From positions 1 to 64,000 of the forward strand of contig NZ_JASNRA010000013.1 of the NCBI RefSeq assembly GCF_030411955.1: a stretch of 64,000 bases of DNA. Reading direction: 5' to 3'. Origin of the DNA: Massilia sp. YIM B02443. Its GTDB lineage: Bacteria; Pseudomonadota; Gammaproteobacteria; Burkholderiales; Burkholderiaceae_D. The notes beneath the pieces are model-generated. The model was not told the origin of the DNA and made no database searches. It saw nothing but the letters and a program-made list of their open reading frames with translations. This document shows positions 1 to 64,000 of the stretch, piece after piece. The translations under genes and the position numbers were made by a program. Position 1 is the first letter of the stretch; every line of letters starts with the position of its first letter.

Positions 1-173
1 GCTAATTCCGGTTAGATTTGCATAAGTTTGGAAGAACGGTTACCGCCTTGCCGTTTGCATTTTCGATTGCGCTGGACTTGCAGTGAAATGCAGCTGACTA
101 GCGTCAGCATTGGATGCCACGAACCCAGCTATAAGAACGGTATCGCATTGCGTTGGTATAGAGGAGATTGGAT

Positions 174-1013
174 ATGGCAGTTTCAGTGGCGGAAAAAACT
201 CATCAACAGGAAGTGGCTGCGGGAGAACGCTTCGCTTTCGGCGAGAACTGGAAACGATTTTTGACACTGTTGAACGAGGAACGGATCAAGCAGGCGAAGG
301 TCAGTCTCAGGGAAATGCTCGAAGTCGAACATCTGAACGGAAAAACATTCCTCGACATCGGCAGCGGCAGCGGTTTGTTTTCGCTTGCCGCTCGCATGCT
401 GGGCGCGAAAGTGGTGTCCTTCGATTACGATCCGCAATCGGTCGCTTGCACACGGGAATTAAAACGGCGCTATTTCGAACAGGATGGCGACTGGCTGGTG
501 CAATCGGGCTCGGTGCTCGACCCCGACTATCTCGCCAGCCTGGGCACCTTCGATATCGTCTATTCCTGGGGCGTGCTGCACCACACCGGAAACATGTGGG
601 CGGCCCTGGATAACGTCGCGCTGAATGTCGCACCGCACGGCAAGCTGTTCATTGCGTTGTACAACGACCAGCCCATCGCCAGCAAATACTGGACCTTCGT
701 CAAGGAGACCTACAACAAATATGTCTTCACGCGCCCACTGTGGGTGGCGATTCATGCGATCTATCCGACCCTGCCTTCGATGCTGCTAAGAGCGATCAGG
801 AAACGCGGCAACGTGCGCGGAATGAATGTCTGGTACGACCTCTACGACTGGCTGGGCGGCTACCCGTTCGAAGTCTCCGCCCCCGAGCAGATTTTCGAAC
901 ACTTCAAGCGCAAGGGCTATGCGCTCACCAGACTCAAGACCGCCAGGGGACGGCTGGGCTGCAACGAGTTCGTGTTCCAGCGCCATGCCGGCCCCAGGCC
1001 GGCGCAGCAGTAA
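174..1013 (+). CDS. Class I SAM-dependent methyltransferase
   Basis: 279 aa. A glycine-rich SAM-binding motif I (LDIGSGSG, about residues 59-66) is followed by an acidic strand end (FDYD) and a post-I motif (FDIVYSWGVLHH), as in UbiE/UbiG-like small-molecule methyltransferases. The C-terminal half carries an insertion rich in aromatics that probably forms the substrate lid. The ATG at 174 is chosen because GAGGAGA lies about 7 nt upstream; a TTG two codons earlier is less likely. It stands alone, convergent with phoR. The substrate cannot be read from the sequence; homologues are often found near glycan or lipid modification genes. Fold certain, substrate unknown. Confidence 0.85.
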   Translation: MAVSVAEKTHQQEVAAGERFAFGENWKRFLTLLNEERIKQAKVSLREMLEVEHLNGKTFLDIGSGSGLFSLAARMLGAKVVSFDYDPQSVACTRELKRRYFEQDGDWLVQSGSVLDPDYLASLGTFDIVYSWGVLHHTGNMWAALDNVALNVAPHGKLFIALYNDQPIASKYWTFVKETYNKYVFTRPLWVAIHAIYPTLPSMLLRAIRKRGNVRGMNVWYDLYDWLGGYPFEVSAPEQIFEHFKRKGYALTRLKTARGRLGCNEFVFQRHAGPRPAQQ

Positions 1014-1033
1014 CACCGATAACCCCCGGGCCA

Positions 1034-2326
1034 TCACCCCGGCAGCGAGGTATTCGGCAGCGATGCCGCAAACGTGCTGCCCTTGCCCGGCATCGAGGTA
1101 ATCGTCAGCCGCCCGCCATGGCGCAGCAGCACGTGCTTGACGATCGCCAGCCCCAGCCCCGTGCCCTGCGTTTCGCGCGAGCGGCTCTTGTCGACGCGGT
1201 AGAAACGCTCGGTCAGGCGCGGGATGTGCTCGGGGTCGATGCCGATGCCGCAATCGGTCACCGCGAAACTCAGGGCGTCGTTGGCGCGCGCCCATTTCAG
1301 GCGGATCGTGCCGCCGTTCGGCGAGTAGCGCACCGCGTTCGAGGCCAGGTTGGCAAACGCGCTGCGCAGCTCTTCCATGCTGCCCATCACGTCCGGCCCG
1401 TCGACCTCGACCTCGATCTGGTGCCGCCCGCTGGACAGCGCGCGCGCCTCCGCCGCGATCGATTCGATCATGCTGCGCACGTCGACCCGCTCGCGCTTGA
1501 GCGGATACTCGTCCGACTCCAGCCGCGACAGGGTTAGCATGTCCTGGATCAGGCGCTGCATGCGGTGCGCCTGCTCCGTCATCAGGTTCAGGTGCGCCAT
1601 GCGGGTGGCGACGTCGATGCCGGGGTCGGACTGCGCGATCTCGAGGAAGCCGACGATCACCGTCAGCGGCGTGCGCAGTTCGTGCGAGGCGTTGGCGATG
1701 AAGTCGCGCCGCATCGCTTCGATCCGCTCGGTGTCGGTGGCGTCGTGCGTCACCAGGATCTGGCGCCGGTTCTCGAACGGGATGATGCGGCATTCGAGCT
1801 TGCGGCCGCGCAGCGACAGCGTGAGCGGCTGCTCGTAGCGTCCTAGGATGATGTAGTCGATGAAGTCCGGATGGCGCACCAGGTTCGTGACGCGCAGCCC
1901 CTTGTCGCGCTCCATCGTCAGGCCCAGGTGCTTCTCGGCCGCCGGATTGCACCACTCCAGGAACAGCACGTCGTCCATGATCGCCACGCCTTCCGGCAGC
2001 AGCTGCATCGCCTGGCGGAAGCGCGCCAGCCATTCGGTCAGTTCGAGCTGGTGGCGCTCGTCGTCGCGGCGCAGGCGGTAAAGACGGGCAAAGGCATCGG
2101 TCCAGGCGCCCCAGCCGTCCGGCAGGCGCGTGCTGTGCGGCTCGTTCAGCCATTGGCCGAGGCGGTACAGGTAGTTCAGCTGCACGAACACCGCCACGAT
2201 CACGCCCAGCAGCGCCAGCGCCAGCGCGGCGACCGGACCGGCCATCCACCACACCACGCCGGCGCCGGCGAGCAGCAGGCCGAGACGCAGCAGCGCCGGC
2301 ACCCAGAACAGCAGCTTGGGATTCAT
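1034..2326 (-). CDS. phoR: Phosphate regulon sensor histidine kinase PhoR
   Basis: 430 aa. Two hydrophobic segments near residues 5-50 give the short PhoR-type membrane anchor without a large periplasmic domain. A PAS domain (about 105-195) follows, then HisKA with the phospho-acceptor His215 in SHELRTPL, and a HATPase_c domain with N-box (NLASNAVRYS), G1 (DCGIGI) and G2 (GTGLGLAI). Known role: autophosphorylates and passes phosphate to PhoB when phosphate is scarce, and is held inactive by the Pst transporter with PhoU when phosphate is plentiful. It is the last gene of the pst-pho operon, 19 nt after phoB. Length matches the family. Confidence 0.97.
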   Translation of the reverse strand: MNPKLLFWVPALLRLGLLLAGAGVVWWMAGPVAALALALLGVIVAVFVQLNYLYRLGQWLNEPHSTRLPDGWGAWTDAFARLYRLRRDDERHQLELTEWLARFRQAMQLLPEGVAIMDDVLFLEWCNPAAEKHLGLTMERDKGLRVTNLVRHPDFIDYIILGRYEQPLTLSLRGRKLECRIIPFENRRQILVTHDATDTERIEAMRRDFIANASHELRTPLTVIVGFLEIAQSDPGIDVATRMAHLNLMTEQAHRMQRLIQDMLTLSRLESDEYPLKRERVDVRSMIESIAAEARALSSGRHQIEVEVDGPDVMGSMEELRSAFANLASNAVRYSPNGGTIRLKWARANDALSFAVTDCGIGIDPEHIPRLTERFYRVDKSRSRETQGTGLGLAIVKHVLLRHGGRLTITSMPGKGSTFAASLPNTSLPG

Positions 2327-2345
2327 CGCGTACCGACCACGAACG

Positions 2346-3032
2346 TCATTTCTCGGACAGCATGTAGCCGACGCTGCGCACGGTGCGGATCAGGCCATCG
2401 GCGCTGCGCAGCGCTTTCCTCAGCCGCAGCACGTGGACGTCGACCGTACGCTCCTCGATCACGGCGTGGTCGCCCCACACCTTGTCGAGCAGCTGGGCGC
2501 GCGAGAACACGCGCTCGCGGTGCGCCATCAGGTACTTGAGCAGCTTGTATTCGGCGTTGCCGATGTCGATCTGCTGGCCCTCGACCGTCACGGTGCAGCT
2601 GTTCGGATCGAGCGTCACCGTGCCGGCGCGCAGCGGCGCCTCGGCCAGGTGCGGGCTCTTGCGGCGCAGCAGCGCGCGCGAACGGGCCAGCAGTTCGCGC
2701 GGCGAGAACGGCTTGGTGATGTAGTCGTCGGCGCCGTTGTTCAGGCCCGCCAGCTTGTCCTCTTCCATGCTCTTGGCGGTCAGCATGATCACCGGCAGGT
2801 CCTGGAAATCGCGGTCGGCGCGCAGGCGCGACAGCAGGCGCAGGCCGCTCTGGTCGGGCAGCATCCAGTCGAGCAGCACCAGGTCGGGCTTGCCGCGGCT
2901 GATGCTGTCCCAGGCCGCCGCCGTGGTGTCGGCGCTGCGGATGTCCCAGCCCGCTTCGCGCAGCGAATACGTCACCAGCTCCAGGATCGCCGGCTCGTCC
3001 TCGACCACGAGGACCGAAGTGTTGTCTGCCAT
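2346..3032 (-). CDS. phoB: Phosphate regulon response regulator PhoB
   Basis: 228 aa, OmpR/PhoB class. Receiver domain (about 5-120) has the acidic pair E11-D12, phospho-acceptor Asp55 (LLDWML), a threonine switch (LTAK) and the KPFSP lysine. The C-terminal winged-helix domain (about 130-226) ends in the usual hairpin (IRTVRSVGYML). When phosphorylated by PhoR it binds Pho boxes such as the pair upstream of pstS in this window. It begins 4 nt after the phoU stop, so phoU and phoB are probably translated from one message. Confidence 0.97.
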   Translation of the reverse strand: MADNTSVLVVEDEPAILELVTYSLREAGWDIRSADTTAAAWDSISRGKPDLVLLDWMLPDQSGLRLLSRLRADRDFQDLPVIMLTAKSMEEDKLAGLNNGADDYITKPFSPRELLARSRALLRRKSPHLAEAPLRAGTVTLDPNSCTVTVEGQQIDIGNAEYKLLKYLMAHRERVFSRAQLLDKVWGDHAVIEERTVDVHVLRLRKALRSADGLIRTVRSVGYMLSEK

Positions 3033-3036
3033 CGAG

Positions 3037-3744
3037 TCAGTCCGCCTGGGCCTGGATCTGGTCCAGCGCCACGTTGGTATGGCGGATGTCGCGCCCTTCG
3101 ACCACGTAGATCACGTATTCGGCGATGTTCTTGGCATGGTCGCCGATGCGCTCGATGGCCTTGGCCACCCACAGCGTGTCGAGCGCCGACGAGATCGTGC
3201 GCGGGTCTTCCATCATGAAGGTGATGGTGCTGCGCAGGATGGTGCGGAATTCGTGGTCGACCACTTCGTCGGCCGCAATCAGCTGCAGGGCCTGCTTGCC
3301 GTCGAGGCGGGCGAAGGCGTCCAGCGCGTCGTGCAGCAGGTCGCCGGTGGCGCGCGCGATGGTGCGCACGGTGTCGAAGTGGGCGATGCCGACCACGCCG
3401 CGCTCGTGCAGGCTCTTGGCGGTGCGCGCGATCTTGGTCGCCTCGTCGCCGATGCGCTCGAGGTCGGTGATGACCTTGATGGTGGCCATCACGGTGCGCA
3501 GGTCGTTGGCGGTCGGCTGGCGCTTGACGATCAGGTGGCTGCAGGCGTCGTCGAGCGAGACTTCGAGCTGGTTGACCGCCTGGTCCTCGGCCATCACGCG
3601 CTCGGCGCGCGCGGTGTCGCCGATGCGGAAGCACTCGATCGCGTCTTCGAACTGGGTTTCCACCATGCCGCCCATCAGCAGGACCTTGGAACGGATGCCC
3701 TCCAGTTCATGGTCGTACTGCTTGGATGAATGCTCGCCTGTCAT
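3037..3744 (-). CDS. phoU: Phosphate signalling protein PhoU
   Basis: 235 aa, almost entirely alpha helical, with two PhoU repeats (about 20-105 and 120-210). Conserved acidic metal-binding patches (for example DLERIGDEA and AIERIGDHA) occur once in each repeat. PhoU links the PstB ATPase to PhoR and shuts off Pho signalling when phosphate is plentiful. The start is supported by GGAGAG about 5 nt upstream. It lies between pstB (60 nt gap) and phoB (4 nt gap). Confidence 0.97.
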   Translation of the reverse strand: MTGEHSSKQYDHELEGIRSKVLLMGGMVETQFEDAIECFRIGDTARAERVMAEDQAVNQLEVSLDDACSHLIVKRQPTANDLRTVMATIKVITDLERIGDEATKIARTAKSLHERGVVGIAHFDTVRTIARATGDLLHDALDAFARLDGKQALQLIAADEVVDHEFRTILRSTITFMMEDPRTISSALDTLWVAKAIERIGDHAKNIAEYVIYVVEGRDIRHTNVALDQIQAQAD

Positions 3745-3804
3745 ACAACTCTCCGTCTGATGTTCTTGTGAATGGGTCTGATTGCGGTGCTGCGCGGTCC
3801 GGGA

Positions 3805-4611
3805 TCAGCCGAAGCGGCCGGTGATGTAATCCTGGGTTTCCTTGCGCGCCGGCTTCATGAAGATCTGGTCGGTCTCGCCGAATTCGACCAGTTCCCCCAG
3901 GTACATGTACGCAGTGTAATCCGAGCAGCGCGCCGCCTGCTGCATATTGTGGGTCACGATGGTGATCGTGTAGTCCTGCTTCAGTTCGCTGATCAGTTCT
4001 TCGATCTTGGCGGTCGAGATCGGGTCCAGCGCCGAGGTCGGTTCGTCGAGCAGCAGCACGTCGGGCTTGACCGCCACGCCGCGCGCGATGCACAGGCGCT
4101 GCTGCTGGCCGCCGGACAGCGACAGGCCGCTCTTGCCCAATTTATCCTTGGCTTCTTCCCACAGCGCCGCCTTCTTCAGCGCCCATTCGACGCGCTCGTC
4201 CATCTCGCCCTTGGACAGGTTTTCGTACAGGCGCACGCCGAAGGCGATGTTGTCGTAGATCGACATCGGGAACGGGGTCGGCTTCTGGAACACCATGCCG
4301 ATCTTGGCGCGCAGCATGTTGACGTCGACGCCCGGCTCCAGGATGTTGCGGCCGCGGTACTGGATCGATCCTTCGGCGCGCTGGCCCGGATACAGATCGT
4401 ACATCCGGTTCAGGGTGCGCAGCAGGGTCGACTTGCCGCAGCCCGACGGGCCGATGAAGGCCGTCACCTGCTTGTCGTGGATGTCGAGCGAGACGTTTTT
4501 CAGGCTCTGCGTTTTACCGTAGAAGAAATTCAGGCCGGAGATCTCGATAGTCTTGGTCTTTGCGGCTGCAGCAGAGGCCGGGATCGGGGTTGCCATAGTA
4601 GCTTGGGTCAT
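3805..4611 (-). CDS. pstB: Phosphate ABC transporter ATP-binding protein PstB
   Basis: 268 aa. Walker [13 protein letters not shown] signature LSGGQQQR, Walker [12 protein letters not shown] and the switch histidine (VTHN) are all present. The N-terminal 20 residues are alanine-rich and variable, so translation could also begin at the second methionine (MATPIP). Known role: powers high-affinity phosphate import through PstC-PstA and transmits the phosphate signal to PhoU. It lies 17 nt downstream of pstA in the operon. Confidence 0.98.
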
Positions 4612-4628
4612 GGTTTCGTCAGGATAAA

Positions 4629-5483
4629 TTAACGCGGAGTCTTCTGGGTAAAGACGGTACGCGACAGGATGTTCAGGAACAACACGGTAAAGGTCACCAG
4701 CAGCGCCCCGCCCCAGGCCAGCGAACGCCAGTCGTCATACGGGCTCATCGCGAACTTGTAGATCACGGACGGCAGATTCGCCATCGGCGCGTTCATGTCG
4801 GTGCTGAAGAACTGGTTGTCGAGCGCGGTGAACAAGAGCGGCGCGGTCTCGCCCGAGATGCGGGCCAGCGCCAGCAGCACGCCGGTGATCACGCCGGCTT
4901 TCACGGCGCGCAGGCGCACCATCAGGGCCACCTTCCAGCGCGGCGCGCCGAGGGCGAACGCGGCTTCGAGCAGGCTGTTCGGCACCAGGCGCAGCATGTT
5001 GTCGGTGGTGCGCACCACCACCGGCACCGCGATCAGGGTCAGCGCGATGCTGCCGGCGTAGCCCGCGAAGTGCTGCACCTTGGCCACGTACAGGGCGTAG
5101 ACGAACAGGCCGATCACGATCGACGGCGCCGACAGCATGATGTCGGTGACGAAGCGCGTCACCTGGCCGAAGCGGTTGGTGTCGCCGTATTCGGCCAGGT
5201 AGATGCCGGCCAGGATGCCGATCGGGGTGCTGACCAGGGTCGACAGGCCGACGATCATCAGGCTGCCCACGATGGCGTTGCGCAAGCCGCCGCCTTCGCT
5301 GCCCGGGGCCGGGGTGTCGCCGGTGAAGAAGGTGCCCGACAGCGCGCCCAGGCCGTTCACCAGCAGGGTCCACAGGATCCAGGCCAGGAAGCCCAGGCCG
5401 ATCGCCATCGCCACCACCGACAGGATGATGCCGACGCGGTGCGCCAGCAGGCGCTTGCGGTAGACAGGGTTCTTCACGTTCAT
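4629..5483 (-). CDS. pstA: Phosphate ABC transporter permease PstA
   Basis: 284 aa. About six transmembrane segments and a BPD_transp_1 domain whose coupling motif includes [12 protein letters not shown]. It forms the membrane channel with PstC. The start codon overlaps the pstC stop by 4 nt (ATGA), showing translational coupling. The C-terminus (FTQKTPR) is short, as is usual for PstA. Confidence 0.97.
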
Positions 5484-6511
5484 TTCGTACCTTCCTTGCG
5501 GGACATCCCCGCCAACATCAGTTTCGCGGCCGACAGCACCAGGAAGGTGATACCGAACAGGATCAGGGCCAGGGCGAACAGCGAAGCCACGTGTTCCGGC
5601 GTCGCCGCTTCGGCGAATTCGTTGGCCAGCGTCGACGAGATCGAGTTACCCGGCATGAACAGCGAGGCCGACAATGCATGCGCATTGCCGATCACGAAGG
5701 TCACCGCCATGGTCTCGCCCAGGGCGCGGCCCAGGCCCAGCATCACGCCGCCGACCACGCCGGTGCGGGTGTACGGCAGCACCACCTTGCGCACCACTTC
5801 CCACTTGGTGCAGCCGAGGCCGTAAGCGGACTCCTTGAGCACGGTCGGCACGATCTCGAACACGTCGCGCATCACCGAGGCGATGAAGGGGATGATCATG
5901 ATCGCCAGGATCAGGCCGGCGGTCAGGATGCCGATGCCCATGGTCGGGCCCTGGAACAGCGCGCCCAGCACCGGCACCTGGCCCAGCGTGGCTTTCAGGA
6001 ACGGCTGGATATGGTCGGCGAACAGCGGCGCGAACACGAACAGGCCCCACATGCCGTAGATGATCGACGGCACGCCGGCCAGCAGTTCGACTGCGGTGCC
6101 GAGCGGACGGCGCAGCCAGGTCGGGCAGATCTCGGTCAGGAACAGCGCGATGCCGAAGCTGATCGGGAACGCCACCGCCAGGGCGATGAACGAGGTAGCC
6201 ACGGTGCCGTAGATCGCGATCATGGCGCCGAATTCGTCGCCCACCGGATCCCACTCCACGCGCGTGATGAAGGCGGCGCCGAATTTGTCGAAGGCCGGGG
6301 CGGCGCCGATCGCCAGCGAGATGATGATGCCGACCAGCGCCGCCAGCACCGAGATGGCGAACAGCAGCGTGATCTTGTGGAAGAAGAAGTCCTGCATGCG
6401 CTGGTTGCGCATGGTCTTGTGCAGGGCGGCGTACTGGCGCGCTTCCAGATCGGGATCGGCCACCGCCTTGGCAGGCAGCTTGTTCAGTGTCACGGATGGG
6501 TGGGCGCTCAT
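5480..6511 (-). CDS. pstC: Phosphate ABC transporter permease PstC
   Basis: 343 aa from the ATG at 6511 (MSAHPS). Longer in-frame starts would run into the 3' end of pstS and are rejected. A cytosolic N-terminus of about 55 residues precedes the first membrane segment. About six TM segments follow, with the permease coupling motif [12 protein letters not shown]. It pairs with PstA to form the phosphate channel. The gap to pstS (6512-6594) contains a GC-rich hairpin that could lower expression relative to pstS. Confidence 0.96.
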
Positions 6512-6555
6512 ATCGGTATAAGTAGCGTTTTTGTCAATATTGCTGGCGTGCGGAA

Positions 6556-6575
6556 GGGCCGGAACACGCCGGCCC
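6556..6575 (-). promoter_or_regulatory. GC-rich hairpin between pstS and pstC
   Basis: Perfect 7-bp inverted repeat GGGCCGG / CCGGCCC with a 6-nt loop in the 83-nt gap between the pstS stop and the pstC start. No U-tract follows. Such hairpins after the binding-protein gene commonly stabilise or attenuate the message so that more binding protein than permease is made. The structure is seen; the role is inferred. Confidence 0.5.
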
Positions 6576-6594
6576 ACCTTGGTGTGTGACTGAA

Positions 6595-7632
6595 TTACCA
6601 GAGCGCCTTGCCGGCCGCGTCCTTCATATTGGCCTTCCACGCGTCCTGCACCAGCTTGGTGACGGCGTCCGGCATCGGCACGTAGTCCAGCTCGGCCGCG
6701 GCGGCGTCGCCGTTCTTGTAGGCCCAGTCGAAGAACTTCAGCACTTCCTTGCCTTTATTGGCGTCGGCCTGCGACTTGTGCACCAGGATGTACGAAGCGC
6801 CGGTGATCGGCCAGCTGCCCTTGCCGGCCTGGTCGGTCAGGACCACGCCGAAGCCCGGGGTTCCGGCCCAGTTGGCGCCGCTTGCCGCCGCCATGAAGGC
6901 GTCGTCGCTCGGTTGCAGGAACACGCCGTCCTTGTTCTGGAGCTGGGTGTGCGCCATCTTGTTCTTCTTGGCGTAGGCCCATTCGACGTAGCCGATGCCG
7001 CCCTTGATGCGCTGCACGTTGGCGGCCACGCCTTCGTTGCCCTTGCCGCCCACGCCAACCGCCCACTTGACGGTGGTGCCTGCACCGATCGTGGTTTTCC
7101 ACGCCGGGCTGGTCTTGGCCAGGAAGTCGGTCCACAGGAACGAGGTGCCCGAGCTGTCGGCGCGGCGCACCACGGTAATGTCGGTATCCGGCAGCTTGAC
7201 GCCCGGGTTCAGCGCGGCGATCTGCGGCGCGTTCCACTTGGTGATCTTGCCCAGGTAGATGTCGGCGATCACGGCGCCGGTGAGCTTCAGCTGGCCCGGG
7301 GCGATGCCCGGCAGGTTCACGATCGGCACCACGCCGCCCATGATGGCCGGGAACTGGATCAGGCCCGCAGTGTTGAGTTCGGCTGCGGCGAGCGGCATGT
7401 CGGAGGCGCCGAAGTCGACGGTCTTGGCCTTGATCTGCTTGATGCCGGCGCCCGAGCCGACCGACTGGTAGTTCAGGCCATTGCCGGACGCCTTCTTGTA
7501 CATCTCGGCCCACTTGGCGTAGATCGGGTATGGGAAGGTGGCGCCGGCGCCGGTGATGTTGGCGGCCTGTGCAGTGGCGGCGATGCTGGCCGCGGCCAGG
7601 GCGACGGAAACGAAGAGATGCTTCATGCGCAT
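6595..7632 (-). CDS. pstS: Phosphate-binding periplasmic protein PstS
   Basis: 345 aa. A Sec signal peptide (about 1-24, ending AAATAQAA) precedes the mature start [13 protein letters not shown], the phosphate-contact loop of PstS. Other family blocks are [12 protein letters not shown] and [11 protein letters not shown], which carry the Ser/Arg/Asp phosphate ligands. Start chosen at 7632 because AGAGGA sits 6-7 nt upstream; a second ATG lies two codons later. It captures phosphate in the periplasm and hands it to PstCA. First gene of the operon and directly behind two Pho boxes. Confidence 0.97.
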
Positions 7633-7700
7633 ATCAGATCCTCTGGAAGTGAAAGCTCGGGATACCCCGCTGACGATGCTGCGCAGTCTAACGGGCGAAT

Positions 7701-7746
7701 ATGACAGGTTCATGACATATTGCGAAATATGACACGGACATGACAC
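7701..7746 (-). promoter_or_regulatory. Two tandem Pho boxes upstream of pstS
   Basis: Read on the minus strand, four 7-nt units similar to CTGTCAT occur as two pairs. Pair A (7729-7746) is GTGTCAT-gtcc-GTGTCAT. Pair B (7701-7718) is ATGTCAT-gaac-CTGTCAT. Within each pair the units repeat every 11 nt, the classic Pho box period; the pairs are 10 nt apart. The distance to the pstS start is about 70-115 nt, where PhoB acts as an activator replacing a -35 element. Confidence 0.9.
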
Positions 7747-7843
7747 GGTGGCCAGCATGCCGCGTCAGCACTCATCATGGCGCGCGGATGCGCTGATGCA
7801 GCCGGGACCGCTTGTAAATACACCCGATTCTGCTACCCTGAAG

Positions 7844-8008
7844 GTGTCGTCACTAGATGGAGGGGATGCTGAAAAGCGTTTGTTTTATATGGTGTTTGAT
7901 CTGATGGTCATGGGTATCCTGAGCGGCTTGGTTGGTCTGGTCGCGTTCGAAATCTTCCAGGAAGTCCGCGGCAGTTCCAAGTCACTACAAGACCGCTATC
8001 ACGAATAG
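7844..8008 (+). CDS. Small single-pass membrane protein, unknown function
   Basis: 54 aa from a GTG at 7844; a start at TTG 7880 or ATG 7889 would give 42 or 39 residues. The core is one hydrophobic helix (VFDLMVMGILSGLVGLVAFE) followed by a charged tail. A purine-rich AGATGGAGGGGA at 7855-7866 could be the ribosome site for the inner starts. It is divergent from pstS, and its 5' end lies about 100 nt from the Pho boxes. Not recognised. The start is uncertain and the gene itself only moderately supported. Confidence 0.45.
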   Translation: MSSLDGGDAEKRLFYMVFDLMVMGILSGLVGLVAFEIFQEVRGSSKSLQDRYHE

Positions 8009-8040
8009 CGATATACCCGCTCAGTGGGTGCATATAGCCG

Positions 8041-8064
8041 GCGGCGAGCCATGGAGCTCGCCGC
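8041..8064. terminator. Hairpin between convergent genes
   Basis: Perfect 9-bp stem GCGGCGAGC / GCTCGCCGC with a 6-nt loop, between the 3' ends of the small membrane protein and the PilZ gene. Only a weak T-rich tail (TTGT) follows. Probably a shared transcription stop, but intrinsic termination is unproven. Confidence 0.45.
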
Positions 8065-8082
8065 TTGTCATTGGGCGCCCGG

Positions 8083-8403
8083 TCAGCGCGTGAAGCGCGC
8101 CAGCGCGGTCACCGCGGCCAGCTCCAGGTTCAGGAACTGGAAGCCGACCTTGAATTCGCCGCCGCTGAAGATGCAGTACATGACCTTGGCGCGAGCCTGG
8201 ATCGGCGCGAAGACGCCGTCTACCAGCAGGTCGAAGCCGACCTGGCCGGCCAGGCCCACCGGCAGCGGGTCCGGCAGGCTGACGCTGACGCCGTTGGCGC
8301 CGACGTCGGTGGTCTTGCCCATCACGGGCGCGCGGCCCTCCATGGCCAGCGCGATCTTGGTACGCACGACCTTGCGCGCGGATTGTCGTTGATCTTGTTG
8401 CAC
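8083..8403 (-). CDS. PilZ-domain protein
   Basis: 106 aa from GTG 8403; longer in-frame readings have no better start. The arginine motif RQSARKVVR near the N-terminus matches RxxxR. The second PilZ block reads DVGANGVSVSL, with Gly in place of the usual Ser of DxSxxG. The rest is a beta barrel. PilZ domains bind c-di-GMP, which fits a window with three c-di-GMP enzymes. The altered serine could weaken binding. No clear ribosome site, so the start is uncertain. Confidence 0.75.
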   Translation of the reverse strand: MQQDQRQSARKVVRTKIALAMEGRAPVMGKTTDVGANGVSVSLPDPLPVGLAGQVGFDLLVDGVFAPIQARAKVMYCIFSGGEFKVGFQFLNLELAAVTALARFTR

Positions 8404-8575
8404 GATGTGTCCGGACTGTGAAAAACGAATGTTTATTATAGGCAATTCTGTCACAATCGGCAGTAAGCTGGCGAGGGTGACCGCAGTCACTGTTGAGTTA
8501 CCGCGCACTTGAGTTACCATTCCTTATCGATCCGCCGTGACCGTGGCGGTGGCATCCGATTTGAGGAGAGCGTCG

Positions 8576-9124
8576 ATGACAGGCAGTCGGAGTGCGATTG
8601 CAGGCAAGGCCCGTGAGATCGACCCACCGCCGACTTCATTGTCGGCGCTGTACGACAGCGCCCACCTGCTCGATGCCTTCGCGATCGAGCTGCCGCCTGG
8701 TAGCGACGCCAATGTCGATACCCTGGCGCGCATCGCCTGCGAACATCAGGCCTGGTGGATCCGCGCCCTGACCCGCCTGCGCGACGCGCTGGTGGCGCCG
8801 GCCGGGGTCAAGTCGACCTGCAAGATAGCCGCCGCAGCGCACGGCCGGGCGATCGGCTTTTTTCCGGTGCTGGCGCAGACGGCGAGCGAGATCGTGCTGG
8901 GCGCCGACGACCGCCACCTCGATTTTCGCGCCGCGATCGCGCTGCAGGAGGACGCTGGCGGCCGGCGCGAACTGGTCGCAGTGACGGTGGTGCATTGCCA
9001 CAACCGCTTCGGACACTGCTACCTGGCGGCGATCACGCCGTTCCACCGCCTGATCGTCAAAGCCAATATGGAACGCACGGTGCGGACCGTGCAGCGCTCT
9101 GAAGAAGAGCGCGTGTCCGCCTAG
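8576..9124 (+). CDS. DUF2867 family protein
   Basis: 182 aa. ATG 8576 is supported by GAGGAGAG at 8563-8570. The C-terminal part (HCHNRFGHCYLAAITPFHRLIV region) is the typical DUF2867 signature, a SRPBCC-like fold known from proteins that bind or act on small hydrophobic ligands; DUF2867 also forms the C-terminal domain of some SDR reductases. Here it stands alone. Cys and His residues in HCHNRFGHC are notable. Function unknown. Convergent with radA. Confidence 0.7.
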   Translation: MTGSRSAIAGKAREIDPPPTSLSALYDSAHLLDAFAIELPPGSDANVDTLARIACEHQAWWIRALTRLRDALVAPAGVKSTCKIAAAAHGRAIGFFPVLAQTASEIVLGADDRHLDFRAAIALQEDAGGRRELVAVTVVHCHNRFGHCYLAAITPFHRLIVKANMERTVRTVQRSEEERVSA

Positions 9125-9148
9125 CGCTCGGTTCAGTCCAATCCGGGT

Positions 9149-10525
9149 TCAGTCCAGCTCGCGCAGCTTGGCGAACGCTTCCTCGATGCGCTCGACCGCG
9201 ACGATGGTCATGCCCTCGACCTTCTGCTTGGGCGCATTCGCCTTCGGGATCACCGCCACCGAGAAGCCGAGTTTGGCCGCTTCGCGCAGGCGCTCCTGGC
9301 CGCGCGGGGCCGGACGGATCTCGCCGGCCAGGCCGACTTCGCCGAACACCACCAGCCCGCGCGGCAGCGGCTTGTTGCGCATCGACGAATTGATCGCCAA
9401 CAGCACCGCCAGGTCGGCCGCCGGTTCGGCGATTTTCACGCCGCCGACCGCGTTGATGAACACGTCCTGGTCGAACGCCGCGATGCCGGCGTGACGGTGC
9501 AGCACCGCCAGCAGCATCGCCAGGCGGTTCTGTTCCAGGCCGACCGACAGCCGGCGCGCGTTGGGCAGATGGCTGGTGTCGACCAGCGCCTGGATCTCGA
9601 CCAGCAGCGGGCGCGTGCCCTCCTGCGTCACCATCACGCACGATCCCGGCACCTGGCTGTCGTGCTGCGACAGGAACAGCGCCGACGGATTCGACACGCC
9701 CTTGAGGCCCTTCTCGCTCATCGCGAACACGCCCAGCTCGTTCACCGCGCCGAAGCGGTTCTTGATGGCGCGCACCAGGCGGAAGCTCGACTGCGTATCG
9801 CCCTCGAAATACAGCACGGTGTCGACGATGTGCTCCAGCACGCGCGGACCGGCCAGCGCGCCCTCCTTGGTGACGTGGCCGACCAGGATGATGGTCACGC
9901 CGGTCTGCTTGGCCACGCGCGTCAGCTGCGCCGCGCATTCGCGCACCTGCGACACCGAACCGGGAGCGGCGGTGAGCGCGTCCGAATACATGGTCTGGAT
10001 CGAGTCGATCACCACCACGTCGGGCTTGATGTCGGCGATGGTGCCGAGGATTTTCTCGAGCTGGATCTCGGCCTGCAGCTTGAGGTCGCGGGCGTCCACC
10101 GCCAGACGCTTGGCGCGCAGCGCGATCTGGGCGCCGGATTCCTCGCCGCTGACGTACAAGGTGCTGCGCGTCGCCGACAGGCTGGAGAGCGCCTGCAGCA
10201 GCAGGGTCGACTTGCCGATGCCGGGGTCGCCGCCGATCAGCACCACGCCGCCGGCCACCAGGCCGCCGCCCAGCACGCGGTCGAATTCCTCGATGCCGGT
10301 GCCGAAGCGCGGCACGTCGATCGCTTCGATGTCGCTAAGGGACAGCACCGGCGCGGTCTGGGCCAGGCTGCGGTGCTGGGTCTGCGACATGCGGTTCACG
10401 CCGGGCGCCTCGACCACGGTCTCGACCATCGTGTTCCAGGCCTTGCAATCGGCGCACTGGCCGGTCCAGCGGGTGGCGATCGCGCCGCACTCGCTGCAGG
10501 TAAAATTGGTTTTTGCTTTTGCCAT
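9149..10525 (-). CDS. radA: DNA repair protein RadA
   Basis: 458 aa. N-terminal C4 zinc finger (CSECG...CADC, about 10-30), a RecA-like ATPase with Walker A GGDPGIGKST, the RadA-specific KNRFG motif, and a C-terminal Lon-protease-like domain (about 290-450). RadA promotes branch migration and processing of recombination intermediates. Family length is normal (about 455). The alr gene lies upstream on the same strand with a 50-nt gap, so the two may be cotranscribed. Confidence 0.97.
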   Translation of the reverse strand: MAKAKTNFTCSECGAIATRWTGQCADCKAWNTMVETVVEAPGVNRMSQTQHRSLAQTAPVLSLSDIEAIDVPRFGTGIEEFDRVLGGGLVAGGVVLIGGDPGIGKSTLLLQALSSLSATRSTLYVSGEESGAQIALRAKRLAVDARDLKLQAEIQLEKILGTIADIKPDVVVIDSIQTMYSDALTAAPGSVSQVRECAAQLTRVAKQTGVTIILVGHVTKEGALAGPRVLEHIVDTVLYFEGDTQSSFRLVRAIKNRFGAVNELGVFAMSEKGLKGVSNPSALFLSQHDSQVPGSCVMVTQEGTRPLLVEIQALVDTSHLPNARRLSVGLEQNRLAMLLAVLHRHAGIAAFDQDVFINAVGGVKIAEPAADLAVLLAINSSMRNKPLPRGLVVFGEVGLAGEIRPAPRGQERLREAAKLGFSVAVIPKANAPKQKVEGMTIVAVERIEEAFAKLRELD

Positions 10526-10575
10526 GATCGCGCTCTTGCTGTTCCCTGGTTTTTATGACGTCTGTATATGGGGAC

Positions 10576-11682
10576 TCAGCCGTCGCTTCCAAGCCGGCCT
10601 TCGGTCACGCGCACGCGCGGCGCCAGCGCGCACATCAGCTCATAGCCGATCGTGCCGGCGGCGTGCGCCACCTCGTCGATCGGCAGTCCGTCGCCCCACA
10701 GGGTGACCTTGCTGCCGACGCGCGCGTTCGGGATCGGCGTCAGGTCGACCGTCATCATGTCCATCGAGACCCGGCCCACCAGCGTGGTGCGCACGCCGTC
10801 GATGATCACCGGCGTGCCGTGCGGCGCGCTGCGCGGATAGCCGTCGGCATAGCCGCAGGCCACCACCCCGATCTTCATCGGGCCAGGGGCCTCGAAGCGG
10901 CTGCCGTAGCCGACCGTCTCGCCCTGGGCGATTTCCTGGATCCCGATCACTTCCGAGCGCAGCGTCATGGTCGGACGCAGGCCGAACTCCGCCGCGCTGC
11001 GCCCGCCCGGGGTGCCGCCGTACAGCATGATGCCGGGGCGGACCCAGTCGTTCGAGAGCTGCTCGGCGAGTTCGGCCTGGTGCAGCACGCCGCCCGAATT
11101 CGACAGGCTGCGCTCTCCCGCCAGGTCGCCCGCGCCTTCGCGGAAGCACCGCACCTGCTCGCCGATGGTCAGGCGCGGGTGTTCCAGCTCGTCGGCATTG
11201 GCAAAGTGGGTCATGTGGGTGATGCTGCGCACGTCGCGGATCGCGCGCAGGCGCTCGTAGGCGGCGGCGTATTCGTGCGGACGGAAGCCGAGCCGGTTCA
11301 TGCCGGTGTTCATCTTGAGATAGACGTCGATCGGCCGGTACAATGGCGTGTACTCCAGCATCTTGATCTGCTCGATGCAGTGCACGGCGGTCGAGATATT
11401 GTGTTCGCCCAGTTGCGGCAGGTCGGCCGCCTCGAAGAAACCCTCTAATAAGAGAATCGGCTTGATCCAGCCGAGTTCGCGCAGGCGCAGCGCCGCGTCC
11501 TGCTCGACCAGGGCCAGGCCGTCGGCGGTGGCGAAGCCGCGCATGGCGCGCTCCAGGCCGTGGCCATAGGCGTCGGCCTTGACGACCGCCCAGATCCTGG
11601 CGCTGGGCGCGCAGGTACGCGCCTGCGACAGGTTGTGCTGCATCGAGTCGAGGTGGATGGTGGCAAAAAGCGGGCGCGGCAT
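10576..11682 (-). CDS. alr: Alanine racemase
   Basis: 368 aa. PLP-binding lysine Lys35 lies in VVKADAYGHG, and the second catalytic base (Tyr) is in a typical MLYGG/GYGSRF context. It interconverts L- and D-alanine to supply peptidoglycan synthesis. Normal length. It is followed by radA, a common order in Burkholderiales. It is divergent from lplT. Confidence 0.97.
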   Translation of the reverse strand: MPRPLFATIHLDSMQHNLSQARTCAPSARIWAVVKADAYGHGLERAMRGFATADGLALVEQDAALRLRELGWIKPILLLEGFFEAADLPQLGEHNISTAVHCIEQIKMLEYTPLYRPIDVYLKMNTGMNRLGFRPHEYAAAYERLRAIRDVRSITHMTHFANADELEHPRLTIGEQVRCFREGAGDLAGERSLSNSGGVLHQAELAEQLSNDWVRPGIMLYGGTPGGRSAAEFGLRPTMTLRSEVIGIQEIAQGETVGYGSRFEAPGPMKIGVVACGYADGYPRSAPHGTPVIIDGVRTTLVGRVSMDMMTVDLTPIPNARVGSKVTLWGDGLPIDEVAHAAGTIGYELMCALAPRVRVTEGRLGSDG

Positions 11683-11852
11683 GGCGGGATTCTGGGTTGG
11701 GCGTAAAGGGGTATTTTACCGGAGCGCGGCCGGCGCCGCTGGCGGGCGCCAGGTCGTTCCGCACTGGTCGCCGCACGCCGTCAAGCACGGCGCATGCGGG
11801 TTTCGCGACTATCGAACGTTCGTTCTCCGCTTCGTCGCGCCCGCCATTCATG

Positions 11853-11858
11853 GTATAA
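11853..11858 (+). promoter_or_regulatory. Candidate -10 element for lplT
   Basis: TATAAA about 31 nt before the lplT start codon. No good -35 is seen. Weakly supported. Confidence 0.35.
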
Positions 11859-11889
11859 AGCAACCCGGACCAGATTTTAGAATTCTCGA

Positions 11890-13149
11890 ATGAACCGTGG
11901 TTTCTATACCATCATGGCGGCGCAGTTCTTCTCGTCGCTGGCGGATAACGCGCTCCTGTTCGTCGCCATCAGCCTGCTGGTGGCGATGGACGCGCCGGCG
12001 TCGCTGACACCGCTATTGAAACTGTCGTTCGTGCTGTTCTACGTTTTGCTGGCCGCCTTTGTCGGCGCCTTCGCCGATGCGCTGCCCAAGGGCCGCGTGA
12101 TGTTCATCGCCAACGTCATCAAGGTGTTCGGCTGTGGACTGATGTTCCATACCGTCCATCCCCTGCTCTCCTACGCCGTGGTCGGCTTCGGCGCCGCCGT
12201 GTATTCGCCGGCCAAGTACGGCATCCTGACCGAACTGCTGCCGCCCGAAAAACTGGTGCCGGCCAACGGCTGGATCGAAGGCCTGACCGTGATGTCGATC
12301 ATCCTCGGCACCGTCCTCGGCGGCGCCCTTGTGAGCGAGCGCGGCGCCAATTTCCTGTTGTCGTTCGAGCTCCCGCACCTGCTCGGCATCGGCACCGGCG
12401 CCGAAGCGGCGATGGCAGTGGTGGTCGCGATCTATCTGCTGGCCGCGCTGTTCAACCTGCGCATCCCGGACACCGGCGCGCGCTACGAACACCAGGAACG
12501 CAATCCGATCAAGCTGATCACCGACTTCGCCAACTGCTCGGCCACGCTGTGGCGCGACAAGCTGGGCCAGATCTCGCTGGCGGTGACGACCCTGTTCTGG
12601 GGCGCCGGCGCCACCCTGCAATTCATCGTGCTGAAATGGGCCGAGCGCTCGCTGCACCTGCCGCTCGACAAAGCCACCAACCTGATCGGCGTGGTCGCGA
12701 TCGGCGTCGCGCTGGGCGCGGCGATGGCGGCGCGCATGGTCCCGCTGAAGAAATCCCTCACCGTGATCCCGATGGGCATCGTCATGGGGCTGGTAGTGAC
12801 CAGCATGGTGTTCGTCACCTCGGTCTCGCTGGCTTACCCGCTGCTGGCCCTGATCGGCTTCCTGTCGGGCTTCTTCGTGGTGCCGATGAACGCGCTGCTG
12901 CAGCACCGCGGCCACGTACTGATGAGCGCCGGCCACTCGATCGCGGTCCAGAACTTCAACGAAAACCTGTCGATCCTGACCATGCTCGCGGCCTACGCCA
13001 TCATGATCACGCTGAACCTGGACCTGGACCTCATCATCGTCATCTTCGGACTGTCGGTGGCCGGGATCATGCTCCTGATCCAGCGCCGCCATACGCTCAA
13101 CCAGCGCGAGCACGATTCGCTGGGATTGATCGGCGAAGGCAAGCACTGA
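11890..13149 (+). CDS. lplT: Lysophospholipid transporter LplT
   Basis: 419 aa MFS protein with about 12 hydrophobic segments. The N-terminal pattern (FYTIMAAQFFSSLADNALLF) and the block KYGILTELLPPEKLVPANGW are characteristic of LplT. Known role: flips lysophospholipids from the outer to the inner leaflet for reacylation by Aas. No aas gene or fused acyltransferase is present here, so the acylation partner must be elsewhere. Convergent with the LysE gene, 28 nt apart. Confidence 0.93.
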   Translation: MNRGFYTIMAAQFFSSLADNALLFVAISLLVAMDAPASLTPLLKLSFVLFYVLLAAFVGAFADALPKGRVMFIANVIKVFGCGLMFHTVHPLLSYAVVGFGAAVYSPAKYGILTELLPPEKLVPANGWIEGLTVMSIILGTVLGGALVSERGANFLLSFELPHLLGIGTGAEAAMAVVVAIYLLAALFNLRIPDTGARYEHQERNPIKLITDFANCSATLWRDKLGQISLAVTTLFWGAGATLQFIVLKWAERSLHLPLDKATNLIGVVAIGVALGAAMAARMVPLKKSLTVIPMGIVMGLVVTSMVFVTSVSLAYPLLALIGFLSGFFVVPMNALLQHRGHVLMSAGHSIAVQNFNENLSILTMLAAYAIMITLNLDLDLIIVIFGLSVAGIMLLIQRRHTLNQREHDSLGLIGEGKH

Positions 13150-13177
13150 TTCACCGGGCCCGGGACGGCCGCGCCGC

Positions 13178-13831
13178 TCACGCAAGCGTCAGGCCGGCCA
13201 GCATGCCCACGCCGGCGGCGCCGAACGCCAGGCCCACCACCGCATCGAACCAGCGCCGCGCGCGCACGTACAGCCTGCGCGCGACGGCGGTCGAAAACAC
13301 GACGGCATAGCCCAGGAAAATGATGGCGCCGATTGCCAGGCAAGCTGCCACCACCGGCAAGCCGGCGCTGACCCCGGCGTCACCGTCGAGCGCCAGCGCG
13401 ATGATCGACAGCCAGACCAGGATCGCTTTCGGATTGGTCAGGTGCAGCGCCGCGCCCCGGCAGTACAGCGCCAGCGCCGATCCGGCGTGCGCGTCCGATC
13501 CGGCTGCGGCGGCGCCCGGCACGTCGCCTGCCAGCGCCCTGCGCAGCGCCTTGAAAGACAGCCACAAGAGATAAACGCCGCCGGCCGTCTTCATCGCGAC
13601 CAGGATCGACGGCGCCTTCACCAGCGCCGCCGCCACGCCGAACGCGGTCAACGCGCCCCATATCGCCGAGCCGCTGACCACGCCCAGCGCGAATACCAGC
13701 GCGCGCCGCCGCCCACCCTGCATCGCGGTCGCCATGATGGCCAGGTTGCTGGGGCCGGGGCTGGCCGCGCCGAATGCATACGCCGAACAGGCCACGACCA
13801 TGTTCGCGCTGACGAGCGATACGAATGCCAT
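13178..13831 (-). CDS. LysE/RhtB family amino acid exporter
   Basis: 217 aa from ATG 13831, which has AAAGGA 6 nt upstream. About six TM segments. The family loop ASPGPSNLAIMATAMQGG near the N-terminus matches the GPxxxxV/I-type motif of LysE/RhtB exporters. It probably exports an amino acid or a derivative; the substrate cannot be assigned. Standalone gene. Confidence 0.88.
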   Translation of the reverse strand: MAFVSLVSANMVVACSAYAFGAASPGPSNLAIMATAMQGGRRRALVFALGVVSGSAIWGALTAFGVAAALVKAPSILVAMKTAGGVYLLWLSFKALRRALAGDVPGAAAAGSDAHAGSALALYCRGAALHLTNPKAILVWLSIIALALDGDAGVSAGLPVVAACLAIGAIIFLGYAVVFSTAVARRLYVRARRWFDAVVGLAFGAAGVGMLAGLTLA

Positions 13832-13968
13832 GTGCTTTCCTTTCGCGGCGCGCCCCGCCGGAGCGGATGCCGGCGACGGGCGGCGCACGATGCACAAGGC
13901 TAGCAGACGGCGACGCCGCGAAAGCGCATCAATTCTCACTGCACGACGGGCCCGGCGCGCGAATGTGC

Positions 13969-14919
13969 TTATACCGACTTCACCATCCGCACGTCGGCCG
14001 CGCGCTGGCGCCAGTCGTTCGGCACGACGAAGCCGCGTTCGACCTCTTCGATCACCTCGCCCTGGCGGCGCACGATTGCCACCAGCACCGGCGTGCCCGA
14101 GGTCGCGAACTGTTCTTCCAGTTCCTGCATCAGCTGGGCGCGGTCAAGCATCGGGGCGGCCGAACAGGCGCGCAGCGGCGCCAGCCATTGCAGCTTGGGC
14201 AGGACCAGGAATTCCTCGCCGGCCTGCGCGTCGAATTCGTCGAGCGCGCACCAGAAGCCGCGGCAGTGGCCCGCCGCGATGCCCTGCATCGCCGGCCAGC
14301 TGCCGGATGGGTAGAACAGCCAGCCTTTCACCAGCGCCCGGGCGCGCGTCACGGGACGCGGCAGCAGCGGCTGCGCGGCCGGATGCTGGCCAAGGGCCAG
14401 CTGGCGCTCGAACACCTTGCGCATCTTGACGCCCAGGCTATCGGCCAGGTTGGGGCCGACCAGCGCGTCGAACTGCTGGCCGGCGCCGCCGTCGAGCAGG
14501 TAGAACTTGGTGGCAAACTCGATGTGCTCCACCGCATCCGGCCCGGCGTCGAGCAGGAAGTCGAATTCGCCGACCGTGTCGTTGCGCGCGGCGCGTATCT
14601 GCAGGCCGTGCGCCACCAGCCGGCCCTGCCGGGCGAAGTAGAACGCCATCAGCTTTTCGGCGTACAGGCCAAGCCGGGTATGGGTGCGGGCGCCAAGGGC
14701 GGCATCGAGTTCGGTGGGATCGGCGTCCAGGCACGCCAGCCAGTCGGCGACGTCCGGCGCTACGCCTCCCAGCGTGGCGACGCGGCCCGCCCACTCGGGC
14801 GCATGGACGTCGAGCAGGTCGGGCGCGTCGAGCAGCCAGGCCAGCGCGCGCACCTGCGCGCGCCGCAGATGGCCCCAGCGGCGGTGGAACTGCTCCTGGT
14901 AAGTCTCAGTCGCCGCCAT
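13969..14919 (-). CDS. DUF1853 family protein
   Basis: 316 aa. The arrangement RLGLYAEKLMAFYF, then IRAARNDTVGEFDFLL, then a lysine-containing beta segment (EFATKFYLLD) resembles a PD-(D/E)xK nuclease-like core: E..., GEFDF and E-x-K. DUF1853 proteins are mostly uncharacterised; nuclease activity is my inference from this motif order. The start overlaps the 3' end of udg by 14 nt, so it is the last gene of the tsaB-rimI-udg operon. Confidence 0.8.
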   Translation of the reverse strand: MAATETYQEQFHRRWGHLRRAQVRALAWLLDAPDLLDVHAPEWAGRVATLGGVAPDVADWLACLDADPTELDAALGARTHTRLGLYAEKLMAFYFARQGRLVAHGLQIRAARNDTVGEFDFLLDAGPDAVEHIEFATKFYLLDGGAGQQFDALVGPNLADSLGVKMRKVFERQLALGQHPAAQPLLPRPVTRARALVKGWLFYPSGSWPAMQGIAAGHCRGFWCALDEFDAQAGEEFLVLPKLQWLAPLRACSAAPMLDRAQLMQELEEQFATSGTPVLVAIVRRQGEVIEEVERGFVVPNDWRQRAADVRMVKSV

Positions 14920-15802
14920 CGAGCGAACGCGCCCGGCACAGGTCGGCCCAGGCCAGCGCCTTGTCGAAGCCGCGCCGCAGCAGCTCGCCCGGATGCAGCG
15001 TGGCCACCAGCGGCTTGCCGCCGAACTGATGGACCTGGCCGCGCAAGCCGGCCAGCGGCTCCTGCAGCGCGCGGCCGAGCAGGCCGTTGGCCGCGACCTG
15101 GCCCAGCGTCAGCACGGTGCGCGCGCCGCTCAGGGCCAGCTCGCGCTCCAGGAACGGGCGGCAGGCCGCCACTTCCTCGGCGGTCGGAGCGCGCTCGCCG
15201 CCCTTGGCGTTGGTGGGACGGCACTTGACCAGCGGCGTGACGTAGACATCGCGTTCGCGCGACAGGCCGACCGCGTGCAGCATGTTGTCGAGCAGCGTGC
15301 CGGGGTCGCCGCTGAGCGGCTGGCCGGCGCTTTCGTCGACCGCGCTGGCGGTGCCGGCGGCGACCAGCCAGCGCGCCTGGCGCGCACCGCTGCCCTGCAC
15401 CGGTTTGCGGCCTGCGCCGCAGGCGCTGCAGTGCTTGCAGTCGGCGATGGCGGCGCGCAGCGCCGGCCAGTCCATGGCCGCGACGTCGGGCGCGGCTTCT
15501 TCGACCGGCGTGTCGTCGTCCCAGGCCGCTTCCACCGGTTCGGGCGCGGGATTGCGGTACGGCGGCGCCGACAGCGGGGTATGCTGGCGCACCGGCGGCG
15601 CGGGGTTGGCGGCCGGCGCCGGCTGCTGGTCCTGATCTTGCTCGACAGGCCGCGGCGCGGCGTCCTGCGGCGCCACCAGAATTGCGACGTCCTGCTCCGA
15701 TTCCGGCGCCGCCTCCGCCGGCGGCGCGCTGCGCAACTGCCACAGCGGCCCGATGCCCATCTCGGCCAGGAACAGCGCGTCGCGCTGGCTCACGTTCTTC
15801 AT
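14906..15802 (-). CDS. Family 4-like uracil-DNA glycosylase
   Basis: 298 aa. A long Pro/Gln/Glu-rich linker (about 25-105) precedes the catalytic domain. The four Fe-S cysteines of family 4 UDGs are recognisable: CKHC, then VKC and AAC about 20 residues apart. The substrate motif HPGELLRR matches HPxxLLR. The motif usually written GEAPG is changed to AAGTASAVDE, so catalysis may be altered. ATG 15802 overlaps the rimI stop by 4 nt; a much longer in-frame reading runs through rimI and is rejected. Expected role: removal of uracil from DNA. Confidence 0.85.
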   Translation of the reverse strand: MKNVSQRDALFLAEMGIGPLWQLRSAPPAEAAPESEQDVAILVAPQDAAPRPVEQDQDQQPAPAANPAPPVRQHTPLSAPPYRNPAPEPVEAAWDDDTPVEEAAPDVAAMDWPALRAAIADCKHCSACGAGRKPVQGSGARQARWLVAAGTASAVDESAGQPLSGDPGTLLDNMLHAVGLSRERDVYVTPLVKCRPTNAKGGERAPTAEEVAACRPFLERELALSGARTVLTLGQVAANGLLGRALQEPLAGLRGQVHQFGGKPLVATLHPGELLRRGFDKALAWADLCRARSLDGGD

Positions 15803-16266
15803 AGTTCGAGCCTCATCACGATGGCGTCTTCGCGCCCGCCTGGCCCGGCCGGGTAATAACCCTTGCGGCGGCCGATCTCGACATAACCATAGCGGCGATA
15901 GACCGCCAGCGCGCGCTCGTTCGAGGGCCGCACTTCGAGCAGGATCGAGGCCATGCCTTGCTGTTTTGCGCGCGCGCCGATGCGCCCCAGCAGGCGCCGG
16001 CCCAGGCCCTGGCGCTGCAGCGGCGCGGCCACGGCGACGTCGAGCAGATGCGCTTCGTCGACCGCGTACATCAGCAGGTAGTAGCCGGCCAGGCCGCCGG
16101 CGGCGTCGCGCACGGTCCAGCAGTCGTAGCCGCTGTCGACCGAGTCGGCGAAGTTCTTGCGGCTCCACGGATACGGAAACACGCTGCATTCGAGCGCCCA
16201 CACCTCGTCGACGTCGGCGTGCGTCATCGGCGCCGCCACCAGGCCGTGTTCCAGTGCCTCGCTCAT
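15799..16266 (-). CDS. rimI: Ribosomal protein S18 alanine N-acetyltransferase RimI
   Basis: 155 aa GNAT protein. Acetyl-CoA loop QRQGLGRRLL and the terminal block EVRPSNERALAVYRRYGY with GRRKGYY are the RimI hallmarks. It acetylates the N-terminal alanine of S18. Start and stop both overlap neighbours by ATGA (tsaB upstream, udg downstream), giving tight translational coupling. Confidence 0.95.
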   Translation of the reverse strand: MSEALEHGLVAAPMTHADVDEVWALECSVFPYPWSRKNFADSVDSGYDCWTVRDAAGGLAGYYLLMYAVDEAHLLDVAVAAPLQRQGLGRRLLGRIGARAKQQGMASILLEVRPSNERALAVYRRYGYVEIGRRKGYYPAGPGGREDAIVMRLEL

Positions 16267-16997
16267 GATGCGCCTTGGCCGGCCTTGGCGGCATTGATCG
16301 CCTGGCGCTCGGCGCTGGTATAGGCGACCTTGTTGCGCAGGTAGAGCGGCTGGGCCTGGGCCGCCGGCACGCCCTGCCCGGCCGCCAGCGCGGCCACGGC
16401 CAGCAGCGCCAGTTCGCGCGCGTGCGGCACGATATCAAGCATGGCGTCCTGCGCAAAGGCCTTGCCGGCAAAGGCGTCGGCGTATTCGCTCAGGCCGTTA
16501 CCGCAGGCGCGCAGGCCATCGGCCGGCAGCGGCGCCACGTCCTGCGGCGCGCTCAGGGCCGGCGCCAGCACTTCGCGCCAACCGTCTGCGTCTTCATATC
16601 TATACTGAGCCCAGTAGACTTCGCCCATGCGCGCATCCAGCACCGCCAGCACCTCGCTGGCGCCGGTGCTGGCGCGGCACGCTTCGGCCATCGCTTCCAG
16701 CGTCACCAGCGGCAGCACCGGCAGGTTGGCGCCGTAAGCCAGCCCCTGGGCCACGCCGCAGGCGGTACGCACGCCGGTGAACGAGCCGGGCCCGGCGCCG
16801 AAGGCGATCGCGTCGACCTGGGCCAGGGTGACGCCGGCTTCGCCCAGCAATTCCTGCACCATGGGCAGGACCGATTGCGAATGGGTGCGCACGCCGGACG
16901 ATGCGCGAGTGAGGACTTTCCGAGCTGCGTGCTCGCCGGTCAGCAGCGCGCACGACGCCAGCTCGGCCGAGGTTTCAATGGCAAGGATAATAGGCAT
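16263..16997 (-). CDS. tsaB: tRNA threonylcarbamoyladenosine protein TsaB
   Basis: 244 aa. N-terminal ASKHA strand ILAIETSAELASCALL and the block FGAGPGSFTGVRTACGVAQGLA are diagnostic of TsaB. It is the regulatory partner of TsaD in making t6A37 on ANN-decoding tRNAs. First gene of the tsaB-rimI-udg-DUF1853 operon. The long alanine-rich C-terminus is usual for this clade. Confidence 0.96.
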   Translation of the reverse strand: MPIILAIETSAELASCALLTGEHAARKVLTRASSGVRTHSQSVLPMVQELLGEAGVTLAQVDAIAFGAGPGSFTGVRTACGVAQGLAYGANLPVLPLVTLEAMAEACRASTGASEVLAVLDARMGEVYWAQYRYEDADGWREVLAPALSAPQDVAPLPADGLRACGNGLSEYADAFAGKAFAQDAMLDIVPHARELALLAVAALAAGQGVPAAQAQPLYLRNKVAYTSAERQAINAAKAGQGAS

Positions 16998-17101
16998 TCC
17001 GGTATTTTACCTGCTCGGCCCGACCGCATCCACGGCCGATCGACAACGGGCGCGGCGGGTTCACGTTCGCGACCGCCGCGCAGCTTGCGTCCGACTCGCT
17101 G

Positions 17102-17107
17102 TAAAAT
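17102..17107 (+). promoter_or_regulatory. -10 element, probably giving a leaderless thioredoxin-like mRNA
   Basis: TAAAAT ends 7 nt before the ATG at 17115. Transcription would start at or next to the start codon, and no ribosome site is present. Inferred from spacing. Confidence 0.45.
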
Positions 17108-17114
17108 GCCGCTC

Positions 17115-17540
17115 ATGCATAGCCTGACGCTCGACTCCACCACCCGCGACCGGATCGCCGCCACCCTCGACGGCGACGGCTGGACCGTCGCCTGCCTGTG
17201 CGCCGCCTGGTGCGGCACCTGCTCGACCTACCGCGCCACCTTCGAAGAGATCGCCGCGCGCCACCCGGACAAGCAGTTCGTCTGGATCGACATCGAAGAC
17301 CAGGCCGACCTGGTCGGCGACCTCGACGTCGAGAACTTCCCGACCCTGCTGCTGCAACGCGGCGGCACGGTCGCCTTCTTCGGCACCATGGTGCCGGACG
17401 GCGGCGTGGCCGACCGCCTGGTGCAGGCCCAGGCCGAACAGTCGCTCGAAGAACTGGCGCGCCTGGCCGGGTCGACCGACGAGCGGCGCGAGTGGCAGCG
17501 CGAGTGCAATCTGCGCGTGCTGCTGGGCGGCGCGGCGTAA
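17115..17540 (+). CDS. Thioredoxin-family protein with CGTC active site
   Basis: 141 aa. The active site WCGTC (about residues 31-35) lies after a short strand, and the cis-proline occurs in ENFPTLLL. There is no signal peptide, so it is cytosolic. CGTC differs from the CGPC of thioredoxin and is closer to some oxidoreductases. An alternative ATG at 17106 lies within the -10 sequence and would add three residues. It may reduce a specific partner; none is indicated by the neighbours. Confidence 0.85.
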   Translation: MHSLTLDSTTRDRIAATLDGDGWTVACLCAAWCGTCSTYRATFEEIAARHPDKQFVWIDIEDQADLVGDLDVENFPTLLLQRGGTVAFFGTMVPDGGVADRLVQAQAEQSLEELARLAGSTDERREWQRECNLRVLLGGAA

Positions 17541-17571
17541 GGTCGAGCAGCTTGCAATACCACGTCCGCCC

Positions 17572-19221
17572 TCAGGTTTCGAACGAGACCAGCGCATCGT
17601 AATATCGATTCATGGCGCCGAACAGCTGTTCGGACACCGCGTGGAACTCGGCCTCGTCATCGCCATCGAATCCCTGGTCGTTCCACGATCCCATGCCGCC
17701 AAATACGTCGGCGGCCGATATCGCGGCCAGTCCGAGCACGCGGCTTGCTCCCCATCCGAACGCGCCGAACTTGTCGATGAAGCGATCGACCGACTGCCAT
17801 GTGGCCAACGGCCGGCCGGAATCGTTACGTCGAAGCGCAGCCAGATCAGGCACGTCATCGCCTTCGGCGTGCGCGGCCAGATGCAATGCGAACTCGAACG
17901 TGTCGACAAACGGCGATTCGACGCGGCGGGCGAAGTCCCTGGTCGCGCACAGTGCTGCAATGAAATCCTGCCTGGACCGGCCGAGTGGAGGCGTCGCATC
18001 TATGGGAACAGCGCCTTCAATCCGGTCGAGCACGTAGGACATCCTTGGCCGGTCCACTTTGCACATTCTCCAACCGAGATCGTGCTGGAGACGCCCCCGA
18101 TAATGCAGGCGGCGCCGCTCTTCATCATCAGGGCCGAACACATGCTTGAGATCGTGCGGAATAACGGGCTGCGTCCCCGAGCGCTGGCATTCAATCCGAA
18201 CCAATTCGACCAGCTCATGACATATCGGCCACGCTTCGTCTGCCGATAATCCGGCAAGATAATCCGGCCAATTGCACGCGGCAATATTGGGAAATTCATC
18301 GAGGTCGTATTCTTCCTCGTCCAGGGATTCACGCAGCCTGTCTTGATCCCCGGTGATTTGCCAGATGCGGGCGCTGAATCCCTGGGCTTCGATCAAGCGT
18401 AACAGTTGCGCACCGCTGACGTCCTCGTCAATGATTTCAAGCCATATCATCGGTTCGAGGTGTTCGAAGAACGGTGTGACCGCTTTGACAAGTTCTGCGA
18501 ACTCGGATGGAATGGAAAATGGTTCGTCGAAGGTCAGTGCCTCGACCTGGATCTCGCGAAAAATCTGGTCGCCCATGACTTCCCAGTCGTGCTCGCCCGC
18601 CTGCGACGAGAAATGACTTTGCAGGCTGGCCGGCGCGATCTCATCCATGCCGTTGCACCTGTGGAATTGATTGATCTCTGACAGGACGATCGGCCAATAG
18701 AAGTCCGGGCATGTTTGCCGGGCCAGCAGACGAACGAACAAGGGCGCGGTCAATAACAACCTGGGGCCCGTGGCAGTACCCTGCGCATGCAGGAAGTGTC
18801 CGCGGTCAGTTTTCAGACTCAACAGCATCGGCAGTCCACCGGCGAATCCGGCCATCATGTGCGGCGGACGCCCGTCGTCGTCCTCATCGTTCTCATCGTC
18901 CTCGTCTTCCTCGTCTTCCTCGTCGTCGGTGTCACCCTCCGCTTCGCTGCCCTCCTCGTCATCATCCTCGGCGTGATCGCATTCCGGACAAGTGACCACG
19001 ACCACGCTGACGACGTGTTCGGCACGCCGCGCTTCGATCCACTGCAGCAGCGATACGTTTGGTTCAAACCCATTGCGTACTACTGCATTGGGTGCGGCAT
19101 CACCTTCGCCGGCATCGAGTCGACAGAACTGGGCTGCCTTGTCCAATGCCGCGGCGAGGCGGTTGTCGGCAACGGTGAGCAGTCCGGCAGTTAATGCGAG
19201 AAAAACACGGTTCGAGTTCAT
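17572..19221 (-). CDS. Large acidic protein of unknown function
   Basis: 549 aa. Not recognised. An N-terminal region with a CPEC pair (about residue 78) leads into a run of about 40 residues that is almost all Asp/Glu. The remaining about 400 residues look globular and are rich in Trp, His and acidic residues. No signal peptide, though the first 20 residues are mildly hydrophobic. Base composition is visibly lower in GC than its neighbours and codons are less biased, suggesting transfer or a rapidly evolving gene. It stands alone, downstream of no obvious partner. Function cannot be assigned. Confidence 0.7.
   Translation of the reverse strand: MNSNRVFLALTAGLLTVADNRLAAALDKAAQFCRLDAGEGDAAPNAVVRNGFEPNVSLLQWIEARRAEHVVSVVVVTCPECDHAEDDDEEGSEAEGDTDDEEDEEDEDDENDEDDDGRPPHMMAGFAGGLPMLLSLKTDRGHFLHAQGTATGPRLLLTAPLFVRLLARQTCPDFYWPIVLSEINQFHRCNGMDEIAPASLQSHFSSQAGEHDWEVMGDQIFREIQVEALTFDEPFSIPSEFAELVKAVTPFFEHLEPMIWLEIIDEDVSGAQLLRLIEAQGFSARIWQITGDQDRLRESLDEEEYDLDEFPNIAACNWPDYLAGLSADEAWPICHELVELVRIECQRSGTQPVIPHDLKHVFGPDDEERRRLHYRGRLQHDLGWRMCKVDRPRMSYVLDRIEGAVPIDATPPLGRSRQDFIAALCATRDFARRVESPFVDTFEFALHLAAHAEGDDVPDLAALRRNDSGRPLATWQSVDRFIDKFGAFGWGASRVLGLAAISAADVFGGMGSWNDQGFDGDDEAEFHAVSEQLFGAMNRYYDALVSFET
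18872..18970 (-). repeat. GAC/GAG-rich simple repeat coding an acidic tract
   Basis: On the minus strand this stretch is built of imperfect GAG/GAC/GAA triplets and encodes the Asp/Glu run of the unknown 549-residue protein. Such tracts vary in length by slippage. Confidence 0.7.
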
Positions 19222-19292
19222 GGCAGCCTTTGGCAGTGAAGGACGCCATAGTGTCGCGGTTCAAGTATTTGACTTAGCGATATTTCTCAAAC

Positions 19293-22200
19293 TCATGCAT
19301 TGACATCCACCGCCCAGCATGCCAACACCTCGTCCGCCGCCAGCGGCTTGCCATACAAATAACCCTGCGCCCGGTTGCAGCCGTGGCGCAGCAGGAAGGC
19401 CGCCTGGTCTTCGCGCTCGACGCCCTCGGCGATCACCGACAGGTTCATGCTCTTGCCCAGCTGGATGATGGCGATCGCGATCGCTTCGTCGTCCGGGTCC
19501 TGCGGGATGTCCTTGATGAAGCTGCGGTCGATCTTGAGCGTCTGCACCGGCATTTTCTTCAGATAGGCCAGCGAGGAGTAGCCGGTGCCGAAATCGTCGA
19601 TCGCGAGACCCACGCCGATCGCGTGCAGGTCGTTGATGTATTGCAGCGCGTCGCCGGTGTTCATGATCACCGACTCCGTCACTTCCAGTTGCAACCGCTG
19701 CGGCGCCAGCCCGGCCGCACTGAGCGTGGAGGCAACCGTTGCCGCCATCCCGCCGCGCTCGAACTGGCGCACCGACAGGTTGACCGCCATCTTCGGCACC
19801 GCCAGGCCCGCGTCTTCCCACGCCACCATCTGGCGGCAGGCTTCGGCCAGCACCCATTGTCCCAGCTGGCCGATGAAGCCGGTGTCCTCGGCCAGCGGGA
19901 TGAAGCGGTCGGGCGTCACCAGCCCCAGCTCCGGATGACGCCAGCGCACCAGCGCCTCGACGCCGACCAGGCGTCCGCTGTCGATCTCGACCTGCGGCTG
20001 GTAGACCAGGAAGATCTCGTGCTTCTCGATCGAGCGGCGCAGCATCGCTTCCAGGCGCAGGCGCTCGACGCCTTCGCCGCTCATCGACGGCGCGTAGAAC
20101 TGGTAGCCGTTGCGGCCGCGCGCCTTGGCGCCGTACATGGCGACGTCGGCGTTGCGGATCAACAGGTGCAGGTCTTGCCCGTCCTGCGGGAACAGCGCGA
20201 TGCCGACGCTGCCGGTGACGAACAGTTCGTAGCCAGACACGGTGAACGGCTGCTCGAACATGGCTATCAGCTTGTCGGCGACACGCGCCGCGCCGGCGGC
20301 GCCGTCCACGTCTTCCAGCAGCACGATGAATTCGTCGCCGCCCAGGCGCGCCAGCGTGTCGCCTTCGCGCAGGCACAGCGCAAGCTGGGCCGCAGCCTGT
20401 TTCAACAGCTCGTCGCCGACGTGGTGGCCGAGCGTGTCGTTGACGTTCTTGAAGCGATCGAGGTCGATGAACAGCACCGCCAGCTGCTCGCCGCCCCGCG
20501 CGGCGCGCACCAGCGCGTGCTGCAGGCGGTCCTGGTACAGCAGGCGGTTGGGCAGGCCGGTGAGCGAATCGTGGTGCGCCAGGTGGTCGAGCTGCGCCTG
20601 CGATTCCTTGGCGCGGGTGATGTCGCTGAACACGCAGACGTAGTGGCTGACCGCGGTGCTGCTCGCATCGCCCTCGGCGCGCACCGCCGACACGGTCAGC
20701 CATTCGAGGTAGGCTTCGCCGTCCTTCCTGGTGTCCCAGATCTCGCCCTGCCAGAAGCCGGTCGCATCCAGCTCGCGCCACAGCGCGGCGTAGAAGCCTT
20801 CGTCGTTGCGCGTGCCGCGCGTCAGGGTCGACTGCAAGCCCAGGGCTTCGCTCTCGGCGTAGCCGGTGATCGCGGTAAAGGCGGGATTGACGGCGATGAT
20901 GCGCCCCTCGGCATCGAGCACCATCACGCCGTCGGCGATGTGTTCGAGCACGGTGGCCGACAGGCGCAGCCTTGCCTCGGCCTGCTTGCGTTCGCTGACG
21001 TCGGCGAACACCCAGATGCTGCCGTCGTCGGGCCGCGCCGGATCGAGCGCGCAGCCGCTCACCGCGCACCAGAACACGCTGCCGTCGCGCCGCCGCGCCT
21101 GGCATTCGGCCTCCAGGTCGGCGCTGGTGGCGCCGCCTGCCGTCATGCGCGGATACAGCACGGCGGCCAGGTGCTCGTAGGCGGCGCGGTCCGGATACAG
21201 CACCTCGGTCGAGGCGCCGTCGAGGGCTCCTTCCGCGTAGCCGAACAGTTCCTCGGCGCGGCGGTTGGCGGAGACGATGCGGCGCTGGCGCACGAACAGC
21301 ACCCCGAACATCACGTTGTCCAGGATCGCGCCCTGCTCGGTCAAGAGCGCCTCGATGCGCATCTCGTTGTGTTTGCGCTCGCTGATGTCGACCAGGATGC
21401 CGTCCACTCTCAACCGGTCTTCGCCCTGCACGCCCTGCGGCTGGCCATGCTCCAGCACCCAGCGCTCGATGCCATGGGCGTCGACGATGCGGTATTCGAT
21501 CTCGTAGGCGCGTCCGCCCAGCACCGCATCCTTGGCCAGCTTGCGGTAGTGGCGCCGGTCTTCGGGATGGACGATGTCGGCCCAGTCCTCGGTGGTGGCG
21601 CGCATGAAGTGGGCCGGCGGGTAGCCGGTGATGTCTTCGATGGCGTCGCTGACGAATTCGACCTCGGCCCCGGCGCGCACCCGGAACACCGCGCCCGGCA
21701 CCTGGGTCACGATGGTGCGGAAGCGCTCCTCGCGCCGCGCGACGTCGGCGAACAGGTCGCGAATGGCGAGGCGCATGCGCTCCATCTGCTCGCCCAGGCG
21801 TCCCAGTTCGTCGTGCGCCGACACCGCCAGCGGGGTGTCGAAGTCGCCGTGCGCCAGGCGGTCGGAAAAGCGCATCAGGCTGCGCAGCGGCGCCAGCAGC
21901 CGGCGCCGGACCAGCAGCGCGATCAAGAGCAGCGACACCGCCGCCTGCAGCACCAGCACCAGCGCGTAGCGGCGCTGCTTGGCGTGCAGGTCCTGCTGGC
22001 TGCGGTAGTCGTCCATCGCCAGCACCACGCTGCCGATCCGCTCGCCGCGCACGACCAGCTCACGCTCGGCGCGCACGATGCGTCCCAGCGGGCGGGTCTT
22101 CGAGTGCAGGTCGAGCGCACGCGCGCCGGCCGGATCGCGCACCTCGACCTGCACCACCGAGGGGTCGCGCAGCATCGAATCGAGCAGCGGACGGGCGGCG

Positions 22201-22451
22201 TCCATGTTCATGTTCCACAAGGCGTCCTGCAACCCCAGCGCCAGGATGTCGGCATTGCGCCGCAGCGTTTCATCGAGCACATCGGCTGCCGCGGCGCGCT
22301 CCTGGACCCCGACCAGCAGGTAGCTGCCGACCAGTGCCGGCAGCGCCAGCGCACCGAACGCCACCAGCAGCAAGGCGCCGTAGATCGAGCGTCCATACAG
22401 TTTGCGCAGGCGGGAGGGCATGGTGCGGGCGGCGAAGCGGGCGATCGGCAT
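19293..22451 (-). CDS. Membrane PAS-GGDEF-EAL c-di-GMP enzyme
   Basis: 1052 aa. TM near 20-42, a periplasmic region of about 110 residues, TM near 160-178, HAMP (about 180-235), three PAS domains (about 245-365, 370-490, 495-610), GGDEF (about 620-780) and EAL (about 795-1040). The cyclase site GGDEF and the I-site REGD are intact. The EAL residues are present (EAL, NLS, TES, DDFG, KID, EGVE), so both synthesis and hydrolysis of c-di-GMP are possible. Probably an environmental or redox sensor. It stands alone; start at 22451 or at a second ATG ten codons later. Confidence 0.95.
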   Translation of the reverse strand: MPIARFAARTMPSRLRKLYGRSIYGALLLVAFGALALPALVGSYLLVGVQERAAAADVLDETLRRNADILALGLQDALWNMNMDAARPLLDSMLRDPSVVQVEVRDPAGARALDLHSKTRPLGRIVRAERELVVRGERIGSVVLAMDDYRSQQDLHAKQRRYALVLVLQAAVSLLLIALLVRRRLLAPLRSLMRFSDRLAHGDFDTPLAVSAHDELGRLGEQMERMRLAIRDLFADVARREERFRTIVTQVPGAVFRVRAGAEVEFVSDAIEDITGYPPAHFMRATTEDWADIVHPEDRRHYRKLAKDAVLGGRAYEIEYRIVDAHGIERWVLEHGQPQGVQGEDRLRVDGILVDISERKHNEMRIEALLTEQGAILDNVMFGVLFVRQRRIVSANRRAEELFGYAEGALDGASTEVLYPDRAAYEHLAAVLYPRMTAGGATSADLEAECQARRRDGSVFWCAVSGCALDPARPDDGSIWVFADVSERKQAEARLRLSATVLEHIADGVMVLDAEGRIIAVNPAFTAITGYAESEALGLQSTLTRGTRNDEGFYAALWRELDATGFWQGEIWDTRKDGEAYLEWLTVSAVRAEGDASSTAVSHYVCVFSDITRAKESQAQLDHLAHHDSLTGLPNRLLYQDRLQHALVRAARGGEQLAVLFIDLDRFKNVNDTLGHHVGDELLKQAAAQLALCLREGDTLARLGGDEFIVLLEDVDGAAGAARVADKLIAMFEQPFTVSGYELFVTGSVGIALFPQDGQDLHLLIRNADVAMYGAKARGRNGYQFYAPSMSGEGVERLRLEAMLRRSIEKHEIFLVYQPQVEIDSGRLVGVEALVRWRHPELGLVTPDRFIPLAEDTGFIGQLGQWVLAEACRQMVAWEDAGLAVPKMAVNLSVRQFERGGMAATVASTLSAAGLAPQRLQLEVTESVIMNTGDALQYINDLHAIGVGLAIDDFGTGYSSLAYLKKMPVQTLKIDRSFIKDIPQDPDDEAIAIAIIQLGKSMNLSVIAEGVEREDQAAFLLRHGCNRAQGYLYGKPLAADEVLACWAVDVNA

Positions 22452-22602
22452 GAAATCGGATGGTCGGGGTCAGTCAATGCAATTCGGAACGATATGATTG
22501 CTCTACGTCACTATTCTTGACAAGCAATTAGTGACCAACTTTATTCCTACAGAATACCGACAGACGCGACCGCACGGCGCTCGGGCGACGCGCCGATGGA
22601 AT

Positions 22603-22611
22603 TGATATGAT
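22603..22611 (+). promoter_or_regulatory. Extended -10 promoter for the DUF1993 gene
   Basis: TGATATGAT matches TGnTATnAT and lies 24 nt before the ATG, leaving a short leader that contains AAAGGAG. A second possible promoter starts at TTGACA (22517-22522) with TTTATT 17 nt later. The 184-nt gap has no other feature. Confidence 0.5.
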
Positions 22612-22635
22612 TGAACTCTTTCAAAGGAGAAACGC

Positions 22636-23145
22636 ATGAGCCACTCCCTGTACACCGCTTCGGTGCCCGTGTTCCGCCAGCTGCTGGGCAGCCTGGCCGC
22701 GGTGCTGGAGCAAAGCGAAGCCTGGGCGCTCGAGCGCCGCATCGAACCGGACGCCCTGCTGCAGGCGCGCCTGTACCCGGACATGTTCCCGCTGGCGCGC
22801 CAGATCCAGATCGCGACCGATTTCGCCAAGGGCGCCACCGCGCGCCTGGCCGGGGTCGAACCGCCGCGCTACGAGGACGGCGAACATACCTTCACCGAGC
22901 TGCAGCAGCGCATCACCAGGACGCTGGGCTTCATCGACAGCGTGGCGCGCGCCGACGTCGACGCCGGAGAGACCCGTCCGATCACCCACGGCAACGGCGA
23001 ACGCGCGCGCCACTTCGACAGCGGCCAGGTCTACCTGACCCACTTCGCGCTGCCGAACTTCTATTTTCACGTGACGACCGCGTACGCGATCCTGCGCCAC
23101 AACGGGGCGCCGATCGGCAAGAAGGATTTCATCGGGTCGTACTGA
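22636..23145 (+). CDS. DUF1993 family protein
   Basis: 169 aa. ATG 22636 has AAAGGAG 7 nt upstream. Helical, DinB-like four-helix protein with the DUF1993 pattern (LYPDMFPLARQIQIATDFAKG in the middle, LPNFYFHVTTAYAILRHNG near the end). Family function unknown; related folds bind metals or thiols. Cytosolic, with no signal peptide. Convergent with the DUF1289 gene. Confidence 0.85.
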   Translation: MSHSLYTASVPVFRQLLGSLAAVLEQSEAWALERRIEPDALLQARLYPDMFPLARQIQIATDFAKGATARLAGVEPPRYEDGEHTFTELQQRITRTLGFIDSVARADVDAGETRPITHGNGERARHFDSGQVYLTHFALPNFYFHVTTAYAILRHNGAPIGKKDFIGSY

Positions 23146-23149
23146 TAGA

Positions 23150-23178
23150 CCGGGGTGCGGACATGGTCCGCACCCCGG
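23150..23178. terminator. Strong hairpin between convergent genes
   Basis: Twelve perfect base pairs (CCGGGGTGCGGA / TCCGCACCCCGG) around a 5-nt loop in the 40-nt gap between DUF1993 and DUF1289. No U-tract on either side. Probably a bidirectional stop or mRNA-end stabiliser. Confidence 0.5.
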
Positions 23179-23185
23179 CATGGGA

Positions 23186-23392
23186 TCAGGTGTTGCGGCG
23201 CGGGTAGCCCTGGGCCAGGATGCGCACCCACACCACCTCTTTCTGCTCGGCGTTCATCGAGACCCAGTTGGCCACTTCGGCCACGGTGCGCCCGCAGCCG
23301 CGGCAGACTTCGTCGAAGGTGGTCGAGCACACCGCCACGCAGGGCGTGTCGGGACGCACCGGCACGTCCATCAGGGGACAGGACTGCTGCAT
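23186..23392 (-). CDS. DUF1289 family small protein
   Basis: 68 aa from ATG 23392. Four cysteines in the order CVAVC...CRGCGRT fit the DUF1289 signature (PC..VC....GxCxGCGRT), probably a small metal site. The segment after it (VANWVSMNAEQKEVVW) is also typical. It lies 22 nt downstream of the DUF1415 gene, so probably cotranscribed. A start further upstream (about 23434) would overlap DUF1415. Function unknown. Confidence 0.82.
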   Translation of the reverse strand: MQQSCPLMDVPVRPDTPCVAVCSTTFDEVCRGCGRTVAEVANWVSMNAEQKEVVWVRILAQGYPRRNT

Positions 23393-23414
23393 GTCCCCGC
23401 CCTTGCCCTGATCC

Positions 23415-23984
23415 TTAGCGGGCGGGGCCGACATCGAGCTTGTCCCAGCCGTCGTGGCCGAGCCTTTCCATGGTGTCGATGTTCTTCTCGAAGATGTCGG
23501 CCGCATCCGGGAAGGCTTCCACCGCGCGCGCGATGCTGTCTTCGCGCAGCAGGTGCAGGATCGGGTACGGCGCGCGGTTGGTGTAGTTCGAGATGTCGTT
23601 GACGTCGGTGTCGGCGAACTGGTAGTGCGGGTGGAAGCTGGCCACCTGCAGCTCGCCGTCGAGCGCCATGTCCTCGACCGCGGCGTCGGCGACGTCCAGG
23701 AATTCGTTGTAATCCTCGAAGTCGGTCAGCACGAAGGGGTGGATCAGCAGCGTGGTGTCGACCTGCTCGGCTGGCGTATCGGACAGGTGCTGCAGTTCGT
23801 CCATCAGGGTTTCCAGCAGCGCTTCCGGCGCGGTGGCATTCGAGACGACGTAGCGCACCTGCTCCTTGACGTACACCGATTTGGCGAACGGGCACAGGTT
23901 CAGGCCGATGACGGCCCGTTCCAGCCATTGGCGGGTGGCGGCGACGATGGCGTCATCATCGGCGTTCAGGTTGGGGGTGCTCAT
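23415..23984 (-). CDS. DUF1415 family protein
   Basis: 189 aa from ATG 23984 (MSTPNL); a longer in-frame reading has no support. Contains NLCPFAK near residue 30 and LIHPFVL and FHPHYQFA motifs, the conserved blocks of DUF1415. Conserved Cys and His suggest a metal or redox role, but the family is uncharacterised. Followed closely by the DUF1289 gene; this pairing is common in betaproteobacteria as far as I recall. Confidence 0.85.
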   Translation of the reverse strand: MSTPNLNADDDAIVAATRQWLERAVIGLNLCPFAKSVYVKEQVRYVVSNATAPEALLETLMDELQHLSDTPAEQVDTTLLIHPFVLTDFEDYNEFLDVADAAVEDMALDGELQVASFHPHYQFADTDVNDISNYTNRAPYPILHLLREDSIARAVEAFPDAADIFEKNIDTMERLGHDGWDKLDVGPAR

Positions 23985-24327
23985 ACAGATACTTTCGTTC
24001 AGTGCGGACAGCAAAAGTGGGATTGTACGCACTCTTTGCGCAAGCTCATAGGTACACCTCCCGCCCGGCATAAAGTGGAACCCAGACAGCCGCGTCTGCT
24101 TGCCCATGGCGCACATGACATGCCGGTTTGACAATCCAACACAAGACTGTTCGGCAATTTTCGTGATCATGCTGCCATTGGCGCGGTTCGTGGTGCCAAC
24201 GGATGCGATTCCCAGCGGAATTAAATTGTAACGGCAGCGACATAATTCTTGACGCGCTCGACCGTTGCTTCGTACACTGCCCCCTTGTCCTCGGTCCGTT
24301 CGTTCCTGAACGCAACATTGGAAAGCT

Positions 24328-25671
24328 ATGCACCCTACGACCCGCACCTCCGCAGCGCTGGCAGTTCTGGCACTCCTGGGCGCCGCGCCCCTGAGCCACG
24401 CCATGGATGCCGCCCCGCTGTCGGCCGTTCAGGCCACGATCCAGACCCAGGCCATCCAGACCACCCGTTCCGGTTTGCAGACTGCGCAGGCGCCGCTCAA
24501 GGCCGACGCGCTGAAGGTGGACGAATACCGGGAGACCGACGTCTGGGGCCGCATCCGTAGCGGCTACGCCATCCCCGACCTGAACAACGCGCTGGTCACC
24601 CGCCATGCCCAGGCCTACGCCAGCCACCCCGGCAACCTGGCGCGCATTTCCGGCCGCGCCTCGCCCTACCTGTACCACGTGGTGTCCGAGCTCGAAAAGC
24701 GCGGCATGCCGACCGAGCTGGCGCTGCTGCCGGTGATCGAATCGGCGTTCAACCCGCAGGCGATGTCGAGCGCCAACGCCGCCGGCCTGTGGCAGTTCGT
24801 GCCGGGCACCGGCAAGGACTTCGACCTCAAGCAGAACATGTTCAAGGACGAGCGGCGCGGCGTGCTGGCCTCGACCGACGCCGCATTGACTTACCTGCAG
24901 CGCCTGTACACCATGTTCGGCGACTGGCAACTGGCCCTGGCGGCCTATAACTGGGGCGAAGGCAATGTCCAGCGCGCCATCAAGAAGAACCAGGAACTGG
25001 GCAAGCAGACCGACTTCGACAGCCTGGCCGACCTGATGCCGGCCGAGACCCGCAACTACGTACCGAAGCTGCAAGCAGTCAAGAACGTGGTGGCCAATCC
25101 TTCGCAGTACGGCATCACCCTGCCGGCGATCGACAACCAGCCCTACTTCACCACGATCGACAAGACCAGCGACATGGACCTGACCGTGGCGGCCCAGCTG
25201 GCCGAGATGTCGCTCGACGAATTCAAGGCCCTGAACCCGCAGTTCAAGAAGCCGGTGATCACCGGCGCCGAGACCAAGATCCTGCTGCCGAAGGAAAACG
25301 CCGAGAAGTTCCACCTGAACCTGGCGTCCTGGGGCCATGCCCTGTCGAGCTGGACCACGCACAAGATCACCAGCGCGCGCGAAAGCATCGCCTCGCTGGC
25401 CTCCAAGTTCGGCACCACCCCGGAAGTGATCCGCCAGGCCAACAACATCCCGGCGCAATCGCGCCTGAAGGCCGGCTCGACCATCCTGGTGCCGAAGACG
25501 TCGGCCTCCAGCCACAGCGACATCGCCGAGAACATCATCGAGAACGCGGTGGTGGCGTTCGAAGCCGACCGCGGCAATGCCAAGCGCAGCGCGCGCTTCA
25601 AGGCCAAGGCCGACAGCGGCAAGTCGAAGCGCATCGCGCGCAACACCTCGTCCAAGCGCAAGCAGCGCTGA
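24328..25671 (+). CDS. mltD: MltD-type membrane-bound lytic transglycosylase
   Basis: 447 aa. Signal peptide about 1-25. SLT domain (about 105-260) with catalytic Glu138 in PVIESAFNP and the typical ANAAGLWQFVPGTG and AAYNWGEGNV blocks. A degenerate LysM-like stretch (about 290-330) and a clearer LysM (about 350-390) follow, then a basic tail of about 40 residues rich in Lys/Arg/Ser. It cleaves peptidoglycan glycan strands to 1,6-anhydro ends. No lipobox cysteine is evident, so it may be periplasmic rather than a lipoprotein. Monocistronic. Confidence 0.93.
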   Translation: MHPTTRTSAALAVLALLGAAPLSHAMDAAPLSAVQATIQTQAIQTTRSGLQTAQAPLKADALKVDEYRETDVWGRIRSGYAIPDLNNALVTRHAQAYASHPGNLARISGRASPYLYHVVSELEKRGMPTELALLPVIESAFNPQAMSSANAAGLWQFVPGTGKDFDLKQNMFKDERRGVLASTDAALTYLQRLYTMFGDWQLALAAYNWGEGNVQRAIKKNQELGKQTDFDSLADLMPAETRNYVPKLQAVKNVVANPSQYGITLPAIDNQPYFTTIDKTSDMDLTVAAQLAEMSLDEFKALNPQFKKPVITGAETKILLPKENAEKFHLNLASWGHALSSWTTHKITSARESIASLASKFGTTPEVIRQANNIPAQSRLKAGSTILVPKTSASSHSDIAENIIENAVVAFEADRGNAKRSARFKAKADSGKSKRIARNTSSKRKQR

Positions 25672-26117
25672 TCGTCGGCGCCGCTGTTGCCGGCGGCGCC
25701 GGCAGTGCAGGACGAATGCAGGCGCCACCGGGCCTTCCGGATGGCGCTTGTGGTGTTTTGAGGCGCCGCGTGCACGCCGTCCAAAAAACCTGTATAGTAC
25801 GGTTTGTGCGCTGCGTCATACCGACAACATCTGTCGACACCAGCAGTGTGCAACCGAGATGCAGCGATAGCGTTGACAAGTATATCGCTGACAAGTAGTA
25901 CCTAGCAGCTACGCAAACCCCAGGCAGCTCGTTCCTGAGCGCCCTTCAAAAAAGCCCTCCGCCTTCAGGTGTCAGCAACCAGACACCATCCCGGCGCAAA
26001 GCTTTTGTGCCGAAATTTCTTTCATTACTGAGTCATTTCGTTTGTCGGTTCGCGTTGCATATTTTTCGTTCGCGCCAACGTGCGAGCGTGCATGATTTAT
26101 TCCGAAAGTAACAACAC
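25672..26117 (+). promoter_or_regulatory. Long leader and promoter region of rhlE
   Basis: 446 nt without a gene. A -35/-10 pair, TTGACA (25873-25878) and TAGTAC (25896-25901) with a 17-nt spacer, is the best promoter and would leave a leader of about 210 nt. A second -10-like TATAGT lies near 25794. Long leaders are usual for cold-inducible RNA helicases and RNA chaperones. GC content drops in this stretch. No terminator or known riboswitch was seen. Confidence 0.5.
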
Positions 26118-27737
26118 ATGAGTTTTGAAGCACTAGGCCTCCACGCGTCCATCGTCAAGGCAGTCGCCGACGCAGGCTACACCAACCCGACCCCGGTCCA
26201 GGCGCAAGCCATCCCGGCAGCCATCGCACGCCGCGACCTGCTGGTCTCGTCGCAGACCGGCTCGGGCAAGACCGCAGCCTTCATGCTGCCGGCCCTGCAC
26301 CATCTGGCCAACCTCGAACCGGCGCCAGCCGGCAAGACCCCTGCGCAAGAAGCGCAGGCCGCCCGCGCCCGCGGCGAGCGCGTCCGTTTCAAGCCGGCCC
26401 AGCCGAAAATGCTGGTGCTGACCCCGACCCGCGAACTGGCCCTGCAGGTCACCAGCGCAACCGACCAGTACACTGCCCACATGCGCCGCCTGCGCTGCGT
26501 TTCGATCCTGGGCGGCATGCCGTACCCGAAGCAGATGCAACTGCTGGCCAAGAATCCCGAGATCCTGGTCGCCACCCCGGGCCGCCTGATCGACCACATG
26601 GAGTCGGGCAAGATCGACTTCTCCGAACTGCAGATCCTGGTGCTGGACGAAGCCGACCGCATGCTGGACATGGGCTTCATCGACGACATCGAGAAGATCG
26701 TCGCCGCGACCCCGTCGAGCCGCCAGACCATGCTGTTCTCGGCCACCCTGGACGGCGTGGTCGGCAACATGGCGCGCCGCATCACCACCGATCCGATGAC
26801 GATCCAGATCGCCAGCGCCACCAACCGCCACGAGAACATCGTGCAGAAGGTGCACTTCGTGGACGACCTGTCGCACAAGAACCGCCTGCTCGACCACCTG
26901 CTGCGCGACGAAGGCCTGGACCAGGCCGTGGTGTTCACCGCCACCAAGCGCGACGCCGACATGATCGCCGACCGCCTGAACATCGCCGGCTTCGCCGCCG
27001 CCGCACTGCATGGCGACATGCACCAGGGCGCGCGCAACCGCACCCTGGACAGCCTGCGCCGCGGCAGCGTCAAGGTGCTGGTGGCAACCGACGTCGCCGC
27101 GCGCGGCATCGACGTGCCGAACATCACCCACGTGGTGAACTACGACCTGCCGAAGTTCCCGGAAGACTACGTGCACCGCATCGGCCGTACCGGCCGCGCC
27201 GGCCGCAACGGCACCGCGATCTCGCTGGTCAACCACGCGGAAAGCATGAACATGCGCCGCATCGAGCGCTTCACGCGCCAGCCGATCCCGGTCGGCGTGG
27301 TCGAAGGGTTCGAACCGAAGCGCAGCGCGCCGAGCTCGCGCGCCGGCGCCCGTCCGGGCTGGAAGCCAGGCGACGGCCGCAGTGCCGGCAAGCCGGCCCA
27401 GCGCAGCTTCGGTAAGCCTGGCTCCGGCAGCCCACGTGAAGGCGGCTACGGCGAGCGCGCACCGCGCGAAGCCTACGCACCGCGTCCATATGGCGACCGT
27501 CCAGCGGGCGACCGCGCCCCGAGCGAAAGCCGCTATGCAGACCGCGGCCCGCGCGAAGGCGGCTATCAAGGCCAGCGCAGTAGCGGTTACGCCGACCGCG
27601 CACCACGTGAAGGCGGCGGCTACGCTGGCCGTCCGGCGGCCGACCGCGCACCGCGCGACGGTCAGCGCCGTGAAGGCGGTTACAAAGGCGCCCATCCGCG
27701 CTCGATGGAAGGCGCACGCCGCACCTTCGGCGAATAA
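26118..27737 (+). CDS. rhlE: DEAD-box ATP-dependent RNA helicase RhlE type
   Basis: 539 aa. Q motif (F..LGLH, PTPVQ), Walker A SQTGSGKT, motif Ib TPGR, motif II DEAD, motif III SAT, motif V ATDVAARGIDV and motif VI HRIGRTGRAGR are all present. The C-terminal about 130 residues are low-complexity, with repeats of REGGY, DRAPRE and related Arg/Gly units, which usually bind RNA and promote condensates. Expected to unwind structured RNA in ribosome assembly and RNA decay, especially in the cold. Followed by a clear intrinsic terminator. Confidence 0.95.
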   Translation: MSFEALGLHASIVKAVADAGYTNPTPVQAQAIPAAIARRDLLVSSQTGSGKTAAFMLPALHHLANLEPAPAGKTPAQEAQAARARGERVRFKPAQPKMLVLTPTRELALQVTSATDQYTAHMRRLRCVSILGGMPYPKQMQLLAKNPEILVATPGRLIDHMESGKIDFSELQILVLDEADRMLDMGFIDDIEKIVAATPSSRQTMLFSATLDGVVGNMARRITTDPMTIQIASATNRHENIVQKVHFVDDLSHKNRLLDHLLRDEGLDQAVVFTATKRDADMIADRLNIAGFAAAALHGDMHQGARNRTLDSLRRGSVKVLVATDVAARGIDVPNITHVVNYDLPKFPEDYVHRIGRTGRAGRNGTAISLVNHAESMNMRRIERFTRQPIPVGVVEGFEPKRSAPSSRAGARPGWKPGDGRSAGKPAQRSFGKPGSGSPREGGYGERAPREAYAPRPYGDRPAGDRAPSESRYADRGPREGGYQGQRSSGYADRAPREGGGYAGRPAADRAPRDGQRREGGYKGAHPRSMEGARRTFGE

Positions 27738-27762
27738 TATCGCCCTGGCGTGACACGCAAAA

Positions 27763-27788
27763 CGGCTGCTTCGGCAGCCGTTTTTTTT
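27763..27788 (+). terminator. Intrinsic terminator of rhlE
   Basis: Stem CGGCTGC / GCAGCCG with a TTCG tetraloop and eight Ts directly after it; A residues before the stem pair with the first Ts. A textbook rho-independent terminator 26 nt after the rhlE stop. Confidence 0.95.
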
Positions 27789-27797
27789 CGTGCCCGC

Positions 27798-27803
27798 TAT
27801 AAT
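27798..27803 (+). promoter_or_regulatory. -10 element for senB-selD
   Basis: A perfect TATAAT 42 nt before the senB ATG and just after the rhlE terminator. The -35 region coincides with the T-tract and is poor. It implies senB-selD has its own transcript. Confidence 0.55.
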
Positions 27804-27845
27804 CTTTCATCCTTCCCGCATACGCTCTCCCCGCCTCCCTTCGCA

Positions 27846-28835
27846 ATGCCCCGTCCCCGCATCCTGATCGTCAGCCCCGCCTCCGCCCGCGACAACAATG
27901 GCAACTGGCAAAGCGCCAGCCGCTGGGCGCGCTTCCTGCGACCCGGATACCGGGTCGGGATCGCGTCCGGCTGGTCGGCAGGCGACGCCGTGCCCGACCT
28001 GTTGATCGCGCTGCACGCGCGCCGTTCGGCGCAGGCACTGGCGGCATTTCGCGCTGCGCACCCGCAGCGCCCGACGCTGCTGGTGCTGACCGGGACCGAC
28101 GTCTATCGCGACATCGACCATGACGCCGCCGCCCGCGCCTCGCTCGAGCTGGCCCAGGCCATCGTGGTGCTGCAGGCCGACGCCATGACGCGCCTGCCGG
28201 CCGGCGTGCGCGCCAAGGCGAGCGTGATCCACCAATCCGCGCCGCCCCTCGCCCCGTATGCGGGTCCGGCGCGCCGGGTGCGCGAGATCTGCATGATCGG
28301 CCACCTGCGTCCCGAAAAAGATCCGCTGACCTTCATGCGCGCGGCGCGCCTGGTCGACGATCCCGGCCTGCTGCTGACCCATATCGGCGGCGTGCTGGAT
28401 CCAGTCCTGGGCCAGGCCGCCGGGGAAGCAGCGCACGACAATCCGCGCTACCGCTGGCTGGGCGCCCTGCCGCGCGCCCGCACGCGCCAGATCCTCAAGC
28501 GCAGCCACGCGATGGCAATTACCTCGCTCATGGAAGGCGGCGCCAACGTCATCATCGAAGCCGTCACCTGCGGCGTGCCGGTGCTGGCCTCGGATATCGG
28601 CGGCAACGTCGGCATGCTGGGCCGCGACTATGCCGGCTATTTCGCGCCGGGCGACGCCGCGGGACTGGCGCGGCTGGCCGAGCGCAGCGTGCACGACCCC
28701 GACTTTCACGCGCTCTTGAAGCGCCAGTGCGCGGCGCGCGCGCCATTGTTCGCCCCGAGCGCCGAGCAAGCGCTGCTGCGCGACATGGTGGATAATCTGC
28801 TGCGTCAAACAACATCACCGGAAAAATCCCCATGA
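27846..28835 (+). CDS. senB: SenB-like selenosugar synthase (GT4-type glycosyltransferase)
   Basis: 329 aa from ATG 27846; the in-frame region before it overlaps the promoter. A GT-B fold is indicated by the N-terminal ILIVSPASARDNNGNW segment and the C-terminal donor-site motif EGGANVIIEAVTCGVPVLASDIGGN. This N-terminus and the coupling to selD match the family once called TIGR04348 and now known as SenB, which condenses selenophosphate with UDP-N-acetylglucosamine or UDP-glucose to form a selenosugar for selenoneine. Assignment is from memory of the family. Its stop overlaps the selD start (ATGA). Confidence 0.8.
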   Translation: MPRPRILIVSPASARDNNGNWQSASRWARFLRPGYRVGIASGWSAGDAVPDLLIALHARRSAQALAAFRAAHPQRPTLLVLTGTDVYRDIDHDAAARASLELAQAIVVLQADAMTRLPAGVRAKASVIHQSAPPLAPYAGPARRVREICMIGHLRPEKDPLTFMRAARLVDDPGLLLTHIGGVLDPVLGQAAGEAAHDNPRYRWLGALPRARTRQILKRSHAMAITSLMEGGANVIIEAVTCGVPVLASDIGGNVGMLGRDYAGYFAPGDAAGLARLAERSVHDPDFHALLKRQCAARAPLFAPSAEQALLRDMVDNLLRQTTSPEKSP

Positions 28836-29887
28836 GCATCAGCGACCAACCGATCAAACTCACCTCGTTCTCCCACGGCGGCGGCTGCGGCTGCAAGATC
28901 GCGCCCGGCGTGCTGGCCGAGATCCTGAAGTCCTCGAGCGGCTTCCCGCTGCCGAAGGAACTGATGGTCGGCATCGAGACCGCGGACGACGCCGCGGTCT
29001 ACAAGCTCAACGACGAGCAGGCGCTGATCGCCACCACCGATTTCTTCATGCCGATCGTCGACGATCCGTTCGACTTCGGCCGCATCGCCGCCACCAACGC
29101 GATCTCGGACGTGTACGCGATGGGCGGCACCCCGATCATGGCGCTGGCGCTGGTCGGCATGCCGGTCAACAAGCTGCCGCTCGAGACCATCGGCCAGATC
29201 ATCCGCGGCGGCGAATCCATCTGCGCCGAAGCCGGGATCCCGATCGCCGGTGGCCACACCATCGACTCGGTCGAGCCGATCTATGGCCTGGTGGTGATGG
29301 GCCTGGTGCATCCGTCGAAGGTCAAGCGCAACGCCGACGCCAAAGCGGGCGACGTGCTGGTGCTGGGCAAACCGCTGGGCGTGGGCGTGCTGTCGGCCGC
29401 GCTCAAGAAGGACGCGCTGGGCAAAGAGGACTACGACGCCATGATCGCCAACACCACCAAGCTCAACAAGCCGGGCCGCCTGCTGGCCGAGATGGCGGGC
29501 GTGCATGCGCTGACCGACGTCACCGGCTTTGGCCTCCTGGGCCACCTGCTGGAACTGGCGCGCGGCGCGCAATTGTCGGCCCGGCTGGAGATGAACGCGA
29601 TCCCGCTGCTGCCCGGCGTGCTGCAGCTGGCGCACGACGGCTACTTCACCGGCGCATCGGGCCGCAACTGGGACGCCTACGGCAAGGACGTGCAGCTGGA
29701 CGCCGCCATCACCCCGGCCCAGCGCGCCCTGCTGACCGACCCGCAAACCTCGGGCGGCCTGCTGGTGTCGTGCGACCCGGATTCGGTCGACGAGGTGCTG
29801 GCGCTGTTCGCGCGCGAAGGCTTCGGCGAGGCCGCCGTGATCGGCCGCATGGATGCCGGCACGGCGGGCGTCACCGTCAAGGCCTGA
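28832..29887 (+). CDS. selD: Selenide, water dikinase (SelD/SenC)
   Basis: 351 aa. Catalytic Cys19 and Cys21 in GGGCGCKIAP with the adjacent lysine, the metal-binding block ATTDFFMPIVDDP, and the AIR-synthase-like C-domain (TDVTGFGLLGHL) are intact. It makes selenophosphate from selenide and ATP. The coupling to senB (4-nt overlap) suggests its selenophosphate feeds the selenosugar synthase, the role called SenC. No selA, selB, selC or ybbB is in this window, so a role in selenocysteine or selenouridine synthesis cannot be judged. Convergent with the DUF1906 gene. Confidence 0.95.
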   Translation: MSISDQPIKLTSFSHGGGCGCKIAPGVLAEILKSSSGFPLPKELMVGIETADDAAVYKLNDEQALIATTDFFMPIVDDPFDFGRIAATNAISDVYAMGGTPIMALALVGMPVNKLPLETIGQIIRGGESICAEAGIPIAGGHTIDSVEPIYGLVVMGLVHPSKVKRNADAKAGDVLVLGKPLGVGVLSAALKKDALGKEDYDAMIANTTKLNKPGRLLAEMAGVHALTDVTGFGLLGHLLELARGAQLSARLEMNAIPLLPGVLQLAHDGYFTGASGRNWDAYGKDVQLDAAITPAQRALLTDPQTSGGLLVSCDPDSVDEVLALFAREGFGEAAVIGRMDAGTAGVTVKA

Positions 29888-29901
29888 GCGCGCGCCTGCG
29901 A

Positions 29902-30591
29902 TCAGGTCCGCAGTTCCAGTTCCTGGTGCAGCGGCAACGTCAGCTCCGCCACCGCATCGCACGCCTCCACCTGGAACAGGCCCGGATCGCGTCCCGGATT
30001 GCCGATGTCGGGCGTGATCTCGAAGGTCGCGCCGGCCAGCGCGATGCGGGTCGGCATCCATTGCAGCAGGTCGTAGCGCATCGCGTGCGCATAACTCTGG
30101 GTGCCGGCGAAGCCGCGCGCCTGCGACAGCCAGGCCAGCGTGGCGAGGCCGCGGTCGATCATCGCCGCGCAGCAGCGCCCCGAACCGTGCACGCCGACGC
30201 GGTAGCCGGCCGGCCCGCTGAGCGTGGCGCGGATGCCGGTGAAATAGGCGGCGATCGGGCCGTCGACTTCCTCGCGCGTGGCGTCGTGCCCGAGCGCCAC
30301 ATAGATCGCGCTGCCGGCCGGCTGGCCGGCGGCGCGCGCCAGGCGCAGCGCGTCGGCGCCATCCAGCAGCCCCTGCTGGCGCGTGAAATAGGCTTCGTGG
30401 GTGGCGCCGTGCTCCCACAATGCGCCGATCTTGAGCCCGGCGTCGGACAAGCTGCGCGCTTCGTCCAGGCCCAGGTTGCGGCCCGGATCGCGGCCGTAGC
30501 AGCGCATGACGAAATCGTAGCCGCGCCGGCGCAGCGCCGGCGCGTGCCGCCCCATGTCGAGCGGCGTATCGAATCCCTTGAGCGTCGCCAT
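29902..30591 (-). CDS. DUF1906 glycoside-hydrolase-like protein
   Basis: 229 aa. Begins with GFDTPLDM, then YDFVMRCYGRDPGRNL, and has acidic residues at strand ends (YVALGHD), as in DUF1906 (Rv2525c-like, GH25-type TIM barrel). No signal peptide, so its target, if peptidoglycan, would need another export route. GGAGGGG sits just before the start. It is the second gene of a unit with a 56-residue membrane peptide. Enzymatic activity is not shown for most of the family. Confidence 0.8.
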   Translation of the reverse strand: MATLKGFDTPLDMGRHAPALRRRGYDFVMRCYGRDPGRNLGLDEARSLSDAGLKIGALWEHGATHEAYFTRQQGLLDGADALRLARAAGQPAGSAIYVALGHDATREEVDGPIAAYFTGIRATLSGPAGYRVGVHGSGRCCAAMIDRGLATLAWLSQARGFAGTQSYAHAMRYDLLQWMPTRIALAGATFEITPDIGNPGRDPGLFQVEACDAVAELTLPLHQELELRT

Positions 30592-30601
30592 GTCCCCTCC
30601 T

Positions 30602-30772
30602 TCAGGCGCGGTCGGCGCCGGGGTGGGCCGCGTGCTCGTCGACCGGATGGCGCACCGTGACCGGCCGGCGCAAGGCCAGCAGCACCGGCGTCACCACCAG
30701 CAACAGCAACAGCACGGCCGCCAGCGCCAGCACGACCGGCAACGGGAATACGGCAGCGAGATCTTGGCTCAT
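30602..30772 (-). CDS. Small membrane peptide upstream of DUF1906
   Basis: 56 aa. One long hydrophobic helix (about 8-34, with a Leu5 run) followed by Arg-Arg and a His/Asp-rich tail. The start has GGGAGA 6 nt upstream. The stop is 10 nt before the DUF1906 start, so they form an operon. It resembles no family I recognise; it could anchor or export its partner. Real because of the ribosome site, spacing and coding bias. Confidence 0.7.
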   Translation of the reverse strand: MSQDLAAVFPLPVVLALAAVLLLLLVVTPVLLALRRPVTVRHPVDEHAAHPGADRA

Positions 30773-30906
30773 GACATCTCCCGGTCAGTGTTATCGCGCG
30801 CCCGATTGGTTTCGCGCAAGACCGTACTGTGCCACCGCCTTAAACGGATTAATTTGACCGGCCGCAATCCTCAGCCGGGCGTTGCAGAGACGCCGCGCCG
30901 CCACCG

Positions 30907-31851
30907 TCAGCCGCGCCGCGCCAGCGGCGGCACCCCGGTGTCGACCGGCGGCACGCCGCTGCCGGCCTGCCCCACCCGCTCGTATTCGGCGATTACCTGC
31001 GCCCCGAGCAGCAGCAGCGTGGCCGCGATTTCGAGGCTGAACATGACCACGATGGCGGTGGTCATCGAGCCGTACACCACGTTCACCTGCGACAGCGTCG
31101 AGAAATACCAGACCAGCACGTGGCGCGCCGCTTCCCACAGCAGCGCCGCGGTGACGCCGCCGATGGTGGCGTGCCACAGCGACAGCCGCCCGACCGGCAT
31201 CACCAGGTAGATCGAGGTCAGCACCAGGATCTCGCCCAGCAGGCCCAGCAGATACAGCAAGGCGCCCGAGACGCCGCCGAGCGACCAGCGGTAGTTGAAC
31301 AGCCACACGCTCTCGGTGCCCATCACCTGCAGCGCGCCGGCCACCAGGGTCACGATCATGATGCCGAAACCGAGCGCCACGATGTAGCAGTACGGCAGCA
31401 GCGCCGACACCGCGTAGTGGCGCCGGCGGGTCGCCACCCGGTGCACGAAGATCACGCTCATGGCGTTTTCCAGCACGGTGAACGCGAGCGAACTGAAGAA
31501 CAGCATGGTGAGCGCCAGCACCCAGGTGATGATCTGGCGGTCTTCCAGGAAGCTGGCGACCTCGGTGACGATCGGGCGCGACTGGCCCGGCACCAGCAGT
31601 TCGAGGTAGCGGCGCAGCGTGTCGAGCAGCTCGGCCTGGTCGATGAAGTGCGACAGCACCACCACCACCAGCATCAGGAACGGCACGATCGACAGCAGCG
31701 CGTAATAGGCGACCGCGCCGGCCAGCAGCAGGCCCTGGTTGGCGCGGAAGCCCTTGAGCACCTGCAGCGCGAACGCCAGCGGGTGCGAGAGGATGTAGAT
31801 GTTGGCGCGCTGGTCGAGCAGGCGCGCGCGCCAGTCACGCCGGCGGCTCAT
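30907..31851 (-). CDS. YihY/BrkB family inner membrane protein
   Basis: 314 aa from ATG 31851. About six TM segments with the YihY hallmarks GAVAYYALLSIVPFLML near the N-terminus, FTVLENAMSVIF in the middle and YGSMTTAIVVMF near the end. Once misnamed ribonuclease BN. Its stop is 3' terminal in the egtD-egtB operon and its start overlaps the egtB stop (ATGA), suggesting linked expression, perhaps for transport of ergothioneine or a precursor; that link is inference only. The C-terminus (GVPPVDTGVPP) is repetitive. Confidence 0.9.
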   Translation of the reverse strand: MSRRRDWRARLLDQRANIYILSHPLAFALQVLKGFRANQGLLLAGAVAYYALLSIVPFLMLVVVVLSHFIDQAELLDTLRRYLELLVPGQSRPIVTEVASFLEDRQIITWVLALTMLFFSSLAFTVLENAMSVIFVHRVATRRRHYAVSALLPYCYIVALGFGIMIVTLVAGALQVMGTESVWLFNYRWSLGGVSGALLYLLGLLGEILVLTSIYLVMPVGRLSLWHATIGGVTAALLWEAARHVLVWYFSTLSQVNVVYGSMTTAIVVMFSLEIAATLLLLGAQVIAEYERVGQAGSGVPPVDTGVPPLARRG

Positions 31852-33074
31852 CGTGCCAGCCGGATGCCGGTGAATTGCCAGCGCGCGCCGGTCGGGAAGA
31901 AGTTGCGGTAGCTGGCGCGCGCGTGGCCGTCCGGCGTGGCGCAGGACGAGCCGCGCAGGACGTACTGGTTGATCATGAACTTGCCGTTGTATTCGCCGAT
32001 GGCGCCCGGCGCCGGGGCAAAGCCCGGGTATGGCGCATAGCTGCTGCCGGTCCACTGCCAGCAGGCGCCGAACATCTGTTGCAGGCCCTGCCCGCTGGCG
32101 GCCGCCGGATGATGGGCCGGGCCTTTGGCGAGCACGGCCTGGCGCGCGGCGAATTCCCATTCGGCTTCGGTCGGCAGACGCACGCCGGCCCAGCGCGCAT
32201 AGGCGTCGGCCTCGTACAGCGAGACGTGGGTCACCGGACGTTCGGGGTCGAGCGGCCTGGCGCCGTGCAGGGTGAACTCGTGCCAGCCGCCCTCGTCCTC
32301 GAACCAGTACAGCGGATGGATGATCTCGCCCGAGCACACCTTGTCCCAGCCTTCGGCCAGCCACAGCGACGGGTCGCGGTAGCCGCCGGCCTCGATGAAG
32401 GCCAGGTATTCGCCGTTGGTCACCAGGCGCGAGGCCAGCGCGAAGGGCGCGACATAAGTGCGGTGGCGCGGCAATTCGTTGTCGAAGCAGAAGCCGCGGC
32501 CGTTGTAGCCGATCTCGGCCAGCCCACCGTCGAAGTCCAGCCATTCCAGCGCCGGGGCCGGGGCGGCATCAGGCAGCGTGTCATGCGCATAGGCCGGATA
32601 CAGCGGATTGCATGACAGCAGGTGCTTGACGTCGGTCAGCATCAACTCCTGGTGCTGCTGCTCGTGCTGCAGGCCGAGTTCGACGGTGGCCGCCAGCGTC
32701 TCGTCCACGCCGCGACCAAGGAGCGCCATCATGCGCCGGTCGACATCGAGGCGGTAGGCCTTGACCTCGTCCAGCGACGGCCGCGTGAGCAGGCCGCGCT
32801 GCGGACGCGGGTGCCTGGCGCCGATGCCGTTGTAATACGAATTGAACAGCACCCGGAACGCCGGATGGAAAGGCGCGAAGCCTTCCTCGCGCGGCTCCAG
32901 GATGAAGGTCTCGAAGAACCAGGTGGTATGCGCCAGGTGCCACTTGATCGGGCTGGCGTCGGGCATCGACTGGGCGCAGCAATCCTCGTTCGAGAGCGGC
33001 TCGGCCAGGTGCAGCGAACGGGCGCGCACTTGCCCGAAGCGGCGTTGCAGGCTCTCGTCGCGCAACATGTTCAT
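31848..33074 (-). CDS. egtB: Ergothioneine biosynthesis protein EgtB
   Basis: 408 aa. DinB_2 domain (about 1-165) with iron ligands in WHLAH and in HEQQHQE (HX3HXE), then an FGE-sulfatase domain (about 185-405) with LPTEAEWEFAAR and the C-terminal LRGSSCATP segment. EgtB joins hercynine to cysteine or gamma-glutamylcysteine with oxygen. The KWHLAHTTWFFE block matches standard EgtB rather than, as I recall, the selenoneine synthase SenA. It overlaps egtD and yihY by 4 nt each. A role with the selenosugar cannot be ruled out. Confidence 0.93.
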   Translation of the reverse strand: MNMLRDESLQRRFGQVRARSLHLAEPLSNEDCCAQSMPDASPIKWHLAHTTWFFETFILEPREEGFAPFHPAFRVLFNSYYNGIGARHPRPQRGLLTRPSLDEVKAYRLDVDRRMMALLGRGVDETLAATVELGLQHEQQHQELMLTDVKHLLSCNPLYPAYAHDTLPDAAPAPALEWLDFDGGLAEIGYNGRGFCFDNELPRHRTYVAPFALASRLVTNGEYLAFIEAGGYRDPSLWLAEGWDKVCSGEIIHPLYWFEDEGGWHEFTLHGARPLDPERPVTHVSLYEADAYARWAGVRLPTEAEWEFAARQAVLAKGPAHHPAAASGQGLQQMFGACWQWTGSSYAPYPGFAPAPGAIGEYNGKFMINQYVLRGSSCATPDGHARASYRNFFPTGARWQFTGIRLAR

Positions 33075-34051
33075 GTCGGGATCGCCTGGGCGTGGATCAC
33101 GGCGAACGGACATTGCGGATCGGTCCAGATCCGGGTCGCCTCGAAACCGGAACGCTCGAGCAGCTTGACGGCGTCGGCCTGCTGGTACTTGTAGCTGTTC
33201 TCGGTGTGGATGCAGTCGCCGGCGCGGAAAGCGCGCGCGCCGCCCTGCCAGCGCACCTCCTGGTCGCGGGTCGCTTCCAGGTGCATCTCGACCCGGCCGC
33301 GCGCGGCGTTGTAGAAGCCGCGGTGGCGCCAGGCGCGGATGTCGAAATCGGCGCCGAGCAGCGTGTTCACGTGGCGCAGCACGTTCAGGTTGAAGGCGGC
33401 GGTCACGCCCAGCGCGTCGTCGTAGGCGGCGTCCAGCACCGCCTTGTCCTTGACCAGGTCGATCCCGATCAGGACCCCGCCGTCGTCGCCGCACTGGGCG
33501 CGCAGGCGGCGCAGGAAGGCTTGCGCTTCGTCGGGCGTGAAATTGCCGATCGACGAACCGGGATAGAAGAACAGGCGCCGCGCGGCCGTTACCCGCGCCG
33601 GCAGTTCGAACTGCTGCGAGAAGTCCATGCCCAGCGCTTCCATCGCGATGTGCGGGAAGCGCTGGCGCAGGCGGCCCAGGGCGTCGTGCAGGAATTCGCT
33701 GGAGATGTCGACCGCCACGTACTGGGCCGGCGCCAGCAGCGGAAACAGCGCGGCCGCCTTGGCGCAGTTGCCGGCGCCGAGATCGATCAGGGTGCTGCCG
33801 GCGCCGGCCACGCGCGCGATCTCGGCGCCATGGCGCGCGAACAGCGCCGCTTCGGTGCGGGTCGGATAGTATTCGGGCAGTTCGCAGATCGCCTCGAACA
33901 GCTTGGAGCCGAGCGAATCGTAGAGGAATTTGGGCGAAATCCAGGCCTGCGGCGCGCCCAGCGAGGCGTGCAATTCATCGGCCACGTGGGCATTGACCGG
34001 AATGTCGGAAGCACCGGCAGGCGCTATATCGGATGTACAGGAGGTCAGCAT
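33071..34051 (-). CDS. egtD: L-histidine N(alpha)-methyltransferase EgtD
   Basis: 326 aa from ATG 34051; an ATG at 34063 is also possible. SAM-binding motif LIDLGAGNCAKA, the region LFFYPGSSIGNF and the C-terminal HTENSYKY block are hallmarks of EgtD (Methyltransf_33). It trimethylates histidine to hercynine, the precursor of ergothioneine and also of selenoneine. First gene of egtD-egtB-yihY and divergent from the PhnD-like transporter operon across a 167-nt region. Confidence 0.95.
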   Translation of the reverse strand: MLTSCTSDIAPAGASDIPVNAHVADELHASLGAPQAWISPKFLYDSLGSKLFEAICELPEYYPTRTEAALFARHGAEIARVAGAGSTLIDLGAGNCAKAAALFPLLAPAQYVAVDISSEFLHDALGRLRQRFPHIAMEALGMDFSQQFELPARVTAARRLFFYPGSSIGNFTPDEAQAFLRRLRAQCGDDGGVLIGIDLVKDKAVLDAAYDDALGVTAAFNLNVLRHVNTLLGADFDIRAWRHRGFYNAARGRVEMHLEATRDQEVRWQGGARAFRAGDCIHTENSYKYQQADAVKLLERSGFEATRIWTDPQCPFAVIHAQAIPT

Positions 34052-34126
34052 AAGGTTTATCATTCGTGCCGCCACGCCGCACCGTGCGAGATGGCCAGGC
34101 GCATCGCCTGATTCTGTTGCCGCTTT

Positions 34127-34136
34127 TGCTATCATA
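34127..34136. promoter_or_regulatory. Divergent, near-symmetric -10 elements
   Basis: TGCTATCAT on the plus strand is an extended -10 for the transporter operon. The same bases read as TATGAT on the minus strand, a -10 for egtD. The two hexamers overlap almost fully. Transcripts in both directions would be mutually exclusive or coregulated. Leaders of about 75 nt result on each side. No activator site was recognised. Confidence 0.45.
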
Positions 34137-34218
34137 GCGGATTGTCGCGAAACGCCGTTTTCGCCTCGGTTCAAGCGTGCAGGCCCTTGGGCGCCCCGCT
34201 CTTAACTTTTCAATAAGA

Positions 34219-35106
34219 ATGCAAATGACCCTGTCCTTCCGCCGCCAAGTCCTCAAGCACCTGATCGCCGCCGCCGTCGGCACCGTGGCCATCGCGGGCG
34301 CCGCCCACGCACAATCGAGCGCCGGCGTCCTGCGCGTTTCGGCGATTCCCGACGAAGCTCCGACCGAACTGCAGCGCAAGTTCAAGCCGCTGGGCGAATA
34401 CCTGGCCAAGCAGACGGGACTGAAGGTCGAGTTCACCCCGGTGACCGACTATGCCGCCTCGGTGGAAGGCCTGATCAACCGCAAGATCGACATGGTCTGG
34501 TTCGGCGGCTTCACCTTCGTGCAAGCCAATGTGCGCAGCAAGGGCCAGGTGACCCCGCTGGTGCAGCGCGCCGAGGATGAAAAGTTCCGCTCGGTATTCA
34601 TCACCACCCAGCCGGGCATCAACAAGCTGGAAGACCTGAAGGGCAAGACCCTGGCCTTCGGTTCCGAATCGTCAACCTCGGGCCACCTGATGCCGCGCTC
34701 GTTCCTGCTGCAGGCCAAGATCAACCCGGATACCGACCTCAAGCGCATCGCCTTCTCGGGCGCACATGACGCCACCGTGGCGGCCGTGGCCGGCGGCAAG
34801 GTCGATGCTGGCGCACTCAACATCTCGGTCTGGGAAAAGCTGGTCGAAGGCAAGAAGGTCGATCCGAAACAGGTGCGCGTGTTCTACACCACCCCGGGCT
34901 ACTTCGACTACAACTGGAGCGTGCGCAGCGACATGGACCCGGCGCTGAAGAAGAAGATCACGGACGCCTTCCTGGCGCTGGACGCGTCGACCGCGCAGGG
35001 CAAGGAAATCCTGGACCTGCAGCGCGCCACCAGGTTCGTGCCGACCAAGACCGCCAACTACGGCGCGATCGAAGCCGCTGCGCGCAACGCCGGCCTGCTG
35101 AAGTAA
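34219..35106 (+). CDS. PhnD-like ABC transporter substrate-binding protein, putative selenium oxyanion importer
   Basis: 295 aa. Signal peptide about 1-32 ending AGAAHAQ. The mature protein has the PhnD-type fold: LRVSAIPDEAPTELQRKF, DMVWFGGFTFVQA and SESSTSGHLMPRSFL, with a small oxyanion-binding pocket of Ser/Thr. As I recall, a PhnD-like subfamily with this pattern is proposed to bind selenate because it clusters with selD and SenB; that matches this context. A phosphonate role is less likely because no phn catabolic gene is near. Start at ATG 34219 or 34225. Confidence 0.8.
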   Translation: MQMTLSFRRQVLKHLIAAAVGTVAIAGAAHAQSSAGVLRVSAIPDEAPTELQRKFKPLGEYLAKQTGLKVEFTPVTDYAASVEGLINRKIDMVWFGGFTFVQANVRSKGQVTPLVQRAEDEKFRSVFITTQPGINKLEDLKGKTLAFGSESSTSGHLMPRSFLLQAKINPDTDLKRIAFSGAHDATVAAVAGGKVDAGALNISVWEKLVEGKKVDPKQVRVFYTTPGYFDYNWSVRSDMDPALKKKITDAFLALDASTAQGKEILDLQRATRFVPTKTANYGAIEAAARNAGLLK

Positions 35107-35125
35107 TCGAAGGCCCGCCGATCCG

Positions 35126-35941
35126 ATGCCGACCTACCGCCTGCGTCAACTCACCGTGCGCCACCTGACCGGCAACCGCGCGCCGGCGCTGCACGCGCTC
35201 GACCTCGAGATTGGCGCCGGCGAGCAGGTCGCCCTGATCGGTCCTTCCGGCGCCGGCAAGACCACGCTGCTGGCCACCCTGGCCTGCGCCCACCGTCCCG
35301 CCGAGGGCAGCCTGGAAGTGTTCGGACGCGACCCTTGGGCGCTGAACGGGGGCGCGCGCCATCGCCTGCGCAGCCACCTGTTCCTGGCGCCGCAGACGCC
35401 GCCGCTGCCGCCGCGCCAGCGCGTGGTCACCGCGGTGCTGGCGGCGCGCCTGCCGCACTGGAGCCTGTGGCAGGCGCTCGGTTCGCTGGTGCGCCCGCAG
35501 GATCCCGACGCCGCGCACGCGGCGCTGGCCCGCTTCGGCCTGGGCGACAAGCTGTATGCGCGGGTCGACCGCCTGTCCGGCGGCGAACGCCAGCGCTGCG
35601 GCCTGGCGCGCCTGCTGCTGTCGAACGCCGAAGCGCTGCTGGTCGACGAGCCGATTTCCGCGCTCGACCCGGCGCTGGCGCGCCACACCCTTGCCACGCT
35701 GCGCCAGGAAGCGGCCAAACGCAACGCCACGCTGGTGTGCAGCCTGCACCAGGTAGACCTGGCGCGCGAAGGCTTCGCGCGCCTGATCGGCCTGCGCGAC
35801 GGGCGCATCGTGTTCGACGCGCCGCGCGAACAGGTCAGCGACGCCATGATTGCCGACCTGTACGCCAACGAGAGCGTCACGCCCGCGCTTGAGGTCCTGC
35901 ACGATTCGCCCGAGCGCATCGCGGTCGGCGCCTGCTTCTGA
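35126..35941 (+). CDS. PhnC-like ABC transporter ATP-binding protein
   Basis: 271 aa. Walker A GPSGAGKTT, ABC signature LSGGERQR, Walker B LLVDEPISALD and the switch His (CSLHQ) are complete. It resembles PhnC rather than PstB. It begins 19 nt after the binding-protein gene and is followed by two permease genes, so it powers the same importer. The C-terminus ends about 30 residues after the switch region, as in the PhnC family. Confidence 0.9.
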   Translation: MPTYRLRQLTVRHLTGNRAPALHALDLEIGAGEQVALIGPSGAGKTTLLATLACAHRPAEGSLEVFGRDPWALNGGARHRLRSHLFLAPQTPPLPPRQRVVTAVLAARLPHWSLWQALGSLVRPQDPDAAHAALARFGLGDKLYARVDRLSGGERQRCGLARLLLSNAEALLVDEPISALDPALARHTLATLRQEAAKRNATLVCSLHQVDLAREGFARLIGLRDGRIVFDAPREQVSDAMIADLYANESVTPALEVLHDSPERIAVGACF

Positions 35942-35962
35942 ACCTTCGTTGCCGCACGCCGC

Positions 35963-36787
35963 ATGACGAAGGTTCTTCACCCCGATCCGGCCTGGCGCAC
36001 GCGCGTCACCGCCGCTGCCGTATTCATTGTGCTGCTGGTCCCGATGCTGGCGGCCAGCGAATTCAAGCCCTGGGCGCTGTTCGACGCCCAGAGCCTGCGC
36101 GCGACCGGCATGTTCCTGGGCGACTTCCTGACGCCGTCCAGCGAACCCGAATTCCTGGCAATGGTGCTGCGCGAGACCTGGCAGACGGTCGCCATCGCCA
36201 GCGCCGGCCTCACCCTGGCGCTGCTGGCCGCGATCCCTGCCACCTTCGTCATCAGCGAACGGCTGTCGATCTCGCGCCTCGGCACCGGCCGCATGCACCC
36301 GCTGGCGGCCGGCGTGCGCCAGCTGCTGCGCTGGATCCTGGTGATCCTGCGCTCGGTGCCCGAGCTGGTGTGGGCGCTGCTGTTCGTGCGCATCGTCGGG
36401 CTCGGCCCCACCGCCGGCGTGCTGGCCATTGCCCTCTCCTATAGCGGCATGCTGGCCAAGGTATATGCCGAGATTTTGGAATCGGGCGACGCCCACGCCA
36501 CCGACGCCCTGCTGGCCAATGGCGGCGGGCGGCTGCCGGCGCTGCTGTACGGCGCCCTGCCCGAGTCCAGCGCCGAACTGGTGTCCTACACCGTGTACCG
36601 CTGGGAGTGCGCGATCCGCGGCTCGGCGGTGATGGGTTTCGTCGGCGCCGGCGGCCTGGGCCAGCGCCTGGACGAGTCGACCAGGATGATGGCCGGCGGC
36701 GAAGTCGCGACCATCTTGACCATGTTCGTGCTGCTGGTGGCGGCGGCCGACCTGGTCTCGAAATTCCTGCGCCGGAGGCTGGGATGA
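35963..36787 (+). CDS. PhnE-like ABC transporter permease 1
   Basis: 274 aa. BPD_transp_1 domain with about six TM segments and the conserved RSVPELVWALLFVRIVGLGPTAG and VGAGGLGQRL blocks typical of PhnE permeases. The stop overlaps the next permease by 4 nt. It forms half of the channel for the oxyanion importer. Confidence 0.9.
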   Translation: MTKVLHPDPAWRTRVTAAAVFIVLLVPMLAASEFKPWALFDAQSLRATGMFLGDFLTPSSEPEFLAMVLRETWQTVAIASAGLTLALLAAIPATFVISERLSISRLGTGRMHPLAAGVRQLLRWILVILRSVPELVWALLFVRIVGLGPTAGVLAIALSYSGMLAKVYAEILESGDAHATDALLANGGGRLPALLYGALPESSAELVSYTVYRWECAIRGSAVMGFVGAGGLGQRLDESTRMMAGGEVATILTMFVLLVAAADLVSKFLRRRLG

Positions 36788-37584
36788 CGGGAGCGACGAA
36801 CAAGCTGCCGCCTCCTCCACCCCGCTCGCCCGGCGCCTGGCTGCTGCTGCTCGGCATCGTGGCGCTGGTGGTGGCCAGCTTTGCTTCGCTGCCGCTGGCC
36901 TGGAGCGCCTTCTTCACCGCCGAAGCGGTGACCTCGGTGCGTGAATTCCTGCAAGGCTTCGCACCGCCCGAGACCAGCCCCGCGTTTTTGCAGAAGACCC
37001 TGGGCGCGCTGGGCGAGACGCTGGCCATGTCGGCCGTCGGCACCCTGCTGGCGGCGCTTCTCGGCCTGCCGCTGGCACTGGCCGGCGCCGGGCGCATGGG
37101 CCGCGTGGCGCGCGTCGTGGTGCGCCTGATCCTGAACGTGCTGCGCTCGATCCCGGAACTGGTGTGGGCCGCGGTGCTGCTGGTGCTGGCCGGGCTGGGA
37201 CCGATGGCCGGCACCCTGGCGCTGGCCGCGCATACCGCCGGGGTGCTGGGCCGGCTGTTCGCCGACGCGCTGGAAAACGTCGAACCGCTGGCCGAACAGA
37301 GCCTGCGCACCAATGGCGCGCGGCCGTTGGCAGCCTTCCTGTACGCTACCCTGCCGCAGGCGCTGCCGCAGATGCTGTCGTACACGCTGTACCGCTGGGA
37401 GAACAATATCCGCGCCGCGGCCGTGCTGGGCGTGGTCGGCGCCGGCGGTCTGGGCCAGATGCTGAAGTACCACCTGTCGCTGTTCCAGATGCCGAGCGCG
37501 GCGACGGTGGTGCTCGCGATGCTGGTGCTGGTGGCGCTGGTGGATGCGGTCAGCTATGCGCTGCGGCGCGCGCTTACCCGTTGA
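36784..37584 (+). CDS. PhnE-like ABC transporter permease 2
   Basis: 266 aa from ATG 36784, overlapping permease 1 by ATGA. A proline-rich start (KLPPPPPRSP) precedes about six TM segments, with RSIPELVWAAVLLVLAGLGPMAG and VGAGGLGQML blocks matching permease 1. The two are paralogues and probably heterodimerise. Confidence 0.9.
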   Translation: MTGATNKLPPPPPRSPGAWLLLLGIVALVVASFASLPLAWSAFFTAEAVTSVREFLQGFAPPETSPAFLQKTLGALGETLAMSAVGTLLAALLGLPLALAGAGRMGRVARVVVRLILNVLRSIPELVWAAVLLVLAGLGPMAGTLALAAHTAGVLGRLFADALENVEPLAEQSLRTNGARPLAAFLYATLPQALPQMLSYTLYRWENNIRAAAVLGVVGAGGLGQMLKYHLSLFQMPSAATVVLAMLVLVALVDAVSYALRRALTR

Positions 37585-37616
37585 TCTTTACCCGATTTCA
37601 ACCCCACCAGGACCGG

Positions 37617-38273
37617 ATGCTCGAACTCGACCAGCTCACCAAGACCTACGGCGGCCGCACCGTGCTGTCGCGGCTGTCGCACGTGTTCCAGCCGGGCGAG
37701 TTCGTCGCCATCATGGGCGAGTCCGGGGTCGGCAAGTCGACCCTGCTGAACCTGATCGCGGGCCTGGACGCGCCCACGGCCGGGCGCGTGCTGGTCGACG
37801 GTGTGCCGATGTCGGCGCTCGACGACGACGCCGCCACCCGCCTGCGGCGCACCCGCATGGGCTTCATCTTCCAGGCCTTCCACGTGCTGCCGCACCTGAC
37901 GCTGCGCCAGAACGTGGCGCTGCCGCTGCTTTTGAATGGCGACGCGAATGGCGACGCCACCATGCGCGCCGGCGCCATGCTCGATGCGGTCGGCCTGCGC
38001 GGCCGCGGCGCCGACTTCCCGCGCCAGCTGTCGGGCGGCGAACTGCAGCGGGTCGCCATCGCGCGCGCCCTGGTGCACCGTCCGGCGCTGCTGCTGGCCG
38101 ACGAACCGACCGGCAACCTCGACCCGGACACCGCCAATGGCATCCTGCAGCTGCTGCGCGCCGAAACGCGCGCCCACGGCGCCGGCGCGATCATGGTGAC
38201 CCATTCGCACGCCGCGGCCGCCATGGCCGATAAAGTGCTTGTGCTCACTAATTCCGGATTGAAATTAGCGTAA
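37617..38273 (+). CDS. LolD/MacB-type ABC ATP-binding protein
   Basis: 218 aa. Walker A GESGVGKST, signature LSGGELQR, Walker B LLADEPTGNLD and switch His (VTHSH). The MGFIFQAFHVLPHLT block is that of the LolD/MacB class, unlike the PhnC-like ATPase. It begins 32 nt after permease 2 with no membrane partner of its own class nearby. Either it serves another permease elsewhere or supports this operon in an unknown way. Confidence 0.9.
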   Translation: MLELDQLTKTYGGRTVLSRLSHVFQPGEFVAIMGESGVGKSTLLNLIAGLDAPTAGRVLVDGVPMSALDDDAATRLRRTRMGFIFQAFHVLPHLTLRQNVALPLLLNGDANGDATMRAGAMLDAVGLRGRGADFPRQLSGGELQRVAIARALVHRPALLLADEPTGNLDPDTANGILQLLRAETRAHGAGAIMVTHSHAAAAMADKVLVLTNSGLKLA

Positions 38274-38297
38274 ATTCCGCGAAGAAACGCGCATATA

Positions 38298-38329
38298 GCA
38301 CGAAATTAGTTAAATAACCCTAATCGTGC
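38298..38329 (+). terminator. Imperfect inverted repeat after the transporter operon
   Basis: GCACGA and TTAG on the left pair with CTAA and TCGTGC on the right, with a two-nt bulge and a loop of about 10 nt, 25 nt after the last stop. No T-run. Possible end of the transporter transcript. Confidence 0.35.
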
Positions 38330-38447
38330 GCAACACAGTCGTAGTAATATCACAACGACCGCCACGCATAAGCCAACACAACAGGCGGGTATTCTCCAGA
38401 ACAGTCGATCTGTCTTGAATTCATGCATTAATTTTGGAGAATTCAAC

Positions 38448-38738
38448 ATGAGCGTACGACAGAAAAAACAGGAAATGCTCGAGGCGATGCATCGCGCCCG
38501 CGCACTGGAGCCATCGAGTTTCGTGCCCAACAAATTGCTCGACACGCTGATCGAGCGCATGCAGCTGAAGAACGATGCCGAGCTGTGCCGCGTGCTGGAA
38601 GTGCAGCCGCCGATCATCAGCAAGATCCGGCACCGCAAGCTGAACGTCGGCGCCACCATCCTGCTGCGGATGCACGAGAAGTCCAACATCCCGATCCGCG
38701 AACTGAAGGAACTGACCAGCGCCTCGGCGATCCACTGA
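38448..38738 (+). CDS. Small helix-turn-helix-like protein
   Basis: 96 aa. ATG 38448 has TTGGAGA upstream. A helical core (DAELCRVLEVQPPIISKIRHRKL) looks like a Cro/C1-type HTH with recognition helix PPIISKIRHR, preceded by a basic N-terminus. It could be a small DNA-binding regulator. Not matched to a named family. Upstream low-GC region of about 170 nt would hold its promoter. Confidence 0.65.
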   Translation: MSVRQKKQEMLEAMHRARALEPSSFVPNKLLDTLIERMQLKNDAELCRVLEVQPPIISKIRHRKLNVGATILLRMHEKSNIPIRELKELTSASAIH

Positions 38739-38748
38739 ACCGCGGACT

Positions 38749-39384
38749 TCAGGATTGCGCCGGCGGGCGCCCCGTCTTGAGCTGGGGCAGCGCCGCCAGC
38801 ACCGCCTGCAAGGTCGGCACGTCGAGCTGGCCCAGCAGGGCCACGCCGATGCGCAGCAACTCGCTCTTCTTGACGTCGACACCGGCGCGCAGGCAAGCCT
38901 GCTTCACATTGGCCAACACCACGTACTCTCCTTCCGGCATGGTGAAGCTGTCGCGCACCAGGGCCGGACGCGCGTCCACGGTGGGCGCACGTTCCGGTGC
39001 TGCAACGGCCGGGGCCTTGCGTGCCGCGCGCTTGACCGCAGGGACGAGATTGCGGGCGGCCGTTCTGGCGACCGACTCGATGCCGGCCTTTTTGGGCGCT
39101 GCGCTTTTCGGTGCCGGCCTGGCGGCCGTCTTGCCGGGCGCCTTGGCCACCACCTTGGCTGCGGTCTTGACGGCAGGCTTGCCTGCGGCCTTTACTGGGG
39201 CCGTATCTGCGGTCTTGCTTGCGGTCTTGCTTGCGGCCTTCGGGGCAATCTTGGATGCCGTCTTGACGGCGGTCCTGACCGGGGCCTTGGCCGCGGCGCG
39301 CACCGCGCCCTTGGCGGTATTGGCTGCCGCGCGCGGCGCGCGGGCTGGTTTGGCCGGCTCTGCTGCGGCAATCTTGCGGGGCAT
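38749..39384 (-). CDS. Histone H1-like Lys/Ala/Pro-rich protein
   Basis: 211 aa from ATG 39384 with GGAGGTG upstream. Residues 1-140 are almost only Lys, Ala, Pro, Thr and Arg with AAK/PKA repeats, as in bacterial H1-like and AlgP-type proteins that bind DNA non-specifically. The last about 60 residues form a folded acidic/hydrophobic domain (MPEGEYVVLANVKQACLRAG...LLGQLDVPTLQAVL). It probably condenses DNA; the C-terminal domain may dimerise. Its stop is 10 nt from the HTH gene, convergent. Confidence 0.8.
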   Translation of the reverse strand: MPRKIAAAEPAKPARAPRAAANTAKGAVRAAAKAPVRTAVKTASKIAPKAASKTASKTADTAPVKAAGKPAVKTAAKVVAKAPGKTAARPAPKSAAPKKAGIESVARTAARNLVPAVKRAARKAPAVAAPERAPTVDARPALVRDSFTMPEGEYVVLANVKQACLRAGVDVKKSELLRIGVALLGQLDVPTLQAVLAALPQLKTGRPPAQS

Positions 39385-39652
39385 GTGCACCTCCGTCGTG
39401 AAAAGGGCGAACAATATAAACGATTTGCACCATCCCTGCACACACCGCTGCCGGATTGCGCCCGTCTTCCGTTTTTACGAAGCATTACTTCCACGAACTC
39501 CTCTTTTATAGGAATGCCGCTTGAATTATTCTTCAAAGGTAACAACTGTGCTGTAAACTTCTGCCGCGCGCTCCGCCGCGAGGATAATGTGTGAAACGCG
39601 CCGGCGCGCTGCAGCGGCTGGCGGATATTTTAGGAAAGAAGAACGGCCCGGC

Positions 39653-40732
39653 ATGCGCAAGAACGCTCACCTGATGTTGCCGCTGCTGTTCGCAGCCGCG
39701 CTGGCCCTGCTGTTGCAGCACTTCCTCGGCTCGATCGCCTGGGCCGGTCTGCTGGCGGTGATCACCTGGCCCCTGCATGCGCGCCTGGTGGCGCGCGGCT
39801 GGCCGCCGATGGCCAGCGCCAGCTTCATGCTGGCCCTGCTGATCGTCAGCTTCGTCGGCCCTTCGGTGCTGCTGTTCCATACCCTCAGCTACGAACTGGC
39901 GGCGCTGCAGCGCATGCTGGTCACCTTCAACGAAACCGGCGTCCCGGTGCCGGCCTGGCTGGCCGGGCTGCCGATGGTCGCCGAGCCGGCGGTCAAGTGG
40001 TGGGAAGAGCACCTGGCGGTGCCCGGCGGCCTGAACGCCCTGATCCGCACCACGGTGGGCGACTTCATGCCGCACCTGACCGACGCCGCGCGCGTCTGGG
40101 GCTCGACCATCCTGGCCAACGCCCTGTACCTGTTCCTGACGCTGCTGACCCTCTTTGTGCTGTACCTGCACGGCCCGGCCGTGATGCATTACCTCGACCG
40201 CGCCGGCGCGCGCCTGATGCCCAGACAGTACGCCCGGCTGCGCCGCGTGCTGCCGCTGTCGGTACGCGGCACGGCGCTCGGCCTCGGTTCGATCGCGGTG
40301 CTGGAAGGCGTGGTGCTGGGCATCGCCTACTGGATCGCCGGCGCCCCGGCCCCGGCCCTGCTGGGCGTGATCACCGGCTACATGGCGCTGATCCCGGGCG
40401 GCGCGCCGCTGTCGTTCACCATGGTCTCGCTGCTGCTGTTCGGCCAGGGCCACTCGGCCGAGGCGCTCGGCCTGTTCACCTGGGGCGCGGTGGAGCTGTT
40501 CCTGGTCGATAAATTCATCCGCCCGAAACTGATCGGCCACGCGGTCAACTTGCCGTTCCTGGCGGTGCTGTTCGGCCTGCTGGGCGGGGTCTCGACGCTG
40601 GGCGTGATCGGCCTGTTCGTCGGTCCGCTGATGATGGCGATCCTGTTCGGCTGGCTGCGCGATGGCCAGATCGCGGTGGTGGCGCCGGTGGCGCCGGCTG
40701 CGGCGTCAGACGACGCCAAGCGGCTCGACTGA
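39653..40732 (+). CDS. AI-2E/PerM family transporter
   Basis: 359 aa from ATG 39653. Hydrophobic, about eight TM segments. The blocks ITGYMALIPGGAPLSF and FIRPKLIGHAVNLPFLAVLFGLLGG with GLFVGPL at the end are those of the AI-2E exporter/UPF0118 family (TqsA, PerM, YdiK). Substrate unknown. Its last 27 nt overlap the 3' end of the Ppx gene on the other strand. An RBS-like AGGAAAG lies rather far upstream. Confidence 0.88.
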   Translation: MRKNAHLMLPLLFAAALALLLQHFLGSIAWAGLLAVITWPLHARLVARGWPPMASASFMLALLIVSFVGPSVLLFHTLSYELAALQRMLVTFNETGVPVPAWLAGLPMVAEPAVKWWEEHLAVPGGLNALIRTTVGDFMPHLTDAARVWGSTILANALYLFLTLLTLFVLYLHGPAVMHYLDRAGARLMPRQYARLRRVLPLSVRGTALGLGSIAVLEGVVLGIAYWIAGAPAPALLGVITGYMALIPGGAPLSFTMVSLLLFGQGHSAEALGLFTWGAVELFLVDKFIRPKLIGHAVNLPFLAVLFGLLGGVSTLGVIGLFVGPLMMAILFGWLRDGQIAVVAPVAPAAASDDAKRLD

Positions 40733-41683
40733 CGCGCCCGCTGCCGCCGGCGCGGTACGCAGGTAGAGATCCCACAGCGCGCCCACGCGCAGGCCGGCAT
40801 GCACCGGCTTCAGCTCGGCGATGTCGAGTTCTTCCATCAATCCGATCAGGATCGCCAGTCCGCCCGGCAGGTGCGACACCCGCGCCGCCGGCTCCCATGC
40901 CAGGCGCACGCGCGCCACATTGCCGCTGGCGACGAACGCATGGCGCAGCCGCGCCAGTGCGGCGCGCGTCAGGCGCGCATCCGTCCCCTCCTCCTGGCGC
41001 ACGATCTCGGCCAGCGCACGCACGGTGCCGCAGGCGCCATAGGCCAGCGGCCAGCCCTGAGCGTCGTAGGCGCCCACGGCGGCATCGGCGAAGCGGCTGC
41101 GGCTGGAGCGCACCGCCGCCTCGAAGCCGGCGCCGTCGATGCGCCCGTCCGGGAAGAAGGTCAGGCTCTTGCGCACCGCGCCGACGGCGAAGGTCTCGAT
41201 GCGGCGGATGGCCGCGCCCTGCCCGGCCACCAGCTCGGTGGTGCCGCTGCCGACGTCGATCACCAGGCGCGGACCGGAATCGTGCGGGTCGAGCGTGCTG
41301 GCCACGCCCAGGTAGACCAGGCGACCGGCTTCGTCGCCGGCGATGATCTCGACCGGATGCCCCAGCGCCTGGCCGGCCGCCGGCAGGAACAGCGACGCGT
41401 TGCGCGCCATGCGCAGCGCGCTGGTGGCCACCACGCGCGTGGCGTCCGGACGCCAGGCGTCGAGCGCGGCGCGAAATTCGCCCAGGCAAGCCAGCGCGCG
41501 CCGCATCGCGGCCGGGCACAGCATGCCGTCTTCGTCGATGCTGGCGCTCAGGCGCACCGACTCGGCCATGCTCGCGACCAGCTGCAGGCAGCCGCCCTCG
41601 AAACGGCCGACGTGCAGGCGGAAGCTGTCGGACCCGAGTTCGACGGCGGCATAGACGGGTGGTTCAGCGGCGAATGAAGGCAT
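40706..41683 (-). CDS. Short Ppx/GppA family protein
   Basis: 325 aa. ASKHA fold: N-terminal VELGSDSFRLHVG phosphate-1 loop and phosphate-2 motif DVGSGTTELV (usually GGGSTE). The C-terminal HD-type domain of full-length exopolyphosphatases (about 500 aa) is missing, so this is the short form. It may hydrolyse polyphosphate or pppGpp; the changed glycine-rich loop makes activity uncertain. Relevant to phosphate economy but about 33 kb from the pst operon. Convergent overlap with the AI-2E gene. Confidence 0.85.
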   Translation of the reverse strand: MPSFAAEPPVYAAVELGSDSFRLHVGRFEGGCLQLVASMAESVRLSASIDEDGMLCPAAMRRALACLGEFRAALDAWRPDATRVVATSALRMARNASLFLPAAGQALGHPVEIIAGDEAGRLVYLGVASTLDPHDSGPRLVIDVGSGTTELVAGQGAAIRRIETFAVGAVRKSLTFFPDGRIDGAGFEAAVRSSRSRFADAAVGAYDAQGWPLAYGACGTVRALAEIVRQEEGTDARLTRAALARLRHAFVASGNVARVRLAWEPAARVSHLPGGLAILIGLMEELDIAELKPVHAGLRVGALWDLYLRTAPAAAGASVEPLGVV

Positions 41684-41767
41684 GGGGCGCGGTGTTGCGA
41701 AAACAGAGCGCAGGATAAGCGCCGCGCATGACGGGTCGATGACAGCAGGCTCGCGGCCTGCGTCCGC

Positions 41768-42955
41768 TCACGCCTCGGCCGGCGCCGCGCTGGCGCGCGC
41801 CACGCGGTTGCGCCCCTCACCCTTGGCCTGCAGCAGCGCCTCGTCGGCGCGTCCGAACAGCGTGGTGGTGCTGTCCTCGGGGCGGATGGTGGTGACGCCG
41901 AAACTGGCCGTCATCCTGATCAGCGCCCGCTCGCTCTTGACCGGGGTAGCCTCGATCGCGGCGCGGATGCGCTCGGCCACCAGCGTGGCTTCATCGAGGT
42001 TGGTGCGCGGCAGCAGGATCGCGAACTCGACCCCGACCAGGCGCCCCAGCTGGTCGCTGTCGCGTAGCTGGCGCCGGGTCAGTTCGACCACGTGGCGCAG
42101 CACGGCGTCGCCGGCCGGGTGACCATAGCCGTCGTTGATGCGCTTGAACTGGTCGAGATCCAGCACCACCAGCGCGGTCGGCAGGCCCGGACGGCGCGCC
42201 AGCGCCATCCACGGCGCCAGCGCCTGGAAGAAGCCGCGCCGGTTCGGCACGTCGGTCAGCGGGTCGATTGTCTCGAGCCGCGCCAGCGCTTCCTGCAGGC
42301 GCTCGCGCGCCAGCAGGAGCATGCCGAAGCCGTTGCCCAGCATCAGCAGATACAGCGCGCCGCTCGACAGCTGCGCCAGCAGCTCGTTCGACATCCAGCC
42401 CCAGCCGCCCTGCAGGAACAGCACCGACAGCCCGCGCGACGCGACCACCAGCGCCAGTGCGCCGCTGGCCACGGCCAGGAAACGGCGCAGCAGGCTGGCC
42501 TCGCCCCAGCGCCAGGCCAGCGCCACCGAGCCGGACAGATAGAATGCGCCGAGCAGCAGCGAGGCGGCCAGGCCGCGCAAGCCTTCTTCGTCGACCAGGT
42601 AGCACAGGAAGAACGCCAGAATCGCCAGCGCGCCCGCAACCAGGGTCGGACGGCGCCAGCCGGGGCGGCGCGCCAGCTCCCAGGAAGCGCCGGCCTCGAT
42701 CGCCACGCCGGCGAACAGCAGCGCATAGCCGCCCGGCACCGCGAGCGGCGCCGGCACCACGCCGGCGTCGCCCAGCGCCAGCAGCAGCCAGGCGCCGCCC
42801 TGGATCTGCTTGGACAGGCTCCACACGTTCAGGGCCGGCGCGCGCGCCGTGCCGTGATCGAAAAAGGTCAGCAGTGCGCACAAGGCCAGGTTGCCCAGGG
42901 CCAGGATCACCACCATGGTGGATGCGTCCAGCAGCATAGTCAGTTCAGTATTCAT
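41768..42955 (-). CDS. Membrane GGDEF-domain protein with degenerate active site
   Basis: 395 aa. About six to seven TM helices in the first 220 residues, then a GGDEF domain (about 230-390). The signature is VGVEF instead of GGDEF, so diguanylate cyclase activity is probably lost. The inhibitory site RDSD five residues before it is kept, so it may bind c-di-GMP as a receptor. Its 5' end overlaps the upstream 99-residue gene by 11 nt, so the two are cotranscribed. Confidence 0.9.
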   Translation of the reverse strand: MNTELTMLLDASTMVVILALGNLALCALLTFFDHGTARAPALNVWSLSKQIQGGAWLLLALGDAGVVPAPLAVPGGYALLFAGVAIEAGASWELARRPGWRRPTLVAGALAILAFFLCYLVDEEGLRGLAASLLLGAFYLSGSVALAWRWGEASLLRRFLAVASGALALVVASRGLSVLFLQGGWGWMSNELLAQLSSGALYLLMLGNGFGMLLLARERLQEALARLETIDPLTDVPNRRGFFQALAPWMALARRPGLPTALVVLDLDQFKRINDGYGHPAGDAVLRHVVELTRRQLRDSDQLGRLVGVEFAILLPRTNLDEATLVAERIRAAIEATPVKSERALIRMTASFGVTTIRPEDSTTTLFGRADEALLQAKGEGRNRVARASAAPAEA

Positions 42956-43244
42956 GTTCGACGTTCGGGGTGCCGCCGCCGACCTTGCCGGCCCAGGCGC
43001 GGGTGAAATAATCCCGCTCGTCCGGGGCGGGCGCTGCGTGCCAGAACACGATCAGGGTGCCCTTGTGGTCGTGGAGCTGGGCCAGCTTGTCGACGAAGCC
43101 CGGGTTGCCGGCGCTGTCCGCCAGCGCCATGACATCTCCGCTCAGTGCAGCACTCGGTGCAGTACATTCGCGCTGCAACCGTTCCAGCCGGTCGGGCTCG
43201 CTGTGACCGTCGGTCGCGCTGAGGGTGGGATGGTCCAGCAACAT
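42945..43244 (-). CDS. Hypothetical protein upstream of the GGDEF gene
   Basis: 99 aa. GGAGAA lies about 6 nt before the ATG. Soluble, with a C-terminal part (TLIVFWHAAPAPDERDYFTRAW) hinting at a small alpha/beta domain. Coupled by an 11-nt overlap to the degenerate GGDEF gene. Not recognised; it could be the input partner of that protein. Confidence 0.65.
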   Translation of the reverse strand: MLLDHPTLSATDGHSEPDRLERLQRECTAPSAALSGDVMALADSAGNPGFVDKLAQLHDHKGTLIVFWHAAPAPDERDYFTRAWAGKVGGGTPNVEHEY

Positions 43245-43348
43245 CGGTTCTCCGTCGAAGGACCCAGCTTAGCAGAAAGAGATGCTTTGGAACAAGCAGG
43301 GGCGAGCGCAGGACGCCGCCCCAACCCGGCCTTCCCGGTCCGGCCGGG

Positions 43349-43354
43349 TATACT
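43349..43354 (+). promoter_or_regulatory. -10 element, probably giving a leaderless spermidine-synthase-like mRNA
   Basis: TATACT ends 6 nt before the ATG at 43361 with no ribosome site between. The transcript would begin at the start codon. Confidence 0.5.
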
Positions 43355-43360
43355 CGGCCC

Positions 43361-44128
43361 ATGCCTGCACCGCCCGCGCCAGCCGATCGACCCGACACGC
43401 CACCTGCCCCGCTGGTGCGCACCGTGGGCGACCGCCGCACGCTCGAATTCACCCCGGACGACGTCCAGAGCGAGATGCTGCTGTCGCGCCCCGACGCCCT
43501 GGTGCTGGACTACACGCGCGCCATGATGGGCTTCGCGCTGCTGCAGCCGCGGCCGCGCCACATCGTGATGGTCGGGCTGGGCGGCGGTTCGCTGGCCAAG
43601 TTCTGCTACCGCCATTTTCCCGACGCCCGCATCACCGTGCTCGAGGTGCGCGCCGACGTGATCGCGCTGCGCGACGCCTTCCGCCTGCCGCCCGACGACG
43701 CGCGCCTGCGCGTGCTGCACGTCGACGCCGTCGACTACCTGGCGCGCCACCAGACCCAGGCCGACGTGCTGCTGGTCGACGGTTTCGACAGCGCCGGCCT
43801 GCCCTGCGCCCTGTCGAGCCGCGTCTTCTATGCCGATTGCTGGCGCGCGCTGCGCCCGGGCGGGGTGATGGTGGCGAACATCTTTACCTACGACCCGGAT
43901 TACGCCGGCGCGCTGGCGCGGCTGCGCGAGGCCTTCGGCGGACGCCTGGCCTGGCCGCGCGGCGTGGCCGGCAACAACCGCATCCTGTTCGCCTGCCGGC
44001 CGGATTCCGCCAACGCCGGCCTGACACGGTTCACGCGCCTGGCGCGCAGCGATGGCTTCGGCTGGGGCTGGAGCAACCGGCTACTGGTGCGCGCCGTGCT
44101 TGCATGGCTGACAGCACGGGCTGTCTGA
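43361..44128 (+). CDS. Spermidine-synthase-like protein
   Basis: 255 aa. Rossmann domain with VMVGLGGGSLAKF (glycine-rich motif), VLEVRADVI (acidic strand end) and DVLLVDGFD, as in polyamine aminopropyltransferase-like proteins. The tyrosine and aspartate gatekeepers of true spermidine synthase are not clear, and the family contains many non-polyamine members. Activity uncertain. Stands alone. Confidence 0.85.
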   Translation: MPAPPAPADRPDTPPAPLVRTVGDRRTLEFTPDDVQSEMLLSRPDALVLDYTRAMMGFALLQPRPRHIVMVGLGGGSLAKFCYRHFPDARITVLEVRADVIALRDAFRLPPDDARLRVLHVDAVDYLARHQTQADVLLVDGFDSAGLPCALSSRVFYADCWRALRPGGVMVANIFTYDPDYAGALARLREAFGGRLAWPRGVAGNNRILFACRPDSANAGLTRFTRLARSDGFGWGWSNRLLVRAVLAWLTARAV

Positions 44129-44278
44129 CGCCTGCCACGCACGGTAGGATTTATTTGCGACAACTGGGTGTTTGTGACACACTGGCGCGCATTAATGCCT
44201 ACCGGCAAGCTTGTGCATGCCAGCCGACGCGCCGGTAGAGGAACCGACCATTTTCGAACCGAGCCACCGACCACCATC

Positions 44279-46705
44279 ATGCCGAGCCGCCTGACCAGAA
44301 CGTTGACGCTTGCGGCAGCCCTCACGCTCGGGGGCGGCCTGGTCGCTACCGCGGCGCTGTTCGTCGGCGTCAGCCGCCTCGAATACCGCAACATGGCGCT
44401 CGGCTTCGCCCAACAGGCCGATGCGCGCGTGGCCGCGGTGCGGCAAGGACTGGACGGCGCCGGCGCCCTGATCGGCGACACCACGATTCTCATCCGCGGC
44501 CGCGACCTGGTGCGGGGGTCGCTCGCCGGCGCCGGCCTGCTCGGCCGCCAGGACGTGCGGGTGTCGGTGTACGCCGGCGCCGGCGCCACTGCCGGCGCGC
44601 TGCTGCTGTCCACCGGCGACACCGTCCCGAGCGAGCGCAACTGGCTGGAAACCCTGCTGGCGCCCGATCATCCCGGTTCGGCGAGCACGGTGATCCAGGC
44701 CGGCGGGCGCGCCTGGCGGGTCGAGGTGGCGGCCGCGCCGCGTCCCTTCCTGCCCGACCACATGGCCTCGAGCGCGCTGCTGGTCGGCGGCCTGCTGGTG
44801 ACCCTGCTCGGCGCCGCCTTCATGCAGGGTTCCAGCCGGCGCGCACGCGACGTGCTGCACCTGGTGCGCCAGCGCACCGCCGACCTGCGCCTCTCCAACC
44901 GGCGCCTGATCGAGGACATGGCGGCACGCGAACGCACCGAGAAGGCGCTGCTGCAGAGCGAGCAGCGCTTCCGCCAGCTGGTCTCGATGTCGTCCGACTG
45001 GTACTGGGAACAGGACGCGCAGATGCGCTTCACCATGATCACCGGCGGCTTCACCGAAAAATCCGGCGTCGCGGTCCAGGGCCTGCTGGGCAAGACGCGC
45101 TGGGAATACGTGCCCGGCCTGCTCGACTCGGAGGCCGGACGCGCCCACCTGGCGGCGATGCAGGCGCACGAGCCGTTCGCCAACCTCGAATACCGCATCA
45201 CCGACGACCGCGGCGACACCCGCTGGTTCTGCGTCAACGGCCAGCCGGTGTTCGACGACCAGGGCCGCCTGATGGGCTACCGCGGCACCGGCAGCGACAT
45301 CACCGAACGCAAGCTGACCGAGCAGCGCGTGCACCACGTGGCCCAGCACGACGTGCTGACCGGCCTGCCCAACCGCTCGCTGCTGCAGGACCGCCTGAGC
45401 CAGGCGATCGCCTGTTCGACCCGCAACGGACGGCCGGTGTGGGTGATGCTGATCGACCTCGATCGCTTCAAGTTCGTCAACGACAGCATGGGCCACAAGG
45501 CCGGCGACGTGCTGCTGGTGACGGTGGCGGCGCGCCTGCGCTCGTCGCTGCGCGACTCGGACACGGTGGCGCGCCTGTCGGGCGACGAATTCGTGGCGAT
45601 CCTGTCCGAACACAGCGAGGAGCCCTTGACGCCGGCCATCGTGCAGCGCGTGATGGACGCGGTGGCGCAGCCGGTCCTGCTCGGCAACAAGGAATTCTTC
45701 GTCACCTGCTCGATCGGGGTCGCGGTGTATCCGGGCGAAGGCACCACCGGCGACAACATCACCGAACACGCCGACATCGCCATGTACCGCGCCAAGAAAC
45801 TGGGCCGCAACAACTTCCAGTTCTATACGCCGGCCATGAACGAGGAGTCGCTCGAGCGGGTGCGCATCGAAGGCGCGCTGCGCAACGCGCTCGAACGCGA
45901 CGAATTCGTGCTGCACTACCAGCCGCAGGTCGACCTCAAGAGCGGCCGGATCGTTGGCATGGAAGCGCTGATCCGCTGGAACCATCCGGAACTCGGCATG
46001 GTGCCGCCAGGGCGCTTCGTGAGCGTTGCCGAAGAGACCGGCCTGATCGTCCAGATCGGAGCCTGGGTGATGCGCACCGCCTGCGCCCAGAACAAGGCCT
46101 GGCAGGATGCCGGTTTCCCGCGCCTGCGGGTAGCGGTCAACCTGTCGGCGCGCCAGTTCGGCGCCAGCGACCTGCTCGAGAGCCTGGAATCGGCGCTGAA
46201 CGAAACCGGGCTCGATCCGGCCTGCCTCGAGATCGAGCTGACCGAGAGCCTGTTCATGAGCGACGTCACGCCGGCGGTCGAGCTGCTGCACCGCATGAAG
46301 GCGCTCGGCGTGAACCTGTCGATCGACGACTTCGGCACCGGCTACTCGAGCTTCTCCTACCTGTCGCGCTTCCCGATCGACGTGCTCAAGATCGACCGCT
46401 CGTTCGTGTCGGACATCACGGTGGACGCCAACGACGCCGCCATCGTGACCTCGATCATCGCGCTGGCGCACAACCTGAAGCTGGCGGTGATCGCCGAAGG
46501 GGTGGAGACGCGCGAGCAGCTCGACTACCTGCGCAGCCACGGCTGCGACGAGATGCAGGGCTATTACTTCAGCCGGCCGCTGCCGGCGCGCGAGTTCGAA
46601 CAGCTGTTGCGCGAGGGACGTGCGCTGGCCTTGCCGGCGCTGGGGCCGGAGGCGGAAACGGAAACGGAAACAGAAGCGGCGCACGCCGCCGCCGAAGCTG
46701 CCTGA
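44279..46705 (+). CDS. Membrane PAS-GGDEF-EAL c-di-GMP enzyme
   Basis: 808 aa from ATG 44279; no clear ribosome site, and an upstream start is possible. TM near 8-28, periplasmic domain, TM near 160-180, coiled coil (about 190-225), PAS (about 235-355), GGDEF (about 360-525, with SGDEF and I-site RDSD) and EAL (about 535-785, with EAL, NLS, TES, DDFG, KID and EGVE). SGDEF can still be active. The C-terminus ends in an acidic tail with three ETE units encoded by a hexamer repeat. Probably a bifunctional or phosphodiesterase-biased sensor. Confidence 0.93.
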   Translation: MPSRLTRTLTLAAALTLGGGLVATAALFVGVSRLEYRNMALGFAQQADARVAAVRQGLDGAGALIGDTTILIRGRDLVRGSLAGAGLLGRQDVRVSVYAGAGATAGALLLSTGDTVPSERNWLETLLAPDHPGSASTVIQAGGRAWRVEVAAAPRPFLPDHMASSALLVGGLLVTLLGAAFMQGSSRRARDVLHLVRQRTADLRLSNRRLIEDMAARERTEKALLQSEQRFRQLVSMSSDWYWEQDAQMRFTMITGGFTEKSGVAVQGLLGKTRWEYVPGLLDSEAGRAHLAAMQAHEPFANLEYRITDDRGDTRWFCVNGQPVFDDQGRLMGYRGTGSDITERKLTEQRVHHVAQHDVLTGLPNRSLLQDRLSQAIACSTRNGRPVWVMLIDLDRFKFVNDSMGHKAGDVLLVTVAARLRSSLRDSDTVARLSGDEFVAILSEHSEEPLTPAIVQRVMDAVAQPVLLGNKEFFVTCSIGVAVYPGEGTTGDNITEHADIAMYRAKKLGRNNFQFYTPAMNEESLERVRIEGALRNALERDEFVLHYQPQVDLKSGRIVGMEALIRWNHPELGMVPPGRFVSVAEETGLIVQIGAWVMRTACAQNKAWQDAGFPRLRVAVNLSARQFGASDLLESLESALNETGLDPACLEIELTESLFMSDVTPAVELLHRMKALGVNLSIDDFGTGYSSFSYLSRFPIDVLKIDRSFVSDITVDANDAAIVTSIIALAHNLKLAVIAEGVETREQLDYLRSHGCDEMQGYYFSRPLPAREFEQLLREGRALALPALGPEAETETETEAAHAAAEAA
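46654..46671 (+). repeat. GGAAAC hexamer repeat, three copies
   Basis: Three perfect tandem GGAAAC units within the 3' end of the GGDEF-EAL gene, coding Glu-Thr pairs. Copy number may vary by slippage without frameshift. Confidence 0.7.
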
Positions 46706-46764
46706 GCCGCCCGGGCCGGAGCGGCAAGCCGGGCATCGGCCAGCGTTGCAATAAACATTTCTAT

Positions 46765-46793
46765 GGCCAATCAGACATTATTGGCCGTACAAT
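46765..46793 (+). promoter_or_regulatory. Inverted repeat plus -10 before the 73-residue gene
   Basis: GGCCAAT / ATTGGCC (7 bp, 8-nt spacer) directly precedes TACAAT (46788-46793), which is 34 nt before the ATG at 46828. The repeat may be an operator. Confidence 0.4.
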
Positions 46794-46827
46794 GCCCGTG
46801 CCTGTTTTGCAACCTGGAGTGTCCCAC

Positions 46828-47049
46828 ATGATCATGAACGAGATGCGTGACCTGGCGCCCGGCGCCGTCACGGCGGCCACGCGCCGGCAGCGCCTCGACC
46901 ACCGCACGCGCGACCTGGTCAACCAGGCGGTGGCGTCGGTGCCCACGCTCGGCCTGCAGCGCGCGGCCGAATTCCTGGCCACCATGAACGTGCCGGCCGA
47001 AGTGGCGGTGCGGGTGCTGGTGTATCCGCACCGGCGCCGCGCCAACTGA
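46828..47049 (+). CDS. Small conserved-looking hypothetical protein
   Basis: 73 aa. CTGGAG lies about 8 nt before the ATG. Mostly helical, basic ends, with ATRRQRLDHRTRDLVNQAV resembling a short DNA- or RNA-binding helix. Not recognised. Own promoter and possible operator directly upstream. Confidence 0.7.
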   Translation: MIMNEMRDLAPGAVTAATRRQRLDHRTRDLVNQAVASVPTLGLQRAAEFLATMNVPAEVAVRVLVYPHRRRAN

Positions 47050-47070
47050 CGCGGCGCGGCAGGCGGCTGC

Positions 47071-47442
47071 TCAGCGCAGCGCCGCCTGCTGCTCGATGTC
47101 GGCCAGCGATTCGCGGCCCTTGTCGGTCAGCGCGTAGCCGCCGGTCTCGATCGGCATCACGTGCGACTTGCGGCTCAGGAAGCGCAGCACGTCCTCATCG
47201 AGGTGCGCGGCCGGGTCGAGCGCCAGCGCGCGCAGGCTGGTGATGCAGCGGCGCAGGAACAGCATCTCCTGGCCTTTGTCGGTCAGCGTCAGGCGGCCGT
47301 CCCTGGCCTTGCTGGCCAGCTTGATCCCGCACAGGCGCTTGGTGTTGCGCCCGACGCAGGCGGTGGCCAGGTCTTGCCGTGTGCCGCGCCGGATCAGTTC
47401 CAGCGCATCGTATTCGTCCGTCGTCAGCTTTTCGTTTTTCAT
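47071..47442 (-). CDS. Hypothetical protein, winged-helix-like
   Basis: 123 aa from ATG 47442 (a TTG at 47463 would add seven). Repeated pattern LTLTDKGQEML and YALTDKGRESL looks like two wing-type beta turns of winged helices. Possibly a small regulator. No confident family. Confidence 0.6.
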   Translation of the reverse strand: MKNEKLTTDEYDALELIRRGTRQDLATACVGRNTKRLCGIKLASKARDGRLTLTDKGQEMLFLRRCITSLRALALDPAAHLDEDVLRFLSRKSHVMPIETGGYALTDKGRESLADIEQQAALR

Positions 47443-47511
47443 TACCGCGTAGTCAATACCCAAAGGGCGACATGGTACCCGTCGCCGGGGTCCGCGGCAA
47501 GCCGCCTCGCT

Positions 47512-47649
47512 TCAGCGCAGCGCGCGCAAGGCCAGCCAGCCGAGGCCGGCACTGGCCGCCAGCCCTGCCAGCAGCACCAATTGCATGCCGCGCGAGCCGA
47601 AGCGTGGGCTGCGGCCCAGGTAAATCTTGTTGTACAAAGTCGATCCCAT
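47512..47649 (-). CDS. 45-residue single-pass membrane peptide
   Basis: 45 aa: a basic N-terminus (NKIYLGRSPRFGSRG) and a hydrophobic helix (LVLLAGLAASAGLGWLALRALR). The very good ribosome site CAGGAGGAGA lies about 3-8 nt before the ATG. Likely a real small membrane protein. Its 3' end points to the winged-helix-like gene 70 nt away, so both may share a transcript. Confidence 0.7.
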   Translation of the reverse strand: MGSTLYNKIYLGRSPRFGSRGMQLVLLAGLAASAGLGWLALRALR

Positions 47650-47857
47650 CGTCTCCTCCTGTGTTGTACTACAGGCTCATTATAGAAATCGCATTGTTGC
47701 GCTTGTGTGACAGGGAGCACACGGCATGACAGCTGCAACCTGAATACAACACTTGCGCCGCGATACTGCGCCCTGCCCGACGCCGATCTAGCGCGCGCCG
47801 GATGCGGGGATGGCCTGTTACGATGATACGACATTGACAACTTTACCGGAGCACAGC

Positions 47858-48085
47858 ATGAACCAGCCGACACCCAATGTCGATCCCAAGAACAAGGGCC
47901 GCACGATGTACGACGAAGCGGACATCGGTAGCGGCGAGAAATCCCCGGGACAACACGAAACCGATGAAATGATCCGCGGCATTCCCGCGCTGCCGCCGTC
48001 GAACGATCAGGCCGGCCAGGAGCGCGCGCAGGAAGACAAGCAGGGAGACAAGCCGGAAGAAAAACGCGAGGCTAGCGGCGCCTGA
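47858..48085 (+). CDS. Small hydrophilic hypothetical protein
   Basis: 75 aa, rich in Glu, Lys, Gln, Asp and Pro with no hydrophobic core, so probably disordered. CGGAG lies about 7 nt upstream of the ATG. Resembles stress-related small hydrophilins in composition only. Confidence 0.65.
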   Translation: MNQPTPNVDPKNKGRTMYDEADIGSGEKSPGQHETDEMIRGIPALPPSNDQAGQERAQEDKQGDKPEEKREASGA

Positions 48086-48173
48086 GGCCGCACCTCGCAT
48101 CGGCGCGGCGCTGGTGCAGCGCTGCGCCGGCCGCGTTCGCACGCACCCGTGCAAACAATTGAACCGATGTCGT

Positions 48174-48365
48174 TCAGCTGACCCGGATCGGCGGCTCGGG
48201 CAGGCGCGGCTCTTCGACCGGTGCGTTGACCGGGTCGGGAACGTCGTCCGGCACCGGCGGCGTCGGATGCGGCGGGGCCGGATCGTTGGGCGCTTCCGGA
48301 TCAGGCGTGGTGTGGGCACGCAGCGTGCCGCGGTATGCTGGGTCGTAGGAATGAAGTTGGTTCAT
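48174..48365 (-). CDS. Small proline-rich protein
   Basis: 63 aa, about one third proline, no hydrophobic core, disordered. GAGAGG lies about 6 nt before the ATG at 48365. No family recognised. Confidence 0.55.
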   Translation of the reverse strand: MNQLHSYDPAYRGTLRAHTTPDPEAPNDPAPPHPTPPVPDDVPDPVNAPVEEPRLPEPPIRVS

Positions 48366-48504
48366 ATGAGCCTCTCAGGTTGGACGCGCCGCCGCGCCGG
48401 CAATCCGGCCGCCGCGTGCCGCGCGAGTACGTGGAAGGCAACGCTTTGCCTGCGCTGCTGCCTGTGTGCTTGCGGCGGGCAGGCACCCGCCGCGCTGCTG
48501 CCGG

Positions 48505-48705
48505 TCAGTGATTCTGCTTCTGCTTGGCGCCACCGCCGGCGCCTTCGCCGGTGCTGGCCTTGACCCGCGACTTCTGGTCATGGCTGCTCTTGTCGGCCTT
48601 GCCGGCCGCCTGCTTGGCCTTGTCCTCTTCGGACAGGCGGTCGGACTGCTTGTTCTGGCTGCCGCTGCTGCTGTTGCCGGATGCCTTCGATTTCGTATTG
48701 CTCAT
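48505..48705 (-). CDS. Small Ser/Lys/Gly-rich hydrophilic protein
   Basis: 66 aa from ATG 48705, with the very good site AGGAGG 6-8 nt upstream. Rich in Ser, Lys, Gly and Gln, with no hydrophobic core; hydrophilin-like, perhaps a desiccation or stress protein by composition. A longer in-frame reading has no ribosome site. Confidence 0.65.
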   Translation of the reverse strand: MSNTKSKASGNSSSGSQNKQSDRLSEEDKAKQAAGKADKSSHDQKSRVKASTGEGAGGGAKQKQNH

Positions 48706-48858
48706 GGGTTGCCTCCTGTTGAACATGGTACGTTGGGTGCAGCCTAGCATGGTTCCCACAGGGCCGGATTTCAATTGTGCGGCGCGCATCGGCCGGCGTC
48801 CGGGCCCCTCACGGCTCGGCTATAGTGTGGGTTTCGACCGTCTTCACAGAACCATCCC

Positions 48859-49764
48859 ATGCGCCTGAACCGCCTGTTCCCGGCCGCCGTGCTCGGCGCG
48901 ATCCTCCACTGTTCCGCCATTGCCGCCCCGATGAAACTTGCCGACTATCTCGCCCTGAGCGGCCCCGCGCCGACCGCCACCGTCCGCTACGGGTCCGCCC
49001 CTTCGCAGTACGCCGAACTGTTCCTGCCCGCAGGCGGCGGCCCGTTCCCGGTGGCGCTGCTGGTGCACGGCGGCTGCTGGACGAAGGAGTTCGGTGGCAT
49101 CACCCAGCTGCGCAACATGGCCGGCGCCCTGGTGGCGCGCGGCATCGCGGTGTGGAACGTGGAATACCGGCGCGTGGACGAGGACGGCGGCGGCTATCCC
49201 GGCATGTACCTCGACATGCACGCCGCGCTCGGCGCCCTGGCGGCGCAGGCGCCGCGCCATCCGCTCGACGTGCAGCGCATCGTCGCGGTCGGCCACTCGG
49301 CCGGCGGCCAGCTGGTGCAGTGGATCGCCGGCCGTTCACGCATTCCACAGACCAGCCCTCTGTACCGCGCCAATCCGCTGAAGGTCGAACGCATCGTCAG
49401 CCTGGGCGGCCTGGCCGACCTGCGCAATGAAGCAGCCCTGATCAAGACCAGCTGCGATCGCGACACGGCCCAGCTGGCCGGTACGCCGAGCGTCGCCCGT
49501 CCCGACGTGTTCGCCGATACGAATGCCGCCGAGCTGATGCCGAACGGCAGCCGCACCTGGCTCGTCACGGGCGAACTGGACACGATCTCGCCGCCGCGCG
49601 TGGCGCACGACTACGCCCGGCGCGCCCAGGCCGCCGGCGACCGTGCCGAAGTCGTGATCCTGCCGCAGGCCAGCCACTACGACGAAGTCGCCGCCACATC
49701 GCCGGCCTGGCCCCAGGTCCTGGGCGTGATCGAGCGCGCGCTCGACCTTCCAGCCACCCGCTGA
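48859..49764 (+). CDS. Secreted alpha/beta hydrolase
   Basis: 301 aa. Signal peptide about 1-23 (ending AIAA). Oxyanion-hole HGGCW, nucleophile elbow GHSAGG, an acid residue in GELDTISP and a histidine in ASHYDEV complete a catalytic triad of the esterase/BD-FAE type. Probably a periplasmic or secreted carboxylesterase; substrate unknown. Convergent with the ferredoxin gene, 14 nt apart. Confidence 0.9.
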   Translation: MRLNRLFPAAVLGAILHCSAIAAPMKLADYLALSGPAPTATVRYGSAPSQYAELFLPAGGGPFPVALLVHGGCWTKEFGGITQLRNMAGALVARGIAVWNVEYRRVDEDGGGYPGMYLDMHAALGALAAQAPRHPLDVQRIVAVGHSAGGQLVQWIAGRSRIPQTSPLYRANPLKVERIVSLGGLADLRNEAALIKTSCDRDTAQLAGTPSVARPDVFADTNAAELMPNGSRTWLVTGELDTISPPRVAHDYARRAQAAGDRAEVVILPQASHYDEVAATSPAWPQVLGVIERALDLPATR

Positions 49765-49778
49765 GCTAGCCGACGAAA

Positions 49779-50084
49779 CTAGTCGAACACAACGCGCCGC
49801 GCCAGCGGCGCTTCCAGCACCACGTCGCCGCACGCCGCGGCCACGCAGGGCAGAATATAGCCTTCGCGCTTTTCGTCGAACGACAGCCCCGGCCACTCGA
49901 TCAGATGCCGCACCAGCCCGGTGCGCACGCGGCAGATGCAGGTGCGGCAGGTGCCGTTGCGGCACGAGCTCGGCATATCCAGCCCGGCGGCTTCGAGCGC
50001 TTGCAGCAGGCTGGCGCCCTCGGGGGCGGGAAAGCTGGCGCCGAGCGGCGCCACGATGACGGTGTGGGTGGTCGGATCAGGCAT
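49779..50084 (-). CDS. Plant-type [2Fe-2S] ferredoxin
   Basis: 101 aa from ATG 50084. Cluster ligands CRNGTCRTC (C-x4-C-x2-C) plus a fourth Cys in LPCVA. It transfers electrons to an oxygenase or other redox partner; none is next to it. Divergent from the L,D-transpeptidase gene. Longer in-frame readings are rejected for lack of a start. Confidence 0.9.
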   Translation of the reverse strand: MPDPTTHTVIVAPLGASFPAPEGASLLQALEAAGLDMPSSCRNGTCRTCICRVRTGLVRHLIEWPGLSFDEKREGYILPCVAAACGDVVLEAPLARRVVFD

Positions 50085-50223
50085 GGTGGCGCCGATTGTA
50101 GCGCCGCCGGCCTTCCGGCGGCACCGTCCGCGTGACGGATGATGAGTTCGTTCTCGCACAGACCCGCCCCGCATGCGCCACTACGCTGGAGTCTCCAGAA
50201 GAAATAAGCAGGAGGCAACACCG

Positions 50224-51279
50224 ATGAAGAAAACGACCGCCCTTACCCTGATCGCCGCCCTTGCCGGCGCCCTGCCTCACGCCGTGCTGGCACAACAAAC
50301 GCAGCAGCAGCCAGTGCAGCAACAGCAGCAACCGATGCAGCCGCAGCAACAGCCGCAAACCACGATGCAAGCGGTGACCGGCAGCGCCCCGAACGTCCCG
50401 GGCGCGGTGCAGGATCCCGCCATTGCCGAGCAGGCCGAATTCGAACGCCTGCTGCGCGCCCAGGTGCTGCTCGAGCGCATGTACCTGTCGCCGGGCGAGA
50501 TCGACGGCGCCTATGGTTCCAATATGCGCCAGGCCCTGAACACCTTCCAGGCCAGCCGCAGCCTGCCCGTCACCGGCAAGCTGGACGAAGCCACCTGGAA
50601 CGCCCTGAACACCGACAACACGCCGACCCTGGCCACCTACACGCTGGCCGACGAAGACACCGCCGGCCCGTTCCAGCCGATCCCCGACACCATGATGGGC
50701 AAGGCCAGGCTGAACAAGCTCGGCTACGCCAACCCGGCCGAGGGCCTGGGCGAGAAATTCCACGCCAGCCCGGCCCTGCTGGCGCGCCTGAACCCGGGCA
50801 AGAACCTGGGCCGCAGCGGCGAGCAGATCGTGGTGCCGAACGTGCACGGCAAGGCGCCGCTGGCGCCGGCCGCCAAGGTGGTGGTGCGCGACAGCACCAA
50901 GACCCTGCAGCTGCTGGACGCCTCGGGCCAGCTGCTGGCCCAGTATCCGGTCTCGACCGGGAGCAGCCGCGATCCGCTGCCGATCGGCACCTGGAAGATC
51001 GAAGGCGTGCACGCCAATCCGGTCTACAACTACAACCCGAAACTGTTCTGGGACGCCAAGGCCGGCGACAGCAAGACCCAGATCCAGCCCGGCCCGAACA
51101 ACCCGGTCGGCGTGATGTGGATCGACCTGTCCAAGCCGCACTACGGCATCCACGGCACCCCGGTGCCGGGCCACGTCGGCAAGACCGAGTCGCACGGCTG
51201 CATTCGCCTGACCAACTGGAGCGCGGCCGAGGTCGGCGCGCTGGTGGCGGCCGGTGTCGAAGTCGTCTTGCAAAAATAA
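50224..51279 (+). CDS. L,D-transpeptidase with peptidoglycan-binding domain
   Basis: 351 aa. AGGAGG lies 7-9 nt before the ATG. Signal peptide about 1-23, then a Gln/Pro-rich linker (about 24-48), a PG_binding_1 domain (about 70-130) and a YkuD domain (about 220-350) with the catalytic HGT...SHGCIRLTNW motif. It makes 3-3 crosslinks or attaches proteins to peptidoglycan. The next gene, an M23 peptidase, starts 44 nt later and is probably cotranscribed: a synthesis and cleavage pair for the wall. Confidence 0.93.
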   Translation: MKKTTALTLIAALAGALPHAVLAQQTQQQPVQQQQQPMQPQQQPQTTMQAVTGSAPNVPGAVQDPAIAEQAEFERLLRAQVLLERMYLSPGEIDGAYGSNMRQALNTFQASRSLPVTGKLDEATWNALNTDNTPTLATYTLADEDTAGPFQPIPDTMMGKARLNKLGYANPAEGLGEKFHASPALLARLNPGKNLGRSGEQIVVPNVHGKAPLAPAAKVVVRDSTKTLQLLDASGQLLAQYPVSTGSSRDPLPIGTWKIEGVHANPVYNYNPKLFWDAKAGDSKTQIQPGPNNPVGVMWIDLSKPHYGIHGTPVPGHVGKTESHGCIRLTNWSAAEVGALVAAGVEVVLQK

Positions 51280-51322
51280 TTCTTTCAACTTGAGCGAGCG
51301 CGGCGGCGCGAGAGGAAACGCG

Positions 51323-52033
51323 ATGAAAAAACTGATGATCTTCGTGGTGGGGCTACTGGTCGGCGCCGGCGTGCTGTTCGTGTTGCTGGGCCGGGTGCCC
51401 GACGAAGCGCCGCCACCCGAGATCGTCACCGCCGAGGCGCCGCCGGCGCCCGGCGTGCCGGCTTACGCGATCGAGGGGCAATTGCCTCCCGCGCCAGTGG
51501 TAGAGCCCGACCTGAGCGACGCCGACCTGCCGCTGCGTCCCGACGCGCCGCCGGCCGGCGGCAACGCCACGGCCGGCGCCGCGACGCCTGTCCCGACCGC
51601 GCCGGCGACCAGGTTGCTGGTCCCGGTGCAGGGCATCAAGGCGGCCGAGCTGAGCGACACCTTCGACCAGGCGCGCGGCGAACAGCGCCGCCACGAAGCG
51701 CTGGACATCATGGCGCCGAAAGGCACGCCGGTGCTCGCCGCCGCCGACGGCAAGGTGGTCAAGCTGTTCCAGAGCAAACCGGGCGGCCTGACCGTGTACC
51801 AGTTCGATCCGACCGAACAGTACGCCTATTACTACGCCCACCTCGACCGCTACGCCGACGGCGTGGTCGAGGGCAAGGAACTCAAGCGTGGCGACCTGGT
51901 CGGCTATGTCGGCGTGACCGGCAATTCCGACCCCAACGCGCCGCACCTGCACTTCGCCCTGGTCCAGCTCACCCCGGAAAAGCAATGGTGGAAAGGCACG
52001 CCGCTCAATCCCTACCCGCTGATGACGGATTGA
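51323..52033 (+). CDS. M23 family metallopeptidase (LytM-like)
   Basis: 236 aa. AGAGGAA upstream of the ATG at 51323. N-terminal TM anchor (about 5-22), a Pro/Ala linker (about 27-105), then the LytM domain with zinc ligands in RHEALDIMAP and HLHFAL, although the first motif is HxxxD as in active enzymes. It cleaves peptide crosslinks in peptidoglycan. Its 3' end overlaps the convergent M4 protease gene by 29 nt. Confidence 0.93.
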   Translation: MKKLMIFVVGLLVGAGVLFVLLGRVPDEAPPPEIVTAEAPPAPGVPAYAIEGQLPPAPVVEPDLSDADLPLRPDAPPAGGNATAGAATPVPTAPATRLLVPVQGIKAAELSDTFDQARGEQRRHEALDIMAPKGTPVLAAADGKVVKLFQSKPGGLTVYQFDPTEQYAYYYAHLDRYADGVVEGKELKRGDLVGYVGVTGNSDPNAPHLHFALVQLTPEKQWWKGTPLNPYPLMTD

Positions 52034-53891
52034 CCGGCACATTCAACGCGGTTGCCCGCACCCGCCGCATGGTGGACTCGACCGGCGGCCCGGATGCTTC
52101 CGGTTCGTCGACGTCGGCGCCCACATTGATGGCGGCGTAGGCGCGCCGCACCGCGATCGCTTCGCGTCCGCCGGCGCCATACAGCTGCTCGGCGGCCTCG
52201 ATCATCTTGGCGCGCGCGTCGGCATAATTGGTGCTGCTGGTAAACCGCGTGGTACTGGCCTGGAACCAGATGCGGTAGGCACGGTCGAGCCCGATCCCAT
52301 TCATCGCCGCCGGGCGCGCAGTCAGGTACTTGCTGTAGGCCTCGTGCTCGCTGTCGGCGCTGGAACCCTGGGCCAGGAAATAGAACATCCGGTTGTTGGG
52401 CCCGCTGCTGTAGTGCACGTCCAGCCCGCGCAGCTCGCTGCTCCAGGCGTCCGGGCTGCGTCCGTCGCGGCTCGGTTTGGCCATCCAGCGCAGCGGCTGG
52501 CCGTCGCGCGCGATCTCGCTGCCCAGCATCCAGTCGTTGCCCAGCACCGGCAAGCTGTCGCCCTGGCCGCCGGCGCGCGCATACGCTTCCACCGCTTCGC
52601 CGGCGATGTCCGAACTCGATTCGTTGAGGCCACCCGGCTCGCCCGAATACACCAGGTCGGACGTCGCAGCCGTCACGCCGTGTCCCATCTCGTGCCCGAC
52701 CACGTCGATCGCGCCCAGGTTGGTGAAGAAGGTGCCGTCGCCGATGAACATGCAGCGGCAGGTGTCGCTGTAATAGGCGTTGTCGTAGCCGCGGTTGACG
52801 TGCACCGCGATGTGGGTGGCGGTGTCCTGCCCGTCCAGCGCGCGCCAGCCGAGCACGTTCTTGAGCATGTCGTAGGTATTCATCAAGCCCCACATCGCGT
52901 TCACGGCCGCGGTCTGGCCATTGGGGCTTGTCGTGCTCGATCCCTCGACGAACTGCTGGCCGTCGCCCCAGGTATTGGCGGCGTTGCTGTACACCCTGCC
53001 GCTGCTGGTGCCGTGGTTGGCGTTGGTCACCGCCATCGCGCCGAAGGCGCCGCCCTTGCCGCGTTCCGGATCGAGCATCTGGTAGCTGCCGTTGGCGAAG
53101 GTGGTGCTCAGCGGCACCTGTCCGTTGTACTGGCTGTGGCCGATCCCGGTCACCGTCTGCACCATGCTCCAGCGCGCGATGACGCGCCCGTCGACGGCGC
53201 TGACCACCACGTCGAAGTACAGCGGCTGCTCGCCGCTGCGCATGCGCAGGCGCACCAGCCAGGCCAGCTCATAGCGATCGACCGTCTCGACCAGGTCGAG
53301 CGCGTTCAGTTCGGCTGGCGCCTTGTTCTCGGCGCCGGGGGCGCGGTCTTGGCCCATGTGCGGATAGATCAGCAGTTCGGCGCGCGGCGCCACCACGTTG
53401 ACGGCGCCGGTCGCCATCCCCTTGCGCGCGGCGGCGATGGCGGCGGCGCGCCCGACCGTCGGTTTAATGGCCGGCTCGATGCCCGGCGCCGTCACCGGCG
53501 GCACCGCGGCGCCGGCGATCTTGCCCAGCTTCATGCGACGCGGCGAGGCGCTTTCGGACACGATCTGGCGCTTCTGGTCCAGCACCACCACCGACTCCGA
53601 GCCGAAGATGCGCAAGCCCTTGTACAGGTGGGCCAGGCGCACCACCTGCGTGCCCTGCACGCCCGGGTGCTGCGACTGCACCTTGTAGCCGTGCCCGGCA
53701 TCGAGCCCGGCCGCGGTGCGGCGCGCCGTCAGTTCAGCCAGCAGCGCAGCCTGCGCCCTGGCGTCGAGCTTGTAGGGCGCGCCCATCATGGGTCCGGCGC
53801 CCTGGGCGGCGGCGGGCAGGCTCGCGCACAGCGGGGCGCACAGGATGGCGGCCGCGAACAGGGCCGTCGTGAAGCGCTTGGTGGGAATCAT
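52005..53891 (-). CDS. Secreted M4 family (thermolysin-like) metalloprotease
   Basis: 628 aa from ATG 53891 with GGAGACG upstream. Signal peptide about 1-30, an FTP/PepSY propeptide (about 50-240), then the catalytic domain with HEMGH (zinc and catalytic residues) and the third ligand in GLNESSSDI. The second catalytic His is expected in DVHYSSGPNN, where it is present. Secreted neutral protease, probably for nutrition. The 3' end overlaps the M23 gene on the opposite strand by 29 nt. Confidence 0.93.
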   Translation of the reverse strand: MIPTKRFTTALFAAAILCAPLCASLPAAAQGAGPMMGAPYKLDARAQAALLAELTARRTAAGLDAGHGYKVQSQHPGVQGTQVVRLAHLYKGLRIFGSESVVVLDQKRQIVSESASPRRMKLGKIAGAAVPPVTAPGIEPAIKPTVGRAAAIAAARKGMATGAVNVVAPRAELLIYPHMGQDRAPGAENKAPAELNALDLVETVDRYELAWLVRLRMRSGEQPLYFDVVVSAVDGRVIARWSMVQTVTGIGHSQYNGQVPLSTTFANGSYQMLDPERGKGGAFGAMAVTNANHGTSSGRVYSNAANTWGDGQQFVEGSSTTSPNGQTAAVNAMWGLMNTYDMLKNVLGWRALDGQDTATHIAVHVNRGYDNAYYSDTCRCMFIGDGTFFTNLGAIDVVGHEMGHGVTAATSDLVYSGEPGGLNESSSDIAGEAVEAYARAGGQGDSLPVLGNDWMLGSEIARDGQPLRWMAKPSRDGRSPDAWSSELRGLDVHYSSGPNNRMFYFLAQGSSADSEHEAYSKYLTARPAAMNGIGLDRAYRIWFQASTTRFTSSTNYADARAKMIEAAEQLYGAGGREAIAVRRAYAAINVGADVDEPEASGPPVESTMRRVRATALNVPVNPSSAGRD

Positions 53892-53982
53892 CTCGTCTCC
53901 ATCCGGTATGCCGGGCCGGGTGGCGCCGGTCATCGACCATGATGGACGAGCTTTTGATGAAGGATTTGCTTGGACGCAATAA

Positions 53983-54010
53983 CGCGCCGCCTGACTGTGC
54001 AGGCGGCGCG
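53983..54010 (-). terminator. Hairpin between minus-strand genes
   Basis: Eleven perfect base pairs (CGCGCCGCCTG / CAGGCGGCGCG) with a 6-nt loop, about 30 nt after the stop of the 219-residue gene. Downstream only TTATT follows. Probable terminator of the adh operon. Confidence 0.5.
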
Positions 54011-54039
54011 CTGTCTGACCTGCGAGCTACAAAGGCCGG

Positions 54040-54699
54040 TCAGCGATAGCGGTCGCGATGGTAACGATAGCGCGCGCGCTCGTCATCCTCGTCGTCGCCA
54101 CGGCGCTTCATCAGGTACACCGCCGCGCCGATCACGGCGGCGCCGATGGCGACCTTCTTCGCCAGCCCGGCCGGATTGTGCTTGAGCTCAGCCTTGATGC
54201 CCATCTCGCCCAGCACGTTCGGGATGCGGCCCTGGGCCAGGTCCTGGCCAATGCCCTCGACCACGTTGACGCGGTCGGCCAGGATCAGGAGCAGCCAGTG
54301 GCGCACGTCGTTCTCGCTGAGCTTGAAGGCGCCGCGCCGGATCATGCCCGACAGGCCGGACGGCGGTTGCGCCGAGCCGAACAGTGGCGTTCTGCCCGGG
54401 CGCTCGGTCGAGACCAGCACCTCGACGTGCTGCTGCTGCGGCACCGGATCGTGCTCGGGCGCGTTGATGAAGCGCGGCGGCGTGCGTTCCATCGGCACGC
54501 CGGGGCGGTCCTTGCGGTCGAGGTCGGCGCCCCAGCCCTGGATGTGCTGCAGCTGGTCGCGGGTCGGGCGGCGCGGCGCGATCGCGCCGTGCACGTGGCC
54601 GACGTGGCCGTGGCCGTCGTGTTCGCCTGGAGCTTGGTGGCCGTCGTGCTGGTCGTTGCCGCTGACGACGTCCTTGACTGTTTCCTTGGATGTTTCCAT
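54040..54699 (-). CDS. Hypothetical protein downstream of the alcohol dehydrogenase
   Basis: 219 aa from ATG 54699 with GAGAGG upstream. A His/Gly/Asp-rich N-terminus (HDGHQAPGEHDGHGHVGHVHG, residues 22-42, a likely metal-binding stretch), a disordered middle, then an amphipathic domain and a C-terminal hydrophobic segment (KVAIGAAVIGAAVYLMK) with a basic/acidic tail. The start lies 12 nt upstream of... that is, the adh stop (54711) is 11 nt before it, so the two are cotranscribed. Not recognised. Confidence 0.65.
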   Translation of the reverse strand: METSKETVKDVVSGNDQHDGHQAPGEHDGHGHVGHVHGAIAPRRPTRDQLQHIQGWGADLDRKDRPGVPMERTPPRFINAPEHDPVPQQQHVEVLVSTERPGRTPLFGSAQPPSGLSGMIRRGAFKLSENDVRHWLLLILADRVNVVEGIGQDLAQGRIPNVLGEMGIKAELKHNPAGLAKKVAIGAAVIGAAVYLMKRRGDDEDDERARYRYHRDRYR

Positions 54700-54710
54700 A
54701 GTCGTTCCTC

Positions 54711-55907
54711 TCAATGTGCTGCGCCGTTGCTGACACTCGCCTTGACCGCGCGCACTTCATTGGCGCGTGGCGGGATCAGCACGGTCTTGATGCAATTGTC
54801 GAGCTTGCTCGAGAAGATGTGATACGCATCCGACACTTCTTCCAGCGGCACGCGGTGGGTGATGATGGCTTTCGGGTCGATCCGGCCGGCGCGGGTGTGC
54901 TCGATCAGGCGCGGCAGGTGGCGGCGCACGCTGGCCTGGTTCATGCGCAGGGTCAGGCCCTTGTTCAGCGCATTGCCGATCGGGACCGCGTTGAAGGTCG
55001 GGCCATACACGCCGACGATCGACACGTTGCCGCCCTTGCGCACCGAGTTGATGCACCAGTGCAGTACGGTGGCAGCGCCGGCCTGCATCATGGTGTAGAC
55101 GCCGGTGATGGTCTGCATGGTGTTGCCGGCCGCTTCACAGCCGACCGCGTCGATGCAGACGTCGGCGCCCATCCAGTCGGTCATCTTCTTGATGTGCAGC
55201 GCCATGTCCTTCACTTCCTTGAAGTTCACCACTTCGCACTGGGCGTAGCGCTTGACGAACTCGAGGCGATACTCCACGTGGTCGACCACGATCACGCGCC
55301 CGGCGCCCATCAGCCAGGCCGACTTGGCAGCGAAGATGCCGACCGGGCCGGCGCCGAACACGACCACGGTGTCGCCTTCCTTGATGTCGCCCATTTCCGC
55401 CGCCTGGTAGCCGGTCGGCAGCGCGTCGGTCATCAGGACCGCATCGTCGTCGTGGATGTCGTCGGGGATCACCATCGGGCCGACGTCGGCCATCGGCACC
55501 CGCACGTATTCGGCCTGGCCGCCATCGTAGCCGCCCGCCGTGTGCGAGTAGCCGTAGATGCCGCCCACCGCCGTGGCTTGCGCATTCGTGTTGTGGCAAT
55601 TGCCGAACAGCTCGTGCTGGCAAAAGAAGCAGGAACCGCAAAACAGGTTGAACGGCACCAGGACCTTGTCGCCCACCTTCAGTTTCTGCACGCCGGAGCC
55701 GACCTCTTCCACCACGCCGATGAACTCATGGCCGAAGGTGTGGCCGACACGGGTGTCGGGCACCAGGCCATGGTACAGGTGCAAGTCCGACCCGCAGATG
55801 CAGGCCCGGGTGACGCGCACGATGGCGTCGCCCGGGTGTTCGATGACCGGATCGGGCTTGTGATCGGCGCGGACGCGGTACGGCCCGCGGTAATTCATTG
55901 CCAGCAT
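54711..55907 (-). CDS. Zinc-dependent alcohol dehydrogenase family protein
   Basis: 398 aa. AGGAGGAC sits just before the ATG. Catalytic zinc ligands CICGSD and GHEF, structural zinc cysteines CGSCFFCQHELFGNC, and NAD-binding FGAGPVGIFAA. It resembles glutathione-independent formaldehyde dehydrogenase and related medium-chain dehydrogenases that carry an extended loop. Substrate not assignable; formaldehyde or another aldehyde is plausible. Followed by the His-rich 219-residue gene. Confidence 0.9.
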   Translation of the reverse strand: MLAMNYRGPYRVRADHKPDPVIEHPGDAIVRVTRACICGSDLHLYHGLVPDTRVGHTFGHEFIGVVEEVGSGVQKLKVGDKVLVPFNLFCGSCFFCQHELFGNCHNTNAQATAVGGIYGYSHTAGGYDGGQAEYVRVPMADVGPMVIPDDIHDDDAVLMTDALPTGYQAAEMGDIKEGDTVVVFGAGPVGIFAAKSAWLMGAGRVIVVDHVEYRLEFVKRYAQCEVVNFKEVKDMALHIKKMTDWMGADVCIDAVGCEAAGNTMQTITGVYTMMQAGAATVLHWCINSVRKGGNVSIVGVYGPTFNAVPIGNALNKGLTLRMNQASVRRHLPRLIEHTRAGRIDPKAIITHRVPLEEVSDAYHIFSSKLDNCIKTVLIPPRANEVRAVKASVSNGAAH

Positions 55908-56042
55908 AAGTCCTCCTCTGGGATGGCGATTGACAAAGCTCGTCCGTAGACGAGCCGATATGACACAAAGTTATGCCAAAAATTCACCATTGGCGATACG
56001 CGCACGGAAACGAACGCGTGTTTTGAAGAACTTTTTTTACAC

Positions 56043-56070
56043 TTCCGGTCGAGTTTGTGAACGACCGGAA
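56043..56070 (-). other. Inverted repeat after the metallopeptidase gene
   Basis: Nine perfect base pairs (TTCCGGTCG / CGACCGGAA) with a 10-nt loop directly after the metallopeptidase stop. On the minus strand an A-run, not a T-run, follows, so intrinsic termination is doubtful. Confidence 0.4.
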
Positions 56071-56075
56071 ATGAT

Positions 56076-56960
56076 TTACAGCTGGCGCGCTTCAAAGGTG
56101 TTACAGGCGGAAACTTCCCCACTCTCCAGGCCACGCTGGAACCAGCGCACCCGCTGGGCCGAGCTGCCGTGCGTGAACGAGTCCGGCACCACCACCCCGC
56201 GCGACTGGCGTTGCAGGGCGTCGTCGCCGATCGCGCTGGCGGCGTTCAGGGCGGTCTCGACGTCGCCGCTTTCCAGGATCTGCTTCTCCTTGTTGGTGCG
56301 CTTGGCCCAGACGCCGGCGAAGCAGTCGGCCTGCAGCTCGAGCCGCACCGACAACGCGTTGCCTTGGGTCTCGGAAGCGCGCTGCTGGGCCGCGTGCACC
56401 TTGTTCGAGATGCCGAGCAGGTTCTGCACGTGGTGCCCGACCTCGTGCGCGATCACGTAGGCCTGGGCAAACTCGCCCTCGACGTTGAAGCGCTGCTGCA
56501 TGGTGCGGAAGAAACCCAGGTCGATATAGACGGTGCTGTCGCCCGGACAATAAAACGGTCCGGTGGCGCTCTCGCCGCGGCCGCAGGCGGTGCCGGTGCT
56601 GTTTTCGAAGAGCACCAGGCGCGCCGGCTGGTACTGCGCACCCTGTTCGCGGAACACCTGGGCCCAGGCATCCTCGGTGTAGGCTAGCGTGGTGGCCACG
56701 AACTGCGATTCGCGGTCGTCGGCCGGCGCCTTGGATGAGCCAGGCTGGGATTGCTGCTGGACCTGCTGCGGCGCGCCGCCGGACAGCAGGCCCAGGATGG
56801 TCATCGGGTTGATGCCGAAGATCCAGCCGCCGACCAGGGCGATGACCAGGGTGCCGATGCCGATCGACCTGCCGCCGAAGCCGCCGAACCCTCCTCCGCC
56901 GCCGCCTTCACCACGGCGGTCTTCCACATTATCGCTCTGCCGGTCGCCTTCCCAACGCAT
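56076..56960 (-). CDS. YpfJ-type neutral zinc metallopeptidase
   Basis: 294 aa. AAAGGAG before the ATG. A Gly-rich N-terminus, a TM segment (about 30-55) and a C-terminal periplasmic domain with HEVGHHVQ (HExxH) and NGEADCFAG-type block LQADCFAGVWAK. It belongs to the zincin family UPF0267/YpfJ, whose substrate is unknown. The full catalytic motif is visible. A gene of 62 residues lies upstream on the same strand. Confidence 0.9.
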   Translation of the reverse strand: MRWEGDRQSDNVEDRRGEGGGGGGFGGFGGRSIGIGTLVIALVGGWIFGINPMTILGLLSGGAPQQVQQQSQPGSSKAPADDRESQFVATTLAYTEDAWAQVFREQGAQYQPARLVLFENSTGTACGRGESATGPFYCPGDSTVYIDLGFFRTMQQRFNVEGEFAQAYVIAHEVGHHVQNLLGISNKVHAAQQRASETQGNALSVRLELQADCFAGVWAKRTNKEKQILESGDVETALNAASAIGDDALQRQSRGVVVPDSFTHGSSAQRVRWFQRGLESGEVSACNTFEARQL

Positions 56961-56982
56961 GAATTCTCCTTTGATGAACGGG

Positions 56983-57171
56983 TCAGCGCCCGTGATGTCG
57001 TTTCAGGTTGCAGGTGTCGATGCGCTCGCGCGCGTCCTTGATGCGGTCGTCGAGCGGCGCCAGGCCGGCGCGCAGCTCGTCATGCAAGGCGCGCTCGCGC
57101 CGTTCGCGCGCGACTTCGCGCGCCACGCGTCCCTGCGGGACGGCGTCGAGTTCGTGGATGTTGGTGCTCAT
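56983..57171 (-). CDS. Small basic/acidic helical protein
   Basis: 62 aa from ATG 57171 with GAGAGAA upstream. Alternating Arg/Glu (REVARERRERALHDELRAG) predicts a long amphipathic helix or coiled coil. The gene lies 22 nt before the YpfJ-type peptidase start, so it may be in that operon. Unknown function. Confidence 0.65.
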   Translation of the reverse strand: MSTNIHELDAVPQGRVAREVARERRERALHDELRAGLAPLDDRIKDARERIDTCNLKRHHGR

Positions 57172-57397
57172 GGTTTTCTCTCTCGTGTCATTGCGGCTGT
57201 GGACGCCGCTGTCGTTGCTTACATTGTTCACTGCTTCGACGCCAGATGGTCCCAGTATGAACAGCGGCTGGCGGCCGGACTGTTCGGGCAGACACATAAT
57301 GCACCAAAAATCGCGCGCACACGATCGCGTTCGCGCCCCCTTGTTCTATGTACGCCAGCGCACGGATGAACGCCGCGCCGCATGCGACGCTCGCCGC

Positions 57398-58339
57398 ATG
57401 AACTCATCCCAAGCCAATGCCCTGCTCGCCCTCGGCCGCGCCCTGCACGCGGCGCGCTACCGCTTCATCACGGTGACGCCGTCCACCCACCGCCGCATCA
57501 ACGGCCGCCCCGGCAACGAACAGGCGCGTGACCTGCGCGGCGTGTTCGGCTGGAGCCGGCCGTTCGCGCCCGACCTGCTGGAGCCCGGCATGCTGGCCCT
57601 GATGCAGGAGGCCGGCGTCGTCAACAGCGCAGGCGACGGCGCTCTGCTGCGCTCGACCGTGCGCGCCTCGACCCTGGACCAGATGATCGTGTTTCATTCG
57701 GCCTATCCAACGCGCGACGAGGACGCCGTGTTCTTCGGCCCCGACACCTACCGCTTCGTCGGCGCCATGGCGCGCGCCTTCGAGTGGATCGGCGCCGGCC
57801 CCACCCGCGCGGTCGACATCGGCTGCGGCGGCGGCGCCGGCGCGCTGGCCATCGCGCACAAGTTCGGCAACTGCGAGGTGTTCGGCGCCGACGTCAATGA
57901 CAAGGCGCTGGAACTGGCCCAGGTCAACGCGCGCCTGGCCGGCGCCGCCAACCTGCTGCTGCGGCGCAGCGACCTGTTCGACGGCCTGGATGGCGACTTC
58001 GACCTGATCGTCTCGAACCCGCCCTATGTGCTGGACCCGGACGGGCGGCGCTACCGCCACGGCGGCGGCCAGCACGGCGCCGAACTGTCGCGCCGCATCG
58101 TCGAAGACGGCCTGGCGCGCCTGCGCCCGGGCGGCAGCCTGATGCTGTACACCGGGGTCGCCCTGGCCGGTCCCGGCGACCATTTCCTGGACAGCGTGCG
58201 GCCCTTGCTGGACGCGGCCTGCGGCAACTGGCATTACGAAGAACTCGATCCGGACATCTTCGGCGGCCAGCTGGGCGAACCGGGGTATGAAGAAGTCGAG
58301 CGCATCGCGGCGGTGTGGCTGCATGCGGTCAAGCGCTAA
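57398..58339 (+). CDS. Class I methyltransferase with NPPY motif
   Basis: 313 aa from ATG 57398. SAM motif I DIGCGGGAGALA, acidic strand end FGADVN and the NPPY motif in SNPPYVLDP, typical of N-methyltransferases acting on nucleic acid bases or glutamine. The N-terminal about 110 residues form a separate helical domain. It resembles the small HemK/PrmC-like methyltransferase group but is not PrmC itself. Substrate unknown. Confidence 0.85.
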   Translation: MNSSQANALLALGRALHAARYRFITVTPSTHRRINGRPGNEQARDLRGVFGWSRPFAPDLLEPGMLALMQEAGVVNSAGDGALLRSTVRASTLDQMIVFHSAYPTRDEDAVFFGPDTYRFVGAMARAFEWIGAGPTRAVDIGCGGGAGALAIAHKFGNCEVFGADVNDKALELAQVNARLAGAANLLLRRSDLFDGLDGDFDLIVSNPPYVLDPDGRRYRHGGGQHGAELSRRIVEDGLARLRPGGSLMLYTGVALAGPGDHFLDSVRPLLDAACGNWHYEELDPDIFGGQLGEPGYEEVERIAAVWLHAVKR

Positions 58340-58419
58340 GAAAGATCTGACGCCGTCATCTGCACCCGCTGAATGATGGCGTCGGAAGAACGGACGCTCA
58401 ACGCAGCCCGAAAAAGCAA

Positions 58420-58443
58420 AAGGCCCTCACGAATGAGGGCCTT
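58420..58443 (-). terminator. Intrinsic terminator behind the tRNA remnant
   Basis: Stem AAGGCCCTCA / TGAGGGCCTT with a CGAA loop; on the minus strand it is followed by TTTTGCTTTTT. It sits just downstream of the 24-nt tRNA-Ser 3'-end copy, as expected of a former second tRNA gene. Confidence 0.75.
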
Positions 58444-58452
58444 CTGGGTACA

Positions 58453-58476
58453 ACTTGGCGGAGAGGGTGGGATTCG
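58453..58476 (-). repeat. Copy of the tRNA-Ser 3' end (remnant)
   Basis: 24 nt identical to the 3' end of the tRNA-Ser gene including CCA, located about 160 nt away in the same orientation. The rest of a tRNA is not recognisable. Either a deleted second tRNA gene or an attachment-site-like duplication. An unrelated 9-bp hairpin (GCTATCGCG / CGCGATAGC) lies next to it. Confidence 0.75.
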
Positions 58477-58579
58477 CCTACATTCTGCAGGCCGCGCTAT
58501 CGCGAGTACGCGATAGCCTTCGTATCCCACGCGCAGGGCGCGCAGGCGCCCTGCTCCTCTGTGACGTTCCGGAATGAAA

Positions 58580-58603
58580 AAAGCCACCTTGCGGTGGCTT
58601 TTC
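58580..58603 (-). terminator. Intrinsic terminator of tRNA-Ser
   Basis: Ten base pairs (AAAAGCCACC / GGTGGCTTTT) with a 4-nt loop, 12 nt downstream of the tRNA on the minus strand, followed by a T-run. Confidence 0.85.
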
Positions 58604-58613
58604 CCATGCTACT

Positions 58614-58703
<90 letters not shown>

Positions 58704-58826
58704 AGATTCGGTCGATCTCGCATCGCTGCGAGAGGCCGCATTATACCGGAGGCCTGGCGAAAGTTGCAAGTGATCCGCTGCAACTTCGCTGTGACTTGTT
58801 TCGCGACTGCGCAGACCGCGCGCATG

Positions 58827-59480
58827 TCAGGCGAAGCCGGCCCAGTTGCGCTGCCGCACCAGCGGGTCGGCCGGCTCGTGTTCGGCGCAGTCGATGCGCA
58901 GGAACGAGATCGGCAGCGGCGCATTCACCAGCGCGCAGTGGTGCGCCACCTCGGCGCCGGGATACTTGTCGGCCTCGAAGTGGCGGCACGACAGACAGGC
59001 CCGCAGTTCGGGAAAGCGGTCGGTCTTCTGCAGCTGCGCGATCAGCTTGAACAGGCCGGTGAGCAGTTGCACCTGCTGCCCCGCCGGCAATTGCGAAGCG
59101 GCGTTGTCGGCGAACGCCAGCGCATGGCCCAGGCGCTGGGCGACGCGCTCGCCCTCCGGCGTCAGGTGCAGCGCGCTGGCGCGGCCGTCGTCCTCGGCGC
59201 GCGCCTTGCGCACCAGGCCCTTGTTGACCAGCGCCGCCACCGAATCGCTGGCGCTGGCCGCCGAGATCGACAACTGTTTCGCCAGCCACGACAGGCGCAC
59301 GCCGCGCGTGCGGTGCTGCAGCAGGTGCAGGATCTCGGCCTGGGCCGGGTTCAGGCCCTCGGCGGTCGAGACTTCCCACATGCCGGCGCGCAGCACGGTG
59401 GCGATGCGGCCGATGGCGGTGACGATGCGGGCCGAGACGTCGGGCGTGCTGTCCCACGGAGTTTCAGGTTGGATGTCCAT
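58827..59480 (-). CDS. MarR-family regulator with Cys/His tail
   Basis: 217 aa. Winged helix (about 45-125) of MarR type: SWLAKQLSISAASASDSVAALVNKGLV. The C-terminal about 60 residues hold C162, C165, H167, H180, H181, C182, C198 and H201, a spacing that suggests a metal or Fe-S site and thus redox or metal sensing. The family pattern of such tails is known to me only loosely. Autoregulation or control of the downstream ligase gene is possible; the start at 59480 lies 44 nt from the RLAN ligase stop. Confidence 0.9.
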   Translation of the reverse strand: MDIQPETPWDSTPDVSARIVTAIGRIATVLRAGMWEVSTAEGLNPAQAEILHLLQHRTRGVRLSWLAKQLSISAASASDSVAALVNKGLVRKARAEDDGRASALHLTPEGERVAQRLGHALAFADNAASQLPAGQQVQLLTGLFKLIAQLQKTDRFPELRACLSCRHFEADKYPGAEVAHHCALVNAPLPISFLRIDCAEHEPADPLVRQRNWAGFA

Positions 59481-59524
59481 CGCGCCAGCATAGCAAACGG
59501 CCGGCCTGTGTCAAGGAGTCCTAA

Positions 59525-61159
59525 TCACAGCGCCGCGCTGCTCCGGTGCAGCAGGTCGAGCCGGCGCACCAGTTCGCCCAGCACGATGCGGTACAGTTCG
59601 TCGCCCAGCACGCTGTCCTCGGCGCCGGCGTCGATGTTCGGGTTGTCGTTCACCTCGATCACGACCGGCCCGCGCGGCGTCATCTTCATGTCCACGCCAT
59701 ACAGGCCGTCGCCGATCAGGTCGGCCGCGGCGAGCGCGTGCGCCAGCAGGTCCGGCGGCACCTCGGGCAGCGGCACCGCGGCCGCCATCCCGAATTCGGC
59801 CTTGCCGTCGGCGTCGCGCTTGGCCACCTGCCAGTGGCCCTTCGACATGAAGTACTTGCTGGCGAAGATGGGCCGGCGATTGAGCACGCCGATGCGCCAG
59901 TCGAACTCGGTGTACATGTATTCCTGCACCAGGATCAGCGCCGACTGCTGCAGCAGTTCGCGCGCAGTGCGCCCGAATTCGGCGCCATCCCTGACCTTGA
60001 CCACGCCGCGCGAAAAGGCGCCGTCCGGGATCTTCATCACCATCGGATAGCCGATCTGCGCCTCGATCGCGGCCAGGTCTTCGGAGTCGGCCCGTTGCAG
60101 GGTGAAGGTGCGCGGGGTCGGCACGTCGTGCAGGCGCAGCAGATCCGCCAGATAGACCTTGTTGGTGCAGCGCAGGATCGAGCCCGGATCGTCGATCACC
60201 ACCAGTCCTTCGCGCTCGGCCTTCTTGGCGAACAGGTAGGTATGATGATTGACCGCCGTGGTCTCGCGGATGAACAGGGCATCGAATTCGGCCAGGCGCG
60301 CGATGTCGTGGCGCTCGATCAGCTCGACCTCGAGGCCGAGACTGCGCCCGACCGCGACGAAGCGCGCCAGCGCGCCCGGATTGCTCGGGGCCAGCTCTTC
60401 CTGCGGGTCGTGCAGCACGGCGATGCGGTAGCGATAGCGGCGCGCGGCCGGCGCCGTGTGCGGCAAACCGTGGAAGCCACGCAGCGCGTCGGCGCAGGCG
60501 GCGCGCTGGCGCTCGCCCAGCGCGCCCAGGTGCTGGGTGCGGATCGCGGCGATGCGCCAGGCAGCCGCGCCGCCATCGTCGTCGCGCGCGAAGTCGACCC
60601 GCATCAGCGGCGCCGGGAAGGTCTCGAAGATGCCGCGCGCCAGCGTCGCCAGCGGCGTGTAGTCGGTATGGCCGAACGCGATGTCGAGCGAGAACTCGAC
60701 CGGCATCGGCATCCGCATGGTCACATCGGCGCCCAGCGCGTCGTTCAGGGCGCGATCCAGTTCGCCCGTGTCGAGCGTGTAGATCGCCTTGCGCGACAGG
60801 TCGTTGATGGTCTTCACCGATGGCAGCACCTGCTGGCCGCGCGCCTGCGCCATCAGCGAGCAGTAATACCCGACCGACAGGTATTTGTAGCTGCGGCACA
60901 GGTTGATCACCAGCGGCGGCTGGCCTTGCGCCGGCTGCGCGCCGGCCAGGAAGGTGGCGGCGTCGACGACCGCGCAGCGCTCGTCCCGCGGCCAGTCGCC
61001 GGCATGGTCGACCACCACCAGCACGCGCGGCGCGGACTGCTTGCGGGCGCTGGCCAGCGACACGGTGCGCGTTCGGGGCGGATCGGAATCGGGGTTGGCG
61101 TCGGTCGACGCGGATGGCGCACGGGGCGCGGCGGGGACAATCGTTCGAAGCGTGGTCAT
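59525..61159 (-). CDS. RimK-like ATP-grasp ligase with RLAN N-terminal domain
   Basis: 544 aa. N-terminal RLAN domain (about 45-230; INLCRSYKYLSVGYYCSLMA block) followed by an ATP-grasp domain (about 320-540) with MKIPDGAFSRGVVKV (ATP lid) and the metal-binding end EVNDNPNIDAG. Such proteins probably form amide bonds with amino acids, as RimK adds glutamate to S6. Substrate unknown. A GNAT gene lies upstream on the same strand, which fits the frequent pairing of RLAN ligases with acetyltransferases. Confidence 0.88.
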   Translation of the reverse strand: MTTLRTIVPAAPRAPSASTDANPDSDPPRTRTVSLASARKQSAPRVLVVVDHAGDWPRDERCAVVDAATFLAGAQPAQGQPPLVINLCRSYKYLSVGYYCSLMAQARGQQVLPSVKTINDLSRKAIYTLDTGELDRALNDALGADVTMRMPMPVEFSLDIAFGHTDYTPLATLARGIFETFPAPLMRVDFARDDDGGAAAWRIAAIRTQHLGALGERQRAACADALRGFHGLPHTAPAARRYRYRIAVLHDPQEELAPSNPGALARFVAVGRSLGLEVELIERHDIARLAEFDALFIRETTAVNHHTYLFAKKAEREGLVVIDDPGSILRCTNKVYLADLLRLHDVPTPRTFTLQRADSEDLAAIEAQIGYPMVMKIPDGAFSRGVVKVRDGAEFGRTARELLQQSALILVQEYMYTEFDWRIGVLNRRPIFASKYFMSKGHWQVAKRDADGKAEFGMAAAVPLPEVPPDLLAHALAAADLIGDGLYGVDMKMTPRGPVVIEVNDNPNIDAGAEDSVLGDELYRIVLGELVRRLDLLHRSSAAL

Positions 61160-61290
61160 GGTGAACTGCCGAAGTTGATCGGGTCGCGCCGGGACAAGCG
61201 GCCGAGCGCAGGACCGACTCTAGCGGGCGCGCCATAAAAACCGCATAAAGAATCGCGGACTCCGGGACAAACGGATGTAAACGCCGTGCT

Positions 61291-61833
61291 TCACGCGCGC
61301 GCCGGCAGCGCCCACAACTCGACGTCGCGCGCTTCATCGCCGACGCGCCAGCGCGCATGCATCAGGCCTTCGCGTCGAAAACCCAGCCGCAGCAACAGCG
61401 CTTGCGACGCGCCGTTGCGCGGATCGACTTCGGCCTCGATGCGCTGCAAGCCGAGCACCTCGATGCCGTACGCAAGCAGCGCGCCCAGCGCTTCGCGCGC
61501 CAGCCCCTGCCCCCAGTACGCTGGCGCCAGCAGGTAGCCGAGCGTGGCGCGCCGGTGCTGGGCCACGACGTCGAACAGCGCGCAGCTGCCGATCAGCCCT
61601 TCTCCCGAACACGGCGCGATCGCCAGGTGCAGCGCGCGGCCGGCCAGCAGGTCGTCGCGTGCTTCCCGGATCGCCGCATGCGCCTGCGCGATGTCCGTCC
61701 ACGGACCATGGCTCCAGTGACGCATCACCTGCGCGTCGCCATACAGCGCCAGCAGCGCCGGCGCGTCGTCATCGGCCAGCATGCGCAGCTGCAGCCGTCC
61801 GGTCGTCAGGAAATCGAAGTCGAAAGCGTTCAT
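61291..61833 (-). CDS. GNAT acetyltransferase, RimJ/RimL type
   Basis: 180 aa from ATG 61833; a TTG seven codons earlier is possible. Acetyl-CoA site YWGQGLAREALGALL and the block VDPRNGASQALLLRLGFRREG match RimJ/RimL-like GNATs that acetylate protein N-termini or small amines. It lies upstream of the RLAN ligase (gap 131 nt) on the same strand. Confidence 0.88.
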   Translation of the reverse strand: MNAFDFDFLTTGRLQLRMLADDDAPALLALYGDAQVMRHWSHGPWTDIAQAHAAIREARDDLLAGRALHLAIAPCSGEGLIGSCALFDVVAQHRRATLGYLLAPAYWGQGLAREALGALLAYGIEVLGLQRIEAEVDPRNGASQALLLRLGFRREGLMHARWRVGDEARDVELWALPARA

Positions 61834-61994
61834 CGCGCAGCCGGGTAGTGACAAGGGCGCGCAGCTTACCCCGCCGGCGCGCGCCGCGGCAGGCCGTTTT
61901 TACACGGCGTTGACTGGCGGGGCGCCGTCTTTTTCGCTCTTTTTACCCGCCGCTTGCTACGCTTGGACGCATCGTATCTGCCTGGAGAACCCGC

Positions 61995-62699
61995 ATGATC
62001 ATCGCCATCGTCAACCAGCACGCCAACCTCGAACGCACCGTGGTGGCGCGCAACCTGGCCGTGCTGCGCGCGCGCAGCGGCCGCCGCGTGTGCCTGATGA
62101 ACACCGACGGCGCCCATGCCCGTAGCGGCGGCGATTGGGGCAATGACCGCACCGCGGCCGGCCTGCGGCCCTGGATCGACACGCGCCAGGTCGGCAGCCG
62201 CGCGGTCAAGGCGCGCTTGAGCGCCCTGCGCCCGCTGTTCAACGACATCCTGATCGATGCGGGAACGCGCGACAGCGAGGAAGGCCGCTGCGTGCTGGCC
62301 TCGGCGCGGCTGGTCCTGGTGCCGGTGCGCGGCGACGCCATCGACCTTGATTGCCAGTACCGCCTGCTGCACCGCCTCAACGCCGCGCGCGCCTTCAATC
62401 GCGCCATGCGCGTGCTGTTCGTGGCCGTCACCGATGGCGCCGGCCCGACGTCCGACGAACGCGCGGCGGTGCTGGCGCACGTGGCGCGGGTGCACGACGC
62501 GGGCCTGGCCGCCACCGTCCTGCACGCCCCCTGCGCCCTCGACCACGGTCCCGGGCGCTGCGTGTGCGACGCCGAGACCTGCGATCCGCACGCCGCCGCC
62601 GAAATGCACGCGCTGTACGACGAAGTGTATGCGCCGGCGCCGCAGCTGGCCTTCGTCCCAGAGGTGCAGATGGGCGCGGCGCACGCGCTGTATCGCTGA
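61995..62699 (+). CDS. ParA/MinD-like protein lacking the P-loop lysines
   Basis: 234 aa. The whole chain follows the ParA fold (DILIDAGT for the Walker B strand, VLVPVRGDAIDLD), but the deviant Walker A is NQHANLERTV, where NxKGGxGKTT is expected: both lysines and all glycines are gone. Nucleotide binding is therefore doubtful. A Cys-rich segment (APCALDHGPGRCVCDAETC) near the end might bind metal. Upstream of two small genes that probably form an operon with it. Function unknown. Confidence 0.8.
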   Translation: MIIAIVNQHANLERTVVARNLAVLRARSGRRVCLMNTDGAHARSGGDWGNDRTAAGLRPWIDTRQVGSRAVKARLSALRPLFNDILIDAGTRDSEEGRCVLASARLVLVPVRGDAIDLDCQYRLLHRLNAARAFNRAMRVLFVAVTDGAGPTSDERAAVLAHVARVHDAGLAATVLHAPCALDHGPGRCVCDAETCDPHAAAEMHALYDEVYAPAPQLAFVPEVQMGAAHALYR

Positions 62700-62790
62700 C
62701 AACCCCTTTACGGCGCCGGCCCCACTATTTGCTGTGTTTTTACAGGCGCCTGGCCAGACTGGCCCGGACGCTTCGACAAGGAGATTCATC

Positions 62791-63108
62791 ATGTGGCAAT
62801 CGACTTCCCGCTATCCCGCCCCACAACGCCAGGACACGCAGTCCGGCCGGCACGCCGCGCCCAGCATGGTCCGGCTGGAAGTGGACGCCGCTTCGGGCGA
62901 GCTGCTGCGTGCGGTGGTCATATGCGCCGGCGGCGACGCGGTGCGCTTCCTGCGCATCGACGCCTGCGCCCGCAGCGGTGCCGTGCGCGCCCTGCTGTGT
63001 GTGGAAGCGGACGCCGCGCCGGCGCTGCGCCGCGAAGTCCTGCGCCGCCTGCCGGGCTGCTCGTGGCAGCCGGCGCCGCATCGAGGAGAACAGCTGCATG
63101 CGTGCTGA
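62791..63108 (+). CDS. Hypothetical protein before the GNAT gene
   Basis: 105 aa. AAGGAGA lies 7 nt before the ATG. A beta-alpha-beta pattern (MVRLEVDAASGELLRAVVICAGG then RALLCVEADAAPALRREVLRRLPG) looks like an ACT-type ferredoxin-like fold. Its 3' end overlaps the next GNAT gene by 11 nt. Not recognised by name. Confidence 0.7.
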   Translation: MWQSTSRYPAPQRQDTQSGRHAAPSMVRLEVDAASGELLRAVVICAGGDAVRFLRIDACARSGAVRALLCVEADAAPALRREVLRRLPGCSWQPAPHRGEQLHAC

Positions 63109-63604
63109 CACGAACAGGCGCGCCGGCCGGGCTGCGCGCGCACCCGCGGCGGCCACGATCCGGCGCGCCACGCTGGCCGACGTGGCCGCGCTGGTCGAGA
63201 TCGAGAACGCCAGCTTCCCCGGCAACCGGCTCGACCGGCGGCGCTTTCGCTACCTGCTGGCGCATGCGCATGGCGTGATCCTGGTCGATGCCGTGAACGG
63301 CGCGACCGAACTGCGCGGCTACGTGCTGCTGCTGTTTCGCTCGAATTCGCCGGTGGCGCGCGTGTACTCGATCGCCACCGCCGCGCGCTACGTCAAGCAG
63401 GGCGTGGCGGCGCAACTGCTGCGCGCCGCCGAACGGCTGGCGCTGGACCACGGCTACACACGCCAGCACCTCGAGATCCGCGCCGACAATGCGGCCTCGC
63501 TGGCGCTGTTCGAAAGCCGCGGCTACCGCCGCTTCGGCCGCCACGCCGCCTACTACCACGACGGCATGGATGCGGTGCGCCTGGAAAAAGCACTGGAACG
63601 CTGA
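63098..63604 (+). CDS. GNAT acetyltransferase
   Basis: 168 aa. GAGGAGAA before the ATG at 63098. RimI-like core: VEIENASFPGNRLDRRRF, KQGVAAQLLRAAERLA (acetyl-CoA loop) and RADNAASLALFESRGYRRFG. Overlaps the preceding small gene by 11 nt, so cotranscribed with it and probably the ParA-like gene. Substrate unknown; pairing with an RLAN ligase nearby is suggestive. Confidence 0.88.
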   Translation: MRADTNRRAGRAARAPAAATIRRATLADVAALVEIENASFPGNRLDRRRFRYLLAHAHGVILVDAVNGATELRGYVLLLFRSNSPVARVYSIATAARYVKQGVAAQLLRAAERLALDHGYTRQHLEIRADNAASLALFESRGYRRFGRHAAYYHDGMDAVRLEKALER

Positions 63605-63649
63605 ACGCCGGCGCCCAAGGGGTGGCGCCGGCGCGGCGCATGGCCGGCC

Positions 63650-64000
63650 TTACTGCAAGCTGCAGGCGTCGCCATCGCATGGCGGGTCGTCCGCCACCTC
63701 ACGCTCTCGCGCCAGCAACTGTCCGATCAGCGCGCCTACCTGCAAATCCTCGGCGCGGCCGAACAGGCTGTGACGCAGCACGCCGTGCCGATCGAACAGC
63801 AGCAGGGTCGGCGTGCCGCGCAGGCCGTAGCGCGCCATGGTGCGCGGCACCGGTCCCGCCTCGCCCGGGCTGTCGATGCCGACCGGGAAGCCGATCCGGT
63901 ATTCGTGCACGAACGCTTCCAGCGCAGCGCGCTGCATCGCCGCGTGGTGCTCGAACACCGTGTGCAGGCCGAGCACCGCGACCTCGTCAGGCGCGAACAG
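63650..64000 (-). CDS. Redoxin/TlpA-like protein, N-terminus cut by window edge
   Basis: 116 aa visible, open to the window end. AVLGLHTVFEHH and the block YGLRGTPTLLLFDRHGVLRHSLFGRAEDLQVGALI with cis-Pro in GTPT is typical of TlpA/peroxiredoxin-like thiol-disulfide proteins. The active-site cysteines would lie in the missing N-terminal part, so the catalytic class is open. It ends with CDGDACSLQ. Confidence 0.8.
   Translation of the reverse strand: MFAPDEVAVLGLHTVFEHHAAMQRAALEAFVHEYRIGFPVGIDSPGEAGPVPRTMARYGLRGTPTLLLFDRHGVLRHSLFGRAEDLQVGALIGQLLAREREVADDPPCDGDACSLQ

Follow-up and report, generated by a model that had tools for sequence, protein, structure and literature searches.

A selenium and ergothioneine locus of Massilia sp. 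YIM B02443 with senB and selD but without a detectable senA

The sen cluster of Variovorax paradoxus (senA-senB-senC) serves selenoneine biosynthesis, and the bacterial selenosugars in the literature surveyed here are intermediates toward selenoneine. In the ovoselenol pathway, a sulfoxide-synthase relative other than SenA (OvsA, PDB 8ux5) reportedly takes selenium. For SenB, the portions consulted of PMC10891094 and PMC10702425 give N20, T23, K158, E231 and E239 as catalytic or donor-binding residues and H58, R61, T83, T85 and R155 as the Se-phosphate pocket, and a portion of PMC11929427 describes organic selenium produced in E. coli cells by SenB and SenC alone. We analysed a window of 64,000 nucleotides from Massilia sp. 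YIM B02443, in which a preliminary description had recognised three units, senB-selD, egtD-egtB-yihY and a divergent PhnD-like ABC operon; all three were recovered in place, and SenB, SelD, YihY, EgtB, EgtD and the binding protein passed their curated NCBIfam cut-offs. The locus has in common with the Variovorax cluster a senB adjoining selD/senC. In contrast to that cluster, no SenA (NF041186) adjoins senB, and none was found elsewhere in the genome.

The left flank of the locus is a conserved gene for a DEAD-box RNA helicase (26118..27737, forward strand; PF00270/PF00271, Pfam), which is the neighbour in many related loci. Reading the letters 3' of this gene, we found a terminator-like hairpin (27763..27788, forward strand) with a 7-bp stem, a TTCG loop and a run of 8 T, followed by a TATAAT (27798..27803, forward strand) noted by eye as a possible -10 element of senB, with no good -35 seen. 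The senB gene, coding for a selenosugar synthase (Se-glycosyltransferase; 27846..28835, forward strand), stands directly after the hairpin, at the spot occupied by senA in relatives. The helicase-senB gap is 108 bases from stop to ATG (112 by the measure of the locus comparison); in the 17 loci with senA that were measured it spans 1.3-3.3 kb, and gaps of up to 2.6 kb were present in some other genomes without an adjacent senA.

SenB belongs to the selenosugar synthase family, as had been proposed (TIGR04348, 397.7 bits for a cut-off of 300; PDB 8fbx, 272.9 bits). The alignment showed that N20, H58, R61, T83, T85, D86, R155, K158, E231 and E239 are kept, T23 being replaced by a serine. Two differences from the Variovorax enzyme distinguish the whole compared group and not YIM B02443 in particular: V157 is a glutamate in 73/73 non-Variovorax rows, and EGGAHV reads EGGANV in 72 of these 73. 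From its sequence, SenB is predicted to use selenophosphate and a UDP-sugar to form a selenosugar. The selD/senC gene coding for selenide water dikinase (28832..29887, forward strand) adjoins senB as described, with a 4-base ATGA overlap, and its product (TIGR00476, 438.9 bits for a cut-off of 125) is the only SelD among the three AIRS-domain matches of the genome, the other two being ThiL and PurM. Between selD and yihY, a gene on the reverse strand (29902..30591) codes for an Rv2525c-like glycoside-hydrolase-like protein (PF08924, 98 bits), patchy among relatives.

A senA-senB-selD ... egtB-egtD-importer neighbourhood recurs across the Oxalobacteraceae, usually with senA adjoining senB. Massilia polaris (L272), M. 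agrisoli (L277) and Duganella radicis (L212) agree with YIM B02443 in the order and strands of the sen, sel and egt genes and of the binding-protein gene; YIM B02443 differs from them in that its senB follows the helicase gene with no senA in between. Because this neighbourhood is widely conserved in the family and normally includes senA, the combination is not unusual, contrary to what had been suggested; uptake, activation and ergothioneine genes side by side are an old family trait rather than the peculiarity of one genome. We tentatively regard the YIM B02443 locus as this old Oxalobacteraceae selenium/ergothioneine locus with senA removed, in which the selenosugar would be used in its own right, a reading that we hold with a little less than even confidence.

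The preliminary description had remarked that the dedicated SenA was not visible, and this proved true of the whole genome, beyond the window. The sole full-length match to the SenA model NF041186 was the EgtB of this locus, with 399.7 bits for a cut-off of 420; besides it, the search of the whole genome at E <= 1e-3 gave two partial matches of less than 58 bits each. As candidates for a hidden SenA replacement, these weak matches were rejected in part, since one of the two, a C-terminal match on contig C30, is a protein-kinase/FGE fusion. SenA is missing in 10/44 Massilia genomes with SenB over the cut-off, YIM B02443 among the 10, and the SenA-less genomes are dispersed on the Massilia locus tree. 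In the nine others and in G132, a SenA-less single-contig genome with many broken frames, the same search returned only partial matches, the strongest of 80.6 bits. In a sample of 97 family genomes, itself a subset of a larger group, full-length matches to the SenA model lay at 308-413 bits under the cut-off and 448-539 bits over it. Genome G004 has a SenA-like match beside senB with 408.5 bits, just under the cut-off, and the reverse case, SenA without SenB, was observed in 8/97 family genomes. A literature search for senB without SenA found no description, which could be in print in Kayrouz 2022 or 2024.

A senA that is present yet missed, through an assembly gap or high divergence, would leave the pathway complete. 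The YIM B02443 assembly consists of 85 contigs, none of the ten SenA-less assemblies with SenB over the cut-off is closed, and senA has moved away from senB in 15 related genomes, to at least five different neighbourhoods. However, the assembly completeness is 100%, the matches other than EgtB are partial in YIM B02443 as in the 10 other genomes, and an identical gap would be required in ten assemblies, so that we consider a missed senA very improbable.

The egtD gene (histidine N-alpha-methyltransferase; about 33071..34063, start uncertain) and the egtB gene (ergothioneine, cysteine-type, sulfoxide synthase; 31848..33074) are both on the reverse strand with an ATGA overlap, and downstream of egtB on the same strand lies yihY, coding for a YihY/BrkB-type inner membrane protein (about 30907..31851, the start being taken from the open frame; TIGR00765, 80.2 bits for a cut-off of 73.15; PF03631, 110 bits). 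EgtD and EgtB are genuine members of the families named for them earlier (TIGR03438, 378.7 bits for a cut-off of 290.9, and TIGR03440, 576.3 bits for a cut-off of 360). Scored with the SenA model, EgtB reached 398.3 bits. Such a score (398-400 bits), near the cut-off of 420, raised the possibility of a misnamed SenA, yet the column test was unambiguous: at the 63 columns that separate 58 EgtB (that of YIM B02443 being 1 of the 58) from 64 SenA, it is EgtB-type at 62 and SenA-type at 0, and its two tyrosines are retained at the positions where SenA has W/L and F. The residues H49, H137 and H141, which we take to be the iron-site histidines, are common to EgtB and SenA (64/64 SenA rows and every EgtB row with a letter there). 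The cysteine-type EgtB of PDB 6o6l, 'EgtB (Cabther)', matched the YIM B02443 protein across its whole length with 452.7 bits; the iron-site histidines and the tyrosine pair presumably line up with the known residues of that enzyme, and compared to it no tested feature points to a different substrate. OvsA is a much more distant relative of the YIM B02443 protein (115 bits) than EgtB is (453 bits), and the SenA-model search of the genome gave no further long match besides EgtB.

EgtB could nevertheless replace SenA as a bifunctional sulfoxide/selenoxide synthase, joining the selenosugar or cysteine to hercynine and yielding selenoneine. The substrates would all be made a few kb apart, EgtB is homologous to SenA with the three histidines in common, the importer adjoins egtB in 27/49 family genomes having an importer, and, according to a review (PMC10903977), enzymes of the ergothioneine type may take their selenium from selenocysteine. 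The EgtB-type columns and the retained tyrosines argue against such a replacement, as does the likeness between the EgtBs of SenA-less and SenA-bearing genomes (10 vs 33 rows), for which the best of 769 column tests gave p = 6.6e-4, non-significant once corrected; in addition, the literature search gave no trial of an EgtB on a selenosugar. We consider this replacement unlikely. Since no SenA was found genome-wide and EgtB shows no shift towards SenA, selenoneine cannot be claimed as the product, and the selenoneine-producing pathway first envisaged for the locus lacks its dedicated step. Homology supports the synthesis of a selenosugar and of ergothioneine in YIM B02443.

The locus could also represent a passing stage of pathway loss, in which senA was lost first and senB is an idle remnant, kept for a short time in part through its coupling to selD and due to disappear, as it did in the sister species. 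On the locus tree, the nine closest relatives of YIM B02443 lack both senA and senB and have kept selD, egtDB and the importer, a pattern consistent with a half-completed loss and one that counts against a use of the selenosugar in its own right. The presence of SenA among SenB-bearing Massilia required at least nine changes on the quick tree. Because senB overlaps or closely precedes selD, some of its retention could stem from this coupling, for which the ATGA overlap in YIM B02443 speaks; but selD is retained in sister species where senB is gone upstream of it, and the coupling therefore does not force senB to be kept. In favour of pathway loss, the SenB branch of YIM B02443 is long (0.33). 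The SenB tree joins it to the long-branch G102 (support 94), contrary to the locus tree, both trees being quick searches without bootstrap, and for these two reasons we state vertical descent of this senB only as likely. The pairwise SenB dN/dS of YIM B02443, 0.42 with G138 and 0.45 with G114, is among the highest compared, beside G127-G135 at 0.42, and the values for SelD and EgtD are likewise raised in YIM B02443 pairs; pairs with a frame overhang were left out (SenB G115-G126, n=664; EgtB G139-G146, n=742; EgtB G000-G114, n=707). Against an idle remnant, SenB is clearly under purifying selection in the SenA-less three-species clade G107/G140/G143, with omega values of 0.26, 0.20 and 0.27 computed on the trimmed SenB core (bootstrap 95% ranges within 0.13-0.42). 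Its catalytic positions are intact in 10/10 SenA-less genomes, and its rate showed no difference between these 10 and 13 genomes with senA elsewhere (ratios 1.70 vs 1.65, p = 0.40). On balance, a passing stage of loss appears rather doubtful.

In the favoured reading, with the selenosugar used in its own right, SelD would form selenophosphate, supplying also MnmH and SelA, which are encoded elsewhere in the genome, and SenB would convert part of it into a 1-seleno-sugar. Separately, EgtD and EgtB would lead from histidine and cysteine to hercynine and ergothioneine, and the PhnD-like importer would probably supply the selenium source. The selenosugar would most likely end as a selenium store, as a detoxified or exported form, or as the precursor of another product, with no dedicated selenoneine step. 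The reactions in YIM B02443, the importer ligand and the fate of the selenosugar are what we infer here, and it counts against this reading that the analysis identified no gene acting on the selenosugar. We put at about even the chance of a broader statement, that in some ten Massilia species SenB works without SenA, the selenosugar being a functional selenometabolite or precursor, or being used by EgtB to give selenoneine without a dedicated synthase. If true, either outcome would mean another branch of selenium metabolites in addition to those of selenoneine and ovoselenol. The SenA-less species with a constrained SenB, some of them in culture collections, offer a natural test between an independent role of the selenosugar and an EgtB doing the job of SenA.

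The divergent operon, on the forward strand, codes for a periplasmic binding protein that resembles PhnD and belongs to the 'putative selenate' family (about 34225..35106, start uncertain, frame open from 34177), a PhnC-like ABC importer ATPase (35126..35941), a PhnE-like permease 1 (35963..36787) and a permease 2 (36784..37584) with an ATGA overlap between the two permease genes. The binding protein is a genuine member of TIGR04553 (405.5 bits for a cut-off of 250), as a PhnD-like selenate importer would have it; the selenate specificity itself is a hypothesis carried by the NCBI family name. Its best PDB relatives are of the phosphonate and phosphite type (PtxB/PhnD-type, 144-189 bits), and the analysis found no ligand-tested TIGR04553 member. 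Literature searches on a selenium-specific PhnD-type importer and on Massilia and selenite gave nothing useful. The ATPase and the first permease matched Phn models below their cut-offs (TIGR02315, 184.3 bits for 266.1; TIGR01097, 191.6 bits for 216.7, with PF00528), and the second permease was assigned by Pfam (PF00528, 63.4 bits). The last gene of the interval described earlier, coding for a LolD-like ABC ATPase (37617..38273, forward strand; best NCBIfam match LolD, 203.5 bits for a cut-off of 307.75), is probably not part of the importer, because it holds the same place in Massilia genomes without the importer.

In the family sample, the importer is located away from egtB in 22 of the 49 genomes having it; SenB is present in 3 of these 22 and in 22 of the 27 with the importer beside egtB (p 2e-6, ignoring relatedness). 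In Massilia, all genomes with senA adjoining senB lack the importer (21/21), and 10/36 importer-bearing genomes lack both senA and senB. From this Massilia-only pattern, in which the importer and an adjacent senA are exclusive, the importer could be taken for a recent addition gained with the loss of senA. The wider sample overturned this view: the binding-protein gene and senA occur together in 15/64 named loci with senA adjoining senB, and it is therefore more probable that the importer stood beside egtD in the ancestor and disappeared from one Massilia group. Among importer-bearing Massilia, selA was found in 0/15 genomes with senA elsewhere and in 13/21 without senA, most of the latter falling in two clades.

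The genes listed in the preliminary description were correctly observed, and all are present in the interval 27798-38273. The senB gene (27846-28835, plus strand) matched the selenosugar synthase model TIGR04348 with 397.7 bits (cut-off 300), which places its product inside that family as proposed, and the solved Variovorax SenB matched it with 272.9 bits; selD (TIGR00476, 438.9 bits, cut-off 125) lies on the same strand and shares an ATGA overlap with it. On the opposite strand, egtD (TIGR03438, 378.7 bits, cut-off 290.9) and egtB (TIGR03440, 576.3 bits, cut-off 360) are joined by another ATGA overlap and followed on that strand by a gene for a YihY-type membrane protein. Divergent from egtD is the importer operon, an ABC operon whose binding protein scored 405.5 bits (cut-off 250) with TIGR04553, named by NCBI 'putative selenate ABC transporter substrate-binding protein'; the closest relatives with a solved structure belong to the phosphonate and phosphite types of binding protein. 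The LolD-like ATPase gene at the right end of the locus was not counted as part of the importer, because its position is kept in relatives lacking the importer. Within 27763-27803, a neat hairpin with eight T was also seen after the helicase gene, with TATAAT nine bases on, before senB.

The chemistry proposed for these genes is plausible up to the selenosugar, but the reading of the interval as a selenoneine locus breaks down at SenA, the selenoneine synthase: none was found in the window genome (5.71 Mb, 85 contigs) at E ≤ 1e-3, where the model gave, beyond EgtB, two partial matches below 58 bits. Among 62 Massilia genomes searched for both proteins, SenB exceeded its cut-off in 44 and SenA in 37, and SenA was absent from 10 of the 44 SenB-bearing genomes (the window genome G000, G099, G107, G109, G114, G124, G127, G139, G140 and G143). 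A repeated SenA search at 1e-3 in the nine others and in G132 left a partial match of 80.6 bits as the strongest. Locus L006 on contig C30 of the window genome encodes, as read from its translation, a protein-kinase-like product whose C-terminal part is an FGE-type domain; partial matches to the SenA model over that part occurred in all 10 SenA-less genomes re-searched. In the single-contig assembly of G132 (L180), the frames of senB, a permease gene and the LolD-like and Ppx/GppA-like genes are broken, which looks more like sequencing error than gene decay.

In the family sample of 97 Oxalobacteraceae genomes, SenB, SenA and the TIGR04553 protein exceeded their cut-offs in 42, 48 and 49 genomes, respectively. 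SenA accompanied SenB in 40 of the 42, the exceptions being the window genome and G004, in which the match adjoining senB scored 408.5, under the cut-off of 420. Eight genomes had SenA (448-481 bits, the lower end) without SenB above the cut-off, and may reflect a subgroup of SenA that uses a different donor, or else the boundary of the model. The binding protein lies beside egtB in 27 of the 49 genomes having it, and SenB was present in 22 of these 27 compared to 3 of the 22 with the importer elsewhere (Fisher p = 2e-6, with distances and counts taken by eye and kinship uncorrected). The linkage of importer, egtDB and senB is thus partly supported, as a trait of the family; the supposed unusual nature of the combination was not borne out, the arrangement being common and no peculiarity of the window. 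Among 80 named SenB loci, the best 80 of 461, a divergent senA adjoins senB in 64, is not adjoining in 14, and two loci start too near senB to judge; these 16 are all from Massilia or Telluria. The binding-protein gene was found in the 9-kb flank of 15 of the 64 loci with adjoining senA, next to egtD in 14 of them, in Massilia, Duganella, Pseudoduganella, Herminiimonas, Noviherbaspirillum and others. What is odd in the window is that senA is gone and senB retained.

Locus states were scored in 61 of the 62 genus genomes, leaving out the incomplete G148. We found senA adjoining senB with the importer absent in 21, senB and the importer with senA elsewhere in 15 (two with senB running off the contig end), senB and the importer with no senA in 11 (G132 included), and none of the three in 4. 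The importer can be retained without sen genes, since the ten remaining genomes (L167-L171, L173-L176, L179) have it together with egtDB and neither senA nor senB. A quick-search tree built from six flanking proteins (58 rows) required nine changes of the SenA-less label, seven of them forced by well-supported branches. Among SenB-bearing rows, SenA presence required at least nine changes. The unlinked senA copies (L186-L200, 15 of 61 genomes) occupy at least five distinct neighbourhoods, and 12 of them group as a single Massilia clade in the SenA tree. SenA from G128, G137 and G138, together with a single very long row, falls outside the rest of the SenA sample, a placement that the long branch makes unsure. 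Among the best 120 matches listed for G138 SenA, the best named relatives beyond its own small cluster were Janthinobacterium and Noviherbaspirillum proteins (63-67% identity), and one 69% match came from a metagenome bin labelled Bacillota. Identity of G138 SenA to its G018 counterpart is 58%; these figures suggest that senA of this type may have been re-acquired or replaced by transfer into a lineage still having SenB.

Native promiscuity of EgtB could possibly do the work of SenA, and this explanation is a live one. The window EgtB scored 398-400 on the SenA model, under the cut-off of 420 and inside the range of other sub-cut-off matches. At the columns discriminating 58 EgtB (window included) from 64 SenA, it was EgtB-type at 62 of 63, SenA-type at none and neither at one; in 769 tests of EgtB columns between the 10 SenA-less genomes and 33 that have SenA, none stayed significant once corrected (best p = 6.6e-4). 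A specialised switch of EgtB to SenA function is, judging from these two alignment results, unlikely. The EgtB tyrosine pair Y80/Y81, which we take to correspond to C. thermophilum EgtB Y93/Y94, is replaced in SenA by W or L at the first position and F at the second.

With low-to-moderate confidence, we favour the reading that the selenosugar branch is kept without SenA in several Massilia. A second live explanation is ongoing loss of the pathway, with senB on its way out. The window SenB is a long branch that pairs with another long branch, contradicting the locus tree, where the sister group of the window consists of nine genomes lacking both sen genes, and its pairwise dN/dS values (0.42, 0.45) are among the highest. 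Against such a loss, N20, T23, H58, R61, T83, T85, D86, R155, K158, E231 and E239, reported as important in SenB (PMC10891094, PMC10702425), are kept in all ten SenA-less genomes (74 rows compared), the window SenB having S at T23. Omega of SenB in the entirely SenA-less clade G107/G140/G143 was 0.26, 0.20 and 0.27 (bootstrap ranges within 0.13-0.42), and the rate of SenB relative to flanking proteins was no higher in the 10 SenA-less genomes (1.70) than in 13 genomes whose senA lies elsewhere (1.65; p = 0.40).

The window SelD, the only SelD among the three AIRS-domain matches of its genome, has other clients, since MnmH/SelU and SelA, above the cut-off in 60 and 20, respectively, of the 62 Massilia genomes, are both encoded there; senB is the sole selenium gene here with its known client missing. 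Among importer-bearing Massilia, selA, for selenocysteine, occurred in none of the 15 genomes with senA elsewhere and in 13 of the 21 without senA, a pattern that may reflect a trade-off or merely the shared ancestry of two clades.
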